Assembly: GCA_937883785.1 (NCBI GenBank)
Contig: CALGDE010000109.1
Span: 1-64,000, forward strand
Length of the DNA stretch: 64,000 bases
DNA from: an uncultured cyanobacterium
GTDB taxonomy: Bacteria; Cyanobacteriota; Cyanobacteriia; CACIAM-69d
Direction of reading: 5' to 3'
Every line of letters begins with the position of its first letter. The stretch's first letter is position 1. The notes below the pieces were generated by a model, which worked only from the letters and a program-made list of their open reading frames with translations, did not search any database and had not been told where the DNA came from. Shown piece after piece: positions 1-64,000 of this stretch. The translations under genes and the position numbers were made by a program.

Positions 1-211
1 GCCATTGCTCAAAGTCTTAGACTGTTGTCCTAAGTCACTCCGTCGCCGCTATATCGCCATTCCAATACATCCAGAGGCGCTAGAGGAGCATATTTAGCGG
101 GGGTTTAGATTAGGGACATTTCTCAGACTATCGTCGGTTGGGCTCGAAGGTTTGTGCTCGCAAGGGGCGCAAACCCTAGGCGTTTATGCTTTCGTTTATG
201 GCGCACTAGCA

Positions 212-2836
212 TTACTTAAGGTAGGCGATCGTAACTCCCGCGCCTCCGTCATTTTTCTCGGCAATTTCGTAGCGCTCCACTAGGGCGTGCTGTTTCAAAA
301 ATCCCTGGACGCCCTCTCGCAATTTGCCGGTGCCCTTGCCGTGGATTACCCATATTGCTCCCTGGTCAGCGGCGATCGCCTGGGAAATCAGCTTATCGAT
401 AATGGGCTCCGAATCGGTTACCCGCGCCCCGCGAATATCCACTGAAGTTTTGGACGTGCGTAGGATGGTGCGCTGTTTGGGCTTTTGGGAAACTCTGGCA
501 GCTTTCTTCGGTGGCGGTTCCACCTTCTCTCCCTTCAGGGACTCAATGTCGTTCATGGGCACCGTTGCTTTTAAAATGCCCATCCGCACCGTCAACTGCT
601 GGTCCGCTTCATCCACGTCCAGCACCTCTGCCGTGCTGCCCAGGCTCAACACCCGGATGCGCTCGCCCACGGTGGGTTTATAGGTGGGTTTGCGCTTTTT
701 CGCCTGCTGGGATGGCAAACGCTTTTCGGCGATCGCCCCCAGCTCTTCCCCGGCTTTTTGCGCCGCCTGCCCAGTGATTTCCCCTTTCTTCAGGCGACGA
801 ATCACCTGATTAATTTCTTTTTTGGCATCGTTAACGGCCGCCCGCACCGCCTCTTCCTGAGACTGCCGCAGCTGATCCTCCCGCTCTTTCAGCGCCTTAG
901 CCTTTTTGTCAATTTGCTGGTGTAAATGTTGAGCTCGCTCTAGCAAATGCTGAGCCTGGTTGGACTTGGATTCTTGCTGGCGATGCTGGGCTTCTAAGCC
1001 AGCGATGGTGCGGTTAATATCTTCCGAAAATCCGCCCACCAGTTTTTGGGCACTATTCACCACAGAGCGATCCAGCCCCAGCCGCTTGGCAATGGTCAAC
1101 GCATTGGAGCGCCCGGGAATTCCCCACAGCAGTTTGTAGGTGGGGCTCAGGGTGCGATCGTCGAATTCCACCGAGGCGTTTTCGAAGCGTTCATCCTGAT
1201 ATTTCAGCGTCTTTAGCTCGCCAAAGTGAGTCGTCGCCACAGTAAGCTGGGCGCGATCTGCCAGCTTGGTCAACAGGGATGTGGCTAGGGCGCTGCCTTC
1301 CGCCGGGTCCGTGCCTGCGCCCACTTCGTCGAGTAAAACTAGGGAGAGATCGCCCCCATATTCCTGAAGCTCGTGAATCTCTGGCAAAGGCGAAAATTCT
1401 GGGGATTCTTCCTCAGTTTCTACTGCGTTAGGGAGCAGGCCAGCGTCTGATTCGTTAGTCTCTTGAGTCTCTGTCTGCTGCTTTGGCGGGGCAGGCTTTA
1501 GCGCTTTCAAAATGCGCACAATGCGGCGAATATGTCCCGAAAAGGTGGATAGATTTTGCTCGATAGACTGCTCATCGCCAATATCCGCTAACACCTGCTC
1601 AAACCAAGGCAACTCCACTGGCTCGCGGGCAGGCACAAATAGCCCCGCCTTTGCCATCAGCGCCGCCAGCCCCAGGGTCTTCAGGGTTACGGTTTTACCG
1701 CCAGTATTGGGACCAGTAATGGCAACCACGCGGATTTTGGGGTCGATCGCCACATCAATAGGCACCACTGCCGCCCCTTCGTCGTGAGCCGCCTGCCACA
1801 CCAGCAAGGGGTGCCGCAAATTCCGCAGGGTCGTGGTTTCATTGCCCCTCGGGTCAATAAATCGCGGTGGATTTGCCTCCAACCAGAAGCTATAACGAGC
1901 CCGCGCTGCCGCCAGGTCAATGGTGGTTGCGATCGCCAAAACCCGCTCCAGCTCCGGCAAATCTTCAGCCACTAACTCACTCAACCGCCGCCGAATCGCC
2001 TCCTCTTCCGCTGCTTCTTGCCGCGTTAACTGGCGCAGCTTATTATTCGACTCCACCACCGCGTGGGGTTCTATATATAAAGTGCCACCCGACGCCGACG
2101 TATCGTGCACAATGCCGCGAATATTGGACTTGTGCCCCGCCTTTACCGGCAGTGCAAAGCGATCGCCCCGCATCACAATGGTGGATTCTTGCACTGCATT
2201 GGGCTTCTGCTGCATGATATTTTGCAGCTTTTTGCGAATTTGCGATCGCACCTGCTTGAGCCCATCGCGAATGCCCCCCAGTTTTGTACTGGCTCGATCC
2301 GCCACCTCACCGCGATCATCAATACAGTGATTAATCTCCTTCTCTAAATCCGGCAGCGTACGCACGCTAGACACCAGCTCCATCAACACCGGGCAGTCGT
2401 CCTCGCGGGAAGAAATCTGCTTTCGCAAGTTACGCAACCCCGCCAGCGTCTGGGCGATCGTCAACAACTCCTCCCCCGACAACACCCCCTGACGCTCCGC
2501 CCGCTCCAGCGCCCCGTCAATATTGCCAATGCCACGAAAATTAAGCCCCTGGGGTTCTGTCTGTTCAAACTCATACACTTCCTTCGTTTGAATCAGCAGC
2601 GCCTCACTACCCGCCACACTATCAGGAATCACCAACTGCTCCGTCGCAATCCGCCCCAATGGCGTAGAGGCAAACGACGCCACCTGCTGACAAAGGCGCG
2701 ACCATTCCAGCAGCCCCAAAGTTTCCGCCTGGATGGTGGGCTGGGTGGACCGAGAATTAACCGGCGTACTTGCCTTGGCAAGCTCAATTTTCGCGGAGTC
2801 GGAAGCAGTGGACGATGGCATTGGAGCCGTAATCAT
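212..2836 (-). CDS. mutS2: Endonuclease MutS2
   Basis: A MutS-family ATPase with a C-terminal nuclease, thought to act on branched DNA or stalled ribosomes rather than in mismatch repair. The 874 residues hold the MutS core and clamp, a Walker A motif GPNTGGKT near residue 377, a LLDEVGAGTDP Walker B, a long coiled region, and a C-terminal Smr domain from about residue 795 (VDIRGARV, then WVIHGKGTGKLREG). There is no N-terminal mismatch-recognition domain, which separates it from MutS1. A Gln/Glu-rich insertion at about residues 450-485 splits the ATPase domain; I recall such inserts in cyanobacterial homologues. It stands alone on the minus strand. Confidence 0.96.
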   Translation of the reverse strand: MITAPMPSSTASDSAKIELAKASTPVNSRSTQPTIQAETLGLLEWSRLCQQVASFASTPLGRIATEQLVIPDSVAGSEALLIQTKEVYEFEQTEPQGLNFRGIGNIDGALERAERQGVLSGEELLTIAQTLAGLRNLRKQISSREDDCPVLMELVSSVRTLPDLEKEINHCIDDRGEVADRASTKLGGIRDGLKQVRSQIRKKLQNIMQQKPNAVQESTIVMRGDRFALPVKAGHKSNIRGIVHDTSASGGTLYIEPHAVVESNNKLRQLTRQEAAEEEAIRRRLSELVAEDLPELERVLAIATTIDLAAARARYSFWLEANPPRFIDPRGNETTTLRNLRHPLLVWQAAHDEGAAVVPIDVAIDPKIRVVAITGPNTGGKTVTLKTLGLAALMAKAGLFVPAREPVELPWFEQVLADIGDEQSIEQNLSTFSGHIRRIVRILKALKPAPPKQQTETQETNESDAGLLPNAVETEEESPEFSPLPEIHELQEYGGDLSLVLLDEVGAGTDPAEGSALATSLLTKLADRAQLTVATTHFGELKTLKYQDERFENASVEFDDRTLSPTYKLLWGIPGRSNALTIAKRLGLDRSVVNSAQKLVGGFSEDINRTIAGLEAQHRQQESKSNQAQHLLERAQHLHQQIDKKAKALKEREDQLRQSQEEAVRAAVNDAKKEINQVIRRLKKGEITGQAAQKAGEELGAIAEKRLPSQQAKKRKPTYKPTVGERIRVLSLGSTAEVLDVDEADQQLTVRMGILKATVPMNDIESLKGEKVEPPPKKAARVSQKPKQRTILRTSKTSVDIRGARVTDSEPIIDKLISQAIAADQGAIWVIHGKGTGKLREGVQGFLKQHALVERYEIAEKNDGGAGVTIAYLK

Positions 2837-3603
2837 AAACAGTGACTAACGGATTTTTAGATGATTTTTCAGAGCAATGGCAACTGCTCTTCATTTTGAA
2901 TTGTAAACAAATTGTAAATGAATACCTCGACTATTCTTGCCTGTCGTCACGACTATTCTTGCCTGTCGTCATAGGACAGGGAATCAGCTAAGCCCTACGA
3001 GACTCTACACAGCGAGGAAACCCCTTTTCGGGCAGAACGCAAAATATTAGGCGCAGCTCCCCTGGTCATCATTAGCCTTGATATCCACTTGACCCAAGCC
3101 ACTAACTTCAAGGGGTTCGGAGAAAGACAAACTCGCTGACTTTAACAGCAACCCTGACGATGAAATCGCCTCTAACTTAGTCGTCCAGTAGCTCTCCCTA
3201 TGGTCCACGAGACAGCTCACAAGCTTCGCGAAGTCTTGCAATAAGCTAACGCCATAACAGAGCAACTACGCCAAACGATTCTGCGCCCCAAAACGCACAT
3301 GTAGCAATGGCAACACAGTTTTAAACAATATATTAAGTTCTGGCTCCACTATTGAGAAAGATAGTCAGGTTCTCTCTACCATTGCAAGAAGTCACCACCA
3401 AGGCTCAACCAGGATTTCAATCAACGTTTCTGTGCCGATCCAGCTTGCTTTCACCCAACGGTTAAACCGATAGGGCGCCTGCAAAGCTGCTGAGCCAGCC
3501 TCGTTCTCGTTTCAGTCTTGGTGATGTCAGGAACGTTGAGGACACAGTGCTTCAAATGTTCAGAAGAGCCCGTAGAAGAAGAACGCTTGTAGCGAGGTAA
3601 ACG
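2837..3603. other. Intergenic region between mutS2 and the antenna locus
   Basis: This 767-bp gap holds the divergent promoters of mutS2 and the PSI antenna genes. It contains a perfect 22-bp tandem duplication (listed separately). I looked for a Fur box of the GATAAT-type repeat, expected if the antenna genes respond to iron, and found none convincing. A 72-codon minus-strand ORF at 3047-3265 starts with TTG, has no Shine-Dalgarno sequence and no recognisable content, so it is not called. Confidence 0.5.
2928..2971. repeat. 22-bp perfect tandem duplication
   Basis: Two adjacent identical 22-bp units (2928-2949 and 2950-2971), each beginning CGACTATTCTTGCC. They lie about 90 bp upstream of the mutS2 start, so they may fall in its promoter region. 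Confidence 0.9.
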
Positions 3604-4674
3604 ATGGCAAAACCACTGCTGTGGACGCCAGTCTTCCGCACCTTAGGCTGGAAACCAGACAAAAAAAGTGACGATGCCGCAGGGCAAAGCTCTGGCACAG
3701 GGCTCCTTGGGGGCAATATCCGCTTTTTAGACTTGTCTGGAAAACTGCTGGGAGCCCATGTGGCACACGCTGGATTAATTGTGCTGTGGGCAGGGGCGAT
3801 GACCCTGTTTGAGTTATCGCGATTCGATGTTTCCCAGCCCATGTATGAGCAAAATTTAATTTTGCTGCCCCACCTAGCCACTCTGGGACTGGGCATCGGC
3901 GACGGCGGTCAAGTTGTTGACCTCTACCCCTACTACGTAGTGGGAATGTTGCATCTGATCAGCTCTGCCGTTTTAGGCGCTGGTGGTATGTACCACTCTG
4001 TGCTCGGTCCCAAAGTACTAGATCCCAAAGGCTTTGGCTACGACTGGGAAGACGGTGGCAAAATGACCAGCATTTTAGGATCGCACCTGGTAATTCTGGG
4101 GCTGGGCGCTTTAGCGTTAGTGCTAAAAGCCAGCGTATTAGGTGGCATTTACGACCCTACGGTCGGAGAGGTGCACCTGATCCAGCCCAATTTAGATCCA
4201 TCCCGCATTTTCGGATACCTATTTGGATTTAGCCCTGACGGCTGGACCCTTAGCGGGATGGCCAGTGTGAACAACCTGGAAGATGTAATTGGTGGTCACG
4301 TGTGGGTGGCGATTCTCTGCATTTTTGGCGGCATTTTCCATATCGCCACGAAGCCACTGAACTGGGCGAAACAGCGCCTGGTGTGGTCTGGAGAGGCCTA
4401 CCTGTCCTACAGCTTGGGGGCACTGGCATTGGCTGGCTTTAGCGTTGCCTGCTTTGCCCTGGTTAACACCGTTGCTTATCCCGAAGTGTTCTACGGTCCT
4501 GCGGGATCAGTGTCGCCAGTTCGGAATGCCTTATCTAGCGTCCATGCCACCCTTGGGTTTGTGGCTTTGCTGGGGCACCTATGGCATGCATATCGTGCCC
4601 GGTCCGCTGCTAAGGGTGTTCAGTTTGGCACCTTTTTTGATTACGTCGCTCGCGATGTGGAAATTGCAGCTTAG
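3604..4674 (+). CDS. CP43'-like chlorophyll-binding antenna protein (IsiA/Pcb superfamily), first paralogue
   Basis: A six-helix chlorophyll a antenna protein of the CP43/IsiA/Pcb family in the thylakoid membrane. The 356 residues carry an N-terminal extension of about 40 residues, then the family pattern [15 protein letters not shown], a [10 protein letters not shown] motif, [10 protein letters not shown], and a C-terminal [15 protein letters not shown] resembling photosystem II CP43. The large lumenal loop between helices 5 and 6 of true PsbC is missing, so this is an antenna and not a PSII core subunit. The start is supported by GCGAGGT a few bases upstream. It opens a run of four same-strand genes. 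It most resembles the CBP-IV/VI groups, but I cannot assign the subgroup without a tree. Confidence 0.9.
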
Positions 4675-4944
4675 GGCGTGCCGTCAAATAGGTGGCAGCT
4701 TCCAGCCTGTGATTGTTAACCATGACTGATCAGGCGATGAGGCTCTACGGAAGGCACCGGTTAAGAGGCGTGATCGTTACCTTTTGACCTCGAGTTTTCA
4801 TTAAAACTGAGACTTTGAAGTCCTACGAATTGTTGAGTAATTCGGCGAAGTGTTTCGTAATCCGCCACTTTCCGGTGCATTTCCATAAAAAGCGCTTCAA
4901 TTTTCATAGACCGTTTACCGTTTCTTAGTTTTTAGGAGGAAGCT

Positions 4945-5976
4945 ATGGCTGTCGCTAGTGAAGCGATCGCTCAGATCCCCTGGAGGGCAGGTAATGCTCG
5001 TCTGGTGAATCTTTCCGGAAAACTGCTGGGCGCTCACGTAGCCCACGCCGGGTTGATCGTTTTTTGGGCAGGGGCAATCACTCTGTTTGAGGTGTCGAAC
5101 TACGACGTTACCCAGTCCATGTACGAGCAAGGGTTGATTGTTCTTCCCAACTTGGCTCGCCTTGGCTTTGGCATTGGTCCCGACGGAGCCGTTGATACTT
5201 ATCCCTACTTTGTGGTGGGGGCGCTACACCTGATTAGCTCTGCATTTTTGGGCGCTGGCGGACTATTCCACTCCCTGAAAGGACCGTCCACTTTGGAAGG
5301 CAAGTTCGATTTCTTTGGCTACCAGTGGAACGATGCCCGCAAAATGACCACCATTTTGGGCATCCACCTCACCCTGTTGGGATTGGGGGCATTTCTGCTT
5401 GTGGCGAAAGCCATGTACATTGGCGGACTTTACGACCCGGCAATCCAACAGGTACGTGTGGTTTCCAGCCCCACCTTGAGCTTTACAAAAATCTTTGGCT
5501 ACCTGGTGGGTACCCAAGGTAAGTTTTGGCTTGCGGGCGTAGACAACCTTGAAGATGTGGTAGGCGGTCACATTTGGATCGGCGCGATTTGCATCCTTGG
5601 CGGCCTATGGCACATGCGGACGGCTCCCACTAGCTGGGCGAAAAAGCTGTTTGTGTGGTCTGGGGAAGCCTATTTGTCCTACAGCATTGGCGCTGTTAGC
5701 CTGATGGCTTTTGTGGCGACCTTGTTTGTGTCCGTCAACTCCACCGTGTTTCCCGTAGAATTCTTCGGTCCCACTTTGGTGCTGAAGTTTGACCGATTCC
5801 CGGTGTTTGCCAGCGCTGATGGCGGTGCGGCAACGGTTCGGGTTTGGTTGGCTAACGCCCACTTCTGGCTCGGATTCTTCTTTTTACAGGGTCATATTTT
5901 CCATTCCCTTCGCGCAGCGGGTTACAGCTTCAAGGAAGGTCGCGTAATTGAGTCTACTCGGGGGCAGGTGGTATAA
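4945..5976 (+). CDS. CP43'-like chlorophyll-binding antenna protein, second paralogue (IsiA-like)
   Basis: 343 residues, the usual IsiA length, six membrane helices. It has the [15 protein letters not shown] helix 1, [14 protein letters not shown], and an IsiA-like end, [14 protein letters not shown] followed by [10 protein letters not shown]. The CP43 lumenal loop is absent. A strong Shine-Dalgarno AGGAGG sits six bases before the ATG. The 270-bp gap from the first paralogue, with its own strong ribosome site, allows either an internal promoter or a long operon. The stop codon directly abuts the ATG of the next gene, so this gene and the PsaL fusion are surely co-transcribed. It is expected to bind chlorophyll a around photosystem I; classical IsiA is iron-stress induced, but I see no proof of that control here. 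Confidence 0.9.
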
Positions 5977-7539
5977 ATGACAGTCGCAAAATTCCGTCCT
6001 CCAGGCGCAGTGGATTTTCCTGGGGGCACTATTAATGTCCAATCCGTTAAGGATTCAGTTGATCCAAAGTCCTGGTGGGCAGGAAACTTCCGATTCCGGG
6101 ATCTATCTGGAAAGCTGCTGGGGGCTCATGTGGCCCACGCAGGACTGATTGTTCTGTGGGCGGGCGCGATGACGCTGTTTGAGCTGTCGCGCTTTGATGT
6201 GACCCAGCCTATGTTCGAGCAAAATTTGATTTTGCTGCCTCACCTGGCAACGCTGGGGTTGGGGGTTGGTGCTGGTGGGCAAATTGTGGATACCTATCCA
6301 TACTTTGCGATCGGTATGGTTCATTTGATTGCTTCAGCTTTCCTAGGCGCTGGTGGTATTTACCACTCTGCCTTAGGTCCCGAAGTGCTTGATGAGACTG
6401 GATTTGGGTACCGTTGGGAAGACGGTGGCAAGATGACTTCCATCTTGGGATCTCACTTGGTGCTTCTGGGAATGGGGGCGCTGTTGTTGGTGCTCAAAGC
6501 CTGCGTTTACGGAGGACTCTATGACCCAGCGATCGCCGATGTGCGCATCGTTGACAGCCCCACCATCAGCCCTTTGAAAGTATTTGGCTACGTGGTGGGC
6601 ATCACCCCCGATGGCTGGACTCTCAAGGGAATGGCTGCCGTTAACAACCTCGAAGATGTTGTGGGCGGTCATATTTGGATTGGTATCACCTGCATCGCTG
6701 GTGGTCTTTGGCACATTGCCTCTCAGCCCACCGGCTGGGCGAAGAAGGTGCTGGTGTGGTCCGGCGAGGCATATCTGTCTTACAGCCAAGCAGCCCTCGC
6801 CTATATGGGTTTCTTTGTGTCTTTCTTTGTGTGGGTTAACGACACGGTTTATCCCGAGGCGTTTTACGGTCCTGCTCAGACCCTGGTAGTGAATGGCGCT
6901 ATTACGCCTCGCACCTGGTTGATGCTGTTCCACCTAATTTTGGCTAGCTTGCTTTTGGCAGGACACATTTGGCACGGTCTACGCTCTCGGGCGATCGATG
7001 CTGGCTTTGTGTTTAGCGAAATGAAGTTTGCGCAAGAAGGTAGCTTTGGCGAAACGGATTTTTCCGGCGGTCCCATTTCCATGGGTATCGTTCAGCCCTA
7101 TCGCAATGATGTTCTACAGGGCAGCTTCAACACTCCCGTCAATGCCAGTCAAACTAGTTTGGCTTGGTTAGACAACCTACCCATTTACCGGGACGGGCTG
7201 GCGCCATTTACCCGGGGCTTGGAAATTGGCATGGCCCACGGCTATTTGCTGCTGGGACCGTTCTACAAGCTTGGTCCCTTGCGCGGTTCTGACAATGCTC
7301 TGTTGGCAGGATGGGGAGGCGCTTCCGGTTTGGTGGTAATTCTCAGCTTGTGCCTTCTGATGTATGGCTTGGCAGTATTCCAGGGCGATCGCAAAGCCGT
7401 GGGTGTACTTCCTGAAAACATCTATAACTACCGAACCTGGAGTCTGTTTAACTCAGGCTTCTTGGTAGGCGGTTTGGGTGGCGCAGCATTTGCAGCATTT
7501 ATCGTGCTGGAAATTGCTCGCGCAGGCATCTCGGGCTAA
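5977..7539 (+). CDS. CP43'-like antenna protein fused to a photosystem I PsaL domain (CBP-V type)
   Basis: 520 residues in two parts. Residues 1-350 are a full CP43'/IsiA-like antenna ([50 protein letters not shown]). From about residue 369 there is a near-complete Psa[36 protein letters not shown], then two further hydrophobic segments. PsaL is the PSI subunit at the trimer interface. The fused copy ends in [10 protein letters not shown] and lacks the extra C-terminal residues that native PsaL places at that interface. The fusion architecture is known in some cyanobacteria. Inference: the PsaL part docks the antenna directly into PSI in place of normal PsaL. The start ATG follows the previous stop with no gap, suggesting translational coupling. 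Confidence 0.92.
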
Positions 7540-7583
7540 TCCACCAATAAAGAGCTAAGTCAGAAAGTTAAAGCTCTCTGATT

Positions 7584-7617
7584 ATTGGGGTAGGGCTTAA
7601 ACGGTCCCTACCCCAAT
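7584..7617 (+). terminator. Strong hairpin between the PsaL-fusion gene and cpcL
   Basis: Perfect 12-bp inverted repeat ATTGGGGTAGGG / CCCTACCCCAAT with a 10-base loop, 45 bases after the fusion stop codon. No T-run follows directly; T-rich sequence appears only about 20 bases later. It may be a partial terminator or an mRNA-stabilising element that sets cpcL expression relative to the upstream antenna genes. Confidence 0.65.
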
Positions 7618-7713
7618 CCTTAATTAGCATTTCTGCTTCTTATTTTTTAAGCCGTTATTTCCAATTATTTAAGTCATTTCTGAGTCAAAAACCTAGGGGA
7701 AAAACAAAATAAT

Positions 7714-8418
7714 ATGGCAATTCCAACCTTAAGCTATTCGCCAACGAGCCAAAATCAGCGCGTTAATGGCTATGAGATTACTAACGACGAACAGCCTAAA
7801 ATCTACAGCGTAGAAAACTTACCCCAGGGCTCAGAGCTAGACGAGATTATTTGGGCTGCCTACCGTCAAGTCTTCAATGAGCAGCAGATTCTGGACTTTA
7901 ACCGGGAAAAGAATTTAGAGTCTCAGCTGCGCAGCGGTCAAATTACCGTTCGCGAATTTATGCGGGGCTTGATACTGTCGGACACTTTCCGCCGGTTGGA
8001 CTACGAAACTAACAGCAACTATCGCCTTGTGGAGCTGTGCATTCAGCGTCTTCTAGGGCGGGCAGTATACGGTGAGCCAGAAAAAATCACCTGGTCCATC
8101 GTAATCGCCACAAAGGGTCTACAGGGATTTGTGGACGAGCTGATTAACAGCGAAGAATATTTGGATAATTTCGGGGACGATATTGTTCCTTACCAGCGGC
8201 GGCGTGTGCTTCCTCAGCGAAACAGTGGTGAAATGCCTTTCGCGCGGATGGCGCGTTATGACTCCAACCACTTGGATACGAAGCTACGACTGGGTCTGCT
8301 GAAAATTTACAAGCCTGTGGTTGATAACAGCAGTAAAGTCTACCGTCGCGCCGTTGTTGCACTGGGAGCCGGTGCGGTTATTATGCTGGTTCTAACTTTG
8401 GGATTGGCTGTGACCTAA
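7714..8418 (+). CDS. cpcL: Membrane-anchored phycobilisome rod linker CpcL (CpcG2)
   Basis: A rod-core-type linker that attaches phycocyanin rods to photosystem I rather than to an allophycocyanin core. Residues about 20-165 form a phycobilisome linker domain ([43 protein letters not shown]). Residues about 212-233 are a hydrophobic tail ([18 protein letters not shown]). That C-terminal membrane helix is the hallmark separating CpcL from soluble CpcG. At 234 residues it has the expected length. It lies 174 bp behind the PsaL-fusion antenna gene on the same strand, so both chlorophyll and bilin routes to PSI are encoded together. The ribosome site is weak (AGGGGAAA, somewhat far from the ATG). 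Confidence 0.9.
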
Positions 8419-8448
8419 CTCTCTATTGAACGTTTCTTGAGCGTTCTG

Positions 8449-8500
8449 GGACGTGCCCCTTAGACTTTATGTCATGGAAGGGGCGCGTCCTTTTCGTTTT
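8449..8500 (+). terminator. Rho-independent terminator after cpcL
   Basis: Stem GGACGTGCCCCTT / AAGGGGCGCGTCC (12 of 13 paired) followed by TTTTCGTTTT. It closes the antenna locus before hisS. Confidence 0.85.
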
Positions 8501-8587
8501 CAGGAATCTTCGGGGATGCGATCGCTTCACGCTAGACTAATTGCCTAACGAATCTATCTTTTAATAACTTCTAGCGATCGCCCAGCC

Positions 8588-9862
8588 ATGAGTACCATCC
8601 AAGCCCTGCGAGGCACTAAGGACATTTTGCCTACGGATATTGGCTACTGGCAGCATCTAGAGGCAACGGCGCAGCAAATCTTGGGGCAGGCAGCCTTTCG
8701 GGAAATTCGCACGCCAATGTTTGAGCAAACGGACCTGTTTGCCCGAGGGATTGGCGAAGCCACTGATGTGGTAGGCAAGGAGATGTATACCTTTTCCGAC
8801 CGGGGTGATCGCTCTATTACCCTACGTCCAGAGGGAACGGCGGGAGCGGTTCGCTCTTTTATTGAAAACAAGCTTTATGGGACAGGAGGCATTCAGCGGC
8901 TCTGGTACAGCGGCCCGATGTTTCGCTACGAGCGTCCTCAAGCGGGTCGACAGCGACAGTTTCATCAGATTGGGGCAGAGGTGTTCGGCAGTGCGGATCC
9001 TCGGGCCGATGTGGAGGCGATCGCGGTGGCAGTGAATTTACTGTCGGCGTTGGGGCTAAAGTCTCTGAAGCTGGCGCTAAATTCTGTAGGTGATCGGGAG
9101 GATCGTCAGCGCTATCGAGAAAAATTAGTGGCGTATTTAACTCCCTACAAAGACGAACTGGACCCTGATTCAAAGGATCGGCTGACGCGCAATCCTTTAC
9201 GGATTTTGGACACAAAGGTGGAACGCACCCAGGAAATCTGTGTGGACGCGCCCAGCATTGTGGACGCCCTAAGCCCAGACTCTGCTGAGCGTTTTGAGAG
9301 GGTGCAACAGGGGCTTGCAGCACTGGGTATTGATTACACCCTAGACAATCGGTTGGTGCGAGGCTTGGATTATTACACCCACACGGCCTTTGAAATTCAG
9401 TCTGACGATTTGGGAGCGCAGGCTACCGTTTGCGGCGGTGGGCGCTATGACGGACTGGTGTCTGAGCTGGGGGGACCGGAAACGTCCGCAGTGGGCTGGG
9501 CTATGGGGATGGAGCGGTTGATTTTGCTGCTTCAGGAGATTCAACCGTTGTCGGAGCCGAGCGTTGATTTTTATGTGGTGTCTCGGGGAAATCAGGCTGA
9601 AATCCAGGCCTTGAGCGTGGCACAAATCCTACGTCAGGCAGGCTATTCCGTTGAGGTGGACCTAAGCGGCAGTGCTTTTGGGAAGCAGTTTAAGCGGGGC
9701 GATCGCGCCGGCGCTAAAGCCTGCGCCATTCTAGGCGATGCTGAAGCTGACAACAATACGGTTCAAATTAAGTGGTTAAAATCCGGCGAACAAACGGAAA
9801 TTAGCCAGTCCAATCTATTAGAAACTGCCAAAAGTTTTGATGGCAATAAGTTTAAGAGCTGA
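8588..9862 (+). CDS. hisS: Histidine--tRNA ligase
   Basis: Class II aminoacyl-tRNA synthetase that charges tRNA-His. The 424 residues show motif 2 (MFRYERPQAGRQRQFHQIG), the histidine-binding GLDYYTHTAFE, the glycine-rich CGGGRYDGL, motif 3 (GWAMGMERL), and a C-terminal anticodon-binding domain from about residue 325. The N-terminal ALRGTKDILP is the standard HisS start. It is a typical bacterial length and lies 170 bp after cpcL, separated by a terminator. Confidence 0.97.
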   Translation: MSTIQALRGTKDILPTDIGYWQHLEATAQQILGQAAFREIRTPMFEQTDLFARGIGEATDVVGKEMYTFSDRGDRSITLRPEGTAGAVRSFIENKLYGTGGIQRLWYSGPMFRYERPQAGRQRQFHQIGAEVFGSADPRADVEAIAVAVNLLSALGLKSLKLALNSVGDREDRQRYREKLVAYLTPYKDELDPDSKDRLTRNPLRILDTKVERTQEICVDAPSIVDALSPDSAERFERVQQGLAALGIDYTLDNRLVRGLDYYTHTAFEIQSDDLGAQATVCGGGRYDGLVSELGGPETSAVGWAMGMERLILLLQEIQPLSEPSVDFYVVSRGNQAEIQALSVAQILRQAGYSVEVDLSGSAFGKQFKRGDRAGAKACAILGDAEADNNTVQIKWLKSGEQTEISQSNLLETAKSFDGNKFKS

Positions 9863-10054
9863 GCCAGAAAACAGATTGGGTAGTTAAGCTCAAATCAGAG
9901 TCAAAAATTCCCCTTGGCAACCTTCGGAGGCTACAGTCTTTCGATGGCCATCGCCTGTGAAATGCTTGACGAGATGCTCAAAAAAACACCTTGTCAATTT
10001 CCTAGAAATTTAATTTTTGTCCCCTTTAGGAGCTTATTTCGGAGCATCTTCTTA

Positions 10055-11515
10055 ATGACCCTTGTGTGTGATTCCTCGCTGCTTACAGGTAACGGTTGGC
10101 CGTTTCCGGTGAATCGCCTACCTTCTGCCGGTTATCTGGTGGGGGGAACGGTGCGGGATGCGCTGCTAGGGCGACGGGTGGCGCACTTAGATTTGGATTT
10201 TGTGATGCCTGGCGATGCGATCGCCACGGCGCGGAGCATTGCGGAAGATTATGGCATTGGATTTGTGGTGCTGGATGCGGAGCGGGGAATCGCTCGGGTG
10301 GTATTTAGGGACGGCACGGCGGATTTTGCTCGGCAGGTGGGACCGACGCTGGAAACAGATTTGCACCGGCGTGATTTTACGGTGAATGCGATCGCGGTGC
10401 AGCCCCACGGGGGGCGGGCGATCGATCCCTTTGACGGGCAGCGAGATTTACAACGGCGCACCATGCGGATGATTTCGCCGGAAAATTTACGGGAAGATCC
10501 CCTGCGGCTGCTGCGGGCTTATCGCCAGTGCGCCCAGTTGAATTTGCTGCTGGAGGAGGAAACCCAACAAAGCTTAAGGCTCCTGGCCCCGCTGCTGAAA
10601 ACGGTGGCAGCAGAGCGGGTAATGAGCGAAATTCGAGGGCTGTTGGCGGCTCCGGGGGGGACACGCTGGGGCAAGGCAGCTTGGGAGGACGGCATATTTA
10701 AACACTGGCTGCCATATTTAGCGCCGTGGCAGTTGGCGCTAGCGGACCAGATTGATGGGGCGATCGCCACGCTGTCCCTCCGCTGGGCAGCGCTGCCCCA
10801 AGGGATTGAACAGGCGGTGGCTGGAGATGTTGCTGACACGAAAGGGGCGCAAGACACAGGGACGAAAAAAGGTGAGAAAAAAAGGAACAAGCAAAAGGGT
10901 CAAAGCCAGTCCCCCAATAGGATGATGTCTGCCCGTTTGGCTGCTGATGCGGCCCTTGAAGGGCGCGGGCTAGCTCTGTTGAAGCTGGCGGCATGGTTGG
11001 CCCCTAGCGGAGAGCAAGCAGTGCAATCGTTGCAGCGATTAAAAACCAGCCGCCATGAGCAGCGCATTGTAGAGGGCGTTTTGAATGGCATACAAGTTTT
11101 TACTGGGCTAGGAGACGCCCAAGACGGGCTACCTTTGCGTCCGAGAACCAGCCCGCTGACGATCACCGACCAGTTCAAACTGTTTCGCATTTCCCACGGC
11201 ACCTTCCCTCTGGTGGCTGCGTTGGCGATCGCCGCAGGAACACCTGTGGATTACCTGCTGGAGCCCATTGAGCGCTGGCACCATCCTAATGACCCGATGG
11301 TGCATCCTCAGCCGCTGCTATCGGGTCGAGAGATTTTACAAACCTATGGTCCCAGCGAAGGGCGATCGCCTGGTCCCTGGGTGGGTGAGTTGCTAAACGC
11401 TTTAGCCCTAGCCCACGCTGAATCAAAAATCCACACCCCGACCCAAGCCCATAGCTTTGCCCAAAACTGGCTCCACGCGCACTGTTCACCCCCTGATACC
11501 AATTCTCCGAATTAA
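10055..11515 (+). CDS. CCA-adding / poly(A) polymerase family tRNA nucleotidyltransferase
   Basis: Class II tRNA nucleotidyltransferase. The head domain shows GGTVRDALLGR, the catalytic LDLDFVMPGD pair of aspartates, RRDFTVNAIA and REDPLRLLRAYR. These fit CCA addition or repair on tRNA 3' ends; some bacteria split CC- and A-adding activity between two enzymes and this sequence cannot decide. I chose the ATG at 10055 because GGAGC lies eight bases upstream and the frame upstream lacks family features. The protein is 486 residues. A Lys/Gln-rich low-complexity insert (about residues 265-290, GTKKGEKKRNKQKGQ) separates the head from the C-terminal part. No HD phosphohydrolase domain is visible. 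It is 192 bp after hisS. Confidence 0.85.
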   Translation: MTLVCDSSLLTGNGWPFPVNRLPSAGYLVGGTVRDALLGRRVAHLDLDFVMPGDAIATARSIAEDYGIGFVVLDAERGIARVVFRDGTADFARQVGPTLETDLHRRDFTVNAIAVQPHGGRAIDPFDGQRDLQRRTMRMISPENLREDPLRLLRAYRQCAQLNLLLEEETQQSLRLLAPLLKTVAAERVMSEIRGLLAAPGGTRWGKAAWEDGIFKHWLPYLAPWQLALADQIDGAIATLSLRWAALPQGIEQAVAGDVADTKGAQDTGTKKGEKKRNKQKGQSQSPNRMMSARLAADAALEGRGLALLKLAAWLAPSGEQAVQSLQRLKTSRHEQRIVEGVLNGIQVFTGLGDAQDGLPLRPRTSPLTITDQFKLFRISHGTFPLVAALAIAAGTPVDYLLEPIERWHHPNDPMVHPQPLLSGREILQTYGPSEGRSPGPWVGELLNALALAHAESKIHTPTQAHSFAQNWLHAHCSPPDTNSPN

Positions 11516-11598
11516 AGAGATATTGAGTGCCTATCAATACTGGGCGTTGAGGGTTTTGAATACCGCCTGGATTCAGTGAATTGACATTAGATCCGTTA

Positions 11599-12816
11599 TT
11601 AACCATGACGTAAGGCATCGATGGGGTCGAGCTTAGCCGCGGTGCGGGCGGGAATAGTGCCGAAGGTGAGTCCAAGGAAACCGGACACGCTAACCGCTAG
11701 GACGATCGCCTGCGCCGAAACCCGCGCTTCTAAGGTGGTGGTGGCAGAAATCAGCCAAATGCCGCTGATGCCCACACCGGTACCAATTGCGCCCCCCAAC
11801 GCCGCCAGCACCGTCGCCTCGATAATGAACTGGGTAAGGATATCCCACGGTGCCGCGCCGATCGCCTTCCGCAGCCCAATTTCCTGGGTGCGCTCCGTCA
11901 CCGATACCAACATGATATTGGTGATGCCGATGCCCCCCACTAACAGGGAAATACTGGCGATCGACGCCAACATAAGCTGCAATGTGCGGGTGATGGAGCT
12001 AAAGGTATCCTGTAAATCCTTTTGGGTGCGCACCGTAAAATCATCTTCGTCAACAATCTTGTGGCGCAACCGCAACAGGTTTTCAATTTGAAACTTTGCG
12101 GCTTGCAATTCTTCCGTAGACCGCGCCGATACGGACAGGAACGTTACCTTCATCCCAAAGGGCGAGGTACGACCGACCAGCTGCCGCCCAATGGTGGTTA
12201 CCGGCGCCACTAAGTTCATATCCAGGTCCAGCCCAAAGCTAGAGCCTTTGGGCTGAAATACGCCCACCACACGAAAGCTGGCGTTACGCACCCGCACCAC
12301 TTGCCCCAGGGCTTCCTCTTCGCCAAATAGCTGTAGGGCTAGCTCTGACCCCAACACCGCCGCCCGCTCATTACGCTCCAGGTCCAGCTCCGTTAAAAAC
12401 CGCCCCTTGGCCATATCAAAGCCACGGACGGATAGGTAATCGGGCGTTGTGCCGGTAATGGTCGTTGAAATATTTTGCCCGCGAAAGCTAACCAGTTCAG
12501 AGCTGGTGAGTTCTGGAGCCACTGCCGAAACGGTGGGCACCTGTTCTTTGATGGCGATCGCATCCCCATAAACCAACGTTTGGGGAATCAAAATGGGTTG
12601 CCTATCCGCATCCGGTCCCCCGGGACGCACTAGCAAAATATTCGGACCCAAAGATTCCACCTCTGCCATGACAAACTGAGTGGCTCCCTCTCCCACGCCA
12701 ATGGTGGCAATCACCGCCGCATTACCGATAGCAATCCCCAACATGGTCAACCCACTGCGCAGGCGATGCCCCACCAATGTGCGCAATGCCATTCGCCCGC
12801 TATCCCAAGGATTCAT
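11599..12816 (-). CDS. ABC transporter permease, MacB/FtsX type
   Basis: 405-residue inner-membrane permease. There is one N-terminal membrane segment (SGLTMLGIAIGNAAVIATIG), a large periplasmic MacB-like core at about residues 45-270, then three C-terminal helices (SISLLVGGIGITNIMLVSV and following). ERTQEIGLRKAIGA is the FtsX-family coupling motif. Such permeases pair with a MacB/LolD-like ATPase and work in export or tripartite efflux; no ATPase gene is adjacent. A good ribosome site (GGGAG, six bases before ATG) supports the start. It converges with the nucleotidyltransferase gene. Confidence 0.9.
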   Translation of the reverse strand: MNPWDSGRMALRTLVGHRLRSGLTMLGIAIGNAAVIATIGVGEGATQFVMAEVESLGPNILLVRPGGPDADRQPILIPQTLVYGDAIAIKEQVPTVSAVAPELTSSELVSFRGQNISTTITGTTPDYLSVRGFDMAKGRFLTELDLERNERAAVLGSELALQLFGEEEALGQVVRVRNASFRVVGVFQPKGSSFGLDLDMNLVAPVTTIGRQLVGRTSPFGMKVTFLSVSARSTEELQAAKFQIENLLRLRHKIVDEDDFTVRTQKDLQDTFSSITRTLQLMLASIASISLLVGGIGITNIMLVSVTERTQEIGLRKAIGAAPWDILTQFIIEATVLAALGGAIGTGVGISGIWLISATTTLEARVSAQAIVLAVSVSGFLGLTFGTIPARTAAKLDPIDALRHG

Positions 12817-12922
12817 GGTTTCTCCCTGCTTTCCCTGCCGCCTATTTCCTACTAGTGTGACAAAATTTTTGAGAAAGCTTTGACAAAATTGAGAAAGTGG
12901 GTGACTATGTAAATCGCTGCCA

Positions 12923-12996
12923 GGGACCGTAGTTCAACTGGTTAGAGCACCGCCCTGTCACGGCGGAAGTTGCGGGTTCGAATCCCGTCGGTCCCG
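12923..12996 (+). tRNA. tRNA-Asp (anticodon GTC)
   Basis: A 74-base cloverleaf. The acceptor stem GGGACCG pairs with CGGTCCC, the anticodon stem CCGCC/GGCGG encloses loop CTGTCAC with anticodon GTC, and the T arm is GCGGGTTCGAATCCCGT. The discriminator base is G, as expected for tRNA-Asp. The 3' CCA is not encoded, so it must be added by an enzyme such as the nucleotidyltransferase at 10055. Confidence 0.97.
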
Positions 12997-13063
12997 TTTA
13001 ATAGAAATAATGTCTAGGGTTTTTCGGGTGGGAATCGTGTGCCACTCAAGAGACCTTGAGCGT

Positions 13064-13300
13064 TTAATTCGCCATGTGAGTTAGGAAAAAGCCCATTTGG
13101 CATTCCACCGGTTCTGCGGGACTTGGAATTGAACGCTGTTGTGGATTTGATGGGCAGAGTTTGCGATCGCACTGACGATATCGCGCACATCCCAAACGCC
13201 CTTGGTGACATCGCGGATTTCCCCGCTGATCCGCCATTAAACAGCTTTGGCAGATTTGGTGAGGCTCAATGATCTGTCCGTCCATGACTACGACCCACAT
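13064..13300 (-). CDS. Small cysteine-rich protein, unknown function
   Basis: 78 residues of unknown function. It has seven cysteines, including a QICQSC pair early on and a later [14 protein letters not shown] and ECQMGF, which suggests metal binding or disulfides. The start is well supported: GGGAGGT lies five bases before the ATG on the minus strand. I have a vague memory of similar short cyanobacterial proteins but cannot name a family. It stands alone between tRNA-Asp and glyA. The strong ribosome site and the cysteine pattern argue that it is a real gene despite its size. Confidence 0.65.
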
Positions 13301-13926
13301 CGTTTACCTCCCGCATTGTGCTGTGTTCTTGCCGCGGTCTTCGATAGCTTTTGATAGGTCCGCTAATAGGGCGACTCTTTATCAGGGCAATCTCCCTGGT
13401 GTTATCGGTACCGTTCTCTACTTTTATTGAAGCCTAGATTTAAGCTGCTGAACCGCTTTCGTCGCAAAGGTTTAGCGCTTTCTGCCATGAGGTCCACTGC
13501 GCTCTTAGTGCCTGTGCACTGTCGCGCCCCTAATTTGTGAATCACCGTAACTGGCTGATGCTATTTGACAGTGTTCTTGGGTGTTTGGGCGATCGCGTCC
13601 TTTTTAAGATCCTGGCACAGGGGACTCGGCACAGCTTCTGCGCAAACATTTCCACGCTGAGGTGTTGAAAGCGCGGGCAAATAACGGAGAAATCCCGCCC
13701 TTTAAAATCAGCAAAACCGCAGCAAAGATGACGTCGAAATTCCAATAAGTTTTCTTGCAAAACTGCACTACAATAAACGTCTGCAATAGGTCCGTAACGG
13801 ATTTCTTTATCCGTTTACGGTTATATGCAGAATAAAGAATAGCTTTCCCGTGCCCTGTTCTCGTCCCTCTCGACTATCCAGGTTTCACTGAAAGCGCTTT
13901 AAATTGTTTTCTACGAGGGTTGTGCC
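13301..13926. other. Intergenic region upstream of glyA
   Basis: 626 bp with no gene I can support. It holds the glyA promoter and leader and the divergent promoter of the small Cys-rich gene. I looked for a glycine riboswitch and saw no clear one. Two overlapping minus-strand ORFs at 13542-13786 lack ribosome sites and protein-like composition. Confidence 0.5.
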
Positions 13927-15222
13927 GTGACTCGATCCAACTTGGATTTTCTTGCTGAAACTGATCCCCTAATCAACGAAATTATTGCCCAAGAGCTACA
14001 GCGACAACGGGACCACCTTGAGCTGATTGCGAGCGAAAATTTCACCTCTCCGGCGGTGATGGCAGCTCAAGGATCGGTGCTGACCAATAAGTACGCTGAG
14101 GGACTGCCCGGTAAGCGGTATTACGGCGGCTGCTCCTTTGTGGACAAAGCCGAGGCATTGGCGATCGCCCGAGTGAAAGAACTATTCGGCGCAGCGGCAG
14201 CAAACGTGCAGCCCCACTCCGGTGCCCAGGCAAACTTCGCCGTATTTTTGGCGCTGCTAGAGCCCGGCGACACGATTTTGGGCATGGACCTGTCCCACGG
14301 TGGACACCTTAGCCACGGCTCCCCGGTAAACGTATCTGGGAAATGGTTCAACGTGGTGCAGTATGGCGTCAATCAGGAAACCGAGCGACTGGACTTTGAC
14401 CAGATTCGTGCCCAGGCTTTAGAACACAAGCCCAAGATGATTATCTGCGGCTATTCGGCGTACTCCCGGGTAATTGAATTTGATAAGTTCCGGGCGATCG
14501 CTGACGAAGTGGGCGCATACCTAATGGCAGACATTGCCCATATCGCTGGTTTAGTAGCGGCGGGTGTGCATCCCAACCCGGTCCCCGTGTGCGATGTGGT
14601 TACCACCACCACCCACAAAACCCTACGCGGTCCCCGAGGCGGCTTGATTTTGACCCGCGATGAGGAGCTGGGCAAGAAGTTCAACAAAGCAGTATTCCCA
14701 GGATCCCAAGGGGGCCCATTGGAGCACGTGATTGCGGCGAAAGCGGTAGCCTTTGGTGAAGCCTTGAAGCCGGAATTTAAAACCTATGCGGTCCAGGTCA
14801 TTGAAAACGCCCAGGCACTGGCGGGTCAGCTTCAGAAGCGGGGTCTAAAGATTGTTTCTGACGGCACCGACAACCACGTGATGCTGGTGGACTTGCGGTC
14901 TGTGGATATGACCGGTAAAGAAGCAGATCGGTTGATGAGTGAAATTAATATCACCGCCAACAAGAACACCGTGCCCTTCGATCCCCAGTCGCCGTTTGTG
15001 ACCAGCGGTTTGCGCTTGGGTTCCCCCGCCATGACCAGTCGCGGCATGGGCGTGAAGGAATTTGAAACAATCGGCGATATCATTGCCGACCGGTTGCTCA
15101 ACCCCACCGACGAAAGCGTTGCCGACAAGTGTCGCGCTGGGGTAGCGGCTCTATGTGCAGAATTCCCTCTGTATGACCACCTGAGTATGCCGGCGCCGGC
15201 TCCCGAACCTGCGTTGGTATAG
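13927..15222 (+). CDS. glyA: Serine hydroxymethyltransferase
   Basis: PLP enzyme interconverting serine and glycine with tetrahydrofolate, the main one-carbon supply. The 431 residues have the N-terminal [14 protein letters not shown], the substrate loop [24 protein letters not shown], and the PLP lysine in [14 protein letters not shown] at Lys231. Length is typical of bacterial GlyA. The start codon is GTG. A terminator hairpin follows about 80 bases after the stop. Confidence 0.97.
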
Positions 15223-15304
15223 GTAAAAGTTTGGCAAACCGGAGTTTATCTAAGGCAATTCTTTGGGTAAAGTCTGGCAATTCCGATTAAATTGAAGGAA
15301 TCCT

Positions 15305-15345
15305 AAGGAGCAGTATTGTCACAGAGCAATGCTGCTCCTTTCTGT
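15305..15345 (+). terminator. Rho-independent terminator after glyA
   Basis: Stem AAGGAGCAG / CTGCTCCTT with additional TTG/CAA pairing, followed by TCTGTT. It lies about 80 bp after the glyA stop. Confidence 0.75.
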
Positions 15346-15478
15346 TAAACGCCATCTTTTCTGGGGCCATTGCCCTTTGGTACCATCAATTTCCCCTATC
15401 TCGTTTACTTTATATTGGTCACTTTTGGCACTAGTATTTTCCATTGATTTTTAACCACAATTAATTTTTTCGTCTAGC

Positions 15479-16798
15479 ATGGCTGTCTCAAACTTACGTC
15501 ACCCTTTTCTAAACCTTGCCCCCTATTCCATTGACCATAGTCGCTTTATTGACTACGTATCAAAGCAGGAAAATCTATTAGTTATTCAAGATTTAGATGG
15601 GGTTTGTATGGGGCTAGTGCGCGACCCTTTAAACCGTACGTTAGACGCCAACTATATCGAAGCCACGCAACAGTTGGCGGGGCATTTCTTTGTATTAACT
15701 AACGGCGAACATGTGGGTACGCGCGGGGTCAACAAAATTGTGGAGTCGGCGATCGCCGACCCGATGGGCACCAATAGTTATCTACCGGGTCTAGCCGCCG
15801 GAGGGGTACAGTGGCAAACTAGCGGCGGACGGGTTAGCCATCCTGGAGTGAGCACGGCAGAGCTTAAATTTTTGACAGGTGTTCCTAATATTTTTAAGGA
15901 AAAGCTAACGACGTTTTTTAATGATGTACCAGGGCTTTTTTCAGGTGGAACCCTAGCTCGATTAGTGGAAGCCGCGATTCTTGATAACGTGGCGTCACCT
16001 ACGGCAAATCTAAACGAGTTTTATCAGTATTTACGGGACAACAATCGTTTAGAAACCTATCGCAGTCTGCAACAGACCATGCGTGATTGTTGTCGAGATT
16101 TACTGGTGGAAGCAGAGCAGCAAGGGTTAGGAAATACGTTTTTTGTACACTATGCCCCCAATGACGGTCGCGACAAAAATGGTCAAGAAAGACTGCGGCT
16201 GGCTCGGTCGGGGAATGCGGCTAGTTCTGGCGTGGCGGACTCAGGAACAACGGATTTTCAGTTTATGCTCCAGGGGGCGATCAAAGAGGCGGGAGTGGTG
16301 GCCTTGCTCAACCGCTACTATGCCCAGCGAACGGGTCATTATCCTTTAGGGGAAGATTTCAGCGTGCGGCAGGCTCCGCGATCGCTATCGGCGCTGTTGG
16401 ATTTGGTGCGAGACAATTTTGACCTGTCCCAAATGCCCGTAATTATTGGGGTTGGCGATACGGTGACCAGCCGAGTGGAAAAGGAAGACGGCAAGCGGGT
16501 GGTGCGCCGGGGAGGGAGCGATCGCCTGTTTTTACAGCTCATTCAAAATCTTGGGGGAGCCAGTGAGCGCGGCAATGTGGTGGTGTATGTGGATAGCAGT
16601 CAGGGAGAAGTAAAAAACCGAAAGCCGCTGAAGGTGGAGGAGTGTGATGGGGTGATGCAGGTGACGGAGGGTCCTGGCGATTCAAACGATACTGATGATC
16701 CGCTCACCCTAGACGTGGTATTTCCGGGAGGGCACGAGCAATATATCGAAACCTTTCAGGCGATCGCCGATCAGTGGTCCAAGCGCTGGCGAGCCTAG
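15479..16798 (+). CDS. stpA: Glucosylglycerol 3-phosphate phosphatase
   Basis: Removes phosphate from glucosylglycerol phosphate in the last step of synthesis of the compatible solute glucosylglycerol. The 439 residues match the cyanobacterial StpA/GgpP family as I know it: a HAD-like N-terminal motif VIQDLDGVCMGLVRDP, then FVLTNGEHVGTRGVNK, and a C-terminal PVIIGVGDTVTSRV with GGSDRLFLQLIQ. The partner synthase GgpS is not in the window. The gene stands alone, flanked by a terminator. Its presence suggests adaptation to at least moderate salinity; this is established for the family and inferred for this strain. Confidence 0.87.
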   Translation: MAVSNLRHPFLNLAPYSIDHSRFIDYVSKQENLLVIQDLDGVCMGLVRDPLNRTLDANYIEATQQLAGHFFVLTNGEHVGTRGVNKIVESAIADPMGTNSYLPGLAAGGVQWQTSGGRVSHPGVSTAELKFLTGVPNIFKEKLTTFFNDVPGLFSGGTLARLVEAAILDNVASPTANLNEFYQYLRDNNRLETYRSLQQTMRDCCRDLLVEAEQQGLGNTFFVHYAPNDGRDKNGQERLRLARSGNAASSGVADSGTTDFQFMLQGAIKEAGVVALLNRYYAQRTGHYPLGEDFSVRQAPRSLSALLDLVRDNFDLSQMPVIIGVGDTVTSRVEKEDGKRVVRRGGSDRLFLQLIQNLGGASERGNVVVYVDSSQGEVKNRKPLKVEECDGVMQVTEGPGDSNDTDDPLTLDVVFPGGHEQYIETFQAIADQWSKRWRA

Positions 16799-16818
16799 GT
16801 GATCTCAAAGAGATGGGA

Positions 16819-16876
16819 GTCGGGGGCGTTGTCGGCGGTCCATTGGCACGCCCCCGACAATTGCTTTATGAGCAAT
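16819..16876. terminator. Bidirectional terminator between stpA and the hydrolase gene
   Basis: A 10-bp perfect stem GTCGGGGGCG / CGCCCCCGAC (16819-16858), followed by a smaller hairpin ATTGCTTTATGAGCAAT (16860-16876). It sits between two convergent genes and could serve both. Confidence 0.7.
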
Positions 16877-16880
16877 TGCT

Positions 16881-17642
16881 CTACAAACAGTCGCTAAATA
16901 GATTCACCACTTGCGTCCAGGCATCGGCCGCCGCCTCTCGGTTGTAGCTACCACGCTGGTCACAGAAGAAGCCGTGGTCCACTCCGTCGTAAATTTTTAC
17001 CGCGTGATCCACGTAATTTTTCACCAGCGCGTCCCGCATCGTCTCCACTTGGTCTAACGGAATTAGTGGGTCAGCGGTGCCAAAGAATCCCACTAGCCGC
17101 CCTTTAATTTGGTCCGTGCGGTCCACCGTTGCGCCAATTTCCCCTGGACACCAGGTGGTGATGCCTGCCCCATAAAACACCGCCGTTGCGCCCACATCGG
17201 GCAGCGTGGCTCCCAGGTACGCCACATGGCCGCCAAAGCAAAAGCCCATACAACCGCAACTTCCCGCCCTGCCTTGGGGAAGCGATCGCCCATAATCCAT
17301 CGCCGCCTGAATATCCCGCAACAGCTCATCGGCACGGGTTTGCTCCTTGTATTTCCGCCCTTCGGTCACCGCCGCTGAATCGTAGCCCCGATCAAATCCC
17401 TTAATTTGTCGCTGGTAAATTGCCGGAGCGATCGCCACATAGCCCAACTGCGCAACCCGTTCCGTTACGTCGCGAATATGGGAGTTCACCCCAAAAATCT
17501 CCTGGATCACCACCACCACGGGAAATGTCCCTTCCCCCTGCGGGATGGCGACATAAGCATCAATGGTGGTCACATCTTCTGTGTCAGCCCCCGACTGTAG
17601 CTCTACCCACTCCGTACGAATTTTTTGCATCTGTGCGCCCAT
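16881..17642 (-). CDS. Dienelactone hydrolase family protein
   Basis: An alpha/beta hydrolase of 253 residues. The nucleophile elbow is GFCFGGH with a cysteine nucleophile, the acid is in GTADPLIP, and the histidine is in DGVDHGFFCDQRG, together the Cys-Asp-His triad of dienelactone hydrolases. An N-terminal VVVIQEIFGVN forms the oxyanion strand. The physiological substrate in cyanobacteria is unknown to me. Starts at 17642 or 17630 (MQKIR) are both possible. The upstream glycosyltransferase gene, on the same strand, ends 42 bp before this one starts, so they may form an operon. Confidence 0.92.
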   Translation of the reverse strand: MGAQMQKIRTEWVELQSGADTEDVTTIDAYVAIPQGEGTFPVVVVIQEIFGVNSHIRDVTERVAQLGYVAIAPAIYQRQIKGFDRGYDSAAVTEGRKYKEQTRADELLRDIQAAMDYGRSLPQGRAGSCGCMGFCFGGHVAYLGATLPDVGATAVFYGAGITTWCPGEIGATVDRTDQIKGRLVGFFGTADPLIPLDQVETMRDALVKNYVDHAVKIYDGVDHGFFCDQRGSYNREAAADAWTQVVNLFSDCL

Positions 17643-17684
17643 GGTTACCGTCAGCAGGTTGCCTATTATTCAGCAACTTGCCTA

Positions 17685-18968
17685 TTATTTTGACCGACTG
17701 GCGCGTCTTTGTTCCTGGATGGATTGGTGATAAGCCTTAAGGGTATGGCGGGCAATATCGGACCAGCGATAGTTTTTGGCCGCACACTGGCGGGCGTTTT
17801 TTCCCCGCTCTTTTCGCAGCTGAGGATGGGTCAGCGCCTCCCGCAGCACCACCGTCAACGTTTCCTGATCGCGATCGCAAATCCATCCCGCTTCCGCCCG
17901 CGCCACCGTTGGCCAAATATGCACCCCCCGGGAAATCACCACCGGAATCCCCGCCGCCATGGACTCCGCCACCGCTAATCCAAAATTTTCGTAGTAGGAC
18001 GGCAGTACAAACACATCAGCATTGCCTAAGATTTCCTGCTTACGTTGTCCCGAAATAAAGCCGGTAATTTGGGTGCGATCGCGCAACCAAGGCGATCGCA
18101 AAATCAACTCGTCGATGGTTTGCTCATACACCGGATCCTGAGGGTTGGACCCCGCCAACACAAACCGAAAGGGCACTCCCTCCTGGGCCAACGATTCCAG
18201 CGCCGGCAACAATAAATCCAGCCCCTTTTTAGGGGCGATTCGGGACATGTACAGCAGCAGCGGAATCTCTTGAGATTGAGTCGGCTCTAATTCAGCTCGA
18301 CTTTTTCCCCCACTTATTTCGGGGTCGTCCATACGGGCTGGGGGCGCTGGCGATCGAAAAACACTGCTTAATTTGGGATGTGTTCTGGCGGGCAACCGAT
18401 CAGGAAGCCTAACCCCAACAGGAATCACCACCTCCGGAGTCTTGGTACCGAAACGCTTTGACACCCTGGCCTCTTCTTCACTGGTGAAATGAAGCGCCGC
18501 CGCCCCGGCAATATTGCCTCGCTCCAAAAGCCAGCCATAAATGCCCTTCAGAAAACGCTTTTTCTTCAAATCCATTGGATCAAGGGTGCCCAAAGGACGC
18601 AGCCAGTAAGGAAGTCCAATATACCGACAAATAATCGCGGCTAGGGTGCTAATGGGAGAAAATAGGGCGTGAATATGGGCGATATCGTAGTCCTTGCCGT
18701 GGCGCAGCAGCCAAACGAGTAGCTGCAGGGAAACTTTATAGCGATGAATGGGAATGCAGGGAAAATAGTGGATTTCATAGCCCTCTTCCTGCACCCCATG
18801 GTCCACCGGAACGTCCAAAGGCGCTTCACCGCGATCGCCATTTAAATTCGTCGTTAATATTGTGACTTGAGCCCCTGCTAAAGCTTGCCAAGCGCTTAGT
18901 CCCCGCACCATTTGACTAGGACCGCCGTACACTAAAGCGATAGACGGCACAATTTGCAAAATTCGCAT
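17685..18968 (-). CDS. Glycosyltransferase family 4 protein
   Basis: A 427-residue GT-B fold sugar transferase. The N-terminal domain starts MRILQIVPSIALVYGGPSQ, the linker region carries LLLYMSRIAPKKGLDLLLPA, and the donor site is FVLPSYYENFGLAVAESMA with the EX7E-type pattern of GT4 enzymes. It probably adds a sugar to an exopolysaccharide or lipid-linked glycan; acceptor and donor cannot be told. I chose the ATG at 18968 over the GTG one codon upstream. No other polysaccharide genes are adjacent. Confidence 0.92.
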   Translation of the reverse strand: MRILQIVPSIALVYGGPSQMVRGLSAWQALAGAQVTILTTNLNGDRGEAPLDVPVDHGVQEEGYEIHYFPCIPIHRYKVSLQLLVWLLRHGKDYDIAHIHALFSPISTLAAIICRYIGLPYWLRPLGTLDPMDLKKKRFLKGIYGWLLERGNIAGAAALHFTSEEEARVSKRFGTKTPEVVIPVGVRLPDRLPARTHPKLSSVFRSPAPPARMDDPEISGGKSRAELEPTQSQEIPLLLYMSRIAPKKGLDLLLPALESLAQEGVPFRFVLAGSNPQDPVYEQTIDELILRSPWLRDRTQITGFISGQRKQEILGNADVFVLPSYYENFGLAVAESMAAGIPVVISRGVHIWPTVARAEAGWICDRDQETLTVVLREALTHPQLRKERGKNARQCAAKNYRWSDIARHTLKAYHQSIQEQRRASRSK

Positions 18969-18971
18969 CAC

Positions 18972-20150
18972 ATTTGCGTTAGTCGAGGGATAAGAGAGGC
19001 CGCCTTCATAAAAGGCTCATAGAAAGCTCGAAATGGTGGTTTGGAGCGAAAAGACTTGAACTTCACAGCTACAAACTGGCACTAGCTTAACTAGCGGCAG
19101 CTTAACCAGCAGCAAAGGCACCTGCTGTGACAACGGCGGACCATGACAATCAGCCACGGCAGCTTCTGGACTACAGTTTCTGAACCACGGAAACCAGAAG
19201 GATGAAACAACGCAACAAGTCATCTCTCCATTGGCTAATTGTTATCGCCCGAATGTCAGCGGTGGCGATCGCAGCCCAGGGTCAACATCGTCAACCATGG
19301 CTGTTAAAAACCAAACCTCCACAAACTTTATTCATAGGGTTGCCCTATCGGATCCGGGGAACGAGTCCGAGTGTTTTCAAGAGTGCGTCCCCTTTGCCCC
19401 ACGCCCCTAAGGCTTTAGGGTTCTCAGCTCTCAGTGTTTTCTATGTGACCGGCTGGCTTATGGGCTGATCCTGACGAGCTAATGGTTGCCAGGGCAGTTG
19501 GTCCAGGAATCACTGAATAGCGTTATGGGGAAGCTTTATCGGGCGCAGTGTCATTAAACCTTGAGCCCCCTCCCTGATGCCTCTACGCCCCAACACGCGC
19601 CAGGGCACGCCATCAGCCATGAACCCAAGTCTTGATAAGCGCCGAAGTATGAACGCAATAGAAGCTGTACGCTCTCTAGCATAAATAATGCCGGGGGCCG
19701 TACCCTTGCAGCTATCGATTTTGAAACTTATTGGCACCTTACTGATCACTGACGAACCACCCCATTACAGCCCTGAACCAGTCACGGTCTAGGGCTGGTG
19801 TGACTCAAATATCAAAGCCTTTATGGTCAACTCTTGAATTAAACTCTTGAACTAATAAAACAGTCAGCGAGCACTGAGGGGCATTGTTCGAGAAGGGTTT
19901 GCGAAGCAAATAGCGCAAATTTAGCTGTGGTTGCGTGACTCAAAATTGTCCTATCTTTTGTCGAACTGACCACAGCCGTAGGGGAGCTCTAGCACTTTTG
20001 TTTCTTATTGAGGGAGGGGCGGCACTGCATAAAGCATTTGGACTGCGCAGAACTTCCGATCCCTAATGACGAATACAAATTGACGGACAAGAATTGACGA
20101 ACACGCTCTCGCCAACGTTCTTCACTGAAGACTCAAAATTTCCCTCTGCC
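18972..20150. other. Long gene-poor region upstream of the glycosyltransferase
   Basis: About 1.2 kb with no gene I can support. Three ORFs of 68-88 codons (19017-19223 minus, 19202-19468 plus, 19510-19749 minus) lack good ribosome sites and recognisable domains. Short inverted repeats occur (for example AGTCAC...GTGACT near 19786-19805). It could hold small RNAs or decayed genes, but nothing is clear enough to call. Confidence 0.45.
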
Positions 20151-20160
20151 AACTAAAAGA

Positions 20161-20192
20161 ATGCCTAAGCTCTCGAAAGAAAGCTTAGGCAT
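20161..20192 (-). terminator. Terminator for psbY
   Basis: Inverted repeat ATGCCTAAGCT / AGCTTAGGCAT (11 bp) with a short loop. On the minus strand it is followed by TCTTTTAGTT. It lies about 65 bp downstream of the psbY stop. Confidence 0.75.
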
Positions 20193-20257
20193 ATAACAAG
20201 CACATAACAAGCTGTAGAGTGCCAAATCTGTTCCAGCGGCAGCGCCACAAAGACGCC

Positions 20258-20365
20258 CTACGAGTTGCGTAGTTGCTCCAGTGCAGCTTGGAAAATATTG
20301 AAACCGGCCCAACCAGCGGCAAGAGCCAAAGGGGCAAAAACAACGATAATGCGCCAGTCAATCAT
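20258..20365 (-). CDS. psbY: Photosystem II protein PsbY
   Basis: A 35-residue single-helix thylakoid protein at the edge of photosystem II next to cytochrome b559. The translation begins MIDWRIIVVFAPLALAAGW and continues with a second half GFNIFQAALEQLRNS, matching the family pattern M(D)WR followed by a hydrophobic helix, Trp, and FNI. GGAG lies upstream of the ATG. The gene has its own terminator (20161-20192), so it is likely monocistronic. Confidence 0.87.
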   Translation of the reverse strand: MIDWRIIVVFAPLALAAGWAGFNIFQAALEQLRNS

Positions 20366-20544
20366 CGTACAAATCTCCGAAACTCTACTAAGGGTCTGAG
20401 AACTTAATCTCGTCTCTATTCTGTAGCAAAGTGGCGCTGTTTTGTATAGTTTCGTGGCGTTTTCTCATTATTCCACCGCTGCCGAGGGGAAACAGAGGGG
20501 GGAATGTCGTCGCCAAAACCAGGGTCAATAGGGCATATATCCAG

Positions 20545-21099
20545 CTATTTCTTCAGCTGGCTTTGGGCTGCTAGTGCATGGCGTTTGCCCAGGGCTGCAT
20601 ATTCTTCAGCGTGGGCGATCGCCTCCTCCAGGGCTCCTTCTCCTAACTGGCGCACCGGCTTCCCGGGAATGCCCACCACCAGCGATCGCTCTGGCATATC
20701 CTTCGTCACCACTGCCCCCGCGCCGATAATGCTACCCGCCCCAATGCGCACCCCATTCAAAATAATTGCCCCCATCCCTACGATGCATCCCCGCTCCACG
20801 TGGGCCGAATGGATTACCGCCCGATGCCCCACCGTAACGTGCTCTTCCAGCACCGTAGACACCCCTGGATCCCCATGAATCACCGCCCCATCTTGCACAT
20901 TACACCAGTCCCCCAGCTCAATACGCTCCATATCCCCCCGAATCACCGCCCCGTACCAAATACTGACCTGATCTCCCACCACCACATCGCCAATCACCGT
21001 TGCCGTTGCAGCCACAAAAGCAGCCTTTTCCACACAGGGTGCTACCGATAAGTCAGGGTAGGAAACCGCCGAAGGGGTAAGGGGCTTATGCACAGTCAT
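20545..21099 (-). CDS. Gamma-carbonic anhydrase family protein (hexapeptide repeat)
   Basis: 184 residues forming a left-handed beta helix of hexapeptide repeats (VIGDVVVGDQVSIWYGAVIR, VGMGAIILNGVRIGAGSIIG). Three histidines in the right places for zinc are His75, His92 and His97 (VIHGDPG, GHRAVIH). This is the YrdA/PaaY-like group; enzyme activity is unproven in most members. It lacks the RbcS-like repeats of CcmM, so it is not the carboxysome scaffold. GGAGG lies a few bases before the ATG. It stands alone on the minus strand. Confidence 0.92.
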   Translation of the reverse strand: MTVHKPLTPSAVSYPDLSVAPCVEKAAFVAATATVIGDVVVGDQVSIWYGAVIRGDMERIELGDWCNVQDGAVIHGDPGVSTVLEEHVTVGHRAVIHSAHVERGCIVGMGAIILNGVRIGAGSIIGAGAVVTKDMPERSLVVGIPGKPVRQLGEGALEEAIAHAEEYAALGKRHALAAQSQLKK

Positions 21100-21566
21100 A
21101 TCCTCCAGATTTGTTACTAAATTTGTTATTCAGCATTTATTATTCAGCTCTAGCGATTTATCCATGTCTAACGAGTTGCAGCTGGGTCGCTTCAGCGGGA
21201 CGTTGCAGCGCTTACTGTCTCTCGTCACCAGGATCCAGGTAAAAAGAAGTCATCCCACTTAAGCCTAAGGACACTCCACAGAGCCTTAGGTATTACCGGC
21301 CTCGGCCTCGGCGTTTAAGGACATTGAAGGGATTGGGCGCAGTTTTTAGGGAGGTACTTAGGGAGGTCACGTAGGAAGTGTTTCAGGGGTCTTACCCGCC
21401 ACATTTCGAAGGATGTTGTTAATGCTGTTCTAAACAGCACTTTATGGTGGGCTGGATATAATTGAAACAACTGGAGGGGAAAACACTGGGATGCAGAACA
21501 ATCACCGGACTCCTTCACAGGACCCCTTTGCAGGAGCCTTAAAGGTCAACGTAGTTACCTATCCCT
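21100..21566. other. Intergenic region with short inverted repeats
   Basis: 467 bp between divergent genes. It holds an inverted repeat CCTAAGG / CCTTAGG (about 21265-21291), a GC-rich CCTCGG repeat near 21300, and repeated AGGGAGGT around 21340-21370. I see no gene. A 67-codon minus-strand ORF at 21315-21518 has nothing to recommend it. Confidence 0.4.
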
Positions 21567-21572
21567 GTGCCC

Positions 21573-22223
21573 ATGCTGAATTCTGCCTCACAGTATCCAA
21601 TTTTTGGTCCTGAAATTCAGTGCCCCCACTGTCGCCAGGCGATCGCCGCCCTCACCTTAACCGACACTTACCTTTGCCAGCGTCACGGCGCCTTTGAAGC
21701 AAACCCTGACACCCGAGACCTGGTGCATTTGCAATCAAATCGCTGTTGGCGTGAGTGGGAGGGGGAATGGTATCGCCAGCATACCCACCCTGACGGTATT
21801 CGCTTTGAAATTCACGAGGCGTTAGATCGGCTCTACACGGAAGGATTTCGCGCCACCCAAATCGTTGTGGCTCGACGCTACAAGCCTTTAATTAGTGCGT
21901 ATTTAGAGCGCTACAACCGGCAGGTGATGGCAACCCAGTCTCTGTATTCCGACGCGCCATCCTTTGAGCGGAGCGACAGCAGAGCCAATAGAAAAGAGTT
22001 GTCGGCAAAAGAAGCAGCGGGGAAACCTTCCCAAAAGCCCGGCGATCACCACAACTCAACGTCTAAGGACAAGGACTCGTCTTCATCCCCCTTACGTCTG
22101 TATGGTTTGCCCGTAACCTTCAATCACGACGAAAATGATCCGCGGTGGGGAGTGATTAATTTTGCCCTGGAAAAAGAGGTGGGGCTACCGGCACGATATC
22201 CCTATTTCCGAATGTTTGAGTAA
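21573..22223 (+). CDS. Conserved cyanobacterial protein, TIGR02652 type, zinc-ribbon-like N-terminus
   Basis: 216 residues, matching what I remember of the cyanobacterial family TIGR02652. The N-terminus has IQCPHCRQAI and YLCQRHGAFE, a probable CxxC...C zinc site. The core follows with HTHPDGIRFEIHEALDRLY and RYKPLISAYLERYNRQ. A Ser/Lys/Asp-rich low-complexity insert (about residues 125-175) precedes a conserved-looking end, RLYGLPVTFNHD...RWGVINFALEKE. Function unknown. I chose the ATG over an in-frame GTG two codons upstream. The stop codon lies in a 14-bp tandem duplication. Confidence 0.85.
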   Translation: MLNSASQYPIFGPEIQCPHCRQAIAALTLTDTYLCQRHGAFEANPDTRDLVHLQSNRCWREWEGEWYRQHTHPDGIRFEIHEALDRLYTEGFRATQIVVARRYKPLISAYLERYNRQVMATQSLYSDAPSFERSDSRANRKELSAKEAAGKPSQKPGDHHNSTSKDKDSSSSPLRLYGLPVTFNHDENDPRWGVINFALEKEVGLPARYPYFRMFE

Positions 22224-22239
22224 CGATGTTTGAGTAACG
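22212..22239 (+). repeat. 14-bp tandem duplication spanning a stop codon
   Basis: Two identical copies of ATGTTTGAGTAACG. The first contains the last codons and stop of the preceding gene, so the stop region is duplicated downstream of the gene end. Confidence 0.85.
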
Positions 22240-22289
22240 ATGCATGAATAGCAACGGCTTATTGGCGAGGGCTTAAATAGGAAATCGCG

Positions 22290-22760
22290 ATGCACCACGT
22301 TTCCATCCGCACGGCGGATATCCACCGGGCGATCGCCTTCTATGAAGCCTTGGGATTCACCGTTACAGAGCGATTTACCACTGGCATGACCCTCGCCTGT
22401 TGGCTGGAGGGATGGAATGGTCGCCTAGAGCTGGTGCAGGTCCCTAACCCAAAGCCGCCGCCGGATCCCTTTGCAGATGAAGGCTACGTCGGTTACTATC
22501 ATTTATCTCTAGACCTGCGCTACCGTCCTCAAGCCGAACAACCCACAGCGGACGGTATTGTCACAGCAGGTCTTCCCCAGTGGTTAGAGGATTTTCACCA
22601 TTGCATCAGCACCCTACAGGACCAAGGGATTCCCCTAGACTCGCCAAAAGTTTTGTTGTCGCCCTGTCAGCAAATGATCGGATCCAAGGTCTATGAAGTC
22701 GCTTTTATTGCCGATCCAGATGGGCTTCCCATTGAGGTGCTCAACTTACTGACGCGTTAG
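22290..22760 (+). CDS. VOC (glyoxalase/bleomycin-resistance fold) family protein
   Basis: 156 residues with one VOC fold: an N-terminal MHHVSIRTADIHRAIAFYEAL with the metal-ligand histidine, then WNGRLELVQVP, YHLSLDL, and a C-terminal FIADPDGLPIEVLNL containing the glutamate ligand. These proteins bind a divalent metal and act on small molecules; the substrate is unknown. It is 66 bp after the TIGR02652-type gene and probably co-transcribed. AGGA precedes the ATG. Confidence 0.88.
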   Translation: MHHVSIRTADIHRAIAFYEALGFTVTERFTTGMTLACWLEGWNGRLELVQVPNPKPPPDPFADEGYVGYYHLSLDLRYRPQAEQPTADGIVTAGLPQWLEDFHHCISTLQDQGIPLDSPKVLLSPCQQMIGSKVYEVAFIADPDGLPIEVLNLLTR

Positions 22761-22922
22761 GTGAAACAGCCTTCGGTAAAGCCGATCAAAAAAGACGGTT
22801 AGGCAAAAGCAAAACTCTCTATAGTCCTGTTTCGGCTCAAAATTTCCTGGTCTTAGACTTCCGCTATTTCAGAGCTTAATTTCAGGCTTCGAAACAATTT
22901 TTTTAGGACTAGGAGATGTGGC

Positions 22923-22970
22923 GTATTGGTGACTACACACCGTTGCAACAAAGTTGTCAGATAATAAAAT
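22923..22970 (+). promoter_or_regulatory. Candidate NtcA-dependent promoter upstream of glsF
   Basis: GTATTGGTGACTAC (22923-22936) fits the NtcA site GTA-N8-TAC exactly. A -10-like GATAAT starts 23 bases later (22960-22965), the spacing seen in NtcA-activated promoters; TAAAAT at 22965-22970 is an alternative. NtcA is the global nitrogen activator of cyanobacteria, and the next gene is ferredoxin-glutamate synthase. The leader would be about 420 bases, which is long. Confidence 0.5.
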
Positions 22971-23392
22971 ACGACTGAAGACTTATTGCTTCAAAATCGT
23001 GAGAGTGCGCCCTAGGGGTGTCCCGCACGTCGTCAGCGTTAGGTACCCTAAGCTGTACAGCCGGCCTACTTGTTCTTATTTCGCTTTTCCCCAGGTCGCT
23101 TTGTCCGTTGTTACCGTCGATGCGCTCTGTAAGCGCCCTTCACTGTTACCCGGTTTTAACCTGTGGTACTGAACTGCTGGGCTAGCTTTTAGAGTTTACG
23201 TTTCGGGATCGGCAACCTCTGGGCGAATCATTAAGGCAAACAATAGTTTCCTTACCTAACCATAACTTTCCTCCTATGACGCTTCGGGGGATAACAATGA
23301 TTTCTTCACAAATCGGGTCATTTTTTTGACAGGACACTGTTGCATTTCTGCCTCGATTGTTACACTCAATCACCTGTGAAACGAGAACTACT

Positions 23393-26300
23393 ATGAGCGA
23401 TCGCAATTTACCCGTGAACGCAACGACTCGAAATAATCCATCTGACGTCATAACCCAGTGTCGAGAGATTCTGCCGCCGATGCCAGAGCAGGGCCCTCGC
23501 GCCATTGTGGAAGAGCGAGATGCCTGTGGCGTTGGGTTTATTGTGCAAAAGGACGGCATTGCGAGTCACGACCTAGTGCAGAAGGCGGCGATCGCCTTGG
23601 GCTGTATGGAGCACCGGGGTGGGTGTAGCGCTGACCGGGTGTCTGGGGATGGTGCCGGAATTATGACGGCGATTCCTTGGGATTTGTTGGAGGCATGGGT
23701 AGCGCAAGAGGAAGAGGCTACTTTTGATCGGAACCGCGCGGCCGTGGGAATGGCATTTTTGCCCCAGAAGGAATTGGCGGCGGCAAAGGCAAAAGCAGCG
23801 ATCGCAAACGTATTGACGGACGAAGGGTTAGAGCTGGTGGCGTGGCGACCGGTGCCCACGGTGCCCGAGATTTTGGGACGGCAGGCGCTTGATAATTTGC
23901 CCGCCATCGAACAGGTGATTATTGAGGTACCCGAGAGTAAAGGTTGGGATGGTGATCTCTTGGAGGCGGAGCTGCTGCGCATTCGTCGCCGCATCGGCAA
24001 CGCCGTGGTGACCATGCTAGGCAAAGATGACAACGTGGTTTCTGGGCAATCCCTGGGCTACTACATGTGCTCTCTATCCGCCAGAACCATTGTTTATAAA
24101 GGCATGGTGCAGTCGAAAGTACTGGCACAGTTTTATAAGGACTTAACGAACGAGTCATACGTTAGCGCCTTTGCGGTGTACCACCGTCGCTTTAGCACCA
24201 ACACCATGCCGAAGTGGCCGTTAGCACAGCCCATGAGATTGTTAGGTCACAATGGTGAAATCAACACCCTGCTAGGCAACTTGAACTGGATGCTTGCCCG
24301 CCAGGCGGATCTAGAGCACCCGGAATGGGGCGACAAAGACCTCAGTTTGCTGAAGCCGGTGGTGAGCTACGAGAATAGCGACTCGGCAAACTTAGATAAC
24401 ACCTTGGAGCTAATGGTGCGCTCCGGTCGCAGTTTGCTGGAGGCGGTGACGCTGATGGTGCCGGAAGCGTATCAAAATCAGCCCGATTTGGCAGACCACC
24501 CAGAAATTGTGGACTATTACGACTATTGCCGAGGCATTCAGGAGCCTTGGGATGGTCCCGCGCTGCTGGCTTTTAGCGACGGTAAGACGGTGGGAGCGGC
24601 TTTGGATCGGAATGGTTTGCGTCCGGCTCGCTACTGCATCACCTCCGATGATTTCGTCATTGTGGGTTCCGAAGCTGGAACGGTGCCGGTGGATGAGTCG
24701 ACAATTGTTGAAAAGGGTCGTTTGGGTCCTGGGCAGGCGATCGCCGTTGACCTGGAAACAAACCAAATTTTGCGCAACTGGGATTTGAAGGAACAGGTGG
24801 CCCGTAAGCATCCCTACGGGCAATGGCTGAAGGAGCACCAGCGGGTGGTGGACAAGCCGGACTTTACGGAGAAGCTGTCCCTAGATGAAGAAACCCTGCT
24901 AAAAAACCAAATTGCCTTTGGCTACACTGCCGAAGATTTGGATATGGTGATTTCTGCCATGGCCACCCAGGGCAAGGAGCCCACCTATTGCATGGGTGAC
25001 GACGCGCCACTGGCGGTGCTGTCGTCCAAGAATCATCTGCTGTTTGACTACTTTAAGCAGCGCTTTGCTCAGGTAACCAACCCTCCCATCGATCCCCTGC
25101 GGGAGAACCTGGTGATGTCCCTGGAGATGCACCTGGGGCGGCGTCTCAATCCCTTAAAAATCCAGCCGGAAGGGGCACGGTTGATCAAGCTAAAGTCTCC
25201 AGTGTTGAGCGAGGCGGGCTTGGATCAGGTACGAAACTCGGGGATGAATACGGCTACGCTGTCCACCCTTTACAGCACCGCTGGTGGTCCCGCGGGGTTG
25301 GAAGGGGCGATCGCCACCCTATGCGAGCAGGCGGCGGAAGCCATTAACAATGGCGCTGAGGTGTTGATTCTGAGCGATCGCGCCGAAGATCTATCCGCCG
25401 ATAAAACCTATATTCCGCCGTTGGTAGCCGTAGGTTCAGTGCACCATTATTTGATTCGCCAAGGGCTGCGCATGAAGGCATCCCTGGTGGCGGACACGGC
25501 CCAGTGTTGGAGCACCCATCACTTTGCCTGCATGGTGGGCTTTGGCGCCAGCGCCGTATGTCCTTATTTAACGTTGGAGTCAGTGCGCCACTGGCTGGCG
25601 TCGCCCAAGACCCAAAAGCTAATTAAGCAAGAGCGCATTCCCAGCCTGACCCCAGCGGAAGCCCAAGCCAACTACTGCAAGGCCGTGGAAGCGGGGCTGT
25701 TTAAGATTTTGTCCAAGATGGGTATTTCCCTGTTGGCGAGCTACCACGGGGCGCAGATTTTTGAGGCGATCGGCCTGGATCCGTCCTTGGTGAAGCTGGC
25801 GTTTATTGGCACCACCTCTCGCATTGGCGGCATGACTCCGGAAGATCTGGCGCGGGAAACCATGGGCTTCCACGCAGCGGCGTTCCCGGCATTGACCACC
25901 AAGCGCCTGGAAAATATGGGCTTTATTCAGTGCCGCAAGGGGGCTGAGTACCATTCCAACTCCCCGGCCATGTCTAAAGAACTGCATAAGGCGGTGCGCA
26001 GCTTTGAGCGTCAAACCAAAGATGATGCGGTTCCCCAGGAGGCGTACAACCACTACGAGCTGTATAAAAACCACTTGCATGAGCAGCCGGTGGCTACCCT
26101 GCGGGATCTGCTGGACTTTAAGAGCGATCGCCCCTCCATCAACATCGACGACGTGGAGCCGGTGGAAGCCATCCTGGAGAAATTCTGCACCGGTGGAATG
26201 TCCTTAGGAGCCCTGTCGCCGGAAGCCCACGAGGTGTTGGCGATCGCCATGAATCGTATTGGCGGTAAGTCCAACTCCGGTGAGGGGGGCGAAGATTCTC

Positions 26301-28132
26301 GCCGCTTTAAGACCCTGATGGATGTGGAAGAAGACGGCACTTCCCCCACGGCCCCCCACTTGAAGGGGCTACGGAATGGGGATACCTCTTGCTCAAAGAT
26401 TAAGCAGGTGGCGTCCGGGCGCTTTGGGGTAACGCCCGAGTACCTCATGAGCGCCCGGCAAATTGAAATTAAGGTTGCCCAAGGCGCCAAGCCCGGTGAA
26501 GGGGGACAGCTGCCCGGTCGCAAGGTGAGTGACTATATCGCCATGTTGCGCCGTTCTAAGCCCGGCGTGACCCTGATTTCGCCGCCGCCCCACCATGACA
26601 TCTACTCCATTGAGGACCTGGCGCAGTTGATTTATGACCTGCACCAAATCAGCCCCAAGGCGCGGGTATCGGTGAAGCTGGTGTCGGAAATTGGTATTGG
26701 CACCATCGCCGCTGGGGTAGCGAAAGCCAACGCCGATGTGATTCAAATTTCTGGTCACGACGGCGGTACTGGAGCGTCCCCGTTAAGCTCCATTAAGCAC
26801 GCGGGCTGCCCTTGGGAACTAGGTTTGGCGGAAGTGCATCGTACCCTGATGACCAACGGTTTGCGCGATCGCGTCATCCTGCGGGTGGACGGCGGCTTTA
26901 AGACCGGTTGGGATGTGTTGATGGGTGCCCTGATGGGGGCAGAAGAATATGGCTTCGGCACCATCGCCATGATTGCGGAAGGGTGCATTATGGCGCGGGT
27001 GTGTCACATGAATAGCTGCCCCGTGGGCATTACCAGTCAGCAGCAGCGCCTGCGCGATCGCTTCCCCGGCATCCCCGGACACGTGGTGAACTTCTTCTAC
27101 TTTGTAGCTCAGGAAGTGCGATCACTGTTAGCTCACCTGGGCTACACCCGCCTGAAGGACATCGTCGGCCGCGCTGATTTACTGGTGCGCCGTGAGGGTG
27201 CAGAACTGGCTAAGCCCGGGTCAATGAATCTGTCCGTGTTGACCGATTTACCTGACTCGAAAGAGGATCGTTCCTGGCTAGAGCACAATCCCCGCCCCCA
27301 CAGCAACGGCGTGGTGTTGGATAACGCCCTATTGGCGGATGCGGATATTCAAAACACCATCCGTGACCAGGGCAGCGTCCATAAAACGGTGGATATCGTC
27401 AACACGGACCGGTCCGTAGGGGCGCGTATTTCCGGCAATATTGCCAAGCGCTATGGCAACACCGGCTTTGAGGGCAGTGTGCACTTAACCTTCAAGGGCA
27501 GTGCGGGTCAAAGTTTCGGAGCCTTTAACCTAATGGGCATGACTCTGGAAGTGGTCGGCGAAGCCAATGACTACGTGGGTAAAGGCATGAACGGCGGGCG
27601 CATCATCATCAAGCCCTCTCCCGATGCAGAGTTTGCCGCTGGCGACAACGTAATTGTGGGTAATACCTGCCTGTACGGTGCCACAGGCGGCGTGCTGTTT
27701 GCCAACGGTCGCGCCGGGGAACGCTTTGGGGTGCGGAACTCCAAGGGGCAGGCGGTGATTGAAGGGGCTGGCGACCACTGCTGCGAGTATATGACTGGCG
27801 GTGTGATTGTGGTGCTGGGTCTGGCGGGACGTAACGTGGGTGCCGGTATGACCGGCGGCTTGTCCTACTTCCTAGATGAAGAAGGGAACTTCCCTGCCAA
27901 GGTGAACCCGGAAATCGTGAGCCTACAGCGAGTGGTTTCGGAAGCGGGTGAAGCTCAGCTTAAGGGTCTGATTCAGGCTCATGCCGATGCAACGAACAGC
28001 CAGAAAGCTAAAGATATTTTGGCGAACTGGGAAACTTACCTACCGAAGTTCTGGCAGGTGGTGCCCCCCTCTGAAGCTGAGTCCCCTGAGGCGATCGCCG
28101 CAGAAGCGGAAAAAGTTGCGGTGACGGTATAG
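23393..28132 (+). CDS. glsF: Ferredoxin-dependent glutamate synthase
   Basis: Makes two glutamates from glutamine and 2-oxoglutarate using reduced ferredoxin, completing ammonium assimilation. The 1579 residues hold a glutamine amidotransferase domain whose catalytic Cys45 (ERDACGVGFI) is exposed by removal of a propeptide, the central domain, the FMN domain (GEGGEDSRRFKTL, KPGEGGQLPGRKV, ISGHDGGTGASPLSSIKHAG), the Fe-S cysteines (MARVCHMNSCPVGI), and the C-terminal beta-helix (GGRIIIKPS). IALGCMEHRGGCSAD resembles plant Fd-GOGAT rather than the NADPH enzyme, and no gltD partner lies nearby. I chose ATG 23393 over an upstream in-frame TTG. Confidence 0.95.
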   Translation: MSDRNLPVNATTRNNPSDVITQCREILPPMPEQGPRAIVEERDACGVGFIVQKDGIASHDLVQKAAIALGCMEHRGGCSADRVSGDGAGIMTAIPWDLLEAWVAQEEEATFDRNRAAVGMAFLPQKELAAAKAKAAIANVLTDEGLELVAWRPVPTVPEILGRQALDNLPAIEQVIIEVPESKGWDGDLLEAELLRIRRRIGNAVVTMLGKDDNVVSGQSLGYYMCSLSARTIVYKGMVQSKVLAQFYKDLTNESYVSAFAVYHRRFSTNTMPKWPLAQPMRLLGHNGEINTLLGNLNWMLARQADLEHPEWGDKDLSLLKPVVSYENSDSANLDNTLELMVRSGRSLLEAVTLMVPEAYQNQPDLADHPEIVDYYDYCRGIQEPWDGPALLAFSDGKTVGAALDRNGLRPARYCITSDDFVIVGSEAGTVPVDESTIVEKGRLGPGQAIAVDLETNQILRNWDLKEQVARKHPYGQWLKEHQRVVDKPDFTEKLSLDEETLLKNQIAFGYTAEDLDMVISAMATQGKEPTYCMGDDAPLAVLSSKNHLLFDYFKQRFAQVTNPPIDPLRENLVMSLEMHLGRRLNPLKIQPEGARLIKLKSPVLSEAGLDQVRNSGMNTATLSTLYSTAGGPAGLEGAIATLCEQAAEAINNGAEVLILSDRAEDLSADKTYIPPLVAVGSVHHYLIRQGLRMKASLVADTAQCWSTHHFACMVGFGASAVCPYLTLESVRHWLASPKTQKLIKQERIPSLTPAEAQANYCKAVEAGLFKILSKMGISLLASYHGAQIFEAIGLDPSLVKLAFIGTTSRIGGMTPEDLARETMGFHAAAFPALTTKRLENMGFIQCRKGAEYHSNSPAMSKELHKAVRSFERQTKDDAVPQEAYNHYELYKNHLHEQPVATLRDLLDFKSDRPSINIDDVEPVEAILEKFCTGGMSLGALSPEAHEVLAIAMNRIGGKSNSGEGGEDSRRFKTLMDVEEDGTSPTAPHLKGLRNGDTSCSKIKQVASGRFGVTPEYLMSARQIEIKVAQGAKPGEGGQLPGRKVSDYIAMLRRSKPGVTLISPPPHHDIYSIEDLAQLIYDLHQISPKARVSVKLVSEIGIGTIAAGVAKANADVIQISGHDGGTGASPLSSIKHAGCPWELGLAEVHRTLMTNGLRDRVILRVDGGFKTGWDVLMGALMGAEEYGFGTIAMIAEGCIMARVCHMNSCPVGITSQQQRLRDRFPGIPGHVVNFFYFVAQEVRSLLAHLGYTRLKDIVGRADLLVRREGAELAKPGSMNLSVLTDLPDSKEDRSWLEHNPRPHSNGVVLDNALLADADIQNTIRDQGSVHKTVDIVNTDRSVGARISGNIAKRYGNTGFEGSVHLTFKGSAGQSFGAFNLMGMTLEVVGEANDYVGKGMNGGRIIIKPSPDAEFAAGDNVIVGNTCLYGATGGVLFANGRAGERFGVRNSKGQAVIEGAGDHCCEYMTGGVIVVLGLAGRNVGAGMTGGLSYFLDEEGNFPAKVNPEIVSLQRVVSEAGEAQLKGLIQAHADATNSQKAKDILANWETYLPKFWQVVPPSEAESPEAIAAEAEKVAVTV

Positions 28133-28167
28133 GGCTCAGCTTCAGACCCTTTACGGAGTATCTATTA

Positions 28168-28187
28168 GGGCGCATCAAAAAGCGCCC
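28168..28187 (+). terminator. Possible terminator hairpin after glsF
   Basis: Inverted repeat GGGCGC / GCGCCC with an A-rich loop, 36 bp after the glsF stop. It has no T-run, so termination is uncertain. Confidence 0.35.
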
Positions 28188-28369
28188 AACAATGGAACAA
28201 CAAAAAAGAGCCAACGCCTGAAATAGAGGCTAAAAAGGTGGGTAATGTAGGGCGAGCGTCACACATTGCTCACCTTTTTCCTTAACCCACAGTTATCCAA
28301 ACTCTGTTTCTGCCCGTTTTCGGCAAAATCACGTCGATTCGAACCACTTATTTAACAAAATAGTTTCCT

Positions 28370-28753
28370 ATGGGTATCAACACACTGACCTTTCAAAGCC
28401 GATTTGCTGTCGATTTACATAACCATTTTTTGGACGAGTTTCTATCAGTAATGCCTTTCGAAAGCACATCCTATGACGTGGCGATTTCCACCCACCAAAT
28501 CTCGGCAGACAACGCAACCCAGCTAGGCGTTGAATCGTCCACCTTGCCTGCCATGTACGGGACGCAGCTTGAAGGTATTACGGCAGCTCCAGTGGGACTA
28601 TCCCAAACAATTTTGGCGCAACAATTTGAAGAAACGGACCTGGGGGCAGATGTACAAAGTGCCTGGAACAACTTTGTGGAATCGGGACAAATTTGGGCGT
28701 TAATTATCGGCGTGATCTTCGGCTATATGTTCCGCACCTTTACCGGCGGCTAG
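28370..28753 (+). CDS. Small protein with a C-terminal membrane helix, unknown function
   Basis: 127 residues. The first 95 are polar and not membrane-like. The end reads NNFVESGQIWALIIGVIF then GYMFRTFTGG, a single C-terminal membrane segment with a short basic tail. It is unrecognised, though the C-terminal half looks like a conserved cyanobacterial tail-anchored type. The AEC transporter gene starts 33 bp later, so they may be an operon. Confidence 0.6.
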   Translation: MGINTLTFQSRFAVDLHNHFLDEFLSVMPFESTSYDVAISTHQISADNATQLGVESSTLPAMYGTQLEGITAAPVGLSQTILAQQFEETDLGADVQSAWNNFVESGQIWALIIGVIFGYMFRTFTGG

Positions 28754-28786
28754 AATTACTTTTGCCCAATTCATAGCATTAACAGC

Positions 28787-29746
28787 GTGACCATCTCCCT
28801 TACCCGTGTGTACACGCCACTTATCCTGTGGACGTTGTTGGGCATCATGCTGCAACGTTGGTTGCCAACCTGGGTACCGAAACTGCTGGGGCGATCGCTA
28901 TATTGGGTGGGCATTCCCCTGATAATCTTTTCCTCAGCGCGAGGTACGGAACTTTCAGCCGCCATGGGAATCGCACCAGCGGCGACTTTGATCGCCTTGC
29001 TATCAGGGCTGGGATGCGGACTACTGGCATTAAAGCGTGCCCGACAGAATCAACCTCAGGGAAAAAGCCTTAGGGTTACAGGCTTTCCAATTAATAGCTT
29101 TCCAGTTGAAGGAAGCCTGTTGCTGACATCCATGTTAGGCAATACGGGGTTTGTGGGACTGGCGATCGTGCCGTCGTTGCTGGAGCCAGAATTTGAAGGG
29201 CTTCCTGCCTTTTACGCTGTCACCCAAAGCGCCTTCGGAACCTACGGCATTGGTGCATTGGTGGGAAATTACTACAGCGATCGCCCCAGTAACCAGCAGT
29301 GGTGGGGGCAACTGAAGAAACTGGCGACGGTGCCAGCTCTGTGGGCTTTGGCGATCGGCATTTTGACCCAATCGATGGAGCTTCCGACAGTCGTATCCCA
29401 AATCATTTCCTGTGTGAAACCGATAGTCTCTCCCTGCGCATTCGTATTAATGGGAATTCGGCTAGCGGGACTTACTCGCTGGCAGCATATAAAGCTGGCG
29501 GTGTTACCCACAGCGATCAAAATGCTCGCAGTTCCCCTATTCGTTTTTTCCCTTCTGTCCCTATTACCGGTGTCTGATCAAGCACGTTTCGGCATGGTCT
29601 TGATGGCAGGGATGCCCAGCGCGTTTTCTTGTTTGATTTTGGCGGAGGAATATAACTTGGACCGGGCAGTAGCTTCGGGGGCGATCGCCCTAAGTACGGC
29701 ATGCCTATTGGTTATGCTGCCCTTTTGGGTAGGACTACTCGGATAG
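28787..29746 (+). CDS. AEC (auxin efflux carrier) family transporter
   Basis: 319-residue integral membrane protein of the bile/arsenite/riboflavin transporter superfamily, AEC branch. It has about nine to ten hydrophobic segments in two halves (WVGIPLIIFSSARGT, GNTGFVGLAIVPSLL, then FGMVLMAGMPSAFSCLILAE with the conserved glycine/proline-rich break). Such carriers export organic acids or amino acids; the substrate is unknown. The start is GTG, 33 bp after the small membrane-protein gene. Confidence 0.87.
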   Translation: MTISLTRVYTPLILWTLLGIMLQRWLPTWVPKLLGRSLYWVGIPLIIFSSARGTELSAAMGIAPAATLIALLSGLGCGLLALKRARQNQPQGKSLRVTGFPINSFPVEGSLLLTSMLGNTGFVGLAIVPSLLEPEFEGLPAFYAVTQSAFGTYGIGALVGNYYSDRPSNQQWWGQLKKLATVPALWALAIGILTQSMELPTVVSQIISCVKPIVSPCAFVLMGIRLAGLTRWQHIKLAVLPTAIKMLAVPLFVFSLLSLLPVSDQARFGMVLMAGMPSAFSCLILAEEYNLDRAVASGAIALSTACLLVMLPFWVGLLG

Positions 29747-29809
29747 TTCCTGAAAATAATACGAGCATTTCAACGCAAGGACCTAAATGCAAGGATTCAA
29801 TCACGCGAT

Positions 29810-31651
29810 TTATACTTGTTCACTCTGGTTTCCTAGCATTTGCAGGCGATATAAACTAGCGTAAATCCCCTCTTGGGCAAGCAAACTATCGTGGTTCCCA
29901 TCCTCCACTAATCGCCCTCGGTTTAACACCAAAATTCGATCCACATTACGAATGGTAGACAGGCGATGGGCAATTACAATCGCCGTTCTTCCCACCATTA
30001 AATCCTCAACGGCATCTTGAATTAATGACTCAGTACCCACATCTAAATTTGCCGTAGCTTCATCCATAATCAGCACTTTTGGGTTCCGAATTGCCACCCG
30101 AGCAAAAGCCAATAACTGCTTTTGTCCCGCCGAGAGATTGGATCCACGCTCCCGAAGTTCAGTGTTATACCCGTTCCCCATCAATCTAATAAACTGGTCC
30201 ACATTGGTGCGTTCCGCCGCCGATTGAATGTCTTCCTGGGTATAGGTTTCCCCCAGGGAAATGTTGCTATTGACGTCCCCAGCAAAAATAAATCCATCCT
30301 GTAGGATTACTCCCAAATGTCGTCGCAGTTCCGACTGGGGCATATCGCGAATATCAACGCCATCAATTAAAATTCGCCCGGAGCTTACTTCGTACAGACG
30401 GCACAGCAACCGAATAATAGATGATTTTCCTGCCCCCGTTGGTCCCACAAAGGCAACTTTTTGCCCCGGCGGAATCGTAAAGTTTAAATCCCTTAAAATC
30501 AGCTCGTCGTCTTTGTAGGCAAGGGAGACATTTTCAAAGCGAATTTCTCCCCGTTTTGTGGGCTCGGCATTTTCCAGCGCTTTCTTGTAGCGATCACCCC
30601 CTGGATCCTGAATCGCAATTGGTTCTCCTAAAATCCCGCTAATACGTTCAATGGCGGTAAATCCCGCTTGAATCGCCGTGAACTTTTCCGCAAATTCCCG
30701 TAGCGGATTAAATAAACGCTGGGCAAATAGGATAAATTCTGCCAGAATTCCGAAGGTCAAAGCATCATTTAAAATCATCACGCCGCCAAACCATAGGACT
30801 CCAGCGATCGCCACCAAAGAGATCCATTCTAAAACCGCCGACACCGCTGAATCATAAAAAATCGTTTCATCAACGGCTTGAACATATTTATAATTGGTCT
30901 TACGAAACTGTCTTGAATTCAGCCCTTCTCGACCAAATAGCTGAACAATATTGACACCCACCAAATTTTCCTGAAGGGCAGAGTTTAAATCAGATAATTT
31001 CTCTCGGGCTCGATAGTTTGCCTTACGGAATTTATATTGAAAAAAGATAATTAAGCTCGTAACGGGCAACAGCAACAGGATAAGCAACAGCGCCAGCTGC
31101 CACTGACGGTAAAACATGATGGCAATTAGCAAGCCAATGGAAAAAATATCGCTAACAATGCCAACGGCGCCGGTGGAAAACACCTCTCCCAACGCATCCA
31201 CATCACTGGTGAGTCGAGTAATTAAACGTCCCACAGGCGTGCGGTCAAAAAAGCCCATGGCCAGGGAAACCACATGACGGAAAAGGTCCTGGCGAATATC
31301 GGCAGTGATGCGCTGTCCCACCTTCTGCACCAGGTATCCCTGCACCCCCTGTAGACACAGGCGCACCGCCACGGTGGCAAGCAACATCCATGCCACAGCA
31401 TTTAACCCTTCCTGTAAGGACAAGGCTTTTAGAAACTCAAACCGGGTGGGTTCCTGACGAAGGATGGAAATAGCTTGCCCCACCAAAATAGGCTGCACCG
31501 CTGAGGCGATCGCCAAGGGAAATAGCAAGCACAGGGCAAAAATCAGAATCCGAGAATTGCGGCGAGCATAGGGCAATAACGTCAGGAATAGCAGCCAGTC
31601 GCTACTTTCTTTACGACTAGACTCAGGCAAACTAGAAGAGGATACGGTCAT
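29810..31651 (-). CDS. ABC exporter, fused permease and ATPase
   Basis: A 613-residue half-transporter that would act as a homodimer or with a partner. Residues about 20-330 are a six-helix export domain (DRTPVGRLITRLTSDVDAL is the typical coupling region). The ATPase domain follows, with Walker A GPTGAGKSS near residue 405, signature NLSAGQKQLLAFARV, Walker B VLIMDEATANLD, and the H-loop IVIAHRLSTI. It resembles MsbA/multidrug-type exporters, but lipid, peptide or drug substrates cannot be told apart. It converges with the AEC gene. Confidence 0.93.
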   Translation of the reverse strand: MTVSSSSLPESSRKESSDWLLFLTLLPYARRNSRILIFALCLLFPLAIASAVQPILVGQAISILRQEPTRFEFLKALSLQEGLNAVAWMLLATVAVRLCLQGVQGYLVQKVGQRITADIRQDLFRHVVSLAMGFFDRTPVGRLITRLTSDVDALGEVFSTGAVGIVSDIFSIGLLIAIMFYRQWQLALLLILLLLPVTSLIIFFQYKFRKANYRAREKLSDLNSALQENLVGVNIVQLFGREGLNSRQFRKTNYKYVQAVDETIFYDSAVSAVLEWISLVAIAGVLWFGGVMILNDALTFGILAEFILFAQRLFNPLREFAEKFTAIQAGFTAIERISGILGEPIAIQDPGGDRYKKALENAEPTKRGEIRFENVSLAYKDDELILRDLNFTIPPGQKVAFVGPTGAGKSSIIRLLCRLYEVSSGRILIDGVDIRDMPQSELRRHLGVILQDGFIFAGDVNSNISLGETYTQEDIQSAAERTNVDQFIRLMGNGYNTELRERGSNLSAGQKQLLAFARVAIRNPKVLIMDEATANLDVGTESLIQDAVEDLMVGRTAIVIAHRLSTIRNVDRILVLNRGRLVEDGNHDSLLAQEGIYASLYRLQMLGNQSEQV

Positions 31652-32111
31652 GGAATTTACAAACGGAAAGGGGCAGATTTACTGACGCAGATCAAGCTTT
31701 AAAAGCAGGAGAAGAATCTTATTGATTGATAGGAATTTCAACCAATAAAATCCTCCAAAAAACCAGAAATCAACTCATTTATATGGCGTATATATGACGT
31801 GATTTAGAGATTTTGAGAAACGGAAAGCTTCAGATTCTAAAGAGTCTTTTTCAGTTTTTCTATCAATGGAATCTTCGTGGCTCAACTTTTCTCCCGACTT
31901 TGAATCAAGCTTTGCTGGGATGTTGTCTTTAGCAAACCGGATATTAGGCTTTAAATATACTAAATATCCCAGCATCATTTCCTAAGGATTTTTGCCCTTT
32001 GCCCCTTCCCCAACCCGTTAGAATTAACATAACGATCAATAGAGCAACGAAAGCTCAGTCAACGGTTTGCTTGGCTTTTACTTTTAGGATTTTCAGAATC
32101 CAGCGGGGGTT
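31652..32111. other. Intergenic region upstream of the flavodiiron gene
   Basis: 460 AT-rich bp between the divergent ABC exporter and flavodiiron genes, so it holds both promoters. A 67-codon minus-strand ORF at 31775-31978 has its AGGA only about two bases from the ATG and a polar, featureless product; I do not call it. Confidence 0.45.
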
Positions 32112-33911
32112 ATGGATATGGCGTCAGCGCCGCACACGGTTGATGAATCTCAGAACGCGTCTGGTCAGGACGTCCGATCTGAAGACGTGCAGGTTGCGCA
32201 AATTGGCGTAGACACACGGGCGTTGCGATCGCGCACCTGGGATCGGCTGAAGTTTGAAATTGAGTACTCCCGCAAGAAAGGCACCACCGCCAATAGCTAC
32301 CTGATTGAAGGGGAGCAGCTGGCGTTGATTGACCCCCCTGGTGAGCGGTTCACCAAGATTTTTATCGAGTCCCTGCAAGGGCGTCTGGGGGACCGTCCCA
32401 TTGATTTCATTATTTTAGGGCACGTTAATCCCAACCGTGCCGCCACCTTGGATAAGCTGCTAACCCTGTACCCCGAGGCGTGCATTGTTTGTTCCAAGCC
32501 AGCGTCGGAAAGTTTGCGATCGCTATTAGCGGATCGATTTGCCCAAGGCACCACCGCTTTGCCCCCAGAACTAAAGGTGATTAAGGGCGACGAAATGACG
32601 GTGGATTTGGGGCAGGGACATTGCTTGGAATTTGTACGAGTGCCCACGCCCCGATGGCCCGATGGGCTGGCCACCTTTGACCGATCCAGCCAGATTTTAT
32701 TTTCCGATAAGTTTTACGGTGCCCATGTTTGCGGCGACCAGGTGCTCGATGAAGGCTGGACCATCTACGCCGATGATCGTCGGTTCTTTTTCGATAGCCT
32801 CCACGCGCCCCAGCTCCGGCAGGTGAATAATGCCCTGGATAAAATGGAGGAATTTGTTCCGGAGCTAATTGCTCCAAACCACGGTCCCATGGTGCGCTAT
32901 GGGCGAGTGGAGCTGATGAAGCAGTACCGAGAATGGGGAAGCAAAACGGCGAACCAGGGACCGATGGTGGCTTTGATTTATGCGTCGGCCTATGGCAATA
33001 CCGCGGCGGTGGGTCAGGCGATCGCCAGCGGCATCACTAAAGGCGGCGCCACGGTGGAGCTGATTAATTGTGAGCACGCCTCCCCGTCAGATATTAAGGA
33101 TGCGGTGGAGCAGTGCTCCGGCTTTATTATTGGGTCCCCCACGTTGGGCGGACACGCCCCAACGCAAATTCAAACGGCTTTGGGCATTGTGCTTGCCAAC
33201 GCAGCGAAAACCAAGCCAGCGGGAGTCTTTGGATCCTTCGGCTGGAGCGGCGAGGCGATCGACTTGCTGGAGCAAAAGGTGCAAGATGGCGGCTACAAGT
33301 TTGCCATGAATACTATTCGCGTCAAGTTTGCGCCGGACGCCGGTACCTTGAAAAGCTGCGAAGAGGCGGGAACGGACTTTGCCCAGTATGTGCGCCGGGC
33401 GGAGAAGCGTCGCACTCGCCGTACCAAGCGACGGGGAGATGTGAGCGATCGCACGTCCCAAGCCATGGGACGGGTGGTAGGCGCCCTATGCATTGTGACC
33501 GCTAAGCGAGACGAGGTAGAAACGGCGATGTTGGCATCGTGGGTTTCCCAGGCTACCTTTAGCCCGCCAGGATTGACGGTGGCGGTGGCGAAAGAGCGGG
33601 CGGTGGAGGCACTGATGTCTGAGGGTGACTCCTTCGTAATCAACATCTTGCCGGAGGACAGCCCCCTATCGCGGAAATTTATGCGGGATTACGAGCCAGG
33701 GGAAGATCGGTTCAAAGATCTGGACACGGATATTGCGGACAATGGCTGCCGCATTATCAACGGCGCGTCAGCTTACATGGAGTGCAAGGTGTCCCAGCGT
33801 ATGGAGTGTGGCGACCATTGGATTACCTATGCTGTGGCGGAACAAGGAGATGTGTTGAATTCCAACGCTTTAACCGCTCTCCACCACCGCAAGTCGGGCA
33901 ATCACTATTAG
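32112..33911 (+). CDS. Flavodiiron protein, Flv1/Flv2 type with non-canonical iron site
   Basis: Class C flavodiiron protein that photoreduces O2 to water downstream of photosystem I. The 599 residues have a metallo-beta-lactamase domain (to about 275), a flavodoxin domain (about 280-440, LIYASAYGNTAAVGQAI), and a C-terminal flavin-reductase domain (from about 450, VVGALCIVTAK). The canonical iron motif HxExDH is replaced by GHVNPNR, as in cyanobacterial Flv1 and Flv2, which pair with a canonical partner (Flv3 or Flv4). I favour Flv1 because the flv4-sll0218-flv2 context is absent, but this is not certain. No partner gene lies in the window. Confidence 0.9.
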   Translation: MDMASAPHTVDESQNASGQDVRSEDVQVAQIGVDTRALRSRTWDRLKFEIEYSRKKGTTANSYLIEGEQLALIDPPGERFTKIFIESLQGRLGDRPIDFIILGHVNPNRAATLDKLLTLYPEACIVCSKPASESLRSLLADRFAQGTTALPPELKVIKGDEMTVDLGQGHCLEFVRVPTPRWPDGLATFDRSSQILFSDKFYGAHVCGDQVLDEGWTIYADDRRFFFDSLHAPQLRQVNNALDKMEEFVPELIAPNHGPMVRYGRVELMKQYREWGSKTANQGPMVALIYASAYGNTAAVGQAIASGITKGGATVELINCEHASPSDIKDAVEQCSGFIIGSPTLGGHAPTQIQTALGIVLANAAKTKPAGVFGSFGWSGEAIDLLEQKVQDGGYKFAMNTIRVKFAPDAGTLKSCEEAGTDFAQYVRRAEKRRTRRTKRRGDVSDRTSQAMGRVVGALCIVTAKRDEVETAMLASWVSQATFSPPGLTVAVAKERAVEALMSEGDSFVINILPEDSPLSRKFMRDYEPGEDRFKDLDTDIADNGCRIINGASAYMECKVSQRMECGDHWITYAVAEQGDVLNSNALTALHHRKSGNHY

Positions 33912-33968
33912 GACTTCCGATGCCTAGACCGCTGACGGGGGCACTGGTCATTAGAGCGCGTCACTACA

Positions 33969-34096
33969 GGGCGCGTCATCAGTTAACCGCTAAAAGCCTT
34001 GCGCAGTGGAGAGTACATGCCCTTTCAAAATAAGAACTACTAGGGGCTGAAGCCTGCGCGGCTAATCGCTTTGAAACTTAAATGATGACAGCCCCT
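33969..34096 (+). repeat. Dispersed intergenic repeat, copy A
   Basis: About 128 bp similar to 55742-55870 (same orientation) and 37077-37215 (opposite orientation). Shared landmarks in order are GCGTGTCATCAG, AAGCCT, CCTTTCAAAA, ACTAGGGGCTG and the terminal ATGATGACAG. This copy ends eight bases before the start codon of the YdcF-like gene. Confidence 0.75.
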
Positions 34097-34103
34097 AGAT
34101 CGA

Positions 34104-34826
34104 ATGAAACAGCTTTGGACTAGATTGCGCACTGGCTTTCTGTTTCGACGATCGCGATTTTGGGCGCTGTTGATCAGCACAGTAATCGTCACCGTTTTAG
34201 CTGCACTGGCGATCGCCCTTAACCACCATCGCCAGCAGCCCGTAGATACAATTTTTGTGCTGGGGGGCAGCATCAAACGGGAGATGTACCTGGCGGAAAC
34301 ATTGCCCCGAAAGGAGAATATTCCCATCTTGATTTCTAACGGATCGCCGTCTCCCTGCGTGCGGGCGCTCTATGAGCGGGAGGAGCGATCGCCAGCGGGA
34401 GTTTATGTGGAGCACTGCGCCCGATCCACCTTCGACAATTTCTCCTACGGAATTCCCTTTTTTCGCCAGTGGCACAGCCGCCATATTCAGCTATTAACTT
34501 CCGGCAGCCATGTGGAGCGCGCCACGTGGCTAGGACGGTTAATGTTGGGCGCCCACGGCATTTGGGTTGATGTTTTAGAGGTGCCAGAAACGGGGGTACC
34601 GGGGAATGTGGAACGGTGGTGGAAAACGGGGTTGGATATGGGGCGATCACTCCTATGGCTCCCTTTCAGCTACATTTACGAACCTCGGTGCAAGCAAATA
34701 GATCTGCTGCCACAGGTTGACCTTGATTCGGTGTGTGCTCGACGGCGACTGACCTGTGAAAACCAGGGAAACTTGAAAAACTACTGCAAAATTCGCCGTT
34801 CTGATTTGGAAAGTCTACGCCCATAA
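34104..34826 (+). CDS. YdcF/DUF218-like membrane-anchored protein
   Basis: 240 residues. There is an N-terminal membrane helix (about residues 15-35, ALLISTVIVTVLAALAIAL), then a DUF218-like domain beginning TIFVLGGSIKREMYLAETL, with STFDNF and LLTSGSHVERATWLGRL matching the family's order. The domain is linked to envelope functions (SanA, YdcF, ElyC), but the reaction is unknown. The C-terminal 40 residues carry three cysteines. Repeat copy A forms its immediate leader. Confidence 0.8.
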   Translation: MKQLWTRLRTGFLFRRSRFWALLISTVIVTVLAALAIALNHHRQQPVDTIFVLGGSIKREMYLAETLPRKENIPILISNGSPSPCVRALYEREERSPAGVYVEHCARSTFDNFSYGIPFFRQWHSRHIQLLTSGSHVERATWLGRLMLGAHGIWVDVLEVPETGVPGNVERWWKTGLDMGRSLLWLPFSYIYEPRCKQIDLLPQVDLDSVCARRRLTCENQGNLKNYCKIRRSDLESLRP

Positions 34827-34876
34827 CCCGCCCTCAGCTCAGGAACGCAGCGTTATTGGTGGTCGACTTCCTCCAG

Positions 34877-35803
34877 CTAATCTCCCGTGTCGGTAATTCC
34901 CAAGCGATTTTGTAGCTGACTCACCGCTAGCTTCATCACCCGTTTAATATCGGGATCCGCTTCCTTCGCCAGCACCCCTTTCAGCACGGATACCGTGTCG
35001 CGATCGCCCACCTTCATCAACGCCAGCGCCATTCCCTTGCGCACATCCGAGTCACTATCCGCCAAATGCTCAATTAATTTCGGTCGCGCCGCCGTTGATT
35101 GCACTTCCCCCAGTGCCGACGCCGCTTCCAAGCGCACTTCCGTGTTGTTATCATCCAGGGCTGCGATCAGTGTGGCGATCGCCCGCTGGTCCTGTTTTTC
35201 CCGTGCAATGCCGGCGATCGCCCCCACCGCCGCCTGACGCACATCATCCATATCTGACACCGCCGCCTTAAACAGCTCATCCGCCGCATCGGAGCCAATA
35301 ACGCCCAAGGCCCAGGCGGCATGCCCTTTGATGCTTTCCGGCTGGCTAGGGTCGGACAAAACCTCCAGCAGCACCGGCACAGAAGGCTTCCCCGTGTCCG
35401 CCAGCGCACCGATAGATGACCCCTTCACCACCGTATCTTCATCATGTAAAAACGCATTGACCAAGGTTGGAACAGCGCGAGGATCGCGAATTAAGGTTAA
35501 TGTTTTGGCGCTGGCTCGGCGCACCACCGGATTTTCATGGTTTGCCAAAGCGTCGATTAACTGGGGCACCGCCGGTTTGCCGATTCCCTTCCCCAGGGTT
35601 TCCGCAAATTGCAGCCGCACCATGCCTCGCGTATCCCCCAAGCCTTCCACCATTTGACCAATCAAGTCGCGATCGCCCGTATCAAACCGCCCCTCCTGGA
35701 GCAAGTCGCAGACCCTCTGGAGCAGCGCATCCATTTCCTTTGGATCCGGCGGTGTTCCAGCAGGCTGGGTTATTCTGCCAAAGGTGGGAGCAGGGGTGGT
35801 CAT
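34877..35803 (-). CDS. HEAT-repeat protein (phycobilin lyase-like / NblB-like)
   Basis: 308 residues made almost entirely of PBS-lyase-type HEAT repeats (VPQLIDALANHENPVVRRAS, VPTLVNAFLHDEDTVVKGSS, IATLIAALDDNNTEVRLEAA, and others), about seven in all. This repeat type occurs in the bilin lyases CpcE/CpcF, in NblB, and in scaffolds unrelated to pigments. No cpc or apc genes are adjacent, so a role in phycobilisome assembly or breakdown is only a guess. It converges with the YdcF-like gene. Confidence 0.82.
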   Translation of the reverse strand: MTTPAPTFGRITQPAGTPPDPKEMDALLQRVCDLLQEGRFDTGDRDLIGQMVEGLGDTRGMVRLQFAETLGKGIGKPAVPQLIDALANHENPVVRRASAKTLTLIRDPRAVPTLVNAFLHDEDTVVKGSSIGALADTGKPSVPVLLEVLSDPSQPESIKGHAAWALGVIGSDAADELFKAAVSDMDDVRQAAVGAIAGIAREKQDQRAIATLIAALDDNNTEVRLEAASALGEVQSTAARPKLIEHLADSDSDVRKGMALALMKVGDRDTVSVLKGVLAKEADPDIKRVMKLAVSQLQNRLGITDTGD

Positions 35804-36051
35804 GAATTCGTTGGGCGGTTGGGGTTACCCCATTTATGGTGCCAGGTCTTTTGAATCGGGCGACTCCCTGGCAATACTATGTAGTGTTTTCGGGCAGCGT
35901 AATGTTTTCGGGCAGCATTCTTTGCGCCACCACTTACCTCTCCGTTGCAGAGTCTTCCCAGCAGCGCAAAAGGATCGCCCTTGGGAATTCAGAGCCATAC
36001 AGCCCCCTTAAGAGCAAATGCCACTACAGTTTTCTCTACATTGAGCTTCCT

Positions 36052-36732
36052 TTACATATTGAAATTTTCGCTGAACTGTTGACGGGTCATAGGCTGCATA
36101 ACCTCAATGCCCTCGCCACCCAGCAACGTCAAAGGTTCCCCCGCCACAGAAATCCACACCGGCGCGTTGGGATTTAAGGTAGTCGCCGTAAAGATCAACT
36201 GCCCCAGTCGTCCCATCATGGACGCTGAACCACCCCCAGCCAAAAACCCTTCAGACACGTCCACGTAAACACCATCTTCCTTAACAGCCACAGACAGGAC
36301 CTTAGTATCTAAAGGCACAGCGTTGCCCACATCCTGTACAGGCGGCTGGGAAAATAACTGAGCCAGCGCCGCCATCAAAATATCTTCCGACCGATCCGGC
36401 GCATAAACCTTGGTGCTTAAGGGGGTCAGCTCCAGCGATCGCCCAGTATCTTTCAGCCAATACACCATCAGGGACTGCTCCACCGCCTGGGGGGCCGCCG
36501 GAGGAGATGCTTCACCGGCAGGAGATTCCGCAGCCGTGGGCGACGGAGGGGCAACGGATGCGGAGGGGGTGGGCTCGGGGGTTACTACTGAATCCTGCTG
36601 TTGGCTAGTGACCCATGCAGTGGTGGCTCCCACGGCGATCGCAATAGATGCCGCAATGGACAATCCCACCGATACTCGACTGTTAGCACCAGATTTAGAG
36701 CTGGAATTGGAACTAGAAGGGCGGTCAGACAT
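36052..36732 (-). CDS. GerMN domain protein, membrane-anchored
   Basis: 226 residues. A Ser-rich N-terminus is followed by a membrane helix (VGLSIAASIAIAVGATTAWV), a Pro/Ala/Glu-rich linker (about residues 50-85), and a GerMN domain (about 88-226) with MVYWLKDTGRSLELTP, ILMAALAQLF and VYVDVSEGFLAGGG. GerMN domains occur in spore germination protein GerM and in cell-envelope proteins of non-sporulating bacteria. A very good ribosome site, AAGGAG six bases before ATG, fixes the start. Confidence 0.88.
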   Translation of the reverse strand: MSDRPSSSNSSSKSGANSRVSVGLSIAASIAIAVGATTAWVTSQQQDSVVTPEPTPSASVAPPSPTAAESPAGEASPPAAPQAVEQSLMVYWLKDTGRSLELTPLSTKVYAPDRSEDILMAALAQLFSQPPVQDVGNAVPLDTKVLSVAVKEDGVYVDVSEGFLAGGGSASMMGRLGQLIFTATTLNPNAPVWISVAGEPLTLLGGEGIEVMQPMTRQQFSENFNM

Positions 36733-37602
36733 ATCAACTCCTTTTTACTCGCGGCTTTTTGATACTCTTCTCTCTGAGTTTTTCAGGCAGAAAAAAATGC
36801 CCATGCCACCGGCTAATGTCGCCAGTGTTCTTGATTCTTAAAGCTACTATTAGAGCCGAATAACATCAGATTCAGCCTCAAGTGCCAGCACTTATCCCAA
36901 GAATCACCATGGCCTAAACCGAGCTTAACTTTTAAGCCATGCTCCTCTTAATGCTTTCCAAACCCAGGCTCAAGCCATCAGCAAACAACGAAACTACTTT
37001 CCATCTTAAGAAATTCAACCCTTTTCTCCCCTAAGCCAAGTCTCCATAAAAATGAGAGTACAGTGGGGAGAGAATAGGGACTGTTATCATTTAAATCTCA
37101 TAAATCTCAAGGTCAGTAACTACAAGAGTTCCAGCCCCTAGTAGGCTTTGTTTTGAAAGGGTGTGGACTCCCCAATGTGTGAGGCTTCTGGCACCTAATA
37201 CTGATGGCACGCCCTACAACGGATTTCCCCCCTAAAAGTGCCTGACGAAGAATCTTTACAGAAAAGGTTAAGTGGAAACTCTGCAAAACTGTTTCTAAGG
37301 ACTTGCCTTTAAACTTATTTTTTCTGCGCCTATATTTTCCAGCGCCAGTAAAAAGCACTTTCGAAGACCCTGCCTCATCTCCTTGAATCCGCTTCCAGTC
37401 AACAACGTTTCCCATGGTTGCAAGCAAAGATACACTTGCTAATTTATATTTGCCGATTTACCCGTAACTATGGGATACACTGATTTTCATTGAGAGCAAA
37501 GATACATTTAATACAATAAAAACCACTTAAGCACTGACTTGCACCGTCAGTTTTAACTTAGTTCCTCCAGAAACTCTCAATCCCCTTTTTGCTCCCGATG
37601 CC
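36733..37602. other. Intergenic region containing repeat copy C
   Basis: 870 bp between the divergent GerMN and HD-domain genes. The only clear content is the dispersed repeat at 37077-37215. A 104-codon minus-strand ORF (37113-37427) overlaps this repeat and starts with TTG; I regard it as spurious. The 37480-37600 stretch is AT-rich and probably holds the HD gene promoter. Confidence 0.5.
37077..37215 (-). repeat. Dispersed intergenic repeat, copy C (inverted)
   Basis: Read on the minus strand it runs GGGCGTGCCATCAG ... CCTTTCAAAACAAAGCC ... ACTAGGGGCTGGAACTCTTG ... AAATGATAACAGTCCC, matching the landmarks of copies A and B in the same order. Confidence 0.75.
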
Positions 37603-38550
37603 ATGTTGTTTAATTCCACCGACCTGCTAATTAACGCCTTCGTTGAACGTCTTCAGGATGGATACGAGCGCACCTATGGCAATTGGAAAAGTAGCTACAA
37701 AGATATTCTGGCCTGGGCTGGAGGGGTCGCTCTGGAAAATATTGCCAATGGTGATGCTCTTTACCACAACGTTGAGCACACCATTATGGTGGCTCTGGTG
37801 GGACAGGAGGTGATTCGAGGCAAGCATATTCGCGACGGCGGCGTTGCTCCGGACGACTGGCTGCATTTCATCATTTCCCTGCTGTTCCACGATATTGGCT
37901 ACATCAAGGGAGTTTGTTTAAACGACGGCAACGGCTGGTACGCCACGGGTATTGATGACGAGCGGGTACGGCTGCCCCACGGGTCCACCGATGCCAGTTT
38001 GACCCAGTACCACGTGGACCGCAGTAAGCAATTTTTGGAAGAGCGGTTTGGGGGACACAAGTTAATCGATGTTGAAATCCTGAAGCGTAACGTGGAGCTA
38101 ACGCGGTTTCCGGTGCCAGATGGAGAGGATCGACAGGATACGCGCAATTATCCCGGCTTGGTGAGAGCGTCGGATTTGCTGGGACAGCTTAGTGATCCGC
38201 GTTATTTGAACAAAATCTGCGCTTTGTTTTATGAGTTTGAAGAAACAGGGATGAACGAGGTGCTGGGGTATAAAAATCCTGGGGATTTGCGTAATAATTA
38301 TGCTCAATTTTTCTGGAAGGGGGTGTATCCCTATGTGCAAGACGCGCTGGAGTACTTAGCACTGACCCAGGCGGGAAAGCAGGTAATCGCAAATTTATAT
38401 TCCAACGTATTTATGGTGGAGCATGGACCGGGGCTAGAGTTTCCGGTGTCTGTGCCGCAGGCGCCCAGCGCATCGAAGCCTTCTATGCCAGAGCCACCAG
38501 AAGTAAATTCCCTTAAGGATGCGTTTCCTGATAAGCGCATGGCCGTTTAG
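37603..38550 (+). CDS. HD-domain metal-dependent phosphohydrolase-like protein
   Basis: 315 residues with an HD-type histidine/aspartate set: YHNVEHTIMVA (about residue 53), then LLFHDIGYIKG (about 95), and later histidines. These ligate one or two metals in phosphohydrolases. The family looks conserved in cyanobacteria, but no substrate is known to me. The last 30 residues are Pro/Ser-rich and probably disordered. The gene is monocistronic and converges with the FAD oxidoreductase gene. Confidence 0.83.
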   Translation: MLFNSTDLLINAFVERLQDGYERTYGNWKSSYKDILAWAGGVALENIANGDALYHNVEHTIMVALVGQEVIRGKHIRDGGVAPDDWLHFIISLLFHDIGYIKGVCLNDGNGWYATGIDDERVRLPHGSTDASLTQYHVDRSKQFLEERFGGHKLIDVEILKRNVELTRFPVPDGEDRQDTRNYPGLVRASDLLGQLSDPRYLNKICALFYEFEETGMNEVLGYKNPGDLRNNYAQFFWKGVYPYVQDALEYLALTQAGKQVIANLYSNVFMVEHGPGLEFPVSVPQAPSASKPSMPEPPEVNSLKDAFPDKRMAV

Positions 38551-38579
38551 TTGGCTGACGCTAGAAGCCCACTGGCAGC

Positions 38580-38603
38580 AATGTCCTGACTAATGTCCTG
38601 ACT
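38580..38603. repeat. 12-bp perfect tandem duplication
   Basis: Two adjacent copies of AATGTCCTGACT, 30 bp after the HD-domain gene stop. Confidence 0.85.
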
Positions 38604-38619
38604 GTAGAGGCGGCGAGTT

Positions 38620-38664
38620 TTCAGAAAAAAAGCGCACCAGTTTATGAAAAGTCCGGTACGCTTT
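38620..38664 (-). terminator. Terminator for the FAD oxidoreductase gene, probably bidirectional
   Basis: Stem AAAGCGCACC / GGTACGCTTT with one mismatch (38629-38664). Read on the minus strand it is followed by a run of T (GCGCTTTTTTTCTG), a good Rho-independent terminator for the oxidoreductase. On the plus strand it could also stop the HD gene transcript. Confidence 0.7.
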
Positions 38665-38730
38665 CAGTCTTTATTGAGTCTTGGTTTAGAAGTCTTCGTG
38701 TAGAAGTCTTGGTTAGATCTCGGTTGTTGT

Positions 38731-40254
38731 TTAACGCCCTGAGCCTCGGTAGGGCAGGGTTTGGTCGGAGTGTTGCGATCGCCCCGTTATGAAGTTGCCC
38801 ACCACGGGACCTAGAACGGAGGGATGGAATAGAGACGCAGGATGATTAGCCATATGTTGAACGTGCCAAACACGTTTGTGAATTGTCGGAAATTGGTCGG
38901 TGAGGGTCAGCACTTCTTTGAGGTAGCGTTGCAGGGCACGCATCCACCAGTGGGGCTGTTCCCCCTGGGTTTTGGGCCAGCGCAAATCTTCACCGGTGGC
39001 CATTAGCCACGGCAGTCGCAGCACCGAGCCTAGGGTTTTGCGAAAGTGATCGCCCGCCCGAGTGAGATTGGGGCGATCGCCCTCGCAAGTTTTATCGAGC
39101 CATTGCCCCAGACGCTGGGCTGATAGGGCGGCGACGGTCATGCCCTGCCCGTAGAGGGGGTTAAAGGCACAGGCCCCATCCCCCAGAGCTACGAGCCGAC
39201 TGGGAAAACGGTCCATTTTTTCGTAATGGCGCCAGCGGTTGGCAGTGCCCCGATATACCTTCACCGGCGACACGGGTACCGCATGGCGAATCGCCTGATA
39301 AATTGCGCGATTCCGCAGGCTGCGAGCAAACTTGAGAAAGTCTTGGTCGTGGGCGGTGGGATAGTCACCACCGGTGCCTGACAGGGTTACCACCCAGCGG
39401 TTCCCCTCCACCGGATACAGCACTCCAGCGCGGGTTTGATAGGGAGGCTTTGCCCAAATCAGAAGGGATTTCCAATTCCAGCGATCGCTATCGGATCCCT
39501 GGGGGTGGTGATATTCGGAGGGAATTTCAAACCACTGACTGGCATATCCCAACTTGGCGTCAATAACAGTTTCCTGCGGCGACTTGTAGCCCCACTCGCC
39601 AAGCCATTGGGGTAAGGGCGATCGCCGTCCCGTGGCATCCACCACCAGTTCACCGGAGATGGAATAGCGCTGGGAGCCGCGCTTGACGGTGACGCCGGTA
39701 ACCTGATCGCGATCGCCCGACTCTCCCTTAAGCACTAGCCCCGAGACAGACACCCCGGTGACAAACTCAATGTTTTTCCAGGTGCGCAGGCGTTTGCGAA
39801 TTAGGTTTTCCAGCAGCGATCGGCTACAGGTGCGGGTGGTGAGCCCCGACTCAAAGCGGGGGTTCCAGCCGCCAAAGCCCATCATTTGACAGTCGGCGGT
39901 CCAGTCCACCTCGGGAGAGCCCGCCGCCGCCAATTCCTCGGTCAAGCCAGGGAAAAGACCTTCGAGGATCTCCAGCCCCTTGGCCAGCAACACGTGCACA
40001 TGGTCCGTTTGGGGAACTCCAGGGCGCGTCGCGTCAGGGTACAGGCGATCGCGCTCAATAATCACAACGTTGCTAAAACGCTCTGCCAGTTCTCGCGCCG
40101 TCAATAGCCCGGCAATGCTGGCACCCAAAACGACCGCCTGCCCGGGAATGGGCTTGCGATTAGTGATGGCAGCAGCGGAGCGATCGCGCCGACGGGGAAT
40201 TGACGTCAGGTTATCGGGAACCGACTGGAAAGGGAGTGATTGAGAAAGAACCAT
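38731..40254 (-). CDS. FAD-dependent oxidoreductase, UbiH/geranylgeranyl reductase-like
   Basis: 507 residues. The N-terminal FAD-binding motif is AVVLGASIAGLLTAREL ending in an acidic VVIIERD, and the second FAD motif is LGDGACAFNPLYGQGM near the C-terminal third. VPQTDHVHVLLAKG and VVDATGRRSPLPQWL are typical of this flavoprotein group. The N-terminal 30 residues are basic (RRRDRSAA) and could be a tail or an overlong start. The substrate is unknown; halogenases, hydroxylases and prenyl reductases share this fold. The gene stands alone with its own terminator. Confidence 0.88.
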   Translation of the reverse strand: MVLSQSLPFQSVPDNLTSIPRRRDRSAAAITNRKPIPGQAVVLGASIAGLLTARELAERFSNVVIIERDRLYPDATRPGVPQTDHVHVLLAKGLEILEGLFPGLTEELAAAGSPEVDWTADCQMMGFGGWNPRFESGLTTRTCSRSLLENLIRKRLRTWKNIEFVTGVSVSGLVLKGESGDRDQVTGVTVKRGSQRYSISGELVVDATGRRSPLPQWLGEWGYKSPQETVIDAKLGYASQWFEIPSEYHHPQGSDSDRWNWKSLLIWAKPPYQTRAGVLYPVEGNRWVVTLSGTGGDYPTAHDQDFLKFARSLRNRAIYQAIRHAVPVSPVKVYRGTANRWRHYEKMDRFPSRLVALGDGACAFNPLYGQGMTVAALSAQRLGQWLDKTCEGDRPNLTRAGDHFRKTLGSVLRLPWLMATGEDLRWPKTQGEQPHWWMRALQRYLKEVLTLTDQFPTIHKRVWHVQHMANHPASLFHPSVLGPVVGNFITGRSQHSDQTLPYRGSGR

Positions 40255-40654
40255 AGAGAAGACCCTTAAGACCGATGAAAGACTTACCTCCTCCTTTCAA
40301 CGGCCCTATTGGTTTTCCGGAGCCTCAAACACTTCCCGAATCGTCCACCGCTTGCCTGTATTTACAGGCAAAGCTTATGCAAAATCGCTATAAATCACCA
40401 GCGCAAAACATCTGGGACTGACACAAAATTCCCATCATTGTCACCCCAAGATCTTTCTCCCCAAAAGACAGGCACTTTAGGGCCTGTTGTCCTATCGTCA
40501 CAGGTTTCGTCCACCTCTCTTCGAGGTGGAAAAGCTTGGGAATAAGGGCGTTTCAATCCCTTCGCGTCGGTGCCCTTAGTTTCTGGGCAACGCGTTGGCA
40601 GGCAACCTGCTGCTTTGGCTTAGTTTTGGGGAACCTTGGTGATTTTCTGATGAT
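40255..40654. other. Intergenic region with two hairpins downstream of the Mrp operon
   Basis: 400 bp between the end of mrpB and the start of the oxidoreductase, both on the minus strand. It contains hairpins TGCCTGT/ACAGGCA (about 40353-40370) and CCACCTC/GAGGTGG (40511-40529), candidates for terminating the Mrp operon or for leader structure. A single GTTTCAATCCC string near 40550 looks like the end of a CRISPR repeat, but it is not repeated. Confidence 0.5.
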
Positions 40655-41317
40655 TTACAGCAAGCCACGATAGCGAATAAAGAGCAAGATTGCGGCCCAA
40701 GATCCAAGGGCAACTTTCACCGCCACCAGGGCATTCAAAATAGGAATCGAGCCGCCACTGATTAGCCCGCCAAATTCTCCCAGCGGTAACTCCCAACCGC
40801 CCAGGGTCAAGACCGCCAGCACAATAAACACGAGCACCGACAGTTTTTCCAGCTTCGAGACCTGCCAGCGCTTGTAAATCCCCTCCATTTTTTCCGCAGG
40901 CGAAGTGATAGCCACCAAACCGATCGCCGTACCGCCAGCCACTCCCGCCGCAAAGCCACCGCCGGGGCTCAGGTGCCCACGCAACATTAGCTCCACGCAA
41001 ATTAAAGCGGCGATCGTTGCTCCCAATCGTGCCAGCACAATGGACGGCTGGTCGGTAAATTGGCGAATGGTGGGGGAGGGTTTTTCGTCCGACAGCAGAT
41101 ACCGCACCCCCATAATGGACAACGTAAATACCACCACTTCAAAAATGGTGTCATACAGGCGATTGCGAAAAATAATGCCAGAAACGGCGTTAGGAATGCC
41201 CGTCTCGCCCACGATCGCTACCATCACCTCGGGGCTGGACATCTCCGACACAGGGTTGGGCAGCAACATCATTTTGATGTACAGGGCAATGCCGGCAATA
41301 ACGTAGATCCATTTCAT
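40655..41317 (-). CDS. mrpB: Mrp Na+/H+ antiporter subunit B
   Basis: 220-residue membrane protein. It carries the MnhB domain: an N-terminal half resembling the end of MrpA (GIIFRNRLYDTIFEVVVFTL) and a C-terminal half with MLRGHLSPGGGFAAGVAGGT, a strongly conserved MrpB pattern. It is the last gene of the operon, 73 bp after the MrpA-like gene. In the assembled complex it sits at the MrpA side. Confidence 0.9.
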   Translation of the reverse strand: MKWIYVIAGIALYIKMMLLPNPVSEMSSPEVMVAIVGETGIPNAVSGIIFRNRLYDTIFEVVVFTLSIMGVRYLLSDEKPSPTIRQFTDQPSIVLARLGATIAALICVELMLRGHLSPGGGFAAGVAGGTAIGLVAITSPAEKMEGIYKRWQVSKLEKLSVLVFIVLAVLTLGGWELPLGEFGGLISGGSIPILNALVAVKVALGSWAAILLFIRYRGLL

Positions 41318-41390
41318 AGCTTGTTGGCAGTAGGATTTCGGAGCTTTTAAAGGGTGGGCAGGGTTAGCTAGTCGCTAAAGAATAAAAAAC

Positions 41391-42110
41391 CTACCGGCTG
41401 GAGGCATCAGACACCAAGGGTTTTTCCGCAGGAGGAGGCTTGATAGTGGTTGTGCTCAAGGTGGAGATCGCCGGGTTCAGTTCCGTTTGCATTAGCTCAT
41501 ACAGGCGCTCCACCCGCACGGTAACCGAGTAGGGGTGGGCGGACGAATCACCATTAACCAACGCAACGCCGTGTACTTCCTTCGTTTCCATGGCATGGTC
41601 CAGGGCTTGACGATCCGGCACAGGGTGTAGCTCTAGACGCAGGGAGTGGCGATCGCAAAACACTCGCAAATCCTCCAGCAGGGGCTTTAGCTCCTGGGGA
41701 TCCTCGAAGGAGTGAATCAGATTAAAGATTTCCTCCAGGGACTTACTGACCGGGTGCACCAAATCTTCTGGATTGCTGTTTTGTTGGGCATCCTGTTGAC
41801 CGTTGGACGCACCATTGTCTAACTCAATTTCCGGCAAATTCACCGGTGCAATAATCCCTAGCTTCAGCACTAAGGACGATCGCACCGCCACCGCATAGAG
41901 GGTAATGGCTAACATCGTTCCCACCAGGGCTTCTGTTAGGGCCACATCGGCAGCCCCCAACAGGGCATACACCAAAGCAGCGATCGCCCCCAGAATCCCC
42001 CGCACCACCAGGGCATGGTAGGGATTCTTTTGCAGAATCGTCATCACGGCGGCAATGGGCAAAAGCGCAGTAATCGCTGCCAAATCCCAGTCGGTCATCA
42101 CGTTAGTCAT
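41391..42110 (-). CDS. Mrp antiporter MrpA C-terminal-like subunit (DUF4040/MbhD) with a soluble tail
   Basis: 239 residues. Residues 1-80 form a three-helix DUF4040 unit (ALLGAADVALTEALVG carries the acidic residue of this module), equal to the C-terminal part of MrpA or to MbhD. The rest is soluble, with an Asn/Gln-rich linker and a mixed alpha/beta segment (SFEDPQELKPLLEDLRVF, VHGVALVNGDSSAHP). The start at 42110 overlaps the mrpG stop by eight bases and is preceded by GGAGGAG. Cyanobacterial operons use such a short MrpA. The large NuoL-like part of MrpA is absent here. Confidence 0.83.
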   Translation of the reverse strand: MTNVMTDWDLAAITALLPIAAVMTILQKNPYHALVVRGILGAIAALVYALLGAADVALTEALVGTMLAITLYAVAVRSSLVLKLGIIAPVNLPEIELDNGASNGQQDAQQNSNPEDLVHPVSKSLEEIFNLIHSFEDPQELKPLLEDLRVFCDRHSLRLELHPVPDRQALDHAMETKEVHGVALVNGDSSAHPYSVTVRVERLYELMQTELNPAISTLSTTTIKPPPAEKPLVSDASSR

Positions 42111-42390
42111 TGGGCTCCTCCGTGGAACAATACGCCAGCACATAACCCAAAATCGTGTTCCAAATTGCCAAGGCAATCAAAGCCATAATCAGCAGCGGCC
42201 ACTCGCTGGGAATTTTCAGCAGCAGTCCCACCACAATCGCCACGGATCCCAAGGTATCCGCCACCGACAGGGTGTGCAGCTTATACAGCACTGACCGGGG
42301 TCCCACCAGCGGCCAAGTCCCCCACAGCCAAAACACCAGCCCAACGACAATGCAGCCATAGCTCACGATATTTATTAGCTGGTCTATCAT
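42103..42390 (-). CDS. mrpG: Mrp antiporter subunit G
   Basis: 95 residues, three membrane helices (CIVVGLVFWLWGTWPLVG, VADTLGSVAIVVGLLL, MALIALAIWNTILGYVLA). LHTLSVADTLGS is the recognisable MrpG core. Its start overlaps the mrpF stop by one base and its stop overlaps the next gene by eight, so the operon is translationally coupled. Confidence 0.88.
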   Translation of the reverse strand: MIDQLINIVSYGCIVVGLVFWLWGTWPLVGPRSVLYKLHTLSVADTLGSVAIVVGLLLKIPSEWPLLIMALIALAIWNTILGYVLAYCSTEEPND

Positions 42391-42638
42391 TATTCGTTCA
42401 CCCGCTTTAACACTTGAGCCAGCAACATTAGGGACGCATTGCCCACACTTAGAACCAACACCCCCACTACCCCAATCATCCAGTCATCCCGCAGCACGGA
42501 AATCACCAGAATCATAATGGACGTTTTGGTGGATACGCTGGCAAAGGCAAGCATTTTTTGCCAGATGTCTTCGTCCTGAAATGACTCATAGATGGGAATC
42601 AAGAGGATCAGGAGCATCGGTCCTAAAATCCAGTTCAT
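42390..42638 (-). CDS. mrpF: Mrp antiporter subunit F, second copy
   Basis: 82 residues, three membrane helices (ILGPMLLILLIPIYESF, ASVSTKTSIMILVISVL, WMIGVVGVLVLSVGNASLML). The protein differs from the first copy (44777-45025) only in one residue near the end (VNE against VDE). Most of the gene lies in the 433-bp tract identical between the two operon halves. It overlaps mrpE by four bases. Confidence 0.85.
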   Translation of the reverse strand: MNWILGPMLLILLIPIYESFQDEDIWQKMLAFASVSTKTSIMILVISVLRDDWMIGVVGVLVLSVGNASLMLLAQVLKRVNE

Positions 42639-42865
42639 TGGGGCTTCCTCCGACGAATCCAGTGCACCTCATACCAACCCCGTTTGTGGTAACGCGTCAC
42701 GATGGTTTTCGGCGTAAAGGTAATCACGAAAATATCCAGAAACACCAGCCCAGGGGTACGGCGAGGGGGCACGTCTTTGCGGGTCAGGTCCTCGTAACGG
42801 TGGGGACGCACCATAATTTCCACGGCTTCGATATATGCCTGGGGAATGGCAACTACACTTTGCCA
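42433..42865 (-). repeat. 433-bp tract identical to 44820-45252
   Basis: Covers most of mrpF and the last 77 codons of mrpE in the second operon half. Compared base by base with 44820-45252 (constant offset 2387) I found no differences, while the sequence just outside both ends diverges clearly. This is the mark of gene conversion between the duplicated blocks. Confidence 0.9.
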
Positions 42866-43030
42866 AAGGGCTTCGCCCCAGTCCCTTAGGCTGGCGGTGT
42901 AGCTCAAGGTGGCGCTACGGGGGATCAGCAGGCACACCACGATACCGATACCGATATTGATGGGGCTTGGGTCCGCCGTTAGCAGGAACCACACCGTGAG
43001 CCGTAGACATAGGTCGAGGAAAAACGTCAT
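42635..43030 (-). CDS. mrpE: Mrp antiporter subunit E, second copy
   Basis: 131 residues, two N-terminal membrane helices (LRLTVWFLLTADPSPINIGI, VVCLLIPRSA) and a cytosolic tail (WIRRRKPQ end). From WQSVVAIPQAYIEAVEI to the C-terminus it is identical to the first copy; the first 55 residues differ at about fifteen places. The four-base overlaps with mrpD and mrpF fit a coupled operon. Confidence 0.88.
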   Translation of the reverse strand: MTFFLDLCLRLTVWFLLTADPSPINIGIGIVVCLLIPRSATLSYTASLRDWGEALWQSVVAIPQAYIEAVEIMVRPHRYEDLTRKDVPPRRTPGLVFLDIFVITFTPKTIVTRYHKRGWYEVHWIRRRKPQ

Positions 43031-44502
43031 GGCATTAACTCCTCCGGTGGCATTAGGTACAACACGAGGAAAGATAAGGCGACTGCGCTTAAGCTCATCA
43101 CGCCAATAAGATGCTCTAGCCGCTCTCCCCCTTGCGGTAGCTTAATAGATATCCGTTTAATCACCACCCAATAAATCAGCCACCCTGCGGCGATGGTCAC
43201 CACTGCTTTCAAAATGTTGTCCAAGGCGTAGGCTTTGGGGTAGAACGCGTTGCTAACAAACAGCCCTCCCAGCAACAGCACCATGGGCAGCAGCAGCATC
43301 TTGAACTTTTCCGGGGCTTTAACGGCGGCGGATTTTGGCAAGAAAATAAATTTGGCGAAGGAAATGGCGGTGCCCACGGCGGCCACGTTCATGGCAATTA
43401 CCTGCCAGGGTAAAAGTTCTTTGGTGGTTAGGGTTTTGGCGCCGAAGCCCGCTAGCAGCGGTAAACCGGAGATAGAAAAGGCGGCGATCGCCCCCAGACA
43501 CCACAGGGATAGGGCAATGGGCTGTTTGTTTAATTCTTTGAAATTTTTACTGGGCAACGACCCAGCCACTAAAAATAGAGACGCTTTCACCAAGCCGTGG
43601 GTGAGGGCATAGAAGCCCGCCACTGGAGGGGCAGCCAGCACAAACCCTAGCTGAGACACCGTATGGAACGCCAACATGCGCTTGCTGTCCTTTTCAAACA
43701 CCGCATAGCCCACCCCCATCAGCGCCGTACCCACCCCTGCCAAACGCACAATAGGATCCACAGAAGGCACCAGCAATGCACAGCGCACCAGGGCTAGCAC
43801 CGCCGTTTTCACCACCACCCCCGACAACATGGCAGAGACGGGGCTTTCCGATTGGGAATGGGTTTGGGGCAGCCACAGACCAGATACAAAAATCCCCCCC
43901 TTCGATAGCAACCCCAAAAAGATCAACGCCGTTGCTTCCGGGGGCGACTCCCCCAGCCCCACATACTGGAACGAGTGGGTGGCTTTAAACACCAGCGCTG
44001 TGCCCACCAGGTAAAACAGCATGGCTGTGTTGCTGATAAACAAGTACCGCAGCCCCATCCAAATGGACCGGGGCGATCGCGAATAGCTCACCAGCAAAAA
44101 CGATGCAATGCTCAGCACCTCCAGAGCCACGTACAGGCTAATAAAGTCAGCGCACAGAAACGCAGCATTGACACTGCCGTGTAGCAAAATTAGCTGGGCA
44201 TAGAAAAACGAGGTCTTATCGCTAGGCCAGCAGTACAACAGGACTGCGAGGGTGACCAGGGCGCTGGTCAGGATAAAAAAGCCACCGAGGGCATCCACCG
44301 TTAAGGTGACGCCGAAGCTGTCCAGTAGCTGGAAAGTTTGGGGCGATTCCTGGAGGAAAACCAGGATGCTAAAGGTAACGGAGGCAAGGGTTACCGCCAG
44401 CGCCAAATAGCGATCCAGGTGCGGCAGCAAATAAATGCTAAACCCCACAAAAAATGGAAAAGCCACCCAGGTGATCGCCCAAATTGGCGCTATCTCGATC
44501 AT
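43027..44502 (-). CDS. mrpD: Mrp antiporter subunit D, second copy
   Basis: 491-residue proton-translocating subunit of the NuoL/M/N family, about 14 helices. The key membrane glutamate lies in ADFISLYVALEVLSI, and lysines lie in FLGLLSKGGIFVSGLW and MLSGVVVKTAVLAL. It is a paralogue of the copy at 45414-46892 but diverged, mainly in the C-terminal half. The start overlaps the stop of the mrpC remnant by four bases. Confidence 0.92.
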   Translation of the reverse strand: MIEIAPIWAITWVAFPFFVGFSIYLLPHLDRYLALAVTLASVTFSILVFLQESPQTFQLLDSFGVTLTVDALGGFFILTSALVTLAVLLYCWPSDKTSFFYAQLILLHGSVNAAFLCADFISLYVALEVLSIASFLLVSYSRSPRSIWMGLRYLFISNTAMLFYLVGTALVFKATHSFQYVGLGESPPEATALIFLGLLSKGGIFVSGLWLPQTHSQSESPVSAMLSGVVVKTAVLALVRCALLVPSVDPIVRLAGVGTALMGVGYAVFEKDSKRMLAFHTVSQLGFVLAAPPVAGFYALTHGLVKASLFLVAGSLPSKNFKELNKQPIALSLWCLGAIAAFSISGLPLLAGFGAKTLTTKELLPWQVIAMNVAAVGTAISFAKFIFLPKSAAVKAPEKFKMLLLPMVLLLGGLFVSNAFYPKAYALDNILKAVVTIAAGWLIYWVVIKRISIKLPQGGERLEHLIGVMSLSAVALSFLVLYLMPPEELMP

Positions 44503-44780
44503 GGGCAGTGGCTCCGCTTCATAGGGTTCGCGTTGACGGGAATGCTAATAGAGTGCGTTTCCAAGGTTGGATTATCCCACGCCAGCGTCTTCAGCCCCAC
44601 CACGGGCAAAGGTCCAAAAGGTTTCGCCCGGCAATGAGCTGGGTTATTTCGCTGGGGCGATCGCAGCTTCAGCGCCTCGCCAGCCCTGCCGAAATCACCC
44701 GTGATCTGAATGCCCCCGCCGTTTATTTCGCCGTTTACCTCGCTGTCTATCTTGCCCTTTGTAAAGTGCCTCATCATCAT
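44499..44780 (-). pseudogene. Collapsed mrpC copy, kept as a coupled 93-codon ORF
   Basis: Sits where a second mrpC is expected. Only the last part resembles MrpC: LAWDNPTLETHSISIP compares with LARDNPTLETDAIERSYRP at the end of the true mrpC (46889-47254). The preceding 60 codons are polar and unlike MrpC; all membrane helices are lost. The ORF is still open: its ATG overlaps the mrpF stop and its stop overlaps the mrpD start. It may only serve to carry ribosomes from mrpF to mrpD, or be an unrelated new small protein. Confidence 0.7.
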
Positions 44781-45025
44781 TCATCCACCCGCTTCAGCAC
44801 CTGAGCCAACAGCATCAACGACGCATTGCCCACACTTAGAACCAACACCCCCACTACCCCAATCATCCAGTCATCCCGCAGCACGGAAATCACCAGAATC
44901 ATAATGGACGTTTTGGTGGATACGCTGGCAAAGGCAAGCATTTTTTGCCAGATGTCTTCGTCCTGAAATGACTCATAGATGGGAATCAAGAGGATCAGGA
45001 GCATCGGTCCTAAAATCCAGTTCAT
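44777..45025 (-). CDS. mrpF: Mrp antiporter subunit F, first copy
   Basis: 82 residues, three membrane helices, all but identical to the second copy. In the operon order (C-D-E-F) it is the distal gene of the first block and overlaps mrpE by four bases. Its stop overlaps the ATG of the mrpC remnant ORF. Confidence 0.85.
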   Translation of the reverse strand: MNWILGPMLLILLIPIYESFQDEDIWQKMLAFASVSTKTSIMILVISVLRDDWMIGVVGVLVLSVGNASLMLLAQVLKRVDE

Positions 45026-45252
45026 TGGGGCTTCCTCCGACGAATCCAGTGCACCTCATACCAACCCCGTTTGTGGTAACGCGTCACGATGGTTTTCGGC
45101 GTAAAGGTAATCACGAAAATATCCAGAAACACCAGCCCAGGGGTACGGCGAGGGGGCACGTCTTTGCGGGTCAGGTCCTCGTAACGGTGGGGACGCACCA
45201 TAATTTCCACGGCTTCGATATATGCCTGGGGAATGGCAACTACACTTTGCCA
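44820..45252 (-). repeat. 433-bp tract identical to 42433-42865
   Basis: First-block partner of the conversion tract; covers most of mrpF and the 3' part of mrpE. No mismatch was seen over 433 positions. Confidence 0.9.
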
Positions 45253-45417
45253 GATGGCTTCCACCCAGTCCCGCAGGGTTGCCGTTCGACTGAGGGTCAA
45301 GCTGCGGGGAATCAAGAGGCACACTACGAGGCCAATAACGATATTGAGGGGACTCAGATCCGCCGTCAGCAAAAACCACACCGTTAGGCGCAGAACAAAA
45401 TCAAGAATGATCGTCAT
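45022..45417 (-). CDS. mrpE: Mrp antiporter subunit E, first copy
   Basis: 131 residues with the same two-helix plus cytosolic tail layout as the second copy. The N-terminal 55 residues (MTIILDFVLRLTVWFLLTAD onward) differ from the second copy, while the rest is identical because of the conversion tract. It overlaps mrpD and mrpF by four bases each. Confidence 0.88.
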   Translation of the reverse strand: MTIILDFVLRLTVWFLLTADLSPLNIVIGLVVCLLIPRSLTLSRTATLRDWVEAIWQSVVAIPQAYIEAVEIMVRPHRYEDLTRKDVPPRRTPGLVFLDIFVITFTPKTIVTRYHKRGWYEVHWIRRRKPQ

Positions 45418-46892
45418 GGCGTAACTCCCCCTAGCGGCATCAGGTACAACACCAGCAGGAAAATGGCGATCGCGCTAAGGCTCATGGTGCCGGTCAAATG
45501 CTCCAGGCGCTCCACCCCCCAGGGCAATTTCAAAGTCACCCGCCGGATAATAATCCAGTACAGCAGCCATCCGCCGCCGACAATGCCCACCGCCTTAACC
45601 AGGGTGTCCAGTGAGGAATAGGCGGAGGGGTTAACACCGTTAGCCACCATTAGCCCCCCTAGCAACACCACCATGGACGGCAATAAATTTTTCACTTTAC
45701 CGGGGGCGGTAACGGCGGCGGAATGGGGCAGGAAGATCAGCTTGGCGCAAAGGGCGGCAGTGCCCACTGCGGCGACGTTTAACGCCACCCCTTGCCACAG
45801 GGGCAGGGATTTGGACACTAGGGCTTTGGTTACAAAACCGCCAATTAGGGGCATTCCAGAAACGGATAGGGCAGCGATCGTCCCAAACGCCCACAGGGAA
45901 AGGGCAATAGGCTTCTCCTGGAGCACCTTAAAATCTCGGCTCGGCAAAGCTCCCGCCACCAAAAACAACGCCCCTTTTGCCAGTCCATGGGTTAACGCAT
46001 AGGCCCCTGCCGTAGCGGGCACCGCCAACACAAATCCCAGCTGGGACACGGTGCTTAACGCCAACATTCGCTTGGTGTCCCGTTCTACCATGCCAGCGGC
46101 GACCCCCAGCAACGCCGTTGCCACCCCTGCCAAACGCAATACCGGGTCCAGGGCAGGCGCCAATAGGGCGCAGCGCACCATCGCCAGTACGGCCGTTTTC
46201 ACCACCACGCCAGACAACATTGCCGACACGGGGCTTTCCGCCTGGGAGTGGGTTTGGGGTAGCCATAGTCCAGATACAAAAATGCCGCCCTTGGCTAGTA
46301 ATCCCAGAAAGATCAACGCCGTTGCTTCCGGGGGCGACTCGATCAACCCCTGAAACTGGAACGAGTGGGTGGCTTTAAACACCAGCGCTGTACCCACTAG
46401 GTAAAACAGCATCGCCGTATTGCTAATAAACAAATATCGCAGTCCCACCCAAATAGACCGGGGCGATCGCGAATAGGTCACCAGCAAAAACGACGCAATA
46501 CTCAACACCTCCAGAGCCACGTACAGGCTAATAAAATCAGCACACAAAAACGCTGCATTAACGCTGCCGTGGAGCAAAATTAGCTGGGTGTAGAAAAACG
46601 ACACCTTGTCGCTGCGCCAGCAATACAGCAGCACAGCGAGGGTTACTAGGGCATTGGTAAGTATAAAAAAGCCGCCGAGGGTATCAACGGTTAAGGTGAC
46701 GCCGAAGCTGTCTAGCAGTTGGAAGGTTTGGGGGGAGTCCAGCCAAAAAATCAACCCTGCGAAAATAAGGGAGCTAAAGGTAACCACCAAAGTCAACGCC
46801 CGAGAGAGCTGCGGCAGTAGATAAATGCTGAACCCGACAAAGAACGGAAAGGCTGCCCAGAAGATCGCCCCAATTGGCAATAGTTCAATCAT
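45414..46892 (-). CDS. mrpD: Mrp antiporter subunit D, first copy
   Basis: 492-residue NuoL/M/N-type proton channel subunit. The membrane glutamate is in ADFISLYVALEVLSI and the lysines in LGLLAKGGIFVSGLW and SGVVVKTAVLAM. The N-terminal half is very close to the second copy, while the C-terminal third has drifted. It overlaps mrpC by four bases. Two D subunits are usual in cyanobacterial mrpCD1D2EFGAB operons, but here E and F are duplicated as well. Confidence 0.92.
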   Translation of the reverse strand: MIELLPIGAIFWAAFPFFVGFSIYLLPQLSRALTLVVTFSSLIFAGLIFWLDSPQTFQLLDSFGVTLTVDTLGGFFILTNALVTLAVLLYCWRSDKVSFFYTQLILLHGSVNAAFLCADFISLYVALEVLSIASFLLVTYSRSPRSIWVGLRYLFISNTAMLFYLVGTALVFKATHSFQFQGLIESPPEATALIFLGLLAKGGIFVSGLWLPQTHSQAESPVSAMLSGVVVKTAVLAMVRCALLAPALDPVLRLAGVATALLGVAAGMVERDTKRMLALSTVSQLGFVLAVPATAGAYALTHGLAKGALFLVAGALPSRDFKVLQEKPIALSLWAFGTIAALSVSGMPLIGGFVTKALVSKSLPLWQGVALNVAAVGTAALCAKLIFLPHSAAVTAPGKVKNLLPSMVVLLGGLMVANGVNPSAYSSLDTLVKAVGIVGGGWLLYWIIIRRVTLKLPWGVERLEHLTGTMSLSAIAIFLLVLYLMPLGGVTP

Positions 46893-47254
46893 GGGCGATA
46901 GCTCCGCTCAATGGCATCGGTTTCCAAAGTGGGATTGTCCCGCGCCAGCTTCATCACCCCCACTAACATCAGCGCCTGCAGGGAAAAGCCGATAACGATC
47001 GCCGTTAAAATCACCGCCTGGGGAACCGGGTCCGCGTAGGAACCGTTTTCCAATATTGCGTCAGGGCTGTCCGCGATGGGGGCAAATAAGCCAATTCGCC
47101 CAGCCACAAGCACGTAGTAAGCAATCACGCCGGTGCTCATTACGTCCATCGCAATAATCTTCATTACCAGGCTTTTTTTGATGATGAGCCCAAAAAAGCC
47201 ACAGATAACCGTCGCAAAGACCAGGGCTTCTAATACCGGCATGATCATAGACAC
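46889..47254 (-). CDS. mrpC: Mrp antiporter subunit C (NuoK-like)
   Basis: 121 residues, three membrane helices of the NuoK family: LEALVFATVICGFFGLIIKK, MDVMSTGVIAYYVLVAG, and PVPQAVILTAIVIGFSLQAL, the last with the conserved PxxQAVILTAIV pattern. It is the first gene of the operon. The start may be GTG 47254 or ATG 47248. The complex exchanges Na+ (or Li+/K+) for H+ across the membrane and supports pH and salt tolerance. Confidence 0.92.
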   Translation of the reverse strand: MSMIMPVLEALVFATVICGFFGLIIKKSLVMKIIAMDVMSTGVIAYYVLVAGRIGLFAPIADSPDAILENGSYADPVPQAVILTAIVIGFSLQALMLVGVMKLARDNPTLETDAIERSYRP

Positions 47255-47792
47255 GGGGGGAGAAACGTCAATACAGATTTAGCCAAGCTACGGGGGAATG
47301 GCGATCGCGACCGTTACAAAGGCAGCAGCGACAAATCCAAATTTATTGAAACCTAGGATATCGATAAAACGATGCCAACGCTGACTGAACATCAACGGAA
47401 AAGCTTATTAGCAGCATTAGCCCGGTTGAGCCGTGCCACAGAAGCACCATCCAATTTATGTTTTCAAAGCGTCATTAAACCGAAGTCAAAGTGCCATCAC
47501 CATAGGATCTTTCACTCCCGAGAGCTATCATTAACCCAGTGCAAAATCACGATAAAACTTCGCATTAGATCTGCAATTTTTTATTCAAAAAAAGTTGCCG
47601 AATTCTTAAGTTTTAAACCCTGCTGACAGGAAACACAAAGCGCTTGAGACGTTAATAATCCCCCAAAACAGCCTTGTCTAAAGGGACTTTAACCAAGAAG
47701 TTTTCATAACTTCACCCAAAAAACTGTCCTCCAGTTTCGGGTACCTTGTGTCCGTTGGAGACTTTGCATTCCCCGTTTACGCCCCACGAAAA
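47255..47792. other. Intergenic region between mrpC and the PAS kinase
   Basis: 538 bp holding the divergent promoters of the Mrp operon and the kinase. An 84-codon plus-strand ORF (47372-47626, MPTLTEHQRKSLLAALARLS) starts plausibly but degenerates into featureless sequence and lacks a ribosome site; I do not call it. Confidence 0.45.
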
Positions 47793-49229
47793 ATGGATCA
47801 AAGCTTACCCAGCACCCTTGAAAATTGTCATGCGGAACTCATCGCCCTGCGGCAAATCCATCAGCAGGAGTTGGAGCGCAGGCAGGAGGTGGAGGATGAG
47901 CTGCGGCGATCGCAACAATTGCTGCAGCTTATTATGGACACTTTGCCAGAGGCCATTTTTTGGAAAGATCGTGACGGTCGATATCTAGGCTGCAATAGGA
48001 ATTTTGCTGATGATGCCGGACTTAAAAACCCTGCAGATATTCTTGGGCAAGACGACTACGATATGCCCTGGACAAAGGAAGAGGCTGATTTTTATCGCAG
48101 TTGCGATCGCCGGGTTATGGATTCAAATCAACCGGAATTCGGCATTGTTGAGCCCCAGCTTAATGGGGATGGGGAAAAAATCTGGCTAGAGACCAATAAG
48201 GCTCCCCTCCATAACGGGGAAGGTCACGTCATCGGTATCTTGGGAACCTACCAAGACATCACCCAGCGGCGAGAAGCAGAAATCAAGCTTCAGGAGCTAA
48301 ACCAAAAGCTGCAGCGACAGGCTGGAGAGCTCAACTCAGCGATGGAGGAATTGCAGCGATCGCAGTTGCAGATGATTCAAAACGAAAAAATGTCCGCCCT
48401 AGGCAACTTGGTGGCAGGGGTTGCCCACGAAATCAATAATCCCGTTACTTTTTTGTCCGGCAATTTACATCCAGCCCAAGAGTACGTTCGCGATCTATTT
48501 AAAGTCCTCGACCTGTACCAAGGCGCCCTTCCCGAGCTGCCCCCTGCAATTGAGGAAGAAATGGAGGATTTGGAGCTGGACTTTATTCGGGAAGACCTGC
48601 CCAAAATGTTGACGTCAATGGGCGAAGGCATTCGACGGGTTCGTGATATCAGCGTTAGCCTGCGTACTTTTTCCCGCGCAGACACGGCTTCGTCAACCCT
48701 GTTTAATGTGCATGAAGGATTGGACAGCACACTGCTAATTCTGAAGCATCGCATCAAGGTGAACGATCAGCGCCCTCCGATTCAAATTGAGAAGCAGTAC
48801 GGCGAGCTGCCGGAGATTAACGGTTTTCTGGGCAAGCTTAATCAGGTGTTTATGAATTTGCTATCCAATGCGATCGACGCTTTGGATGAAGTAAGCCAAA
48901 AGCGTAGCTTCCAAGATTGTTTGGAAAATCCCAACCGCATCACCATTACAACAGCGTTGGATCAGGGAGCAGAGGAGGTCCGTATTGTTATCGCTGATAA
49001 TGGACCCGGCATTTCAGAGGGGGCGCGGGAGAAGATATTTGAGCAGTACTTTACAACCAAGGATGTGGGTAAGGGCACTGGGCTGGGTTTAGCGATTAGC
49101 CAGCAAATTGTTACCCAAGACCATAAAGGCACACTGGATTTCAAGTCTCAGCTCAACGAGGGTTCAGAATTCATCATCACCCTACCGGTGAAGGGTGCTA
49201 ACCCCATGCCCCCTAAAGTCGCTAGCTAG
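47793..49229 (+). CDS. PAS-domain sensor histidine kinase
   Basis: 478 residues, cytosolic. A short coiled coil (residues 15-45) leads to a PAS domain (about 40-165, MDTLPEAIFWKDRDGRYLGC), a second coiled coil, the phospho-acceptor box LVAGVAHEINNP near residue 211, and an ATPase domain with N box NQVFMNLLSNAIDAL, DNGPGISEGAREKIFEQYFT and GKGTGLGLAISQQI. No response regulator is adjacent. GTG at 47748 would add 15 residues; I prefer the ATG. The kinase core resembles that of the gene at 57187. Confidence 0.9.
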   Translation: MDQSLPSTLENCHAELIALRQIHQQELERRQEVEDELRRSQQLLQLIMDTLPEAIFWKDRDGRYLGCNRNFADDAGLKNPADILGQDDYDMPWTKEEADFYRSCDRRVMDSNQPEFGIVEPQLNGDGEKIWLETNKAPLHNGEGHVIGILGTYQDITQRREAEIKLQELNQKLQRQAGELNSAMEELQRSQLQMIQNEKMSALGNLVAGVAHEINNPVTFLSGNLHPAQEYVRDLFKVLDLYQGALPELPPAIEEEMEDLELDFIREDLPKMLTSMGEGIRRVRDISVSLRTFSRADTASSTLFNVHEGLDSTLLILKHRIKVNDQRPPIQIEKQYGELPEINGFLGKLNQVFMNLLSNAIDALDEVSQKRSFQDCLENPNRITITTALDQGAEEVRIVIADNGPGISEGAREKIFEQYFTTKDVGKGTGLGLAISQQIVTQDHKGTLDFKSQLNEGSEFIITLPVKGANPMPPKVAS

Positions 49230-49252
49230 AAACGCCCCAATAGCTTTAATCC

Positions 49253-49645
49253 CTAAGCTAGTTTCTCTAGCAAGGTAATGACCCGCGATCGCACCTCTTC
49301 GCGCACCCGAGGAAAAATCACGGGCTGTTCCGCCGGGTCGTCCAATTGCCAATCTTCAAAAATCTCCCGCAGCACCCAAGGCTCTGGCAGGTTCACCCCG
49401 CAGCCACAGAGGGAAATCACCGCATCAAAATCCTCTGGCTGAAATTCGCCCAACGCGTTAGATGTTTGACTGCGAATATCGATGCCCACTGCGTCCATTG
49501 CTTCAATGGCGTGGGGATTCACCTGACTGGCTTCCAATCCGGAGCTGGTAACCGATACTTTGCCCTCGCCCAGGGATTTGGCAAAACCTTCCGCCATTTG
49601 CGATCGCGACGAATTTTTCTTGCACACAAACATAATGCGCTTCAT
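49253..49645 (-). CDS. arsC: Arsenate reductase, glutathione/glutaredoxin type
   Basis: Reduces arsenate to arsenite. The 130 residues have the phosphatase-like P-loop C-X5-R (VCKKNSSRSQMAEG, Cys8 and Arg14) and SLCGCGVN with Cys80 and Cys82. This is the same set of cysteines used by the hybrid Synechocystis enzyme, which has a LMW-phosphatase fold but takes electrons from glutathione/glutaredoxin. It is downstream of the ACR3 gene (149 bp gap) on the same strand, so it is probably the last gene of a merR-acr3-arsC operon. Confidence 0.93.
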   Translation of the reverse strand: MKRIMFVCKKNSSRSQMAEGFAKSLGEGKVSVTSSGLEASQVNPHAIEAMDAVGIDIRSQTSNALGEFQPEDFDAVISLCGCGVNLPEPWVLREIFEDWQLDDPAEQPVIFPRVREEVRSRVITLLEKLA

Positions 49646-49794
49646 GGGAGCACTCCTGTTTCGTTCCTATCCACGGTGCTGAGTCTACAAGACGCGAAAT
49701 CTGCAAGATTCTGAATCTATAAATAACAGGGACCCATCAGTGTGCGCCCCCATTACTTCCAGAATTTTGATTCCAGAATCTTGATTCCAAAATT

Positions 49795-50997
49795 CTATGA
49801 CTTGACCTTGAGGCAGCGAGGGTCAGGCAAGGTAGCTTTTTCCGGATCTCGGGGAAACCAATACGCCGTGCGCTTACAAAATTCCACTAGCATCAACATC
49901 ACCGGCACCTCAATGAGCACCCCCACCACCGTTGCCAACGCCGCACCGGAGTTTAGCCCAAACAGCATCACCGCCGTAGCGATCGCCACCTCAAAATGGT
50001 TACTAGCCCCAATCAACGCCGCCGGAGCTGCATCTTCATAGGTCAACCCAATTTTCTGCGCCGCCACATAGGTCAACCCAAAAATGACGTTGGTTTGAAT
50101 AAATAGCGGAATAGCAATCATGGCAATATGCAGGGGCTGCTCCACAATAAGGTCGCCCTTAAAGGTGAACAGCAGCACAATGGTGGTCAACAACGCCAGC
50201 ACCGCAACGGGGTTGAGAAACTTCAGAAACACATCGTCGAACCACGCCCGTCCTTTGTTCTTCAGGATCCAGCGACGGGACAGAATACCCACCACTAGCG
50301 GCAAGCCCACGTAAATAGAGACAGACAGGGCGATGGCGCCCATGGACAGCAGCCAGCGACCCAACGGTGCATACAAAAACAGCATGGCTAGGGAGTTCAC
50401 TGCCACCATCACCAAGGTGTGCCCCTGGTTGCTGTAGGACAAATAGCCCCACATCAGCACCATAGCGGTACAGGGAGCAATGCCCAGCAGGATGGCACCG
50501 GCTATGTAGGAGTCGGCGATCGCCACCTCGCTGCCGTTTAAAATTTCGGTTCCCGCCAAAAACGGTCGCAGCCACTGCCCCAAAAATACCTGGGCAAATA
50601 GCACCATCGTGAAGGGCTTAATCACCCAGTTCACGATTAAGGTCAAAATCACCGGCTTGGGCGATCGCGCTGCTTTCCCCGCCTGGGCAAAATCAATTTT
50701 CACCATGATGGGATACATCATGAAGAACAGGCAGATGGCGACGGGAATCGACACTTGGTAAACGCTAATGGCGTCCAGGGCGATCGCCAGCCCAGGAAAC
50801 ACACGCCCCAAACCAATCCCCGCCCCAATGGCGCACGCCACCCAAAAGGTCAGATAGCGCTCAAAAATATTGAGCTCTCCTCCCGCCTGCACCGCCGTCC
50901 TTGGCTTGAGGTCAAAGGAAGTTTCGTGAACATTTCCTGGCGCACCACTGTGGGACGCGCCATCCTTCGACGCATCAGTCTCCATCTCCGTAGCCAT
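49795..50997 (-). CDS. acr3: Arsenite efflux permease, ACR3 family
   Basis: 400-residue membrane protein with about ten helices that exports arsenite. [19 protein letters not shown] contains the cysteine conserved in ACR3 carriers; [12 protein letters not shown] and [18 protein letters not shown] are other family landmarks. I chose ATG 50997, with AAGGGG a suitable distance upstream, over an upstream in-frame start at 51021. It begins 52 bp after the merR-like gene. The soluble N-terminus is longer than usual. Confidence 0.92.
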
Positions 50998-51048
50998 AAA
51001 GACACCCCTTCTATGTCTCAAATGTCCGCAAATTTTGCGTAAGTCTTG

Positions 51049-51480
51049 CTAGCTTTCCTGCTGACCCACAACGCCCGTAATATCCCGCAGCGCCGAGCAC
51101 TCCCCATCTGGGCTGGGCTGACTGAGAAAGGACTGACACTCTTGCACCAGCGGCGCCAGTTCGTTACGCAACGCCTGGAGCCGATGAATTTTTTGGTCCA
51201 GCTCCTGCACCTTGTGCTGCAGCCGGTCCCGAATCGCCTGACAGGTCAGGGATTCACCGTCATAAAGCGCCAGAATTTCCTTGATCTCATCAAGACTCAA
51301 TCCCAGTGCTTTAACGCGCAAAATAAAACTAAGGCGCGCCACATCGCGATCGCCAAATAATCGGTATCCCGACGGCGATCGTTGGGGAGGGGGAATCAGC
51401 CCAATGCGCTCATAAAAATAAAGCGTTTGGGTACTGAGACCAAATTTTTGGGCAACCTCACCGGTTCGCAGCAAGTTCAC
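51049..51480 (-). CDS. MerR-family regulator, probable arsenic/metal sensor
   Basis: 143 residues. Helix-turn-helix: RTGEVAQKFGLSTQTLYFYE; wing: PQRSPSGYRLFG; then a long dimer helix. Cysteines 80, 115 and 128 fall where MerR places its three mercury ligands (LTCQA, VQECQS, GECSA). It heads a probable operon with acr3 and arsC, so arsenite or a related soft metal is the likely signal. Arsenic operons are usually under ArsR/SmtB proteins, so a MerR-type control is less common. A matching MerR promoter lies directly upstream. Confidence 0.88.
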   Translation of the reverse strand: MNLLRTGEVAQKFGLSTQTLYFYERIGLIPPPQRSPSGYRLFGDRDVARLSFILRVKALGLSLDEIKEILALYDGESLTCQAIRDRLQHKVQELDQKIHRLQALRNELAPLVQECQSFLSQPSPDGECSALRDITGVVGQQES

Positions 51481-51504
51481 AGAACAAGACCCTTAACTGC
51501 AAGA

Positions 51505-51536
51505 ATGCTACACCCTATACCTCGGTATAAGGTCAA
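51505..51536 (-). promoter_or_regulatory. MerR-type promoter/operator of the arsenic operon
   Basis: Read on the minus strand: -35 TTGACC, a 20-bp spacer, then -10 TAGCAT. The spacer is overlapped by a near-perfect dyad CCTTATACC-GA-GGTATAGGG (51513-51532). An overlong 19-20 bp spacer with a central dyad is the signature of MerR-activated promoters. The merR-like start codon is 25 bp downstream. Confidence 0.85.
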
Positions 51537-51597
51537 GGGACGAAGCAGGCAATGTAATAACTCCAAATTGACCTTTAAAAAGCCAAAAGCCTGGAGC

Positions 51598-52146
51598 CTA
51601 TTTCACTCGGTACTTCCGGCGCAGACGGTTCAACTCTGCCTTAAGATTCTCCGTAGTTTCGTAAACGTAATCTTCAAATTCTTTAGGCCACCGCACCTGT
51701 TCCAACTGGGCAATTTCATCAGGAATATAAGGCGAATCAGGTCGAGTACAGTACATTCCCCAAACGGTGACCGACGTCATATATTCAATAAATTCCGGAG
51801 GGAATTGCGCCCCCTCAATGAGGTGAGCCTTCGTTTTTAGTAAGTGAACCATTTCGTCATTTTGCTGCCGGAAAAGGTCAATAACGTCCTGGTTAACCTC
51901 CGATAACTTACCGTCTATCCACAGTGGATAAAGCTGGGAATTCAGCTTAAGCGTTGCGTACAAGGGACCATATAGCTCGCCCAACTGCTGCTGACGAAAG
52001 ATCAAATCAGCTTCAGCAAGCAACTGTTCCCTGTGGATCGCTTTTTTCAGCGCAGTTTCAATCACCTTCTCCGACGAGAACTTGAAAATGCCCGAAATTC
52101 CCAATCCCCCCGCCACGATAATGCCAGCGACCTGAACCCAATCCAT
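51598..52146 (-). CDS. Hypothetical protein with an N-terminal membrane helix
   Basis: 182 residues from the ATG (an in-frame TTG at 52200 would add 18). The N-terminus MDWVQVAGIIVAGGLGISGI is a membrane anchor; the rest is soluble and mostly helical, with FRQQQLGELYGPLYATLKLN as the most conserved-looking part and a basic C-terminus (LNRLRRKYRVK). I do not recognise the family with certainty. It stands alone, upstream of the merR promoter on the same strand. Confidence 0.65.
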   Translation of the reverse strand: MDWVQVAGIIVAGGLGISGIFKFSSEKVIETALKKAIHREQLLAEADLIFRQQQLGELYGPLYATLKLNSQLYPLWIDGKLSEVNQDVIDLFRQQNDEMVHLLKTKAHLIEGAQFPPEFIEYMTSVTVWGMYCTRPDSPYIPDEIAQLEQVRWPKEFEDYVYETTENLKAELNRLRRKYRVK

Positions 52147-52150
52147 TACA

Positions 52151-52180
52151 GTTGCCCACCGAAGTTGCCCACTGAAGTTG
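52151..52180. repeat. 13-bp tandem duplication with one mismatch
   Basis: GTTGCCCACCGAA followed by GTTGCCCACTGAA and a partial GTTG, just upstream of the hypothetical gene's ATG. Confidence 0.75.
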
Positions 52181-52298
52181 TCCAAAAGATCGTGCCCCAA
52201 CGAGCATAGCTTTTACATCGGGAAAACAATCGCCAAAGTTTCAGTGGTCAGCAATCTCACCACTCAATTTTCAATAGTTTTTCGACCTGGATGGCTCC

Positions 52299-53153
52299 CT
52301 AGCCTTCTTCTACCGGCGTCAGGAAGTACCGAGTAAATAGCCGCTCAAGCTTGCCCATCAGTAAAAACGGTTTGGCCGGTTCCCGGTAGAGATGCGGAGG
52401 AATTTTATGCTTGATCTCTTCGTGAAACTGAGGAAGCTCACTCCAATGTTTACCGCATCGGAGATGGTGAGCCGTATGGTAACCCAAGTTGCAGGAAACT
52501 AAGTTGTACCAACGATCCGTAATGTTATACGTGGCCAAGTAAGGATCCTGCTCGTCTAAACCGGCGTGGTGATCATAGGTGACGTAAACCGTCATCACCT
52601 CTAGAAAAACCATAGGTCCAGCAAAGAGGATTAACGTACCCACCCAATTAATCCAGAACATAATGCCTAAAACCACCGCCGTCAGTCCGATATTTTCTAT
52701 CAGCTTCTTCAGCAAGCGAGGGTGTTTTTTGCCCACTTGAATCGCTTTTGGATAGGCAAGAATCGACACTTTCAACGTATATTCCAGCGGTCCCATGGTT
52801 CGACCATTATCGGCTTTCCATGCGGACTCATCCTTAGTTTGATCGAGATAATTTCGATGGTGTCCAAGGGTGTGGTGTAGTACCCAACATTCCCCCACTA
52901 CACCAGTTTGGAGCCCCATAATCAGCTCAAGGCTGCGATTTGCCCAGCTGTAGTTGAAGAACTTGCAATGTTGATGGTGATGGTTCCAAGCACAAATCCA
53001 ACCTTTGACGTTTAGCAGTGCCAATGACCAAAGGATTGTTACCCAAAGCGAGTCGCTAAAAAAGAGAACCGCTAGGTCAGATAGGAACACCAGACCAATA
53101 AAAGCGGTGGGGTAATAATCAATTTTTCGTTTGGCAAGCATGTTGGATTCCAT
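52299..53153 (-). CDS. Membrane fatty-acid-desaturase family protein
   Basis: 284 residues with the histidine boxes of membrane di-iron enzymes: AWNHHHQH, LHHTLGHHRNY and YHTAHHLRCGKHW, separated by hydrophobic segments. The superfamily includes acyl-lipid desaturases, hydroxylases and carotenoid ketolases. The order and spacing fit a desaturase-like enzyme, but the sequence does not look like DesA, DesB, DesC or CrtW as I know them, so the substrate is open. It stands alone on the minus strand. Confidence 0.83.
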   Translation of the reverse strand: MESNMLAKRKIDYYPTAFIGLVFLSDLAVLFFSDSLWVTILWSLALLNVKGWICAWNHHHQHCKFFNYSWANRSLELIMGLQTGVVGECWVLHHTLGHHRNYLDQTKDESAWKADNGRTMGPLEYTLKVSILAYPKAIQVGKKHPRLLKKLIENIGLTAVVLGIMFWINWVGTLILFAGPMVFLEVMTVYVTYDHHAGLDEQDPYLATYNITDRWYNLVSCNLGYHTAHHLRCGKHWSELPQFHEEIKHKIPPHLYREPAKPFLLMGKLERLFTRYFLTPVEEG

Positions 53154-53308
53154 ACACTGCCCCCCAGCCTACCGTGGATGGGCATTATCATTAGTAAAAG
53201 TTATGGAATATCGGAGATCGCCAGGCGATCGCCATTGGCCTGGACCAGGGCGGTTACAACCAAAGCACTTGGATAGTTGCCGGATAGATAAAACACGCCT
53301 TCACAAGC

Positions 53309-53337
53309 AAACCCCTAATCCACGGGAAAAGGGGTTT
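53309..53337. terminator. Hairpin downstream of the MoeB gene
   Basis: Stem AAACCCCT / AGGGGTTT with a 13-base loop, 36-64 bp beyond the MoeB stop on the minus strand. The stem ends A-rich and T-rich, so it can act in either direction. Confidence 0.6.
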
Positions 53338-53372
53338 ATGAAAAACTTCAGGAATCGTTGGTCCCGCAACGT

Positions 53373-54533
53373 TTAATATTCAGGCACAGAAGAATCTACC
53401 TCCTGGCTCCAGGCGCGGATGCCGCCCTTCACATTGATGCCTTCGATACCGGACTCTTTCAAAATACCGATCGCCTTAGCGGACCGCCCACCCATCTTGC
53501 AGTGGACCACCAGCTTTTTGCCGCCGTTGACCAGTGCCTTCACCTGATCGACGCCATCGCCGTTTTCAATGTCGGGCAAGGGCACCAAGACGGAACCAGG
53601 AATCGTGGCAATGTCCACTTCCACCGGATTACGCACATCCAGCAGCACAAACTCATCGCCGCTGTCCTGCAACGCTTTAAGTTCGGTAACGGTCATCTCA
53701 GGAATATCGGGCTTCTCCTCCGATGCCTGGGGAATACCGCAGAACTGTTCGTAATCGATCAGCTTTTCGATAACCGGGCGCTCAGGGTTCGGGCGTAGCT
53801 TTAGCTCCCGGAATTTCATATCCAAGGAGTTGTACAGCAACAGGCGACCGCTTAGGGTCTCGCCCTTGCCCAAGATGATTTTGATGGTTTCCGTGGCTTG
53901 GATCACGCCGATAATTCCCGGCAGAATGCCTAGAACACCACCTTCAGCGCAGGAAGGAACTAGCCCCGGCGGAGGCGGCTCAGGATATAGGTCGCGGTAG
54001 TTAGGACCGCCTTCGTAGTTAAAGACCGTGGCCTGCCCTTCAAATCGGTAAATCGATCCGTACACGTTGGGCTTATTGGCTAGGACGCAAGCGTCGTTAA
54101 CCAAATAGCGGGTGGGGAAGTTATCGGTGCCGTCCACCACGATGTCGTAGGGCTCGATGATTTTCATGGCGTTTTCCGAGCTGAGGCGGGTCTCGTAAAG
54201 GTCTACCTGACAGAACGGATTGATTTCGTGGATGCGGTTTTTCGCCGATTCAATTTTTGGCTTGTCCACCCAGGAAGTGCCGTGGATGACCTGTCGCTGC
54301 AGGTTGGAAAAATCCACCACGTCAAAGTCCACAATGCCGATGCGACCAATGCCGGCGGCGGCAAGGTATAGCAACAGCGGCGATCCTAGTCCGCCCGTAC
54401 CAATACAGAGGACGCTCGCAGCTTTTAGGCGACGCTGCCCCTCAAGTCCCACCTCTGGCAAAATCAGGTGGCGGGAATAGCGTTCGTATTCTTGTTTGTT
54501 GAGCTGAGTTTGCTCGATGTCGATATTCAACAT
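53373..54533 (-). CDS. moeB: MoeB/ThiF-type adenylyltransferase fused to a rhodanese domain
   Basis: E1-like enzyme that adenylates the C-terminus of a small sulfur-carrier protein (MoaD- or ThiS-like) and hands it sulfur. The 386 residues hold a nucleotide-binding GTGGLGSPLLLYLAAAGIG, then IVDFDVVDFSNLQRQ, a crossover region PSCAEGGVLGILPG, and a C-terminal rhodanese domain (from about 285) with active Cys in VVHCKMGGRSAKAI. The CxxC zinc pair of E. coli MoeB is replaced (GPNYRDLYPE). I chose ATG 54533, which gives the normal family N-terminus. The JAMM protease gene lies 155 bp upstream on the same strand. Confidence 0.92.
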   Translation of the reverse strand: MLNIDIEQTQLNKQEYERYSRHLILPEVGLEGQRRLKAASVLCIGTGGLGSPLLLYLAAAGIGRIGIVDFDVVDFSNLQRQVIHGTSWVDKPKIESAKNRIHEINPFCQVDLYETRLSSENAMKIIEPYDIVVDGTDNFPTRYLVNDACVLANKPNVYGSIYRFEGQATVFNYEGGPNYRDLYPEPPPPGLVPSCAEGGVLGILPGIIGVIQATETIKIILGKGETLSGRLLLYNSLDMKFRELKLRPNPERPVIEKLIDYEQFCGIPQASEEKPDIPEMTVTELKALQDSGDEFVLLDVRNPVEVDIATIPGSVLVPLPDIENGDGVDQVKALVNGGKKLVVHCKMGGRSAKAIGILKESGIEGINVKGGIRAWSQEVDSSVPEY

Positions 54534-54688
54534 AGTTGACCGTTGGTCGCGCATTACCAATCTCGGGTCTTCGCCAAATCCGCTGGGGTAATCCCATCTG
54601 CTCCATGGTTTTCCACTCATTTCATGGGGCAAGAGGGCGATCGCATCGCAAAGGATACGGATTTGGGACGCCCTAGGTTTGTGCGCAA

Positions 54689-55279
54689 TTATTCTGGGGA
54701 GGTTGCCACGGAAAATGAGGGCACAGGCTGGATTATTTCGCGCTGGAACTGACCAGAATCATCTAGACGCCAACTGCGTAAATCCACTGCTTTTCCATGG
54801 TGAACCGCCACAATAGGGTACGAATAATGCGCCCAAGCATAGGTGCGATCAAAGTCGGACGGAATCGCAGGATAGTTAGGGTGCGAGTGGTAAATGCCAA
54901 TAATATCAAAACCGCGATCGCGCCCGAGCTTTTGCAGTCGAAATAAATCACGGGGGTCAATGGTGAAGCGTCGCTCCGCCGTTTCTTGCGCCCCCGGCAC
55001 TACGTCAAAATCCTGATTACTGTGGGCTTTCCAAGCATTTTCCACGGGATGCACTTCTTCCACCGTAGCGATCGCCACCCCATCCCCATTAAATTGCAAC
55101 CGCCCCAGCAACACCCCACAGCACTCATGTGGGTAGGCAGCCTCACCGGCACGGAAAATTTTGGACTGGTGCTCAGGGCACAGATACAGGGGCACAGAGG
55201 TTGGGAAGAAGGTTGGGAAAGAGGGTGAAATAGAAAGTGGTCGCGAGAGCAAAGGTATCGTTTGGTGATCAACTGCCAC
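54689..55279 (-). CDS. JAMM/MPN metalloprotease (Mov34/PAD-1 family)
   Basis: 196 residues, GTG start. The zinc site is GIYHSHPNYPAIPSDFD, the full H-x-H-x(10)-D JAMM motif, with the catalytic glutamate in PHECCGVLLGR. Bacterial JAMM proteins of this size cleave C-terminal extensions from ubiquitin-like sulfur carriers in cysteine, thiamin or cofactor synthesis. Its place just upstream of the E1-like/rhodanese gene supports that role. The first 30 residues are Pro/Ser-rich and may not be part of the fold. Confidence 0.9.
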   Translation of the reverse strand: MAVDHQTIPLLSRPLSISPSFPTFFPTSVPLYLCPEHQSKIFRAGEAAYPHECCGVLLGRLQFNGDGVAIATVEEVHPVENAWKAHSNQDFDVVPGAQETAERRFTIDPRDLFRLQKLGRDRGFDIIGIYHSHPNYPAIPSDFDRTYAWAHYSYPIVAVHHGKAVDLRSWRLDDSGQFQREIIQPVPSFSVATSPE

Positions 55280-55514
55280 AGATCGTGAAGTTTGCAGTGG
55301 CAGCTACAGCCATCTTATTGGCGATCGCGCTAAGGTGTGATTATGGCAAGGTTTCGGGTCAGCCCTGCGAAGCGAATGATTCAGAATTCGGATTTCCAGT
55401 AGTTCTTTTTACTGGATTTACGCCCTTTTGTTTCTTTAGCAAGAAGCCAAACTGAGTCAGTGCCTACGATACTGGCCTTGTTTACGAACTGCTTAAATTG
55501 GAGGTCACAACTAA

Positions 55515-55742
55515 GTGTCTGAACCTACTAACATCCAAGACCGGATTGACGAAGAGGTTGCAAACGCCCGCGAAGTTTGCAGCACTGACAATCCTAACGA
55601 GTGCGCCGCCGCGTGGGACGTTGTTGAGGAGCTTCAGGCTGAGGCATCCCACCAAAAGGAAGCAACAACCAAGAAGAATTCCCTCGAAAAGTATTGCGAC
55701 GAAAACCCCGAAGCTGCTGAGTGCCGCATCTACGACGACTAG
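55515..55742 (+). CDS. CP12, redox regulator of the Calvin cycle
   Basis: 75-residue intrinsically disordered protein that links GAPDH and phosphoribulokinase in the dark. It has both redox cysteine pairs, Cys22/Cys30 (REVCSTDNPNEC) and Cys61/Cys70 (KYCDENPEAAEC), and the core AAAWDVVEELQAE. The start is GTG, preceded by GGAGG. The final residues IYDD match the GAPDH-binding tail. It is monocistronic and diverges from the JAMM gene. Confidence 0.95.
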   Translation: MSEPTNIQDRIDEEVANAREVCSTDNPNECAAAWDVVEELQAEASHQKEATTKKNSLEKYCDENPEAAECRIYDD

Positions 55743-55870
55743 AGCGTGTCATCAATTAAGAGCCAAAAGCCTTATACGGTGAAAAGTCTACAGTTTTTCA
55801 AAACAAAGCATACTGGGGGCTAAAACTCTTAGTAATCGCTGGATTTTAAATTTATGATGATGACAGCCTT
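55742..55870 (+). repeat. Dispersed intergenic repeat, copy B
   Basis: Starts at the last base of the cp12 stop codon: GAGCGTGTCATCA, then AAAAGCCTT, TTTCAAAACAAAGC, ACTGGGGGCTAAAACTCTT, AATCGCTGGA and a terminal ATGATGATGACAGCC. It matches copies A and C landmark for landmark. Confidence 0.75.
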
Positions 55871-56030
55871 CAATGAATGGTGGTGATCGTCAAAAAACTA
55901 GCTCGCTTTTAAACTGATCGGTTTTCAATGCCGCTATTCTGTAGCGTTATCAAAGCAAAACAAAATAATAGCTACGTATTCTCAGCTACAGCAAACCTCA
56001 AGGCTGATAAGTCGGGAATTCAGTGGATTT

Positions 56031-56076
56031 AGTGCCTCCCTCGCCCCTTAAGCGTGGGAGGCGCTTGTTTTTCTAG
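56031..56076 (+). terminator. Rho-independent terminator, possibly for cp12
   Basis: Stem AGTGCCTCCC / GGGAGGCGCT with a G-T pair (56031-56065), followed by TGTTTTTCT. It lies about 290 bp after cp12 and before the DUF3177-like gene. A 14-bp unit GTTTTTCTAGGACA is duplicated at 56067-56094, overlapping the T-run. Confidence 0.75.
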
Positions 56077-56094
56077 GACAGTTTTTCTAGGACA
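56067..56094 (+). repeat. 14-bp perfect tandem duplication
   Basis: Two adjacent copies of GTTTTTCTAGGACA beginning in the T-run of the preceding terminator. Confidence 0.85.
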
Positions 56095-56133
56095 AGTTGC
56101 CCTTCATACCTGTTAAATAGCAAACCTGATAGC

Positions 56134-56763
56134 ATGGGGCTGCAAAAGGAAGTGAAATCTCTGGCACCCATGGACAACTGGTTTGTACCGCTAATTTGGT
56201 TAGACTATCGCCTTGCCGTACTGTTTACGGTGCTAACCCCCTTAGTGCTGTTGCTGTGGGCTTTTGCGGCAAAAGCGGATGCCCTCAAGCTGCTTCTGGG
56301 AATTTACTGGAAAGTAGCTAGCCTATTGGCAATCACCACCTATTTAATGATTGCCTCCATTCCAGTGAGTTTTATTGCAGCTCTGGGAGCACGAATTTTA
56401 ATTCCCATCTCCCTTTGGTACTGGATCGATTTAAACGAAGAAATCGAAGAACAACCCCAACGCCTCCTAGGGTTTGTCTTTAAAACCTGGCGCTGGATCG
56501 TCACCATCTACTCCGGCATCGGTTTAGTGGCTCAGATTATTTCCCTTCCTTGCGCCTTTCAATCCTCGGAAGCCCTGTCAGGGGTAGCGTCCTGCCGAGC
56601 ATGGCTGGAGCCCACTTGGCTATATCGTGAATATTTCCACGGCAACACTAACCCTAGCTTCCTCGGCTTCTTTGGCATCTTAGGGCTAGCACTTTACGTC
56701 ATTTACTTTATTTACTTTGCAATCACTAAGCTCCCTCGCAACGGTCGTTTGGCTTTGAGATAA
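56134..56763 (+). CDS. DUF3177-like cyanobacterial membrane protein
   Basis: 209 residues with about five membrane segments (LAVLFTVLTPLVLLLWAFAA, IYWKVASLLAITTYLMIASI, ARILIPISLWYWIDL, and two later). Features such as WLDYRLAVLFTVLTPLVLL and the C-terminal LYVIYFIYF suggest the DUF3177 family as I recall it, found in cyanobacteria. Function unknown. The next small gene starts 60 bp later, so they are probably co-transcribed. Confidence 0.8.
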   Translation: MGLQKEVKSLAPMDNWFVPLIWLDYRLAVLFTVLTPLVLLLWAFAAKADALKLLLGIYWKVASLLAITTYLMIASIPVSFIAALGARILIPISLWYWIDLNEEIEEQPQRLLGFVFKTWRWIVTIYSGIGLVAQIISLPCAFQSSEALSGVASCRAWLEPTWLYREYFHGNTNPSFLGFFGILGLALYVIYFIYFAITKLPRNGRLALR

Positions 56764-56823
56764 CGTCGGAGTGACCCGAGTGAAAAATGACAAAAACCGG
56801 AGTCAGAGGACGAAAAAGAAGCA

Positions 56824-57123
56824 ATGGCTGATGAGAATTTAATGACGGTGGAAAAACAGCTGGAGGCTTACAGCGATCGCCACCGAGACGAAGTGCTGCT
56901 GGTACACGCCACCATTGACGGCGAAGCAGACACCATTATGATTTTCCGCGGCTTCTCTAGCTCCTTATCCCGCGCCACAGCCTACGATCCTGACGTGCCG
57001 GTGTTGCCCGAGTCCGCCACGATTCAAACCATTGACCGGGTAAAAAGTCCCTATATTCCTGAATTTCCCCAGTTTATTGAGCGGGATATTCCGGGCGATC
57101 GCTTTATCGCCCAACTCCAATAA
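56824..57123 (+). CDS. Conserved small cyanobacterial protein, unknown function
   Basis: 99 residues, soluble, acidic. LEAYSDRHRDEVLLVHATID and TIMIFRGFSSSLSRAT lead to IPEFPQFIERDIPGDRF at the end. The pattern looks conserved and plastid/cyanobacteria-specific to me, but I cannot name a function. It is 60 bp downstream of the DUF3177-like gene. Confidence 0.75.
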   Translation: MADENLMTVEKQLEAYSDRHRDEVLLVHATIDGEADTIMIFRGFSSSLSRATAYDPDVPVLPESATIQTIDRVKSPYIPEFPQFIERDIPGDRFIAQLQ

Positions 57124-57186
57124 CCGTAGAGCCGTAGCCTGTAGCGCTGAAATCCACTGCGAACGACCGTAACTTTATCCACCGCT

Positions 57187-59241
57187 TCAAGTGGCGATAA
57201 AGTCAGATCCAAAATTGGACTTCAGCGTCTCGCCCAATGATTTGCGTTTTTCTTGCCCCTTAGCAATATCTCGAACTCCCTTTGCCGTTTTCCATTGTTC
57301 CTTTCCATTTTTCCCCTCCCCATCGCCTCCAGCAGTGTCTACGAACTCCCCTTTTATAAAGATTGAGGGCTCCGCGTGAAGTCGCTTTAAAGGAATACGA
57401 ATAGCAAATTCCACATTGGACTCCTTCCCTGGGGACAGACACTCCAGGGTGCCCCCATGATTTTCAGTAATGATTTGATAGCAAATTGACATGCCCATCC
57501 CGGTGCCTCGACCCACCAGTTTTGTGGTGAAGAAGGGATCACAGATCCGCTGTCTTAAGGGCTCAGAAATTTCTGGTCCATTATTCCCAATAGAGATTTC
57601 AATCTGTTCCAATTCAGGCAGAAAAGCTGTTTTAACCAGAATCAAACTGTCGTCCGACTGGCTGTTCGTGAAGCTCAAAGGACAGAATGCTACTCCATTT
57701 TCAGCATTCCTACGCACGGTCTTTTCATCTTTTTCAAAACGCCCCTCTAAAGCATCCAGAGCGTTCAACAAAATATTTAGAAAAACCTGATTTATTTGCC
57801 CCGCAAAACACTCCACATTAGGCAATTTCCCATAGTGTTTAACCACCTTTACCCCGCCAGGATTCCATTCACTACTAAGGCGGTGCTGCAGCATTAGCAA
57901 CGTACTATCAATACCCTCGTGCACATCAACCACTTTAGATTCAGCCTCATCCATCCGCGCAAAACTTCTCAGGGACAGAACAATCTGGCTGATGCGCGTG
58001 GTTCCTGTGTTTAGCGATCCAAAAATACGCGGCACATCTTCCTTCAGGAAATCCATATCGGATTCCTCTCGTAGTTCTCGAATTTCTGGATCGGGGTTAG
58101 GGTAGTGCTCTTCGTAGGCTTTGATAATTTCAAGCAGGTCGTCAAAGTAATTGGTGAGATAGGGAATATTAGTGTGAATAAAAGTCATGGGGTTATTCAC
58201 CTCATGGGCAATGCCTGCCACCAGCTGGCTAAGGCTAGACATCTTGTCACCCACAAACAAAAATTTCTGATCGTGCAGGGTTTGGAGCGTGGTTTCTAGC
58301 CGTTCATTTTTATCGTTAACTTCCCCCAACAAGTCCTGAACCTTATCAAGAAGGGTATTTAACGCCAGCCCTAATTTCCCCACTTCATCATCCTGTTGAT
58401 GCACTGGGATCCTAATATCAAAGTCGTTTTGATCCGTAATTCGATTGGAAATTTTGACGACTTTATTAACGGGCTTAGTAATCGCCTGGCTAAATATAAT
58501 TGCTACCAATAGGGCAATAATTAGAGACCCTAAAGTGCTTAAAGCCATCAAATTGACACGAGTGGACTCTGAGCGACCTAGCCCCGCTGCTGCTGCCTCC
58601 TCTGTCTGCCGCGATCGCGTTTTCCATTCACGGAGCTGATCGGAAAAACTCATATAGTCGCGGAATTCTCGACTTTGAATTAACGTTAAAAGTTCTGTTC
58701 TTGCTATGTCCAATTCATCAGGGTTTCCTAGCAAACCTTTAATTCGCTTAAGGATTTCAAAGGATAGCTCTTCAAACTTTGAAACGGTGATGGCATATTC
58801 GTCCAGGGAATGGTGAACCATATAGCTTTCTGCGGGAATGGATTCACCCCGCGAAGCCTGGCTCCCCTCTTTTTCGTGGGCGTCTTCCTGGCGTTCCAGT
58901 GACGCGATAACCGAGAGTAGCCGCGCGGAAAAAATCTGACTTTCTTGGCGAAACCGCCCTGGTTCCTCAAGAAATGGCAACAGTTGCTTGCCAGGTTGCA
59001 CTGACAAAATTGAAACGTGGAGATCTTCTAAAAACTGCCGCTCTTTCGTGGCTTTTTCTTGAACGTCAAGTGCTCTCTCTTGATAGTAAGTACCCACACT
59101 CCAACCGATCGCCGAGCCAGTGGCCACAACCCCCAGCATGGCCAAATATCCGCACACAATGCGCTGGCGTATCGTCAAGTTTAATCGAGGAAGTGATGGA
59201 AGCTGGCGGAATTTCACCGATTTCCTACCTAAAGATTTCAA
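57187..59241 (-). CDS. Membrane sensor histidine kinase with HAMP domain
   Basis: 684 residues. There are two membrane helices, at about 28-48 and 235-255 (LMALSTLGSLIIALLVAIIF), enclosing a roughly 185-residue helical periplasmic sensor. A HAMP linker follows (SQAITKPVNKVVKISNRI), then a coiled coil, the phospho-acceptor LVAGIAHEVNNPMTF near residue 345, and an ATPase domain (INQVFLNILLNALDAL, GRGTGMGMSICYQII). A low-complexity insert lies between the N box and G1 box. The C-terminal 60 residues are Lys/Gly-rich. No response regulator gene is adjacent. Confidence 0.92.
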   Translation of the reverse strand: MKSLGRKSVKFRQLPSLPRLNLTIRQRIVCGYLAMLGVVATGSAIGWSVGTYYQERALDVQEKATKERQFLEDLHVSILSVQPGKQLLPFLEEPGRFRQESQIFSARLLSVIASLERQEDAHEKEGSQASRGESIPAESYMVHHSLDEYAITVSKFEELSFEILKRIKGLLGNPDELDIARTELLTLIQSREFRDYMSFSDQLREWKTRSRQTEEAAAAGLGRSESTRVNLMALSTLGSLIIALLVAIIFSQAITKPVNKVVKISNRITDQNDFDIRIPVHQQDDEVGKLGLALNTLLDKVQDLLGEVNDKNERLETTLQTLHDQKFLFVGDKMSSLSQLVAGIAHEVNNPMTFIHTNIPYLTNYFDDLLEIIKAYEEHYPNPDPEIRELREESDMDFLKEDVPRIFGSLNTGTTRISQIVLSLRSFARMDEAESKVVDVHEGIDSTLLMLQHRLSSEWNPGGVKVVKHYGKLPNVECFAGQINQVFLNILLNALDALEGRFEKDEKTVRRNAENGVAFCPLSFTNSQSDDSLILVKTAFLPELEQIEISIGNNGPEISEPLRQRICDPFFTTKLVGRGTGMGMSICYQIITENHGGTLECLSPGKESNVEFAIRIPLKRLHAEPSIFIKGEFVDTAGGDGEGKNGKEQWKTAKGVRDIAKGQEKRKSLGETLKSNFGSDFIAT

Positions 59242-59527
59242 AGAATATTTATTAGCGACAGCGATTCTGAAAAGCCCTGATGCAATGTCAATTGAAAAAA
59301 GACAGTTCCAATAAATCTCCCTTAAATAGCCGATGTTAAATGAATTCTAAGTAGTTTTTCTTGCAGGGCCTGGGTAACTTTACTCATTTGTTACAAGCCA
59401 GTATTTTTTCACGGTCTTGGTAGCGTCTGCTCAACAAACAACTCCCTATCGCCAACAATTTCCCAATACAGAAATTTGCGAAGATATCGACTTTAACCCC
59501 CTTTCCTTAAGGCTCTTATCGCTGGCA

Positions 59528-60457
59528 TTAAGGGGAGGGACTTGCATTATTTGAAGTGCCTAGCTGCACATTAGGAGTCTGGATATTGGGAGCCTGCTGC
59601 CCATTCCACTTGTTGATACGGGCTTGTTCTACCCGTAGTCGCTCGTATTCCAGCACCTGCGGCGTAATCGAACCGGACCGTAGTCGATTTGCCTCTGCTT
59701 CTGCACGAGCCCGCTCAATAGTGACCTGGGCTTCTCCCTTTGCCCGGGCCACGTTGGCGGCGGCTTCCGCTTCCACCTTGCGACGATTGGCTTCAGCAGT
59801 TTGGGCCGCCTGCTGGGCCGCGAACTGTTCGTTGATGCTTGCCTGAATATCTGGGGGCAAACGTAGGGGGCTTAACAGCGACACGTCCTGGATGACCACG
59901 ATGGGAAAACGCCTTTGCATACAGGAGCGTACGCCGCTCACCAAACGCTGTTGGCTGGTGGGCAACATGGACGGGGTTAGCTCTTTTGTTTCAGCCACTT
60001 CGGAAAAGCAATTTCGCAAACCGTTGCGTAGTTCATTGGCGCGAAACTGGTCCGGGTCTTTGCGATAGGTTTCGTAGTAGGTGTGCAGCTTAGTGCGGGG
60101 TCCGCCTTCAATAATCTCGGTGGAAAAGCCAAAGGACAGCCCCACGTCAGCGGAGACGGGGCTGCCACCTACGGAAAAAATAATGGATTCGTCGTCAGGG
60201 GAGCCTTCGGTGGAAGTTTGGGTGAAGGGATAGGTGTTAACGAAGGTGGGGAAAACGACCACTTCTTCGGTGTAGCCATTGTGCCAAACGCGCCCGGTTA
60301 CCAGCTCAGCGTTGTCGATGCCCTTTTCGCCACCATACAGCTGAATTTTCAAACCGGCGTAGCCCGGCTCAATGGTGGTGGTGCTGGTGCCGGGAATAAT
60401 ACCGCAGCCAGTGGTGGCGATCGCCAAAGCCGCCACCGACAGCAGAGGACGAGTCAT
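59528..60457 (-). CDS. SPFH/prohibitin-family lipoprotein
   Basis: 309 residues from ATG 60457. The upstream frame to 60781 is Pro/Arg-rich and overlaps the neighbouring gene, so I reject it. The N-terminus is a lipoprotein signal, VAALAIATTGCG, with Cys18 as the lipid-bearing residue. A prohibitin-like SPFH domain follows (PGYAGLKIQLYGGEKGIDN, TEEVVVFPTFVNTYPF, VSLLSPLRLPPDIQASINE) and an Ala/Glu-rich coiled coil (AAQTAEANRRKVEAEAAANV). SPFH proteins form ring assemblies on membranes. A lipid anchor on the outer face instead of a membrane helix is unusual. Confidence 0.85.
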   Translation of the reverse strand: MTRPLLSVAALAIATTGCGIIPGTSTTTIEPGYAGLKIQLYGGEKGIDNAELVTGRVWHNGYTEEVVVFPTFVNTYPFTQTSTEGSPDDESIIFSVGGSPVSADVGLSFGFSTEIIEGGPRTKLHTYYETYRKDPDQFRANELRNGLRNCFSEVAETKELTPSMLPTSQQRLVSGVRSCMQRRFPIVVIQDVSLLSPLRLPPDIQASINEQFAAQQAAQTAEANRRKVEAEAAANVARAKGEAQVTIERARAEAEANRLRSGSITPQVLEYERLRVEQARINKWNGQQAPNIQTPNVQLGTSNNASPSP

Positions 60458-60621
60458 GCGTCGAAGGACTCTCCACGGGGTCGCAAAAGATCGAGGAGAA
60501 AATTTACCGGGACACACCTTGCCAATACAGCGTTCAAATTGTTGGTCCACTGGTTTGTTCTTACTAAGTTGGTGCCTATTAAAACCGAAGCTTGCCATAG
60601 GGAGAGTGGAAGTAAGGGAAG

Positions 60622-60987
60622 CTAGCGCAACAAGTCGAGAGGGGATAGGTGCAGAATTTTTGTTTCGTCCGTTTCTTGCCAGGCTTCTAACTGGGGTAAG
60701 GTTTGGCGGACTTTTTCGAGGGGAATATCCAGGAAATCGAGGGGGGTAACGGTGTGGCTCCGCCGGGGACAGGCTTGGCAAAAAAGGGCGTGGGCTTGTT
60801 TAGCGTTTAGGGATCGCGTCGCCACATAAGTGGCTGAGCCACCCACCATGGTGGGAACTGCGATCCAGATAGCAAAGCCGATCCAGGGATTTTTTGAGTT
60901 GAGAAAGGTTGGGGCGATCGCCAGCAGGATCAAACTCAGCACTGCTTCACAGAAGGCGATCGCCACCCATCGACGCACAATTGCCAT
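60622..60987 (-). CDS. Small two-helix membrane protein, unknown function
   Basis: 121 residues. Two membrane helices (VAIAFCEAVLSLILLAIAPTF and WIGFAIWIAVPTMVGGSATY) are followed by a short soluble tail with FCQACPRRS, a CxxC-like pair, and LDIPLEKVRQTLPQLEAW. It is unrecognised. It lies 164 bp upstream of the SPFH gene on the same strand and could form an operon with it. Confidence 0.7.
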   Translation of the reverse strand: MAIVRRWVAIAFCEAVLSLILLAIAPTFLNSKNPWIGFAIWIAVPTMVGGSATYVATRSLNAKQAHALFCQACPRRSHTVTPLDFLDIPLEKVRQTLPQLEAWQETDETKILHLSPLDLLR

Positions 60988-61088
60988 GTCTCCTTCGTAA
61001 CATTTAGGCTAGTGGAGCCCCAAGACACGGTCACTAATTGTCATAGTTTGCCGTCTTCTTCACGAAACACCGTTTACTTGGCATGAAG

Positions 61089-61212
61089 CACAGAATCTAG
61101 AGCGCAGAAGCTAGAACACAGAGTTCAAAGCCCAGAATTCATAGCATAGGGTTAAGAACAGAATCCAGAGCATAGAGTTCAAAGAACAGAAGCCAGACCA
61201 CAGAAGAGATTT
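61089..61212. repeat. 14-bp minisatellite, about nine degenerate units
   Basis: Units read CACAGAATCTAGAG, CGCAGAAGCTAGAA, CACAGAGTTCAAAG, CCCAGAATTCATAG, CATAGGGTTAAG (12 bp), AACAGAATCCAGAG, CATAGAGTTCAAAG, AACAGAAGCCAGAC, CACAGAAGAGAT. The period is 14, not a multiple of three, so it is not coding. Confidence 0.85.
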
Positions 61213-61286
61213 AAAAAAAGAATGGGCAATTTTATTGTCTAGAAGAGCCGCTTTTTTGCGGGCTGTTTCCGTTTAACTGTCTCTGC

Positions 61287-61487
61287 CTAGAAGTGAGCGT
61301 CCATAAAATCGTCGCAAGTTTCACAGATTAACAACATCAACCGTGGCATCGAAAAACGCGGGTTAGGATAGGCTTGCCAGGGATGCTGGCGATCGCCCTT
61401 CCGATTAGCGATGTCCGCGCGATCAGCCACAGACGGAAGTGCAAAAGCTAAAAATGCAAATTGAGGCAGCGTGTTAAAGCTGCACAT
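61287..61487 (-). CDS. Possible small protein, unknown function
   Basis: 66 codons with an ATG but no clear Shine-Dalgarno sequence. The second half (HPWQAYPNPRFSMPRLMLL then CETCDDFMDAHF) has protein-like composition and a CxxC. The N-terminal part is hydrophobic. It diverges from the M23 gene and would share its promoter region. I rate it as uncertain. Confidence 0.35.
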   Translation of the reverse strand: MCSFNTLPQFAFLAFALPSVADRADIANRKGDRQHPWQAYPNPRFSMPRLMLLICETCDDFMDAHF

Positions 61488-61528
61488 TGGTGACCGTGAG
61501 GGGATTAGTTAGGACACTAACGGCAAAA

Positions 61529-62932
61529 ATGGGGAATGGTCTTCAGTGGCGAACTCTGAAGATCGCTCTTGGCGGGATTCTCTGCGGATTTTTGTGGTGC
61601 GGGGACGGCGGTGCGGGGGCGATCGCCTCTCCCCAGCCGGCTTTAGCGTCAACGTTACGCCCTGCCATATCGACTCCCGTCCTTTCCACCTCTATCCCAG
61701 ACTTACAGCGACAACAGCGACAGCTTCAACAACAACGGCAACAGCTTCAGCAGGAAAATCAGAAGTTACAGCAGCAGCGACAGCAGGTGGACGAGCAGCG
61801 CAAAAAGCTGCGGGAACAGGGCAGTCGCCTTCAAGAAAAGGAAAATCAGGAAAATCAAAAGCTGGACACTCTGCGGGGAAATTTAAATCAAACGGAGCAG
61901 CAGCTAAGCGCCACGGAACAACGCATCGAAAACGCCACTCGGCAAATGGGAGAGCTGGAGGTGGCATTGGCGCTGTCGGAGCAAACCTACCAACGAAAAC
62001 GATTGGCGATCGTGGGTCGATTGCAGTTTCTTCAGCGTCAGCCACCCCATTGGGGATTTGCGGTGCTGTTGCAAAGTGAGAGCTTGAACGAGTTTTTGGA
62101 TCGCCGTAAGCAAATTGAACGGGTTTACGAGCGCGATCGCGATCAGCTAAAAAGCTTGGAAACAGCCGCCGCAGCCCTCAGCGTGAAGAGGCTGAAGCTA
62201 CGGGACCAGCAAAGGGATTTAGATAGTTTGGCGCGGGGGCTAAATACCACCGCCAGTGAACTTCAGACGAAGGCGGCTCGCCAACGGGAACAGGTGAGTG
62301 AAATCCAAGCCCAGCGCACCACCGTTGAAGCAAGCGAAACCCAGTTAAAGAAAGACTCTGACGCGCTGACAACCATTATTCAGGAAAAGTCTGCGGCTCA
62401 GAATCGACTCAATGCGGAGCAAAATCGTCTGGCACGCATAGAGCAACAAAAGCAGCGGGGACGATCCGGAGGCTCCAAAGGCAATAGCTCAAGAAGTGCA
62501 GGACGATGGCGAGCGGCGAGCACCAGCAATCGGTATTTAAAGTTGGGGCGGGGTGAAATGGTTGCACCCGCTTCTGGCCCTTTAACCAGTGGTTTTGGTT
62601 GGCGACGCCATCCAATTTTGAAGCGATCGCGATTCCATAATGGTCTCGACTTCGGAGCTCGTTACGGTAGCACCATCCGCGCGGCCCACAGCGGTCGGGT
62701 GATTATGGCGAAATGGTTTGGCGGCTACGGCAATACGGTGATTATTGACCGAGGGGACGGGATAACCACCCTGTACGGTCACGCTAGTGAGATTTATGTT
62801 TCCAATGGGCAACAGGTATCGGCGGGGCAGGCGATCGCCGCAGTGGGATCCACTGGACTATCGACGGGTCCGCACCTGCACTTTGAAGTGCGGGTCAACG
62901 GCAAACCCACCGACCCACGTCCTTACCTGTAG
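61529..62932 (+). CDS. EnvC-like murein hydrolase activator, M23 (LytM) domain
   Basis: 467 residues. A signal peptide (IALGGILCGFLWC to about residue 40) leads to a Gln-rich coiled coil (about 50-310), a Ser/Gly/Arg linker, and a C-terminal M23 domain (about 340-467). The M23 domain has SGFGWRRHP, RFHNGLDFGA (first zinc-site His and Asp), and GPHLHFEVRVNG (HxH). All the zinc ligands I can check are present, so it may be an active endopeptidase rather than a degenerate EnvC. It probably acts in septal wall splitting. The ATG at 61529 was chosen; TTG/GTG codons at 61487-61496 are alternatives. Confidence 0.9.
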   Translation: MGNGLQWRTLKIALGGILCGFLWCGDGGAGAIASPQPALASTLRPAISTPVLSTSIPDLQRQQRQLQQQRQQLQQENQKLQQQRQQVDEQRKKLREQGSRLQEKENQENQKLDTLRGNLNQTEQQLSATEQRIENATRQMGELEVALALSEQTYQRKRLAIVGRLQFLQRQPPHWGFAVLLQSESLNEFLDRRKQIERVYERDRDQLKSLETAAAALSVKRLKLRDQQRDLDSLARGLNTTASELQTKAARQREQVSEIQAQRTTVEASETQLKKDSDALTTIIQEKSAAQNRLNAEQNRLARIEQQKQRGRSGGSKGNSSRSAGRWRAASTSNRYLKLGRGEMVAPASGPLTSGFGWRRHPILKRSRFHNGLDFGARYGSTIRAAHSGRVIMAKWFGGYGNTVIIDRGDGITTLYGHASEIYVSNGQQVSAGQAIAAVGSTGLSTGPHLHFEVRVNGKPTDPRPYL

Positions 62933-62949
62933 ACGTCAGTTCGACAAAA

Positions 62950-62972
62950 AGCCCTCCCTTACCAAGGGGGAA
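62950..62972 (+). terminator. Possible terminator after the M23 gene
   Basis: Short stem CCCTT-ACC-AAGGG within GCCCTCCCTTACCAAGGGGG, about 20 bp after the stop. It has no clean T-run. Confidence 0.4.
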
Positions 62973-63160
62973 GCAGATTTGAGCTAATTTTTTGCCATTG
63001 CGCTGACGTTGTAGGGGGTTGAAAAGAGAAACAGGACTCACGCCCAAAAACAAAAAGTTGATTGACCCCTATCCTTAAGGTTCAACCAACTTAGCGATGA
63101 ATTGATAACGGCTCAGTGGTTCTGCCAACTGCTTATCAACAGACCGGCATCTACAACAAT

Positions 63161-63604
63161 CTACAGACCAGCGCCAGAGTTGCGTAGCTCCATAATCGAA
63201 GTGTTGTAGGGGTTGGGCAAGTCCTGAGTGCGAATGGTGGGGTCGGACGTAGTTTGTTGACGCATCAAGTCAACGTAAAGCTCATTCATGGAACGGGAAT
63301 CACTGACAATCTCGTTCTCGGGGAAGCCAAGCCCAAATATCCACGCTAAGGTGCGCCCAAGGGTTCGGTTTGAGGCGTAATCTTTGTCACGGTTGAAGAA
63401 AGCTTCGTCAGTGGCTTCCAAAATAGTGGGCGGCGTGGTTACCTCAACCTGCTCAGAAACAGGACCACGATCGCTGCGATCACGATTGCTGCGATTAGGC
63501 TCGGTCACTCGCTGGGCGCTGGCAGGAGCGATCGCCCCAAGCACCAATCCCATAGCCAGGCTGCTCCCAACCAATGCCTTAGCAACAAACCCTTTCCGTG
63601 CCAT
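63161..63604 (-). CDS. Secreted hypothetical protein
   Basis: 147 residues from ATG 63604, which has GAGGA eight bases upstream. A Sec signal peptide is clear (ALVGSSLAMGLVLGAIAPA, cleavage after ASA). A Arg/Asp/Ser-rich stretch follows, then ATDEAFFNRDKDYASNRTLG and LAWIFGLGFPENEI. The C-terminus (DLPNPYNTSIMEL) is polar. It resembles conserved cyanobacterial secreted proteins, but I cannot name a function. It lies 132 bp after the penicillin-binding-protein gene on the same strand. Confidence 0.75.
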   Translation of the reverse strand: MARKGFVAKALVGSSLAMGLVLGAIAPASAQRVTEPNRSNRDRSDRGPVSEQVEVTTPPTILEATDEAFFNRDKDYASNRTLGRTLAWIFGLGFPENEIVSDSRSMNELYVDLMRQQTTSDPTIRTQDLPNPYNTSIMELRNSGAGL

Positions 63605-63736
63605 AGTCTTAATCCTCGTTACCACTAATTACTGGCCAACCATCGGTTTCATCCCGATGTTGACATATTCTTCCGCCACTAGCCAGTTTTTACGCGGTCC
63701 ATCAACCTCAACCCTGTTGCTCCCCTCTTTTCAAGG

Positions 63737-64000
63737 TCACTTTTTAGCGTCAGGAGGAATGCGTTCCAGGGCAATCAGCGTTTCCATAATCATTTTTGCA
63801 GGCGGTGCCGCCACCTTACCGCCAGACCCTCCTTGGGGTTCATCGACGATAACCGCCACCACGTAGCGGGGGTTGGAGGCGGGCAGGATTCCCACAAAGC
63901 TGGCAATAATTGCCCCCTTTCGATACACGCCGCCGCTGCCGATTTTCTGAGACGTACCGGTTTTTCCGGCGATGCGATAGCCAGGAATTTGAGCTGCCTT
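63737..64000 (-). CDS. Penicillin-binding protein transpeptidase (FtsI/PBP2-like), 3' end only
   Basis: Only the last 87 codons are in the window; the gene continues past base 64000. The frame reads AAQIPGYRIAGKTGTSQKIG, carrying the KTGT box of penicillin-binding transpeptidases, then ASFVGILPASNPRYVVAVIV, DEPQGG and a C-terminal ERIPPDAKK. This ending fits FtsI or PBP2 class B proteins, which make septal or elongation peptidoglycan. Which of the two cannot be told from this fragment. Confidence 0.88.
   Translation of the reverse strand, partial: KAAQIPGYRIAGKTGTSQKIGSGGVYRKGAIIASFVGILPASNPRYVVAVIVDEPQGGSGGKVAAPPAKMIMETLIALERIPPDAKK

Follow-up and report, generated by a model that had tools for sequence, protein, structure and literature searches.

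An antenna-PsaL fusion that is apparently the only PsaL in a cyanobacterial genus

In the cyanobacterial genome analysed here (G000) the only PsaL-domain gene found is an antenna-PsaL fusion, located at 5977..7539 (+ strand) of the window, by which we mean the whole 64,000-nucleotide stretch of DNA, and the same single-gene state was found in a congener (G001). Elsewhere, in most cyanobacteria bearing such a fusion, it is an iron-stress alternative that competes with ordinary PsaL. We consider it probable that in this genus the iron-stress antenna-PsaL became the standing PsaL, the ordinary psaL having been lost and PSI having become obligately monomeric with a tethered antenna. The fuller picture, a genus without separate PsaL whose antenna is covalently in the PSI core in all conditions, with monomeric PSI and a dedicated phycobilisome linker, strikes us as slightly likelier to be right than wrong. 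Earlier publications describe fusions of this class, a monomeric PSI complex containing one (7Y3F) and the cluster of four genes that includes CpcL; what is apparently new is a genome whose only PsaL is the fusion and from which the control box has apparently gone. The open-access literature searched yielded no description of a cyanobacterium in which the fusion is the sole PsaL.

The fusion frame encodes 520 aa, and its ATG immediately follows the TAA of cpB, the CP43-like gene before it (TAAATG). Its N-terminal part is a CP43-like six-helix domain (6070..7011, +), recognised by a Pfam PSII/CP43 match (PF00421, residues 32-301), by alignment with 7Y3F and by the helices of an AlphaFold model. 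The match covers only profile positions 4-272 and 446-482, so the large lumenal E loop of CP43 is missing. The PsaL domain (residues 372-520; 7090..7536, +) matches Pfam PsaL (PF02605) over residues 372-511 (E=6e-49) and ends in a tail, EIARAGISG, of 9 residues beyond the common core end (FAAFIVL). The original prediction had described this near-complete PsaL, from residue 369 to an end at ARAGISG, and had rightly treated the fusion class as known. The AlphaFold model is mediocre (pLDDT 68, shallow alignment) and was used only for helices and the PDB match, not for tail geometry. By sequence and by fold the best PDB relative is 7Y3F chain 1, which is Anabaena IsiA2.

Antenna domain, PsaL domain and tree placement all put the protein in the CP43-like/PsaL fusion class (CBPV; IsiA2 of Anabaena, IsiA4 of JSC-1). 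In the PsaL-domain tree it falls inside a 25-row clade that holds fusions only, of A-type, with support 100/100, and the stem to the two congeners is long (0.43). Judged by sequence it is an A-type fusion, the ortholog of Trichodesmium and Leptolyngbya JSC-1 IsiA4, and by homology to 7Y3F its PsaL domain would occupy the PsaL site of PSI. Both halves are under purifying selection, with dN/dS between the congeners of 0.037 in the antenna domain and 0.057 in the PsaL domain. We considered and rejected the idea that, once psaL was lost, the PsaL domain reverted toward the stand-alone sequence: the genus-specific substitutions have no such trend, one of the nine (A503) being the usual stand-alone residue.

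The fusion lies in a cluster of the order cpA-cpB-fusion-CpcL. The first gene, cpA (3604..4674, +), encodes a CP43-like antenna of IsiA2 type; cpB (4945..5976, +), whose stop abuts the fusion start, encodes one of IsiA3 type; and the fourth gene (7714..8418, +) encodes a phycobilisome rod linker of CpcL/CpcG2 type that has a hydrophobic segment at its C-terminus. These three were assigned from Pfam and from ortholog gene order. The same order is found at nearly all of the 29 named loci (among them those of Nodosilinea, Leptolyngbya, Trichodesmium, Okeania, Richelia and Brasilonema), and it is that of the isiA2-isiA3-isiA4-cpcG2 cluster. By gene order the cluster is therefore a structural ortholog of the latter, but we do not class it as an iron-stress cluster, because it lacks a recognisable Fur-like box upstream (below). 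Elsewhere in the family (G002-G005) the fusions belong to a different type and adjoin isiB. A few fusion loci are irregular. An Okeania hirsuta frame of 924-941 aa (L079:3706-6480) has two PsaL segments and is seemingly a fusion duplicated in tandem. Of L097 and L105, the Hydrocoleum fusion has stop codons in its PsaL part and the Leptolyngbya RL_3_1 fusion has a frameshifted PsaL end; each appears to be either broken or affected by sequencing errors.

The search for a second PsaL gene was negative in both congeners. The Pfam PsaL profile detected only the fusion in G000 and no second gene in G001, and no separate PsaL gene of ~150-200 aa was found in either genome. With a same-family stand-alone PsaL as query, tblastn (E<=10) returned the fusion alone in G000, and in G001 one insignificant match (E=0.08) besides the fusion. 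The starting assumption of the original prediction, an inducible fusion next to a normal PsaL, thus finds no stand-alone PsaL to rest on in G000. At the ancestral location, four further members of the family (G002-G005) have a stand-alone psaL beside psaF, in the order psaF-psaJ-psaL. In G000 a single contig carries tsaD, psaF and psaJ, then a non-coding stretch and a gene for an M48-type peptidase; the DNA is contiguous, and neither psaL nor psaL remnants were found at the psaF-psaJ site. In G001 tsaD, psaF and the same M48-type peptidase are together, again with a contiguous site and no psaL. Loss of ordinary psaL in this genus is well supported by these genome sequences.

A normal psaL might instead be present in both genomes but fall in an assembly gap, or have been relocated to a plasmid or contig missing from the assembly. 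Both genomes are drafts, of 167 and 730 contigs, and G001 is a metagenome bin that is 93% complete; the single-PsaL result is carried by these two genomes of one genus, G001 being the sole congener sequenced. However, G000 is 99.99% complete, and psaA, psaB, psaF and psaI were all found in it. The contiguous, psaL-free ancestral site in both congeners argues against a gap while leaving room for a relocated gene. Altogether we judge a hidden psaL to be quite improbable.

We measured how rare such a genome is by running a fusion-weighted PsaL profile over 390 genomes of the class, with complete counts per genome and with long-frame fusions defined as frames of at least 369 aa. Long-frame fusions occur in 55 of the 390 genomes, and a single PsaL-domain gene in G000 and G001 only. 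The full listing of 96 relatives likewise has these two alone with a single PsaL-domain gene. Each of the 29 named genomes that carry an A-type fusion retains at least one PsaL of stand-alone length, and PsaL is kept in nearly all of the 390 genomes of the class. Separately, one 5.5 Mb cyanobacterial genome that is 99% complete (G201) gave zero PsaL matches, and three genomes of one genus (G324, G346 and G386) gave only very weak ones.

The second line of evidence is the control region. A motif, ATGAGAATtATTnTCAATAAg, was learned with a home-made model from orthologous upstream regions, leaving out the window. It lies upstream of the orthologous clusters, in two of them upstream of a leading isiA, and we infer that it is a Fur box. 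Every orthologous locus scored has it with a leave-one-out p<=0.01, the weakest being L071 and L078. It is clear before one of the two same-family B-type clusters tested, and it also precedes the isiAB operon of G000 itself. That operon is a separate, classical isiA-isiB (flavodoxin) operon (L065:8651-10310, contig C120 of G000) with a strong Fur-like box ~105 bases before isiA. A scan with the classical E. coli Fur consensus was uninformative and was set aside in favour of the motif learned from orthologs.

No Fur-like box was found by this motif scan in the intergenic region before the cluster (2837..3603, strand not assigned), although such a box is usual in orthologs. The best site, at 3348-3368, is weak, scoring 3.1 with p 0.16 over 300 bases and 0.33 over 767, and nothing was found before the G001 cluster (p 0.75-0.89). 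Failure of a home-made motif model to detect a box does not prove constitutive expression, and L071 and L078 score low too. The same region contains a block, running from AGCAATGGCAACA to TTTTAAACAATATATTAA (3302..3338, +), that is well conserved with G001 and includes a promoter-like hexamer pair at 3307-3334. This block could be the cluster promoter, and promoter matches in the upstream region are not above chance. A perfect 22-bp tandem direct repeat, CGACTATTCTTGCCTGTCGTCA, lies at 2928-2971.

PsaL is dispensable in laboratory strains, and because of this the fusion could still be conditional. It may have remained an iron-stress protein while psaL was lost as dispensable, in which case iron-replete PSI would have no PsaL and the fusion would fill the site under stress only. 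The orthologous Trichodesmium cluster is indeed strongly iron-repressed, being >300-fold lower upon iron addition (PMC12090762), and PSI complexes without PsaL exist, as in the PSI1-IsiA13 complex, where PsaL was probably lost in purification (PMC12808642). The weak site at 3348-3368 can moreover be read as a persisting degenerate half-site. Yet neither congener has a credible Fur-like box before the cluster, while isiAB in G000 keeps one, and the retention of PsaL across nearly all of the class suggests that its long-term absence in replete cells is selected against. We regard this explanation as unlikely.

The original prediction centred on the end of the PsaL domain, which it took to be some ten residues short. 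The tail is indeed shorter than that of stand-alone PsaL in the same family, but the deficit is ~5 residues against the median stand-alone PsaL and 5-8 against its own family, not ten. Stand-alone tails have 9-17 residues in the sampled genomes, mostly 14-15, and 14-17 within the family; some stand-alone PsaL of heterocystous and other cyanobacteria have tails equally short (9-10). Where the 3′ end is intact, A-type fusions have tails of 7-11 residues with a single exception of 15, and other fusion classes range from 2 to 16. Since nearly all of the orthologous fusions stop at the same point, the short tail is a clade trait and is not peculiar to the fusion of G000. Truncation of the tail was dropped as the key feature, being common to the orthologs and overlapping in length with stand-alone PsaL.

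In the version first proposed, an inducible fusion works beside a normal PsaL and its short tail blocks trimers. Changes at the PsaL C-terminus can turn trimers to monomers; in Synechocystis one His added there is enough to shift PSI to monomers (PMC6328476). Together with the shorter tail relative to family stand-alone PsaL, this speaks for such a role. Against it stand the lack of any stand-alone PsaL found in G000, the existence of homologous fusions with full-length tails of 13-16 residues (L117, L127, L131 and L107), which the original prediction had itself named as counting against it, the stand-alone PsaL with tails of 9-10, and the Anabaena complex 7Y3F, in which the block on oligomerisation is attributed to the N-terminal antenna domain of IsiA2 and not to a tail (PMC9938196). 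We keep, in agreement with 7Y3F, the expectation that PSI with the fusion forms no trimers and carries the antenna where the trimer face used to be; we do not keep the tail as cause of the trimer block, and the version as a whole appears highly improbable. Because C-terminal changes disturb the Synechocystis trimers, the short tail may contribute to trimer loss in a minor way, being neither necessary nor diagnostic.

An in-frame ATG, Met369 (7081..7083, +), lies at the expected native PsaL start and is common to the congener (L070). As a speculative internal start it would let the fusion gene also yield free PsaL. At this position the 14 further A-type fusions compared have T, Q, E, S or A in place of Met. 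No promoter-like site was found on the + strand inside the fusion gene, and no good Shine-Dalgarno sequence was found before Met369. We think it very unlikely that free PsaL is made in this way.

Given that neither an ordinary PsaL nor a recognisable iron-type box was found, we most simply read the fusion as the permanent PsaL and PSI as obligately monomeric. Under this proposal of a standing fusion PsaL, the PsaL domain would take the PsaL site and hold one CP43-like antenna domain at PsaA, and the tethered antenna may nucleate more subunits, namely cpA, cpB and further IsiA. The fusion would keep PSI monomeric, a PsaL-PsaL trimer becoming impossible, and through the neighbouring CpcL a phycobilisome rod would join this PSI complex. 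The fusion would probably be made without iron repression and serve as the standing PsaL, so that every PSI containing PsaL would carry a built-in antenna. Constitutive expression of the cluster is suggested by its upstream sequence, monomeric PSI in this genus is predicted by analogy, and the link of CpcL to the PSI complex is presumed.

The core composition of cyanobacterial PSI is near invariant, and antennas of IsiA type are seen as additions made under stress, in competition with PsaL. If our reading is true, this lineage shows a facultative antenna turning into a fixed core part, it offers a natural test of the purpose of PSI oligomers, and it would allow PSI-antenna complexes to be obtained without iron starvation.

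Known systems share the architecture and differ mainly in keeping ordinary PsaL. In Anabaena sp. PCC 7120, IsiA2 (All4002; 7Y3F chain 1) likewise joins a CP43-like domain and PsaL in one chain, and its C-terminal domain sits in the PsaL site of a monomeric PSI (PMC9938196). It is a B-type fusion of 476 aa with an even shorter tail, whereas that of G000 is A-type, and Anabaena has a competing stand-alone PsaL that gives PSI tetramers, of which no counterpart was found in G000. Closer are the isiA2-isiA3-isiA4-cpcG2 cluster of Trichodesmium erythraeum (Tery_2483-2486) and the isiA2-isiA3-isiA4-cpcG2-isiA5 cluster of Leptolyngbya JSC-1, both described in PMC12090762, which have the gene order of G000 and are iron-stress induced. 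The Trichodesmium genomes examined have the same short A-type tail but keep stand-alone PsaL and the Fur-like box before the cluster, neither of which was found in G000. The PsbC-PsaL hybrid Nsp37500 of Nodularia spumigena, a CBPV-class protein of the same architecture, was proposed as a hard-wired antenna addition to monomeric PSI (PMC3610870); it coexists with a stand-alone PsaL (Nsp40050), and none was found in G000. In Chroococcidiopsis thermalis the IsiA-PsaL protein Chro_2988, proposed to prevent PSI trimers, is ~80-fold commoner in white than in far-red light (PMC8827656). Its abundance thus tracks light colour in a strain that also encodes stand-alone PsaL proteins, whereas the fusion of G000 is apparently the only PsaL that its PSI has.
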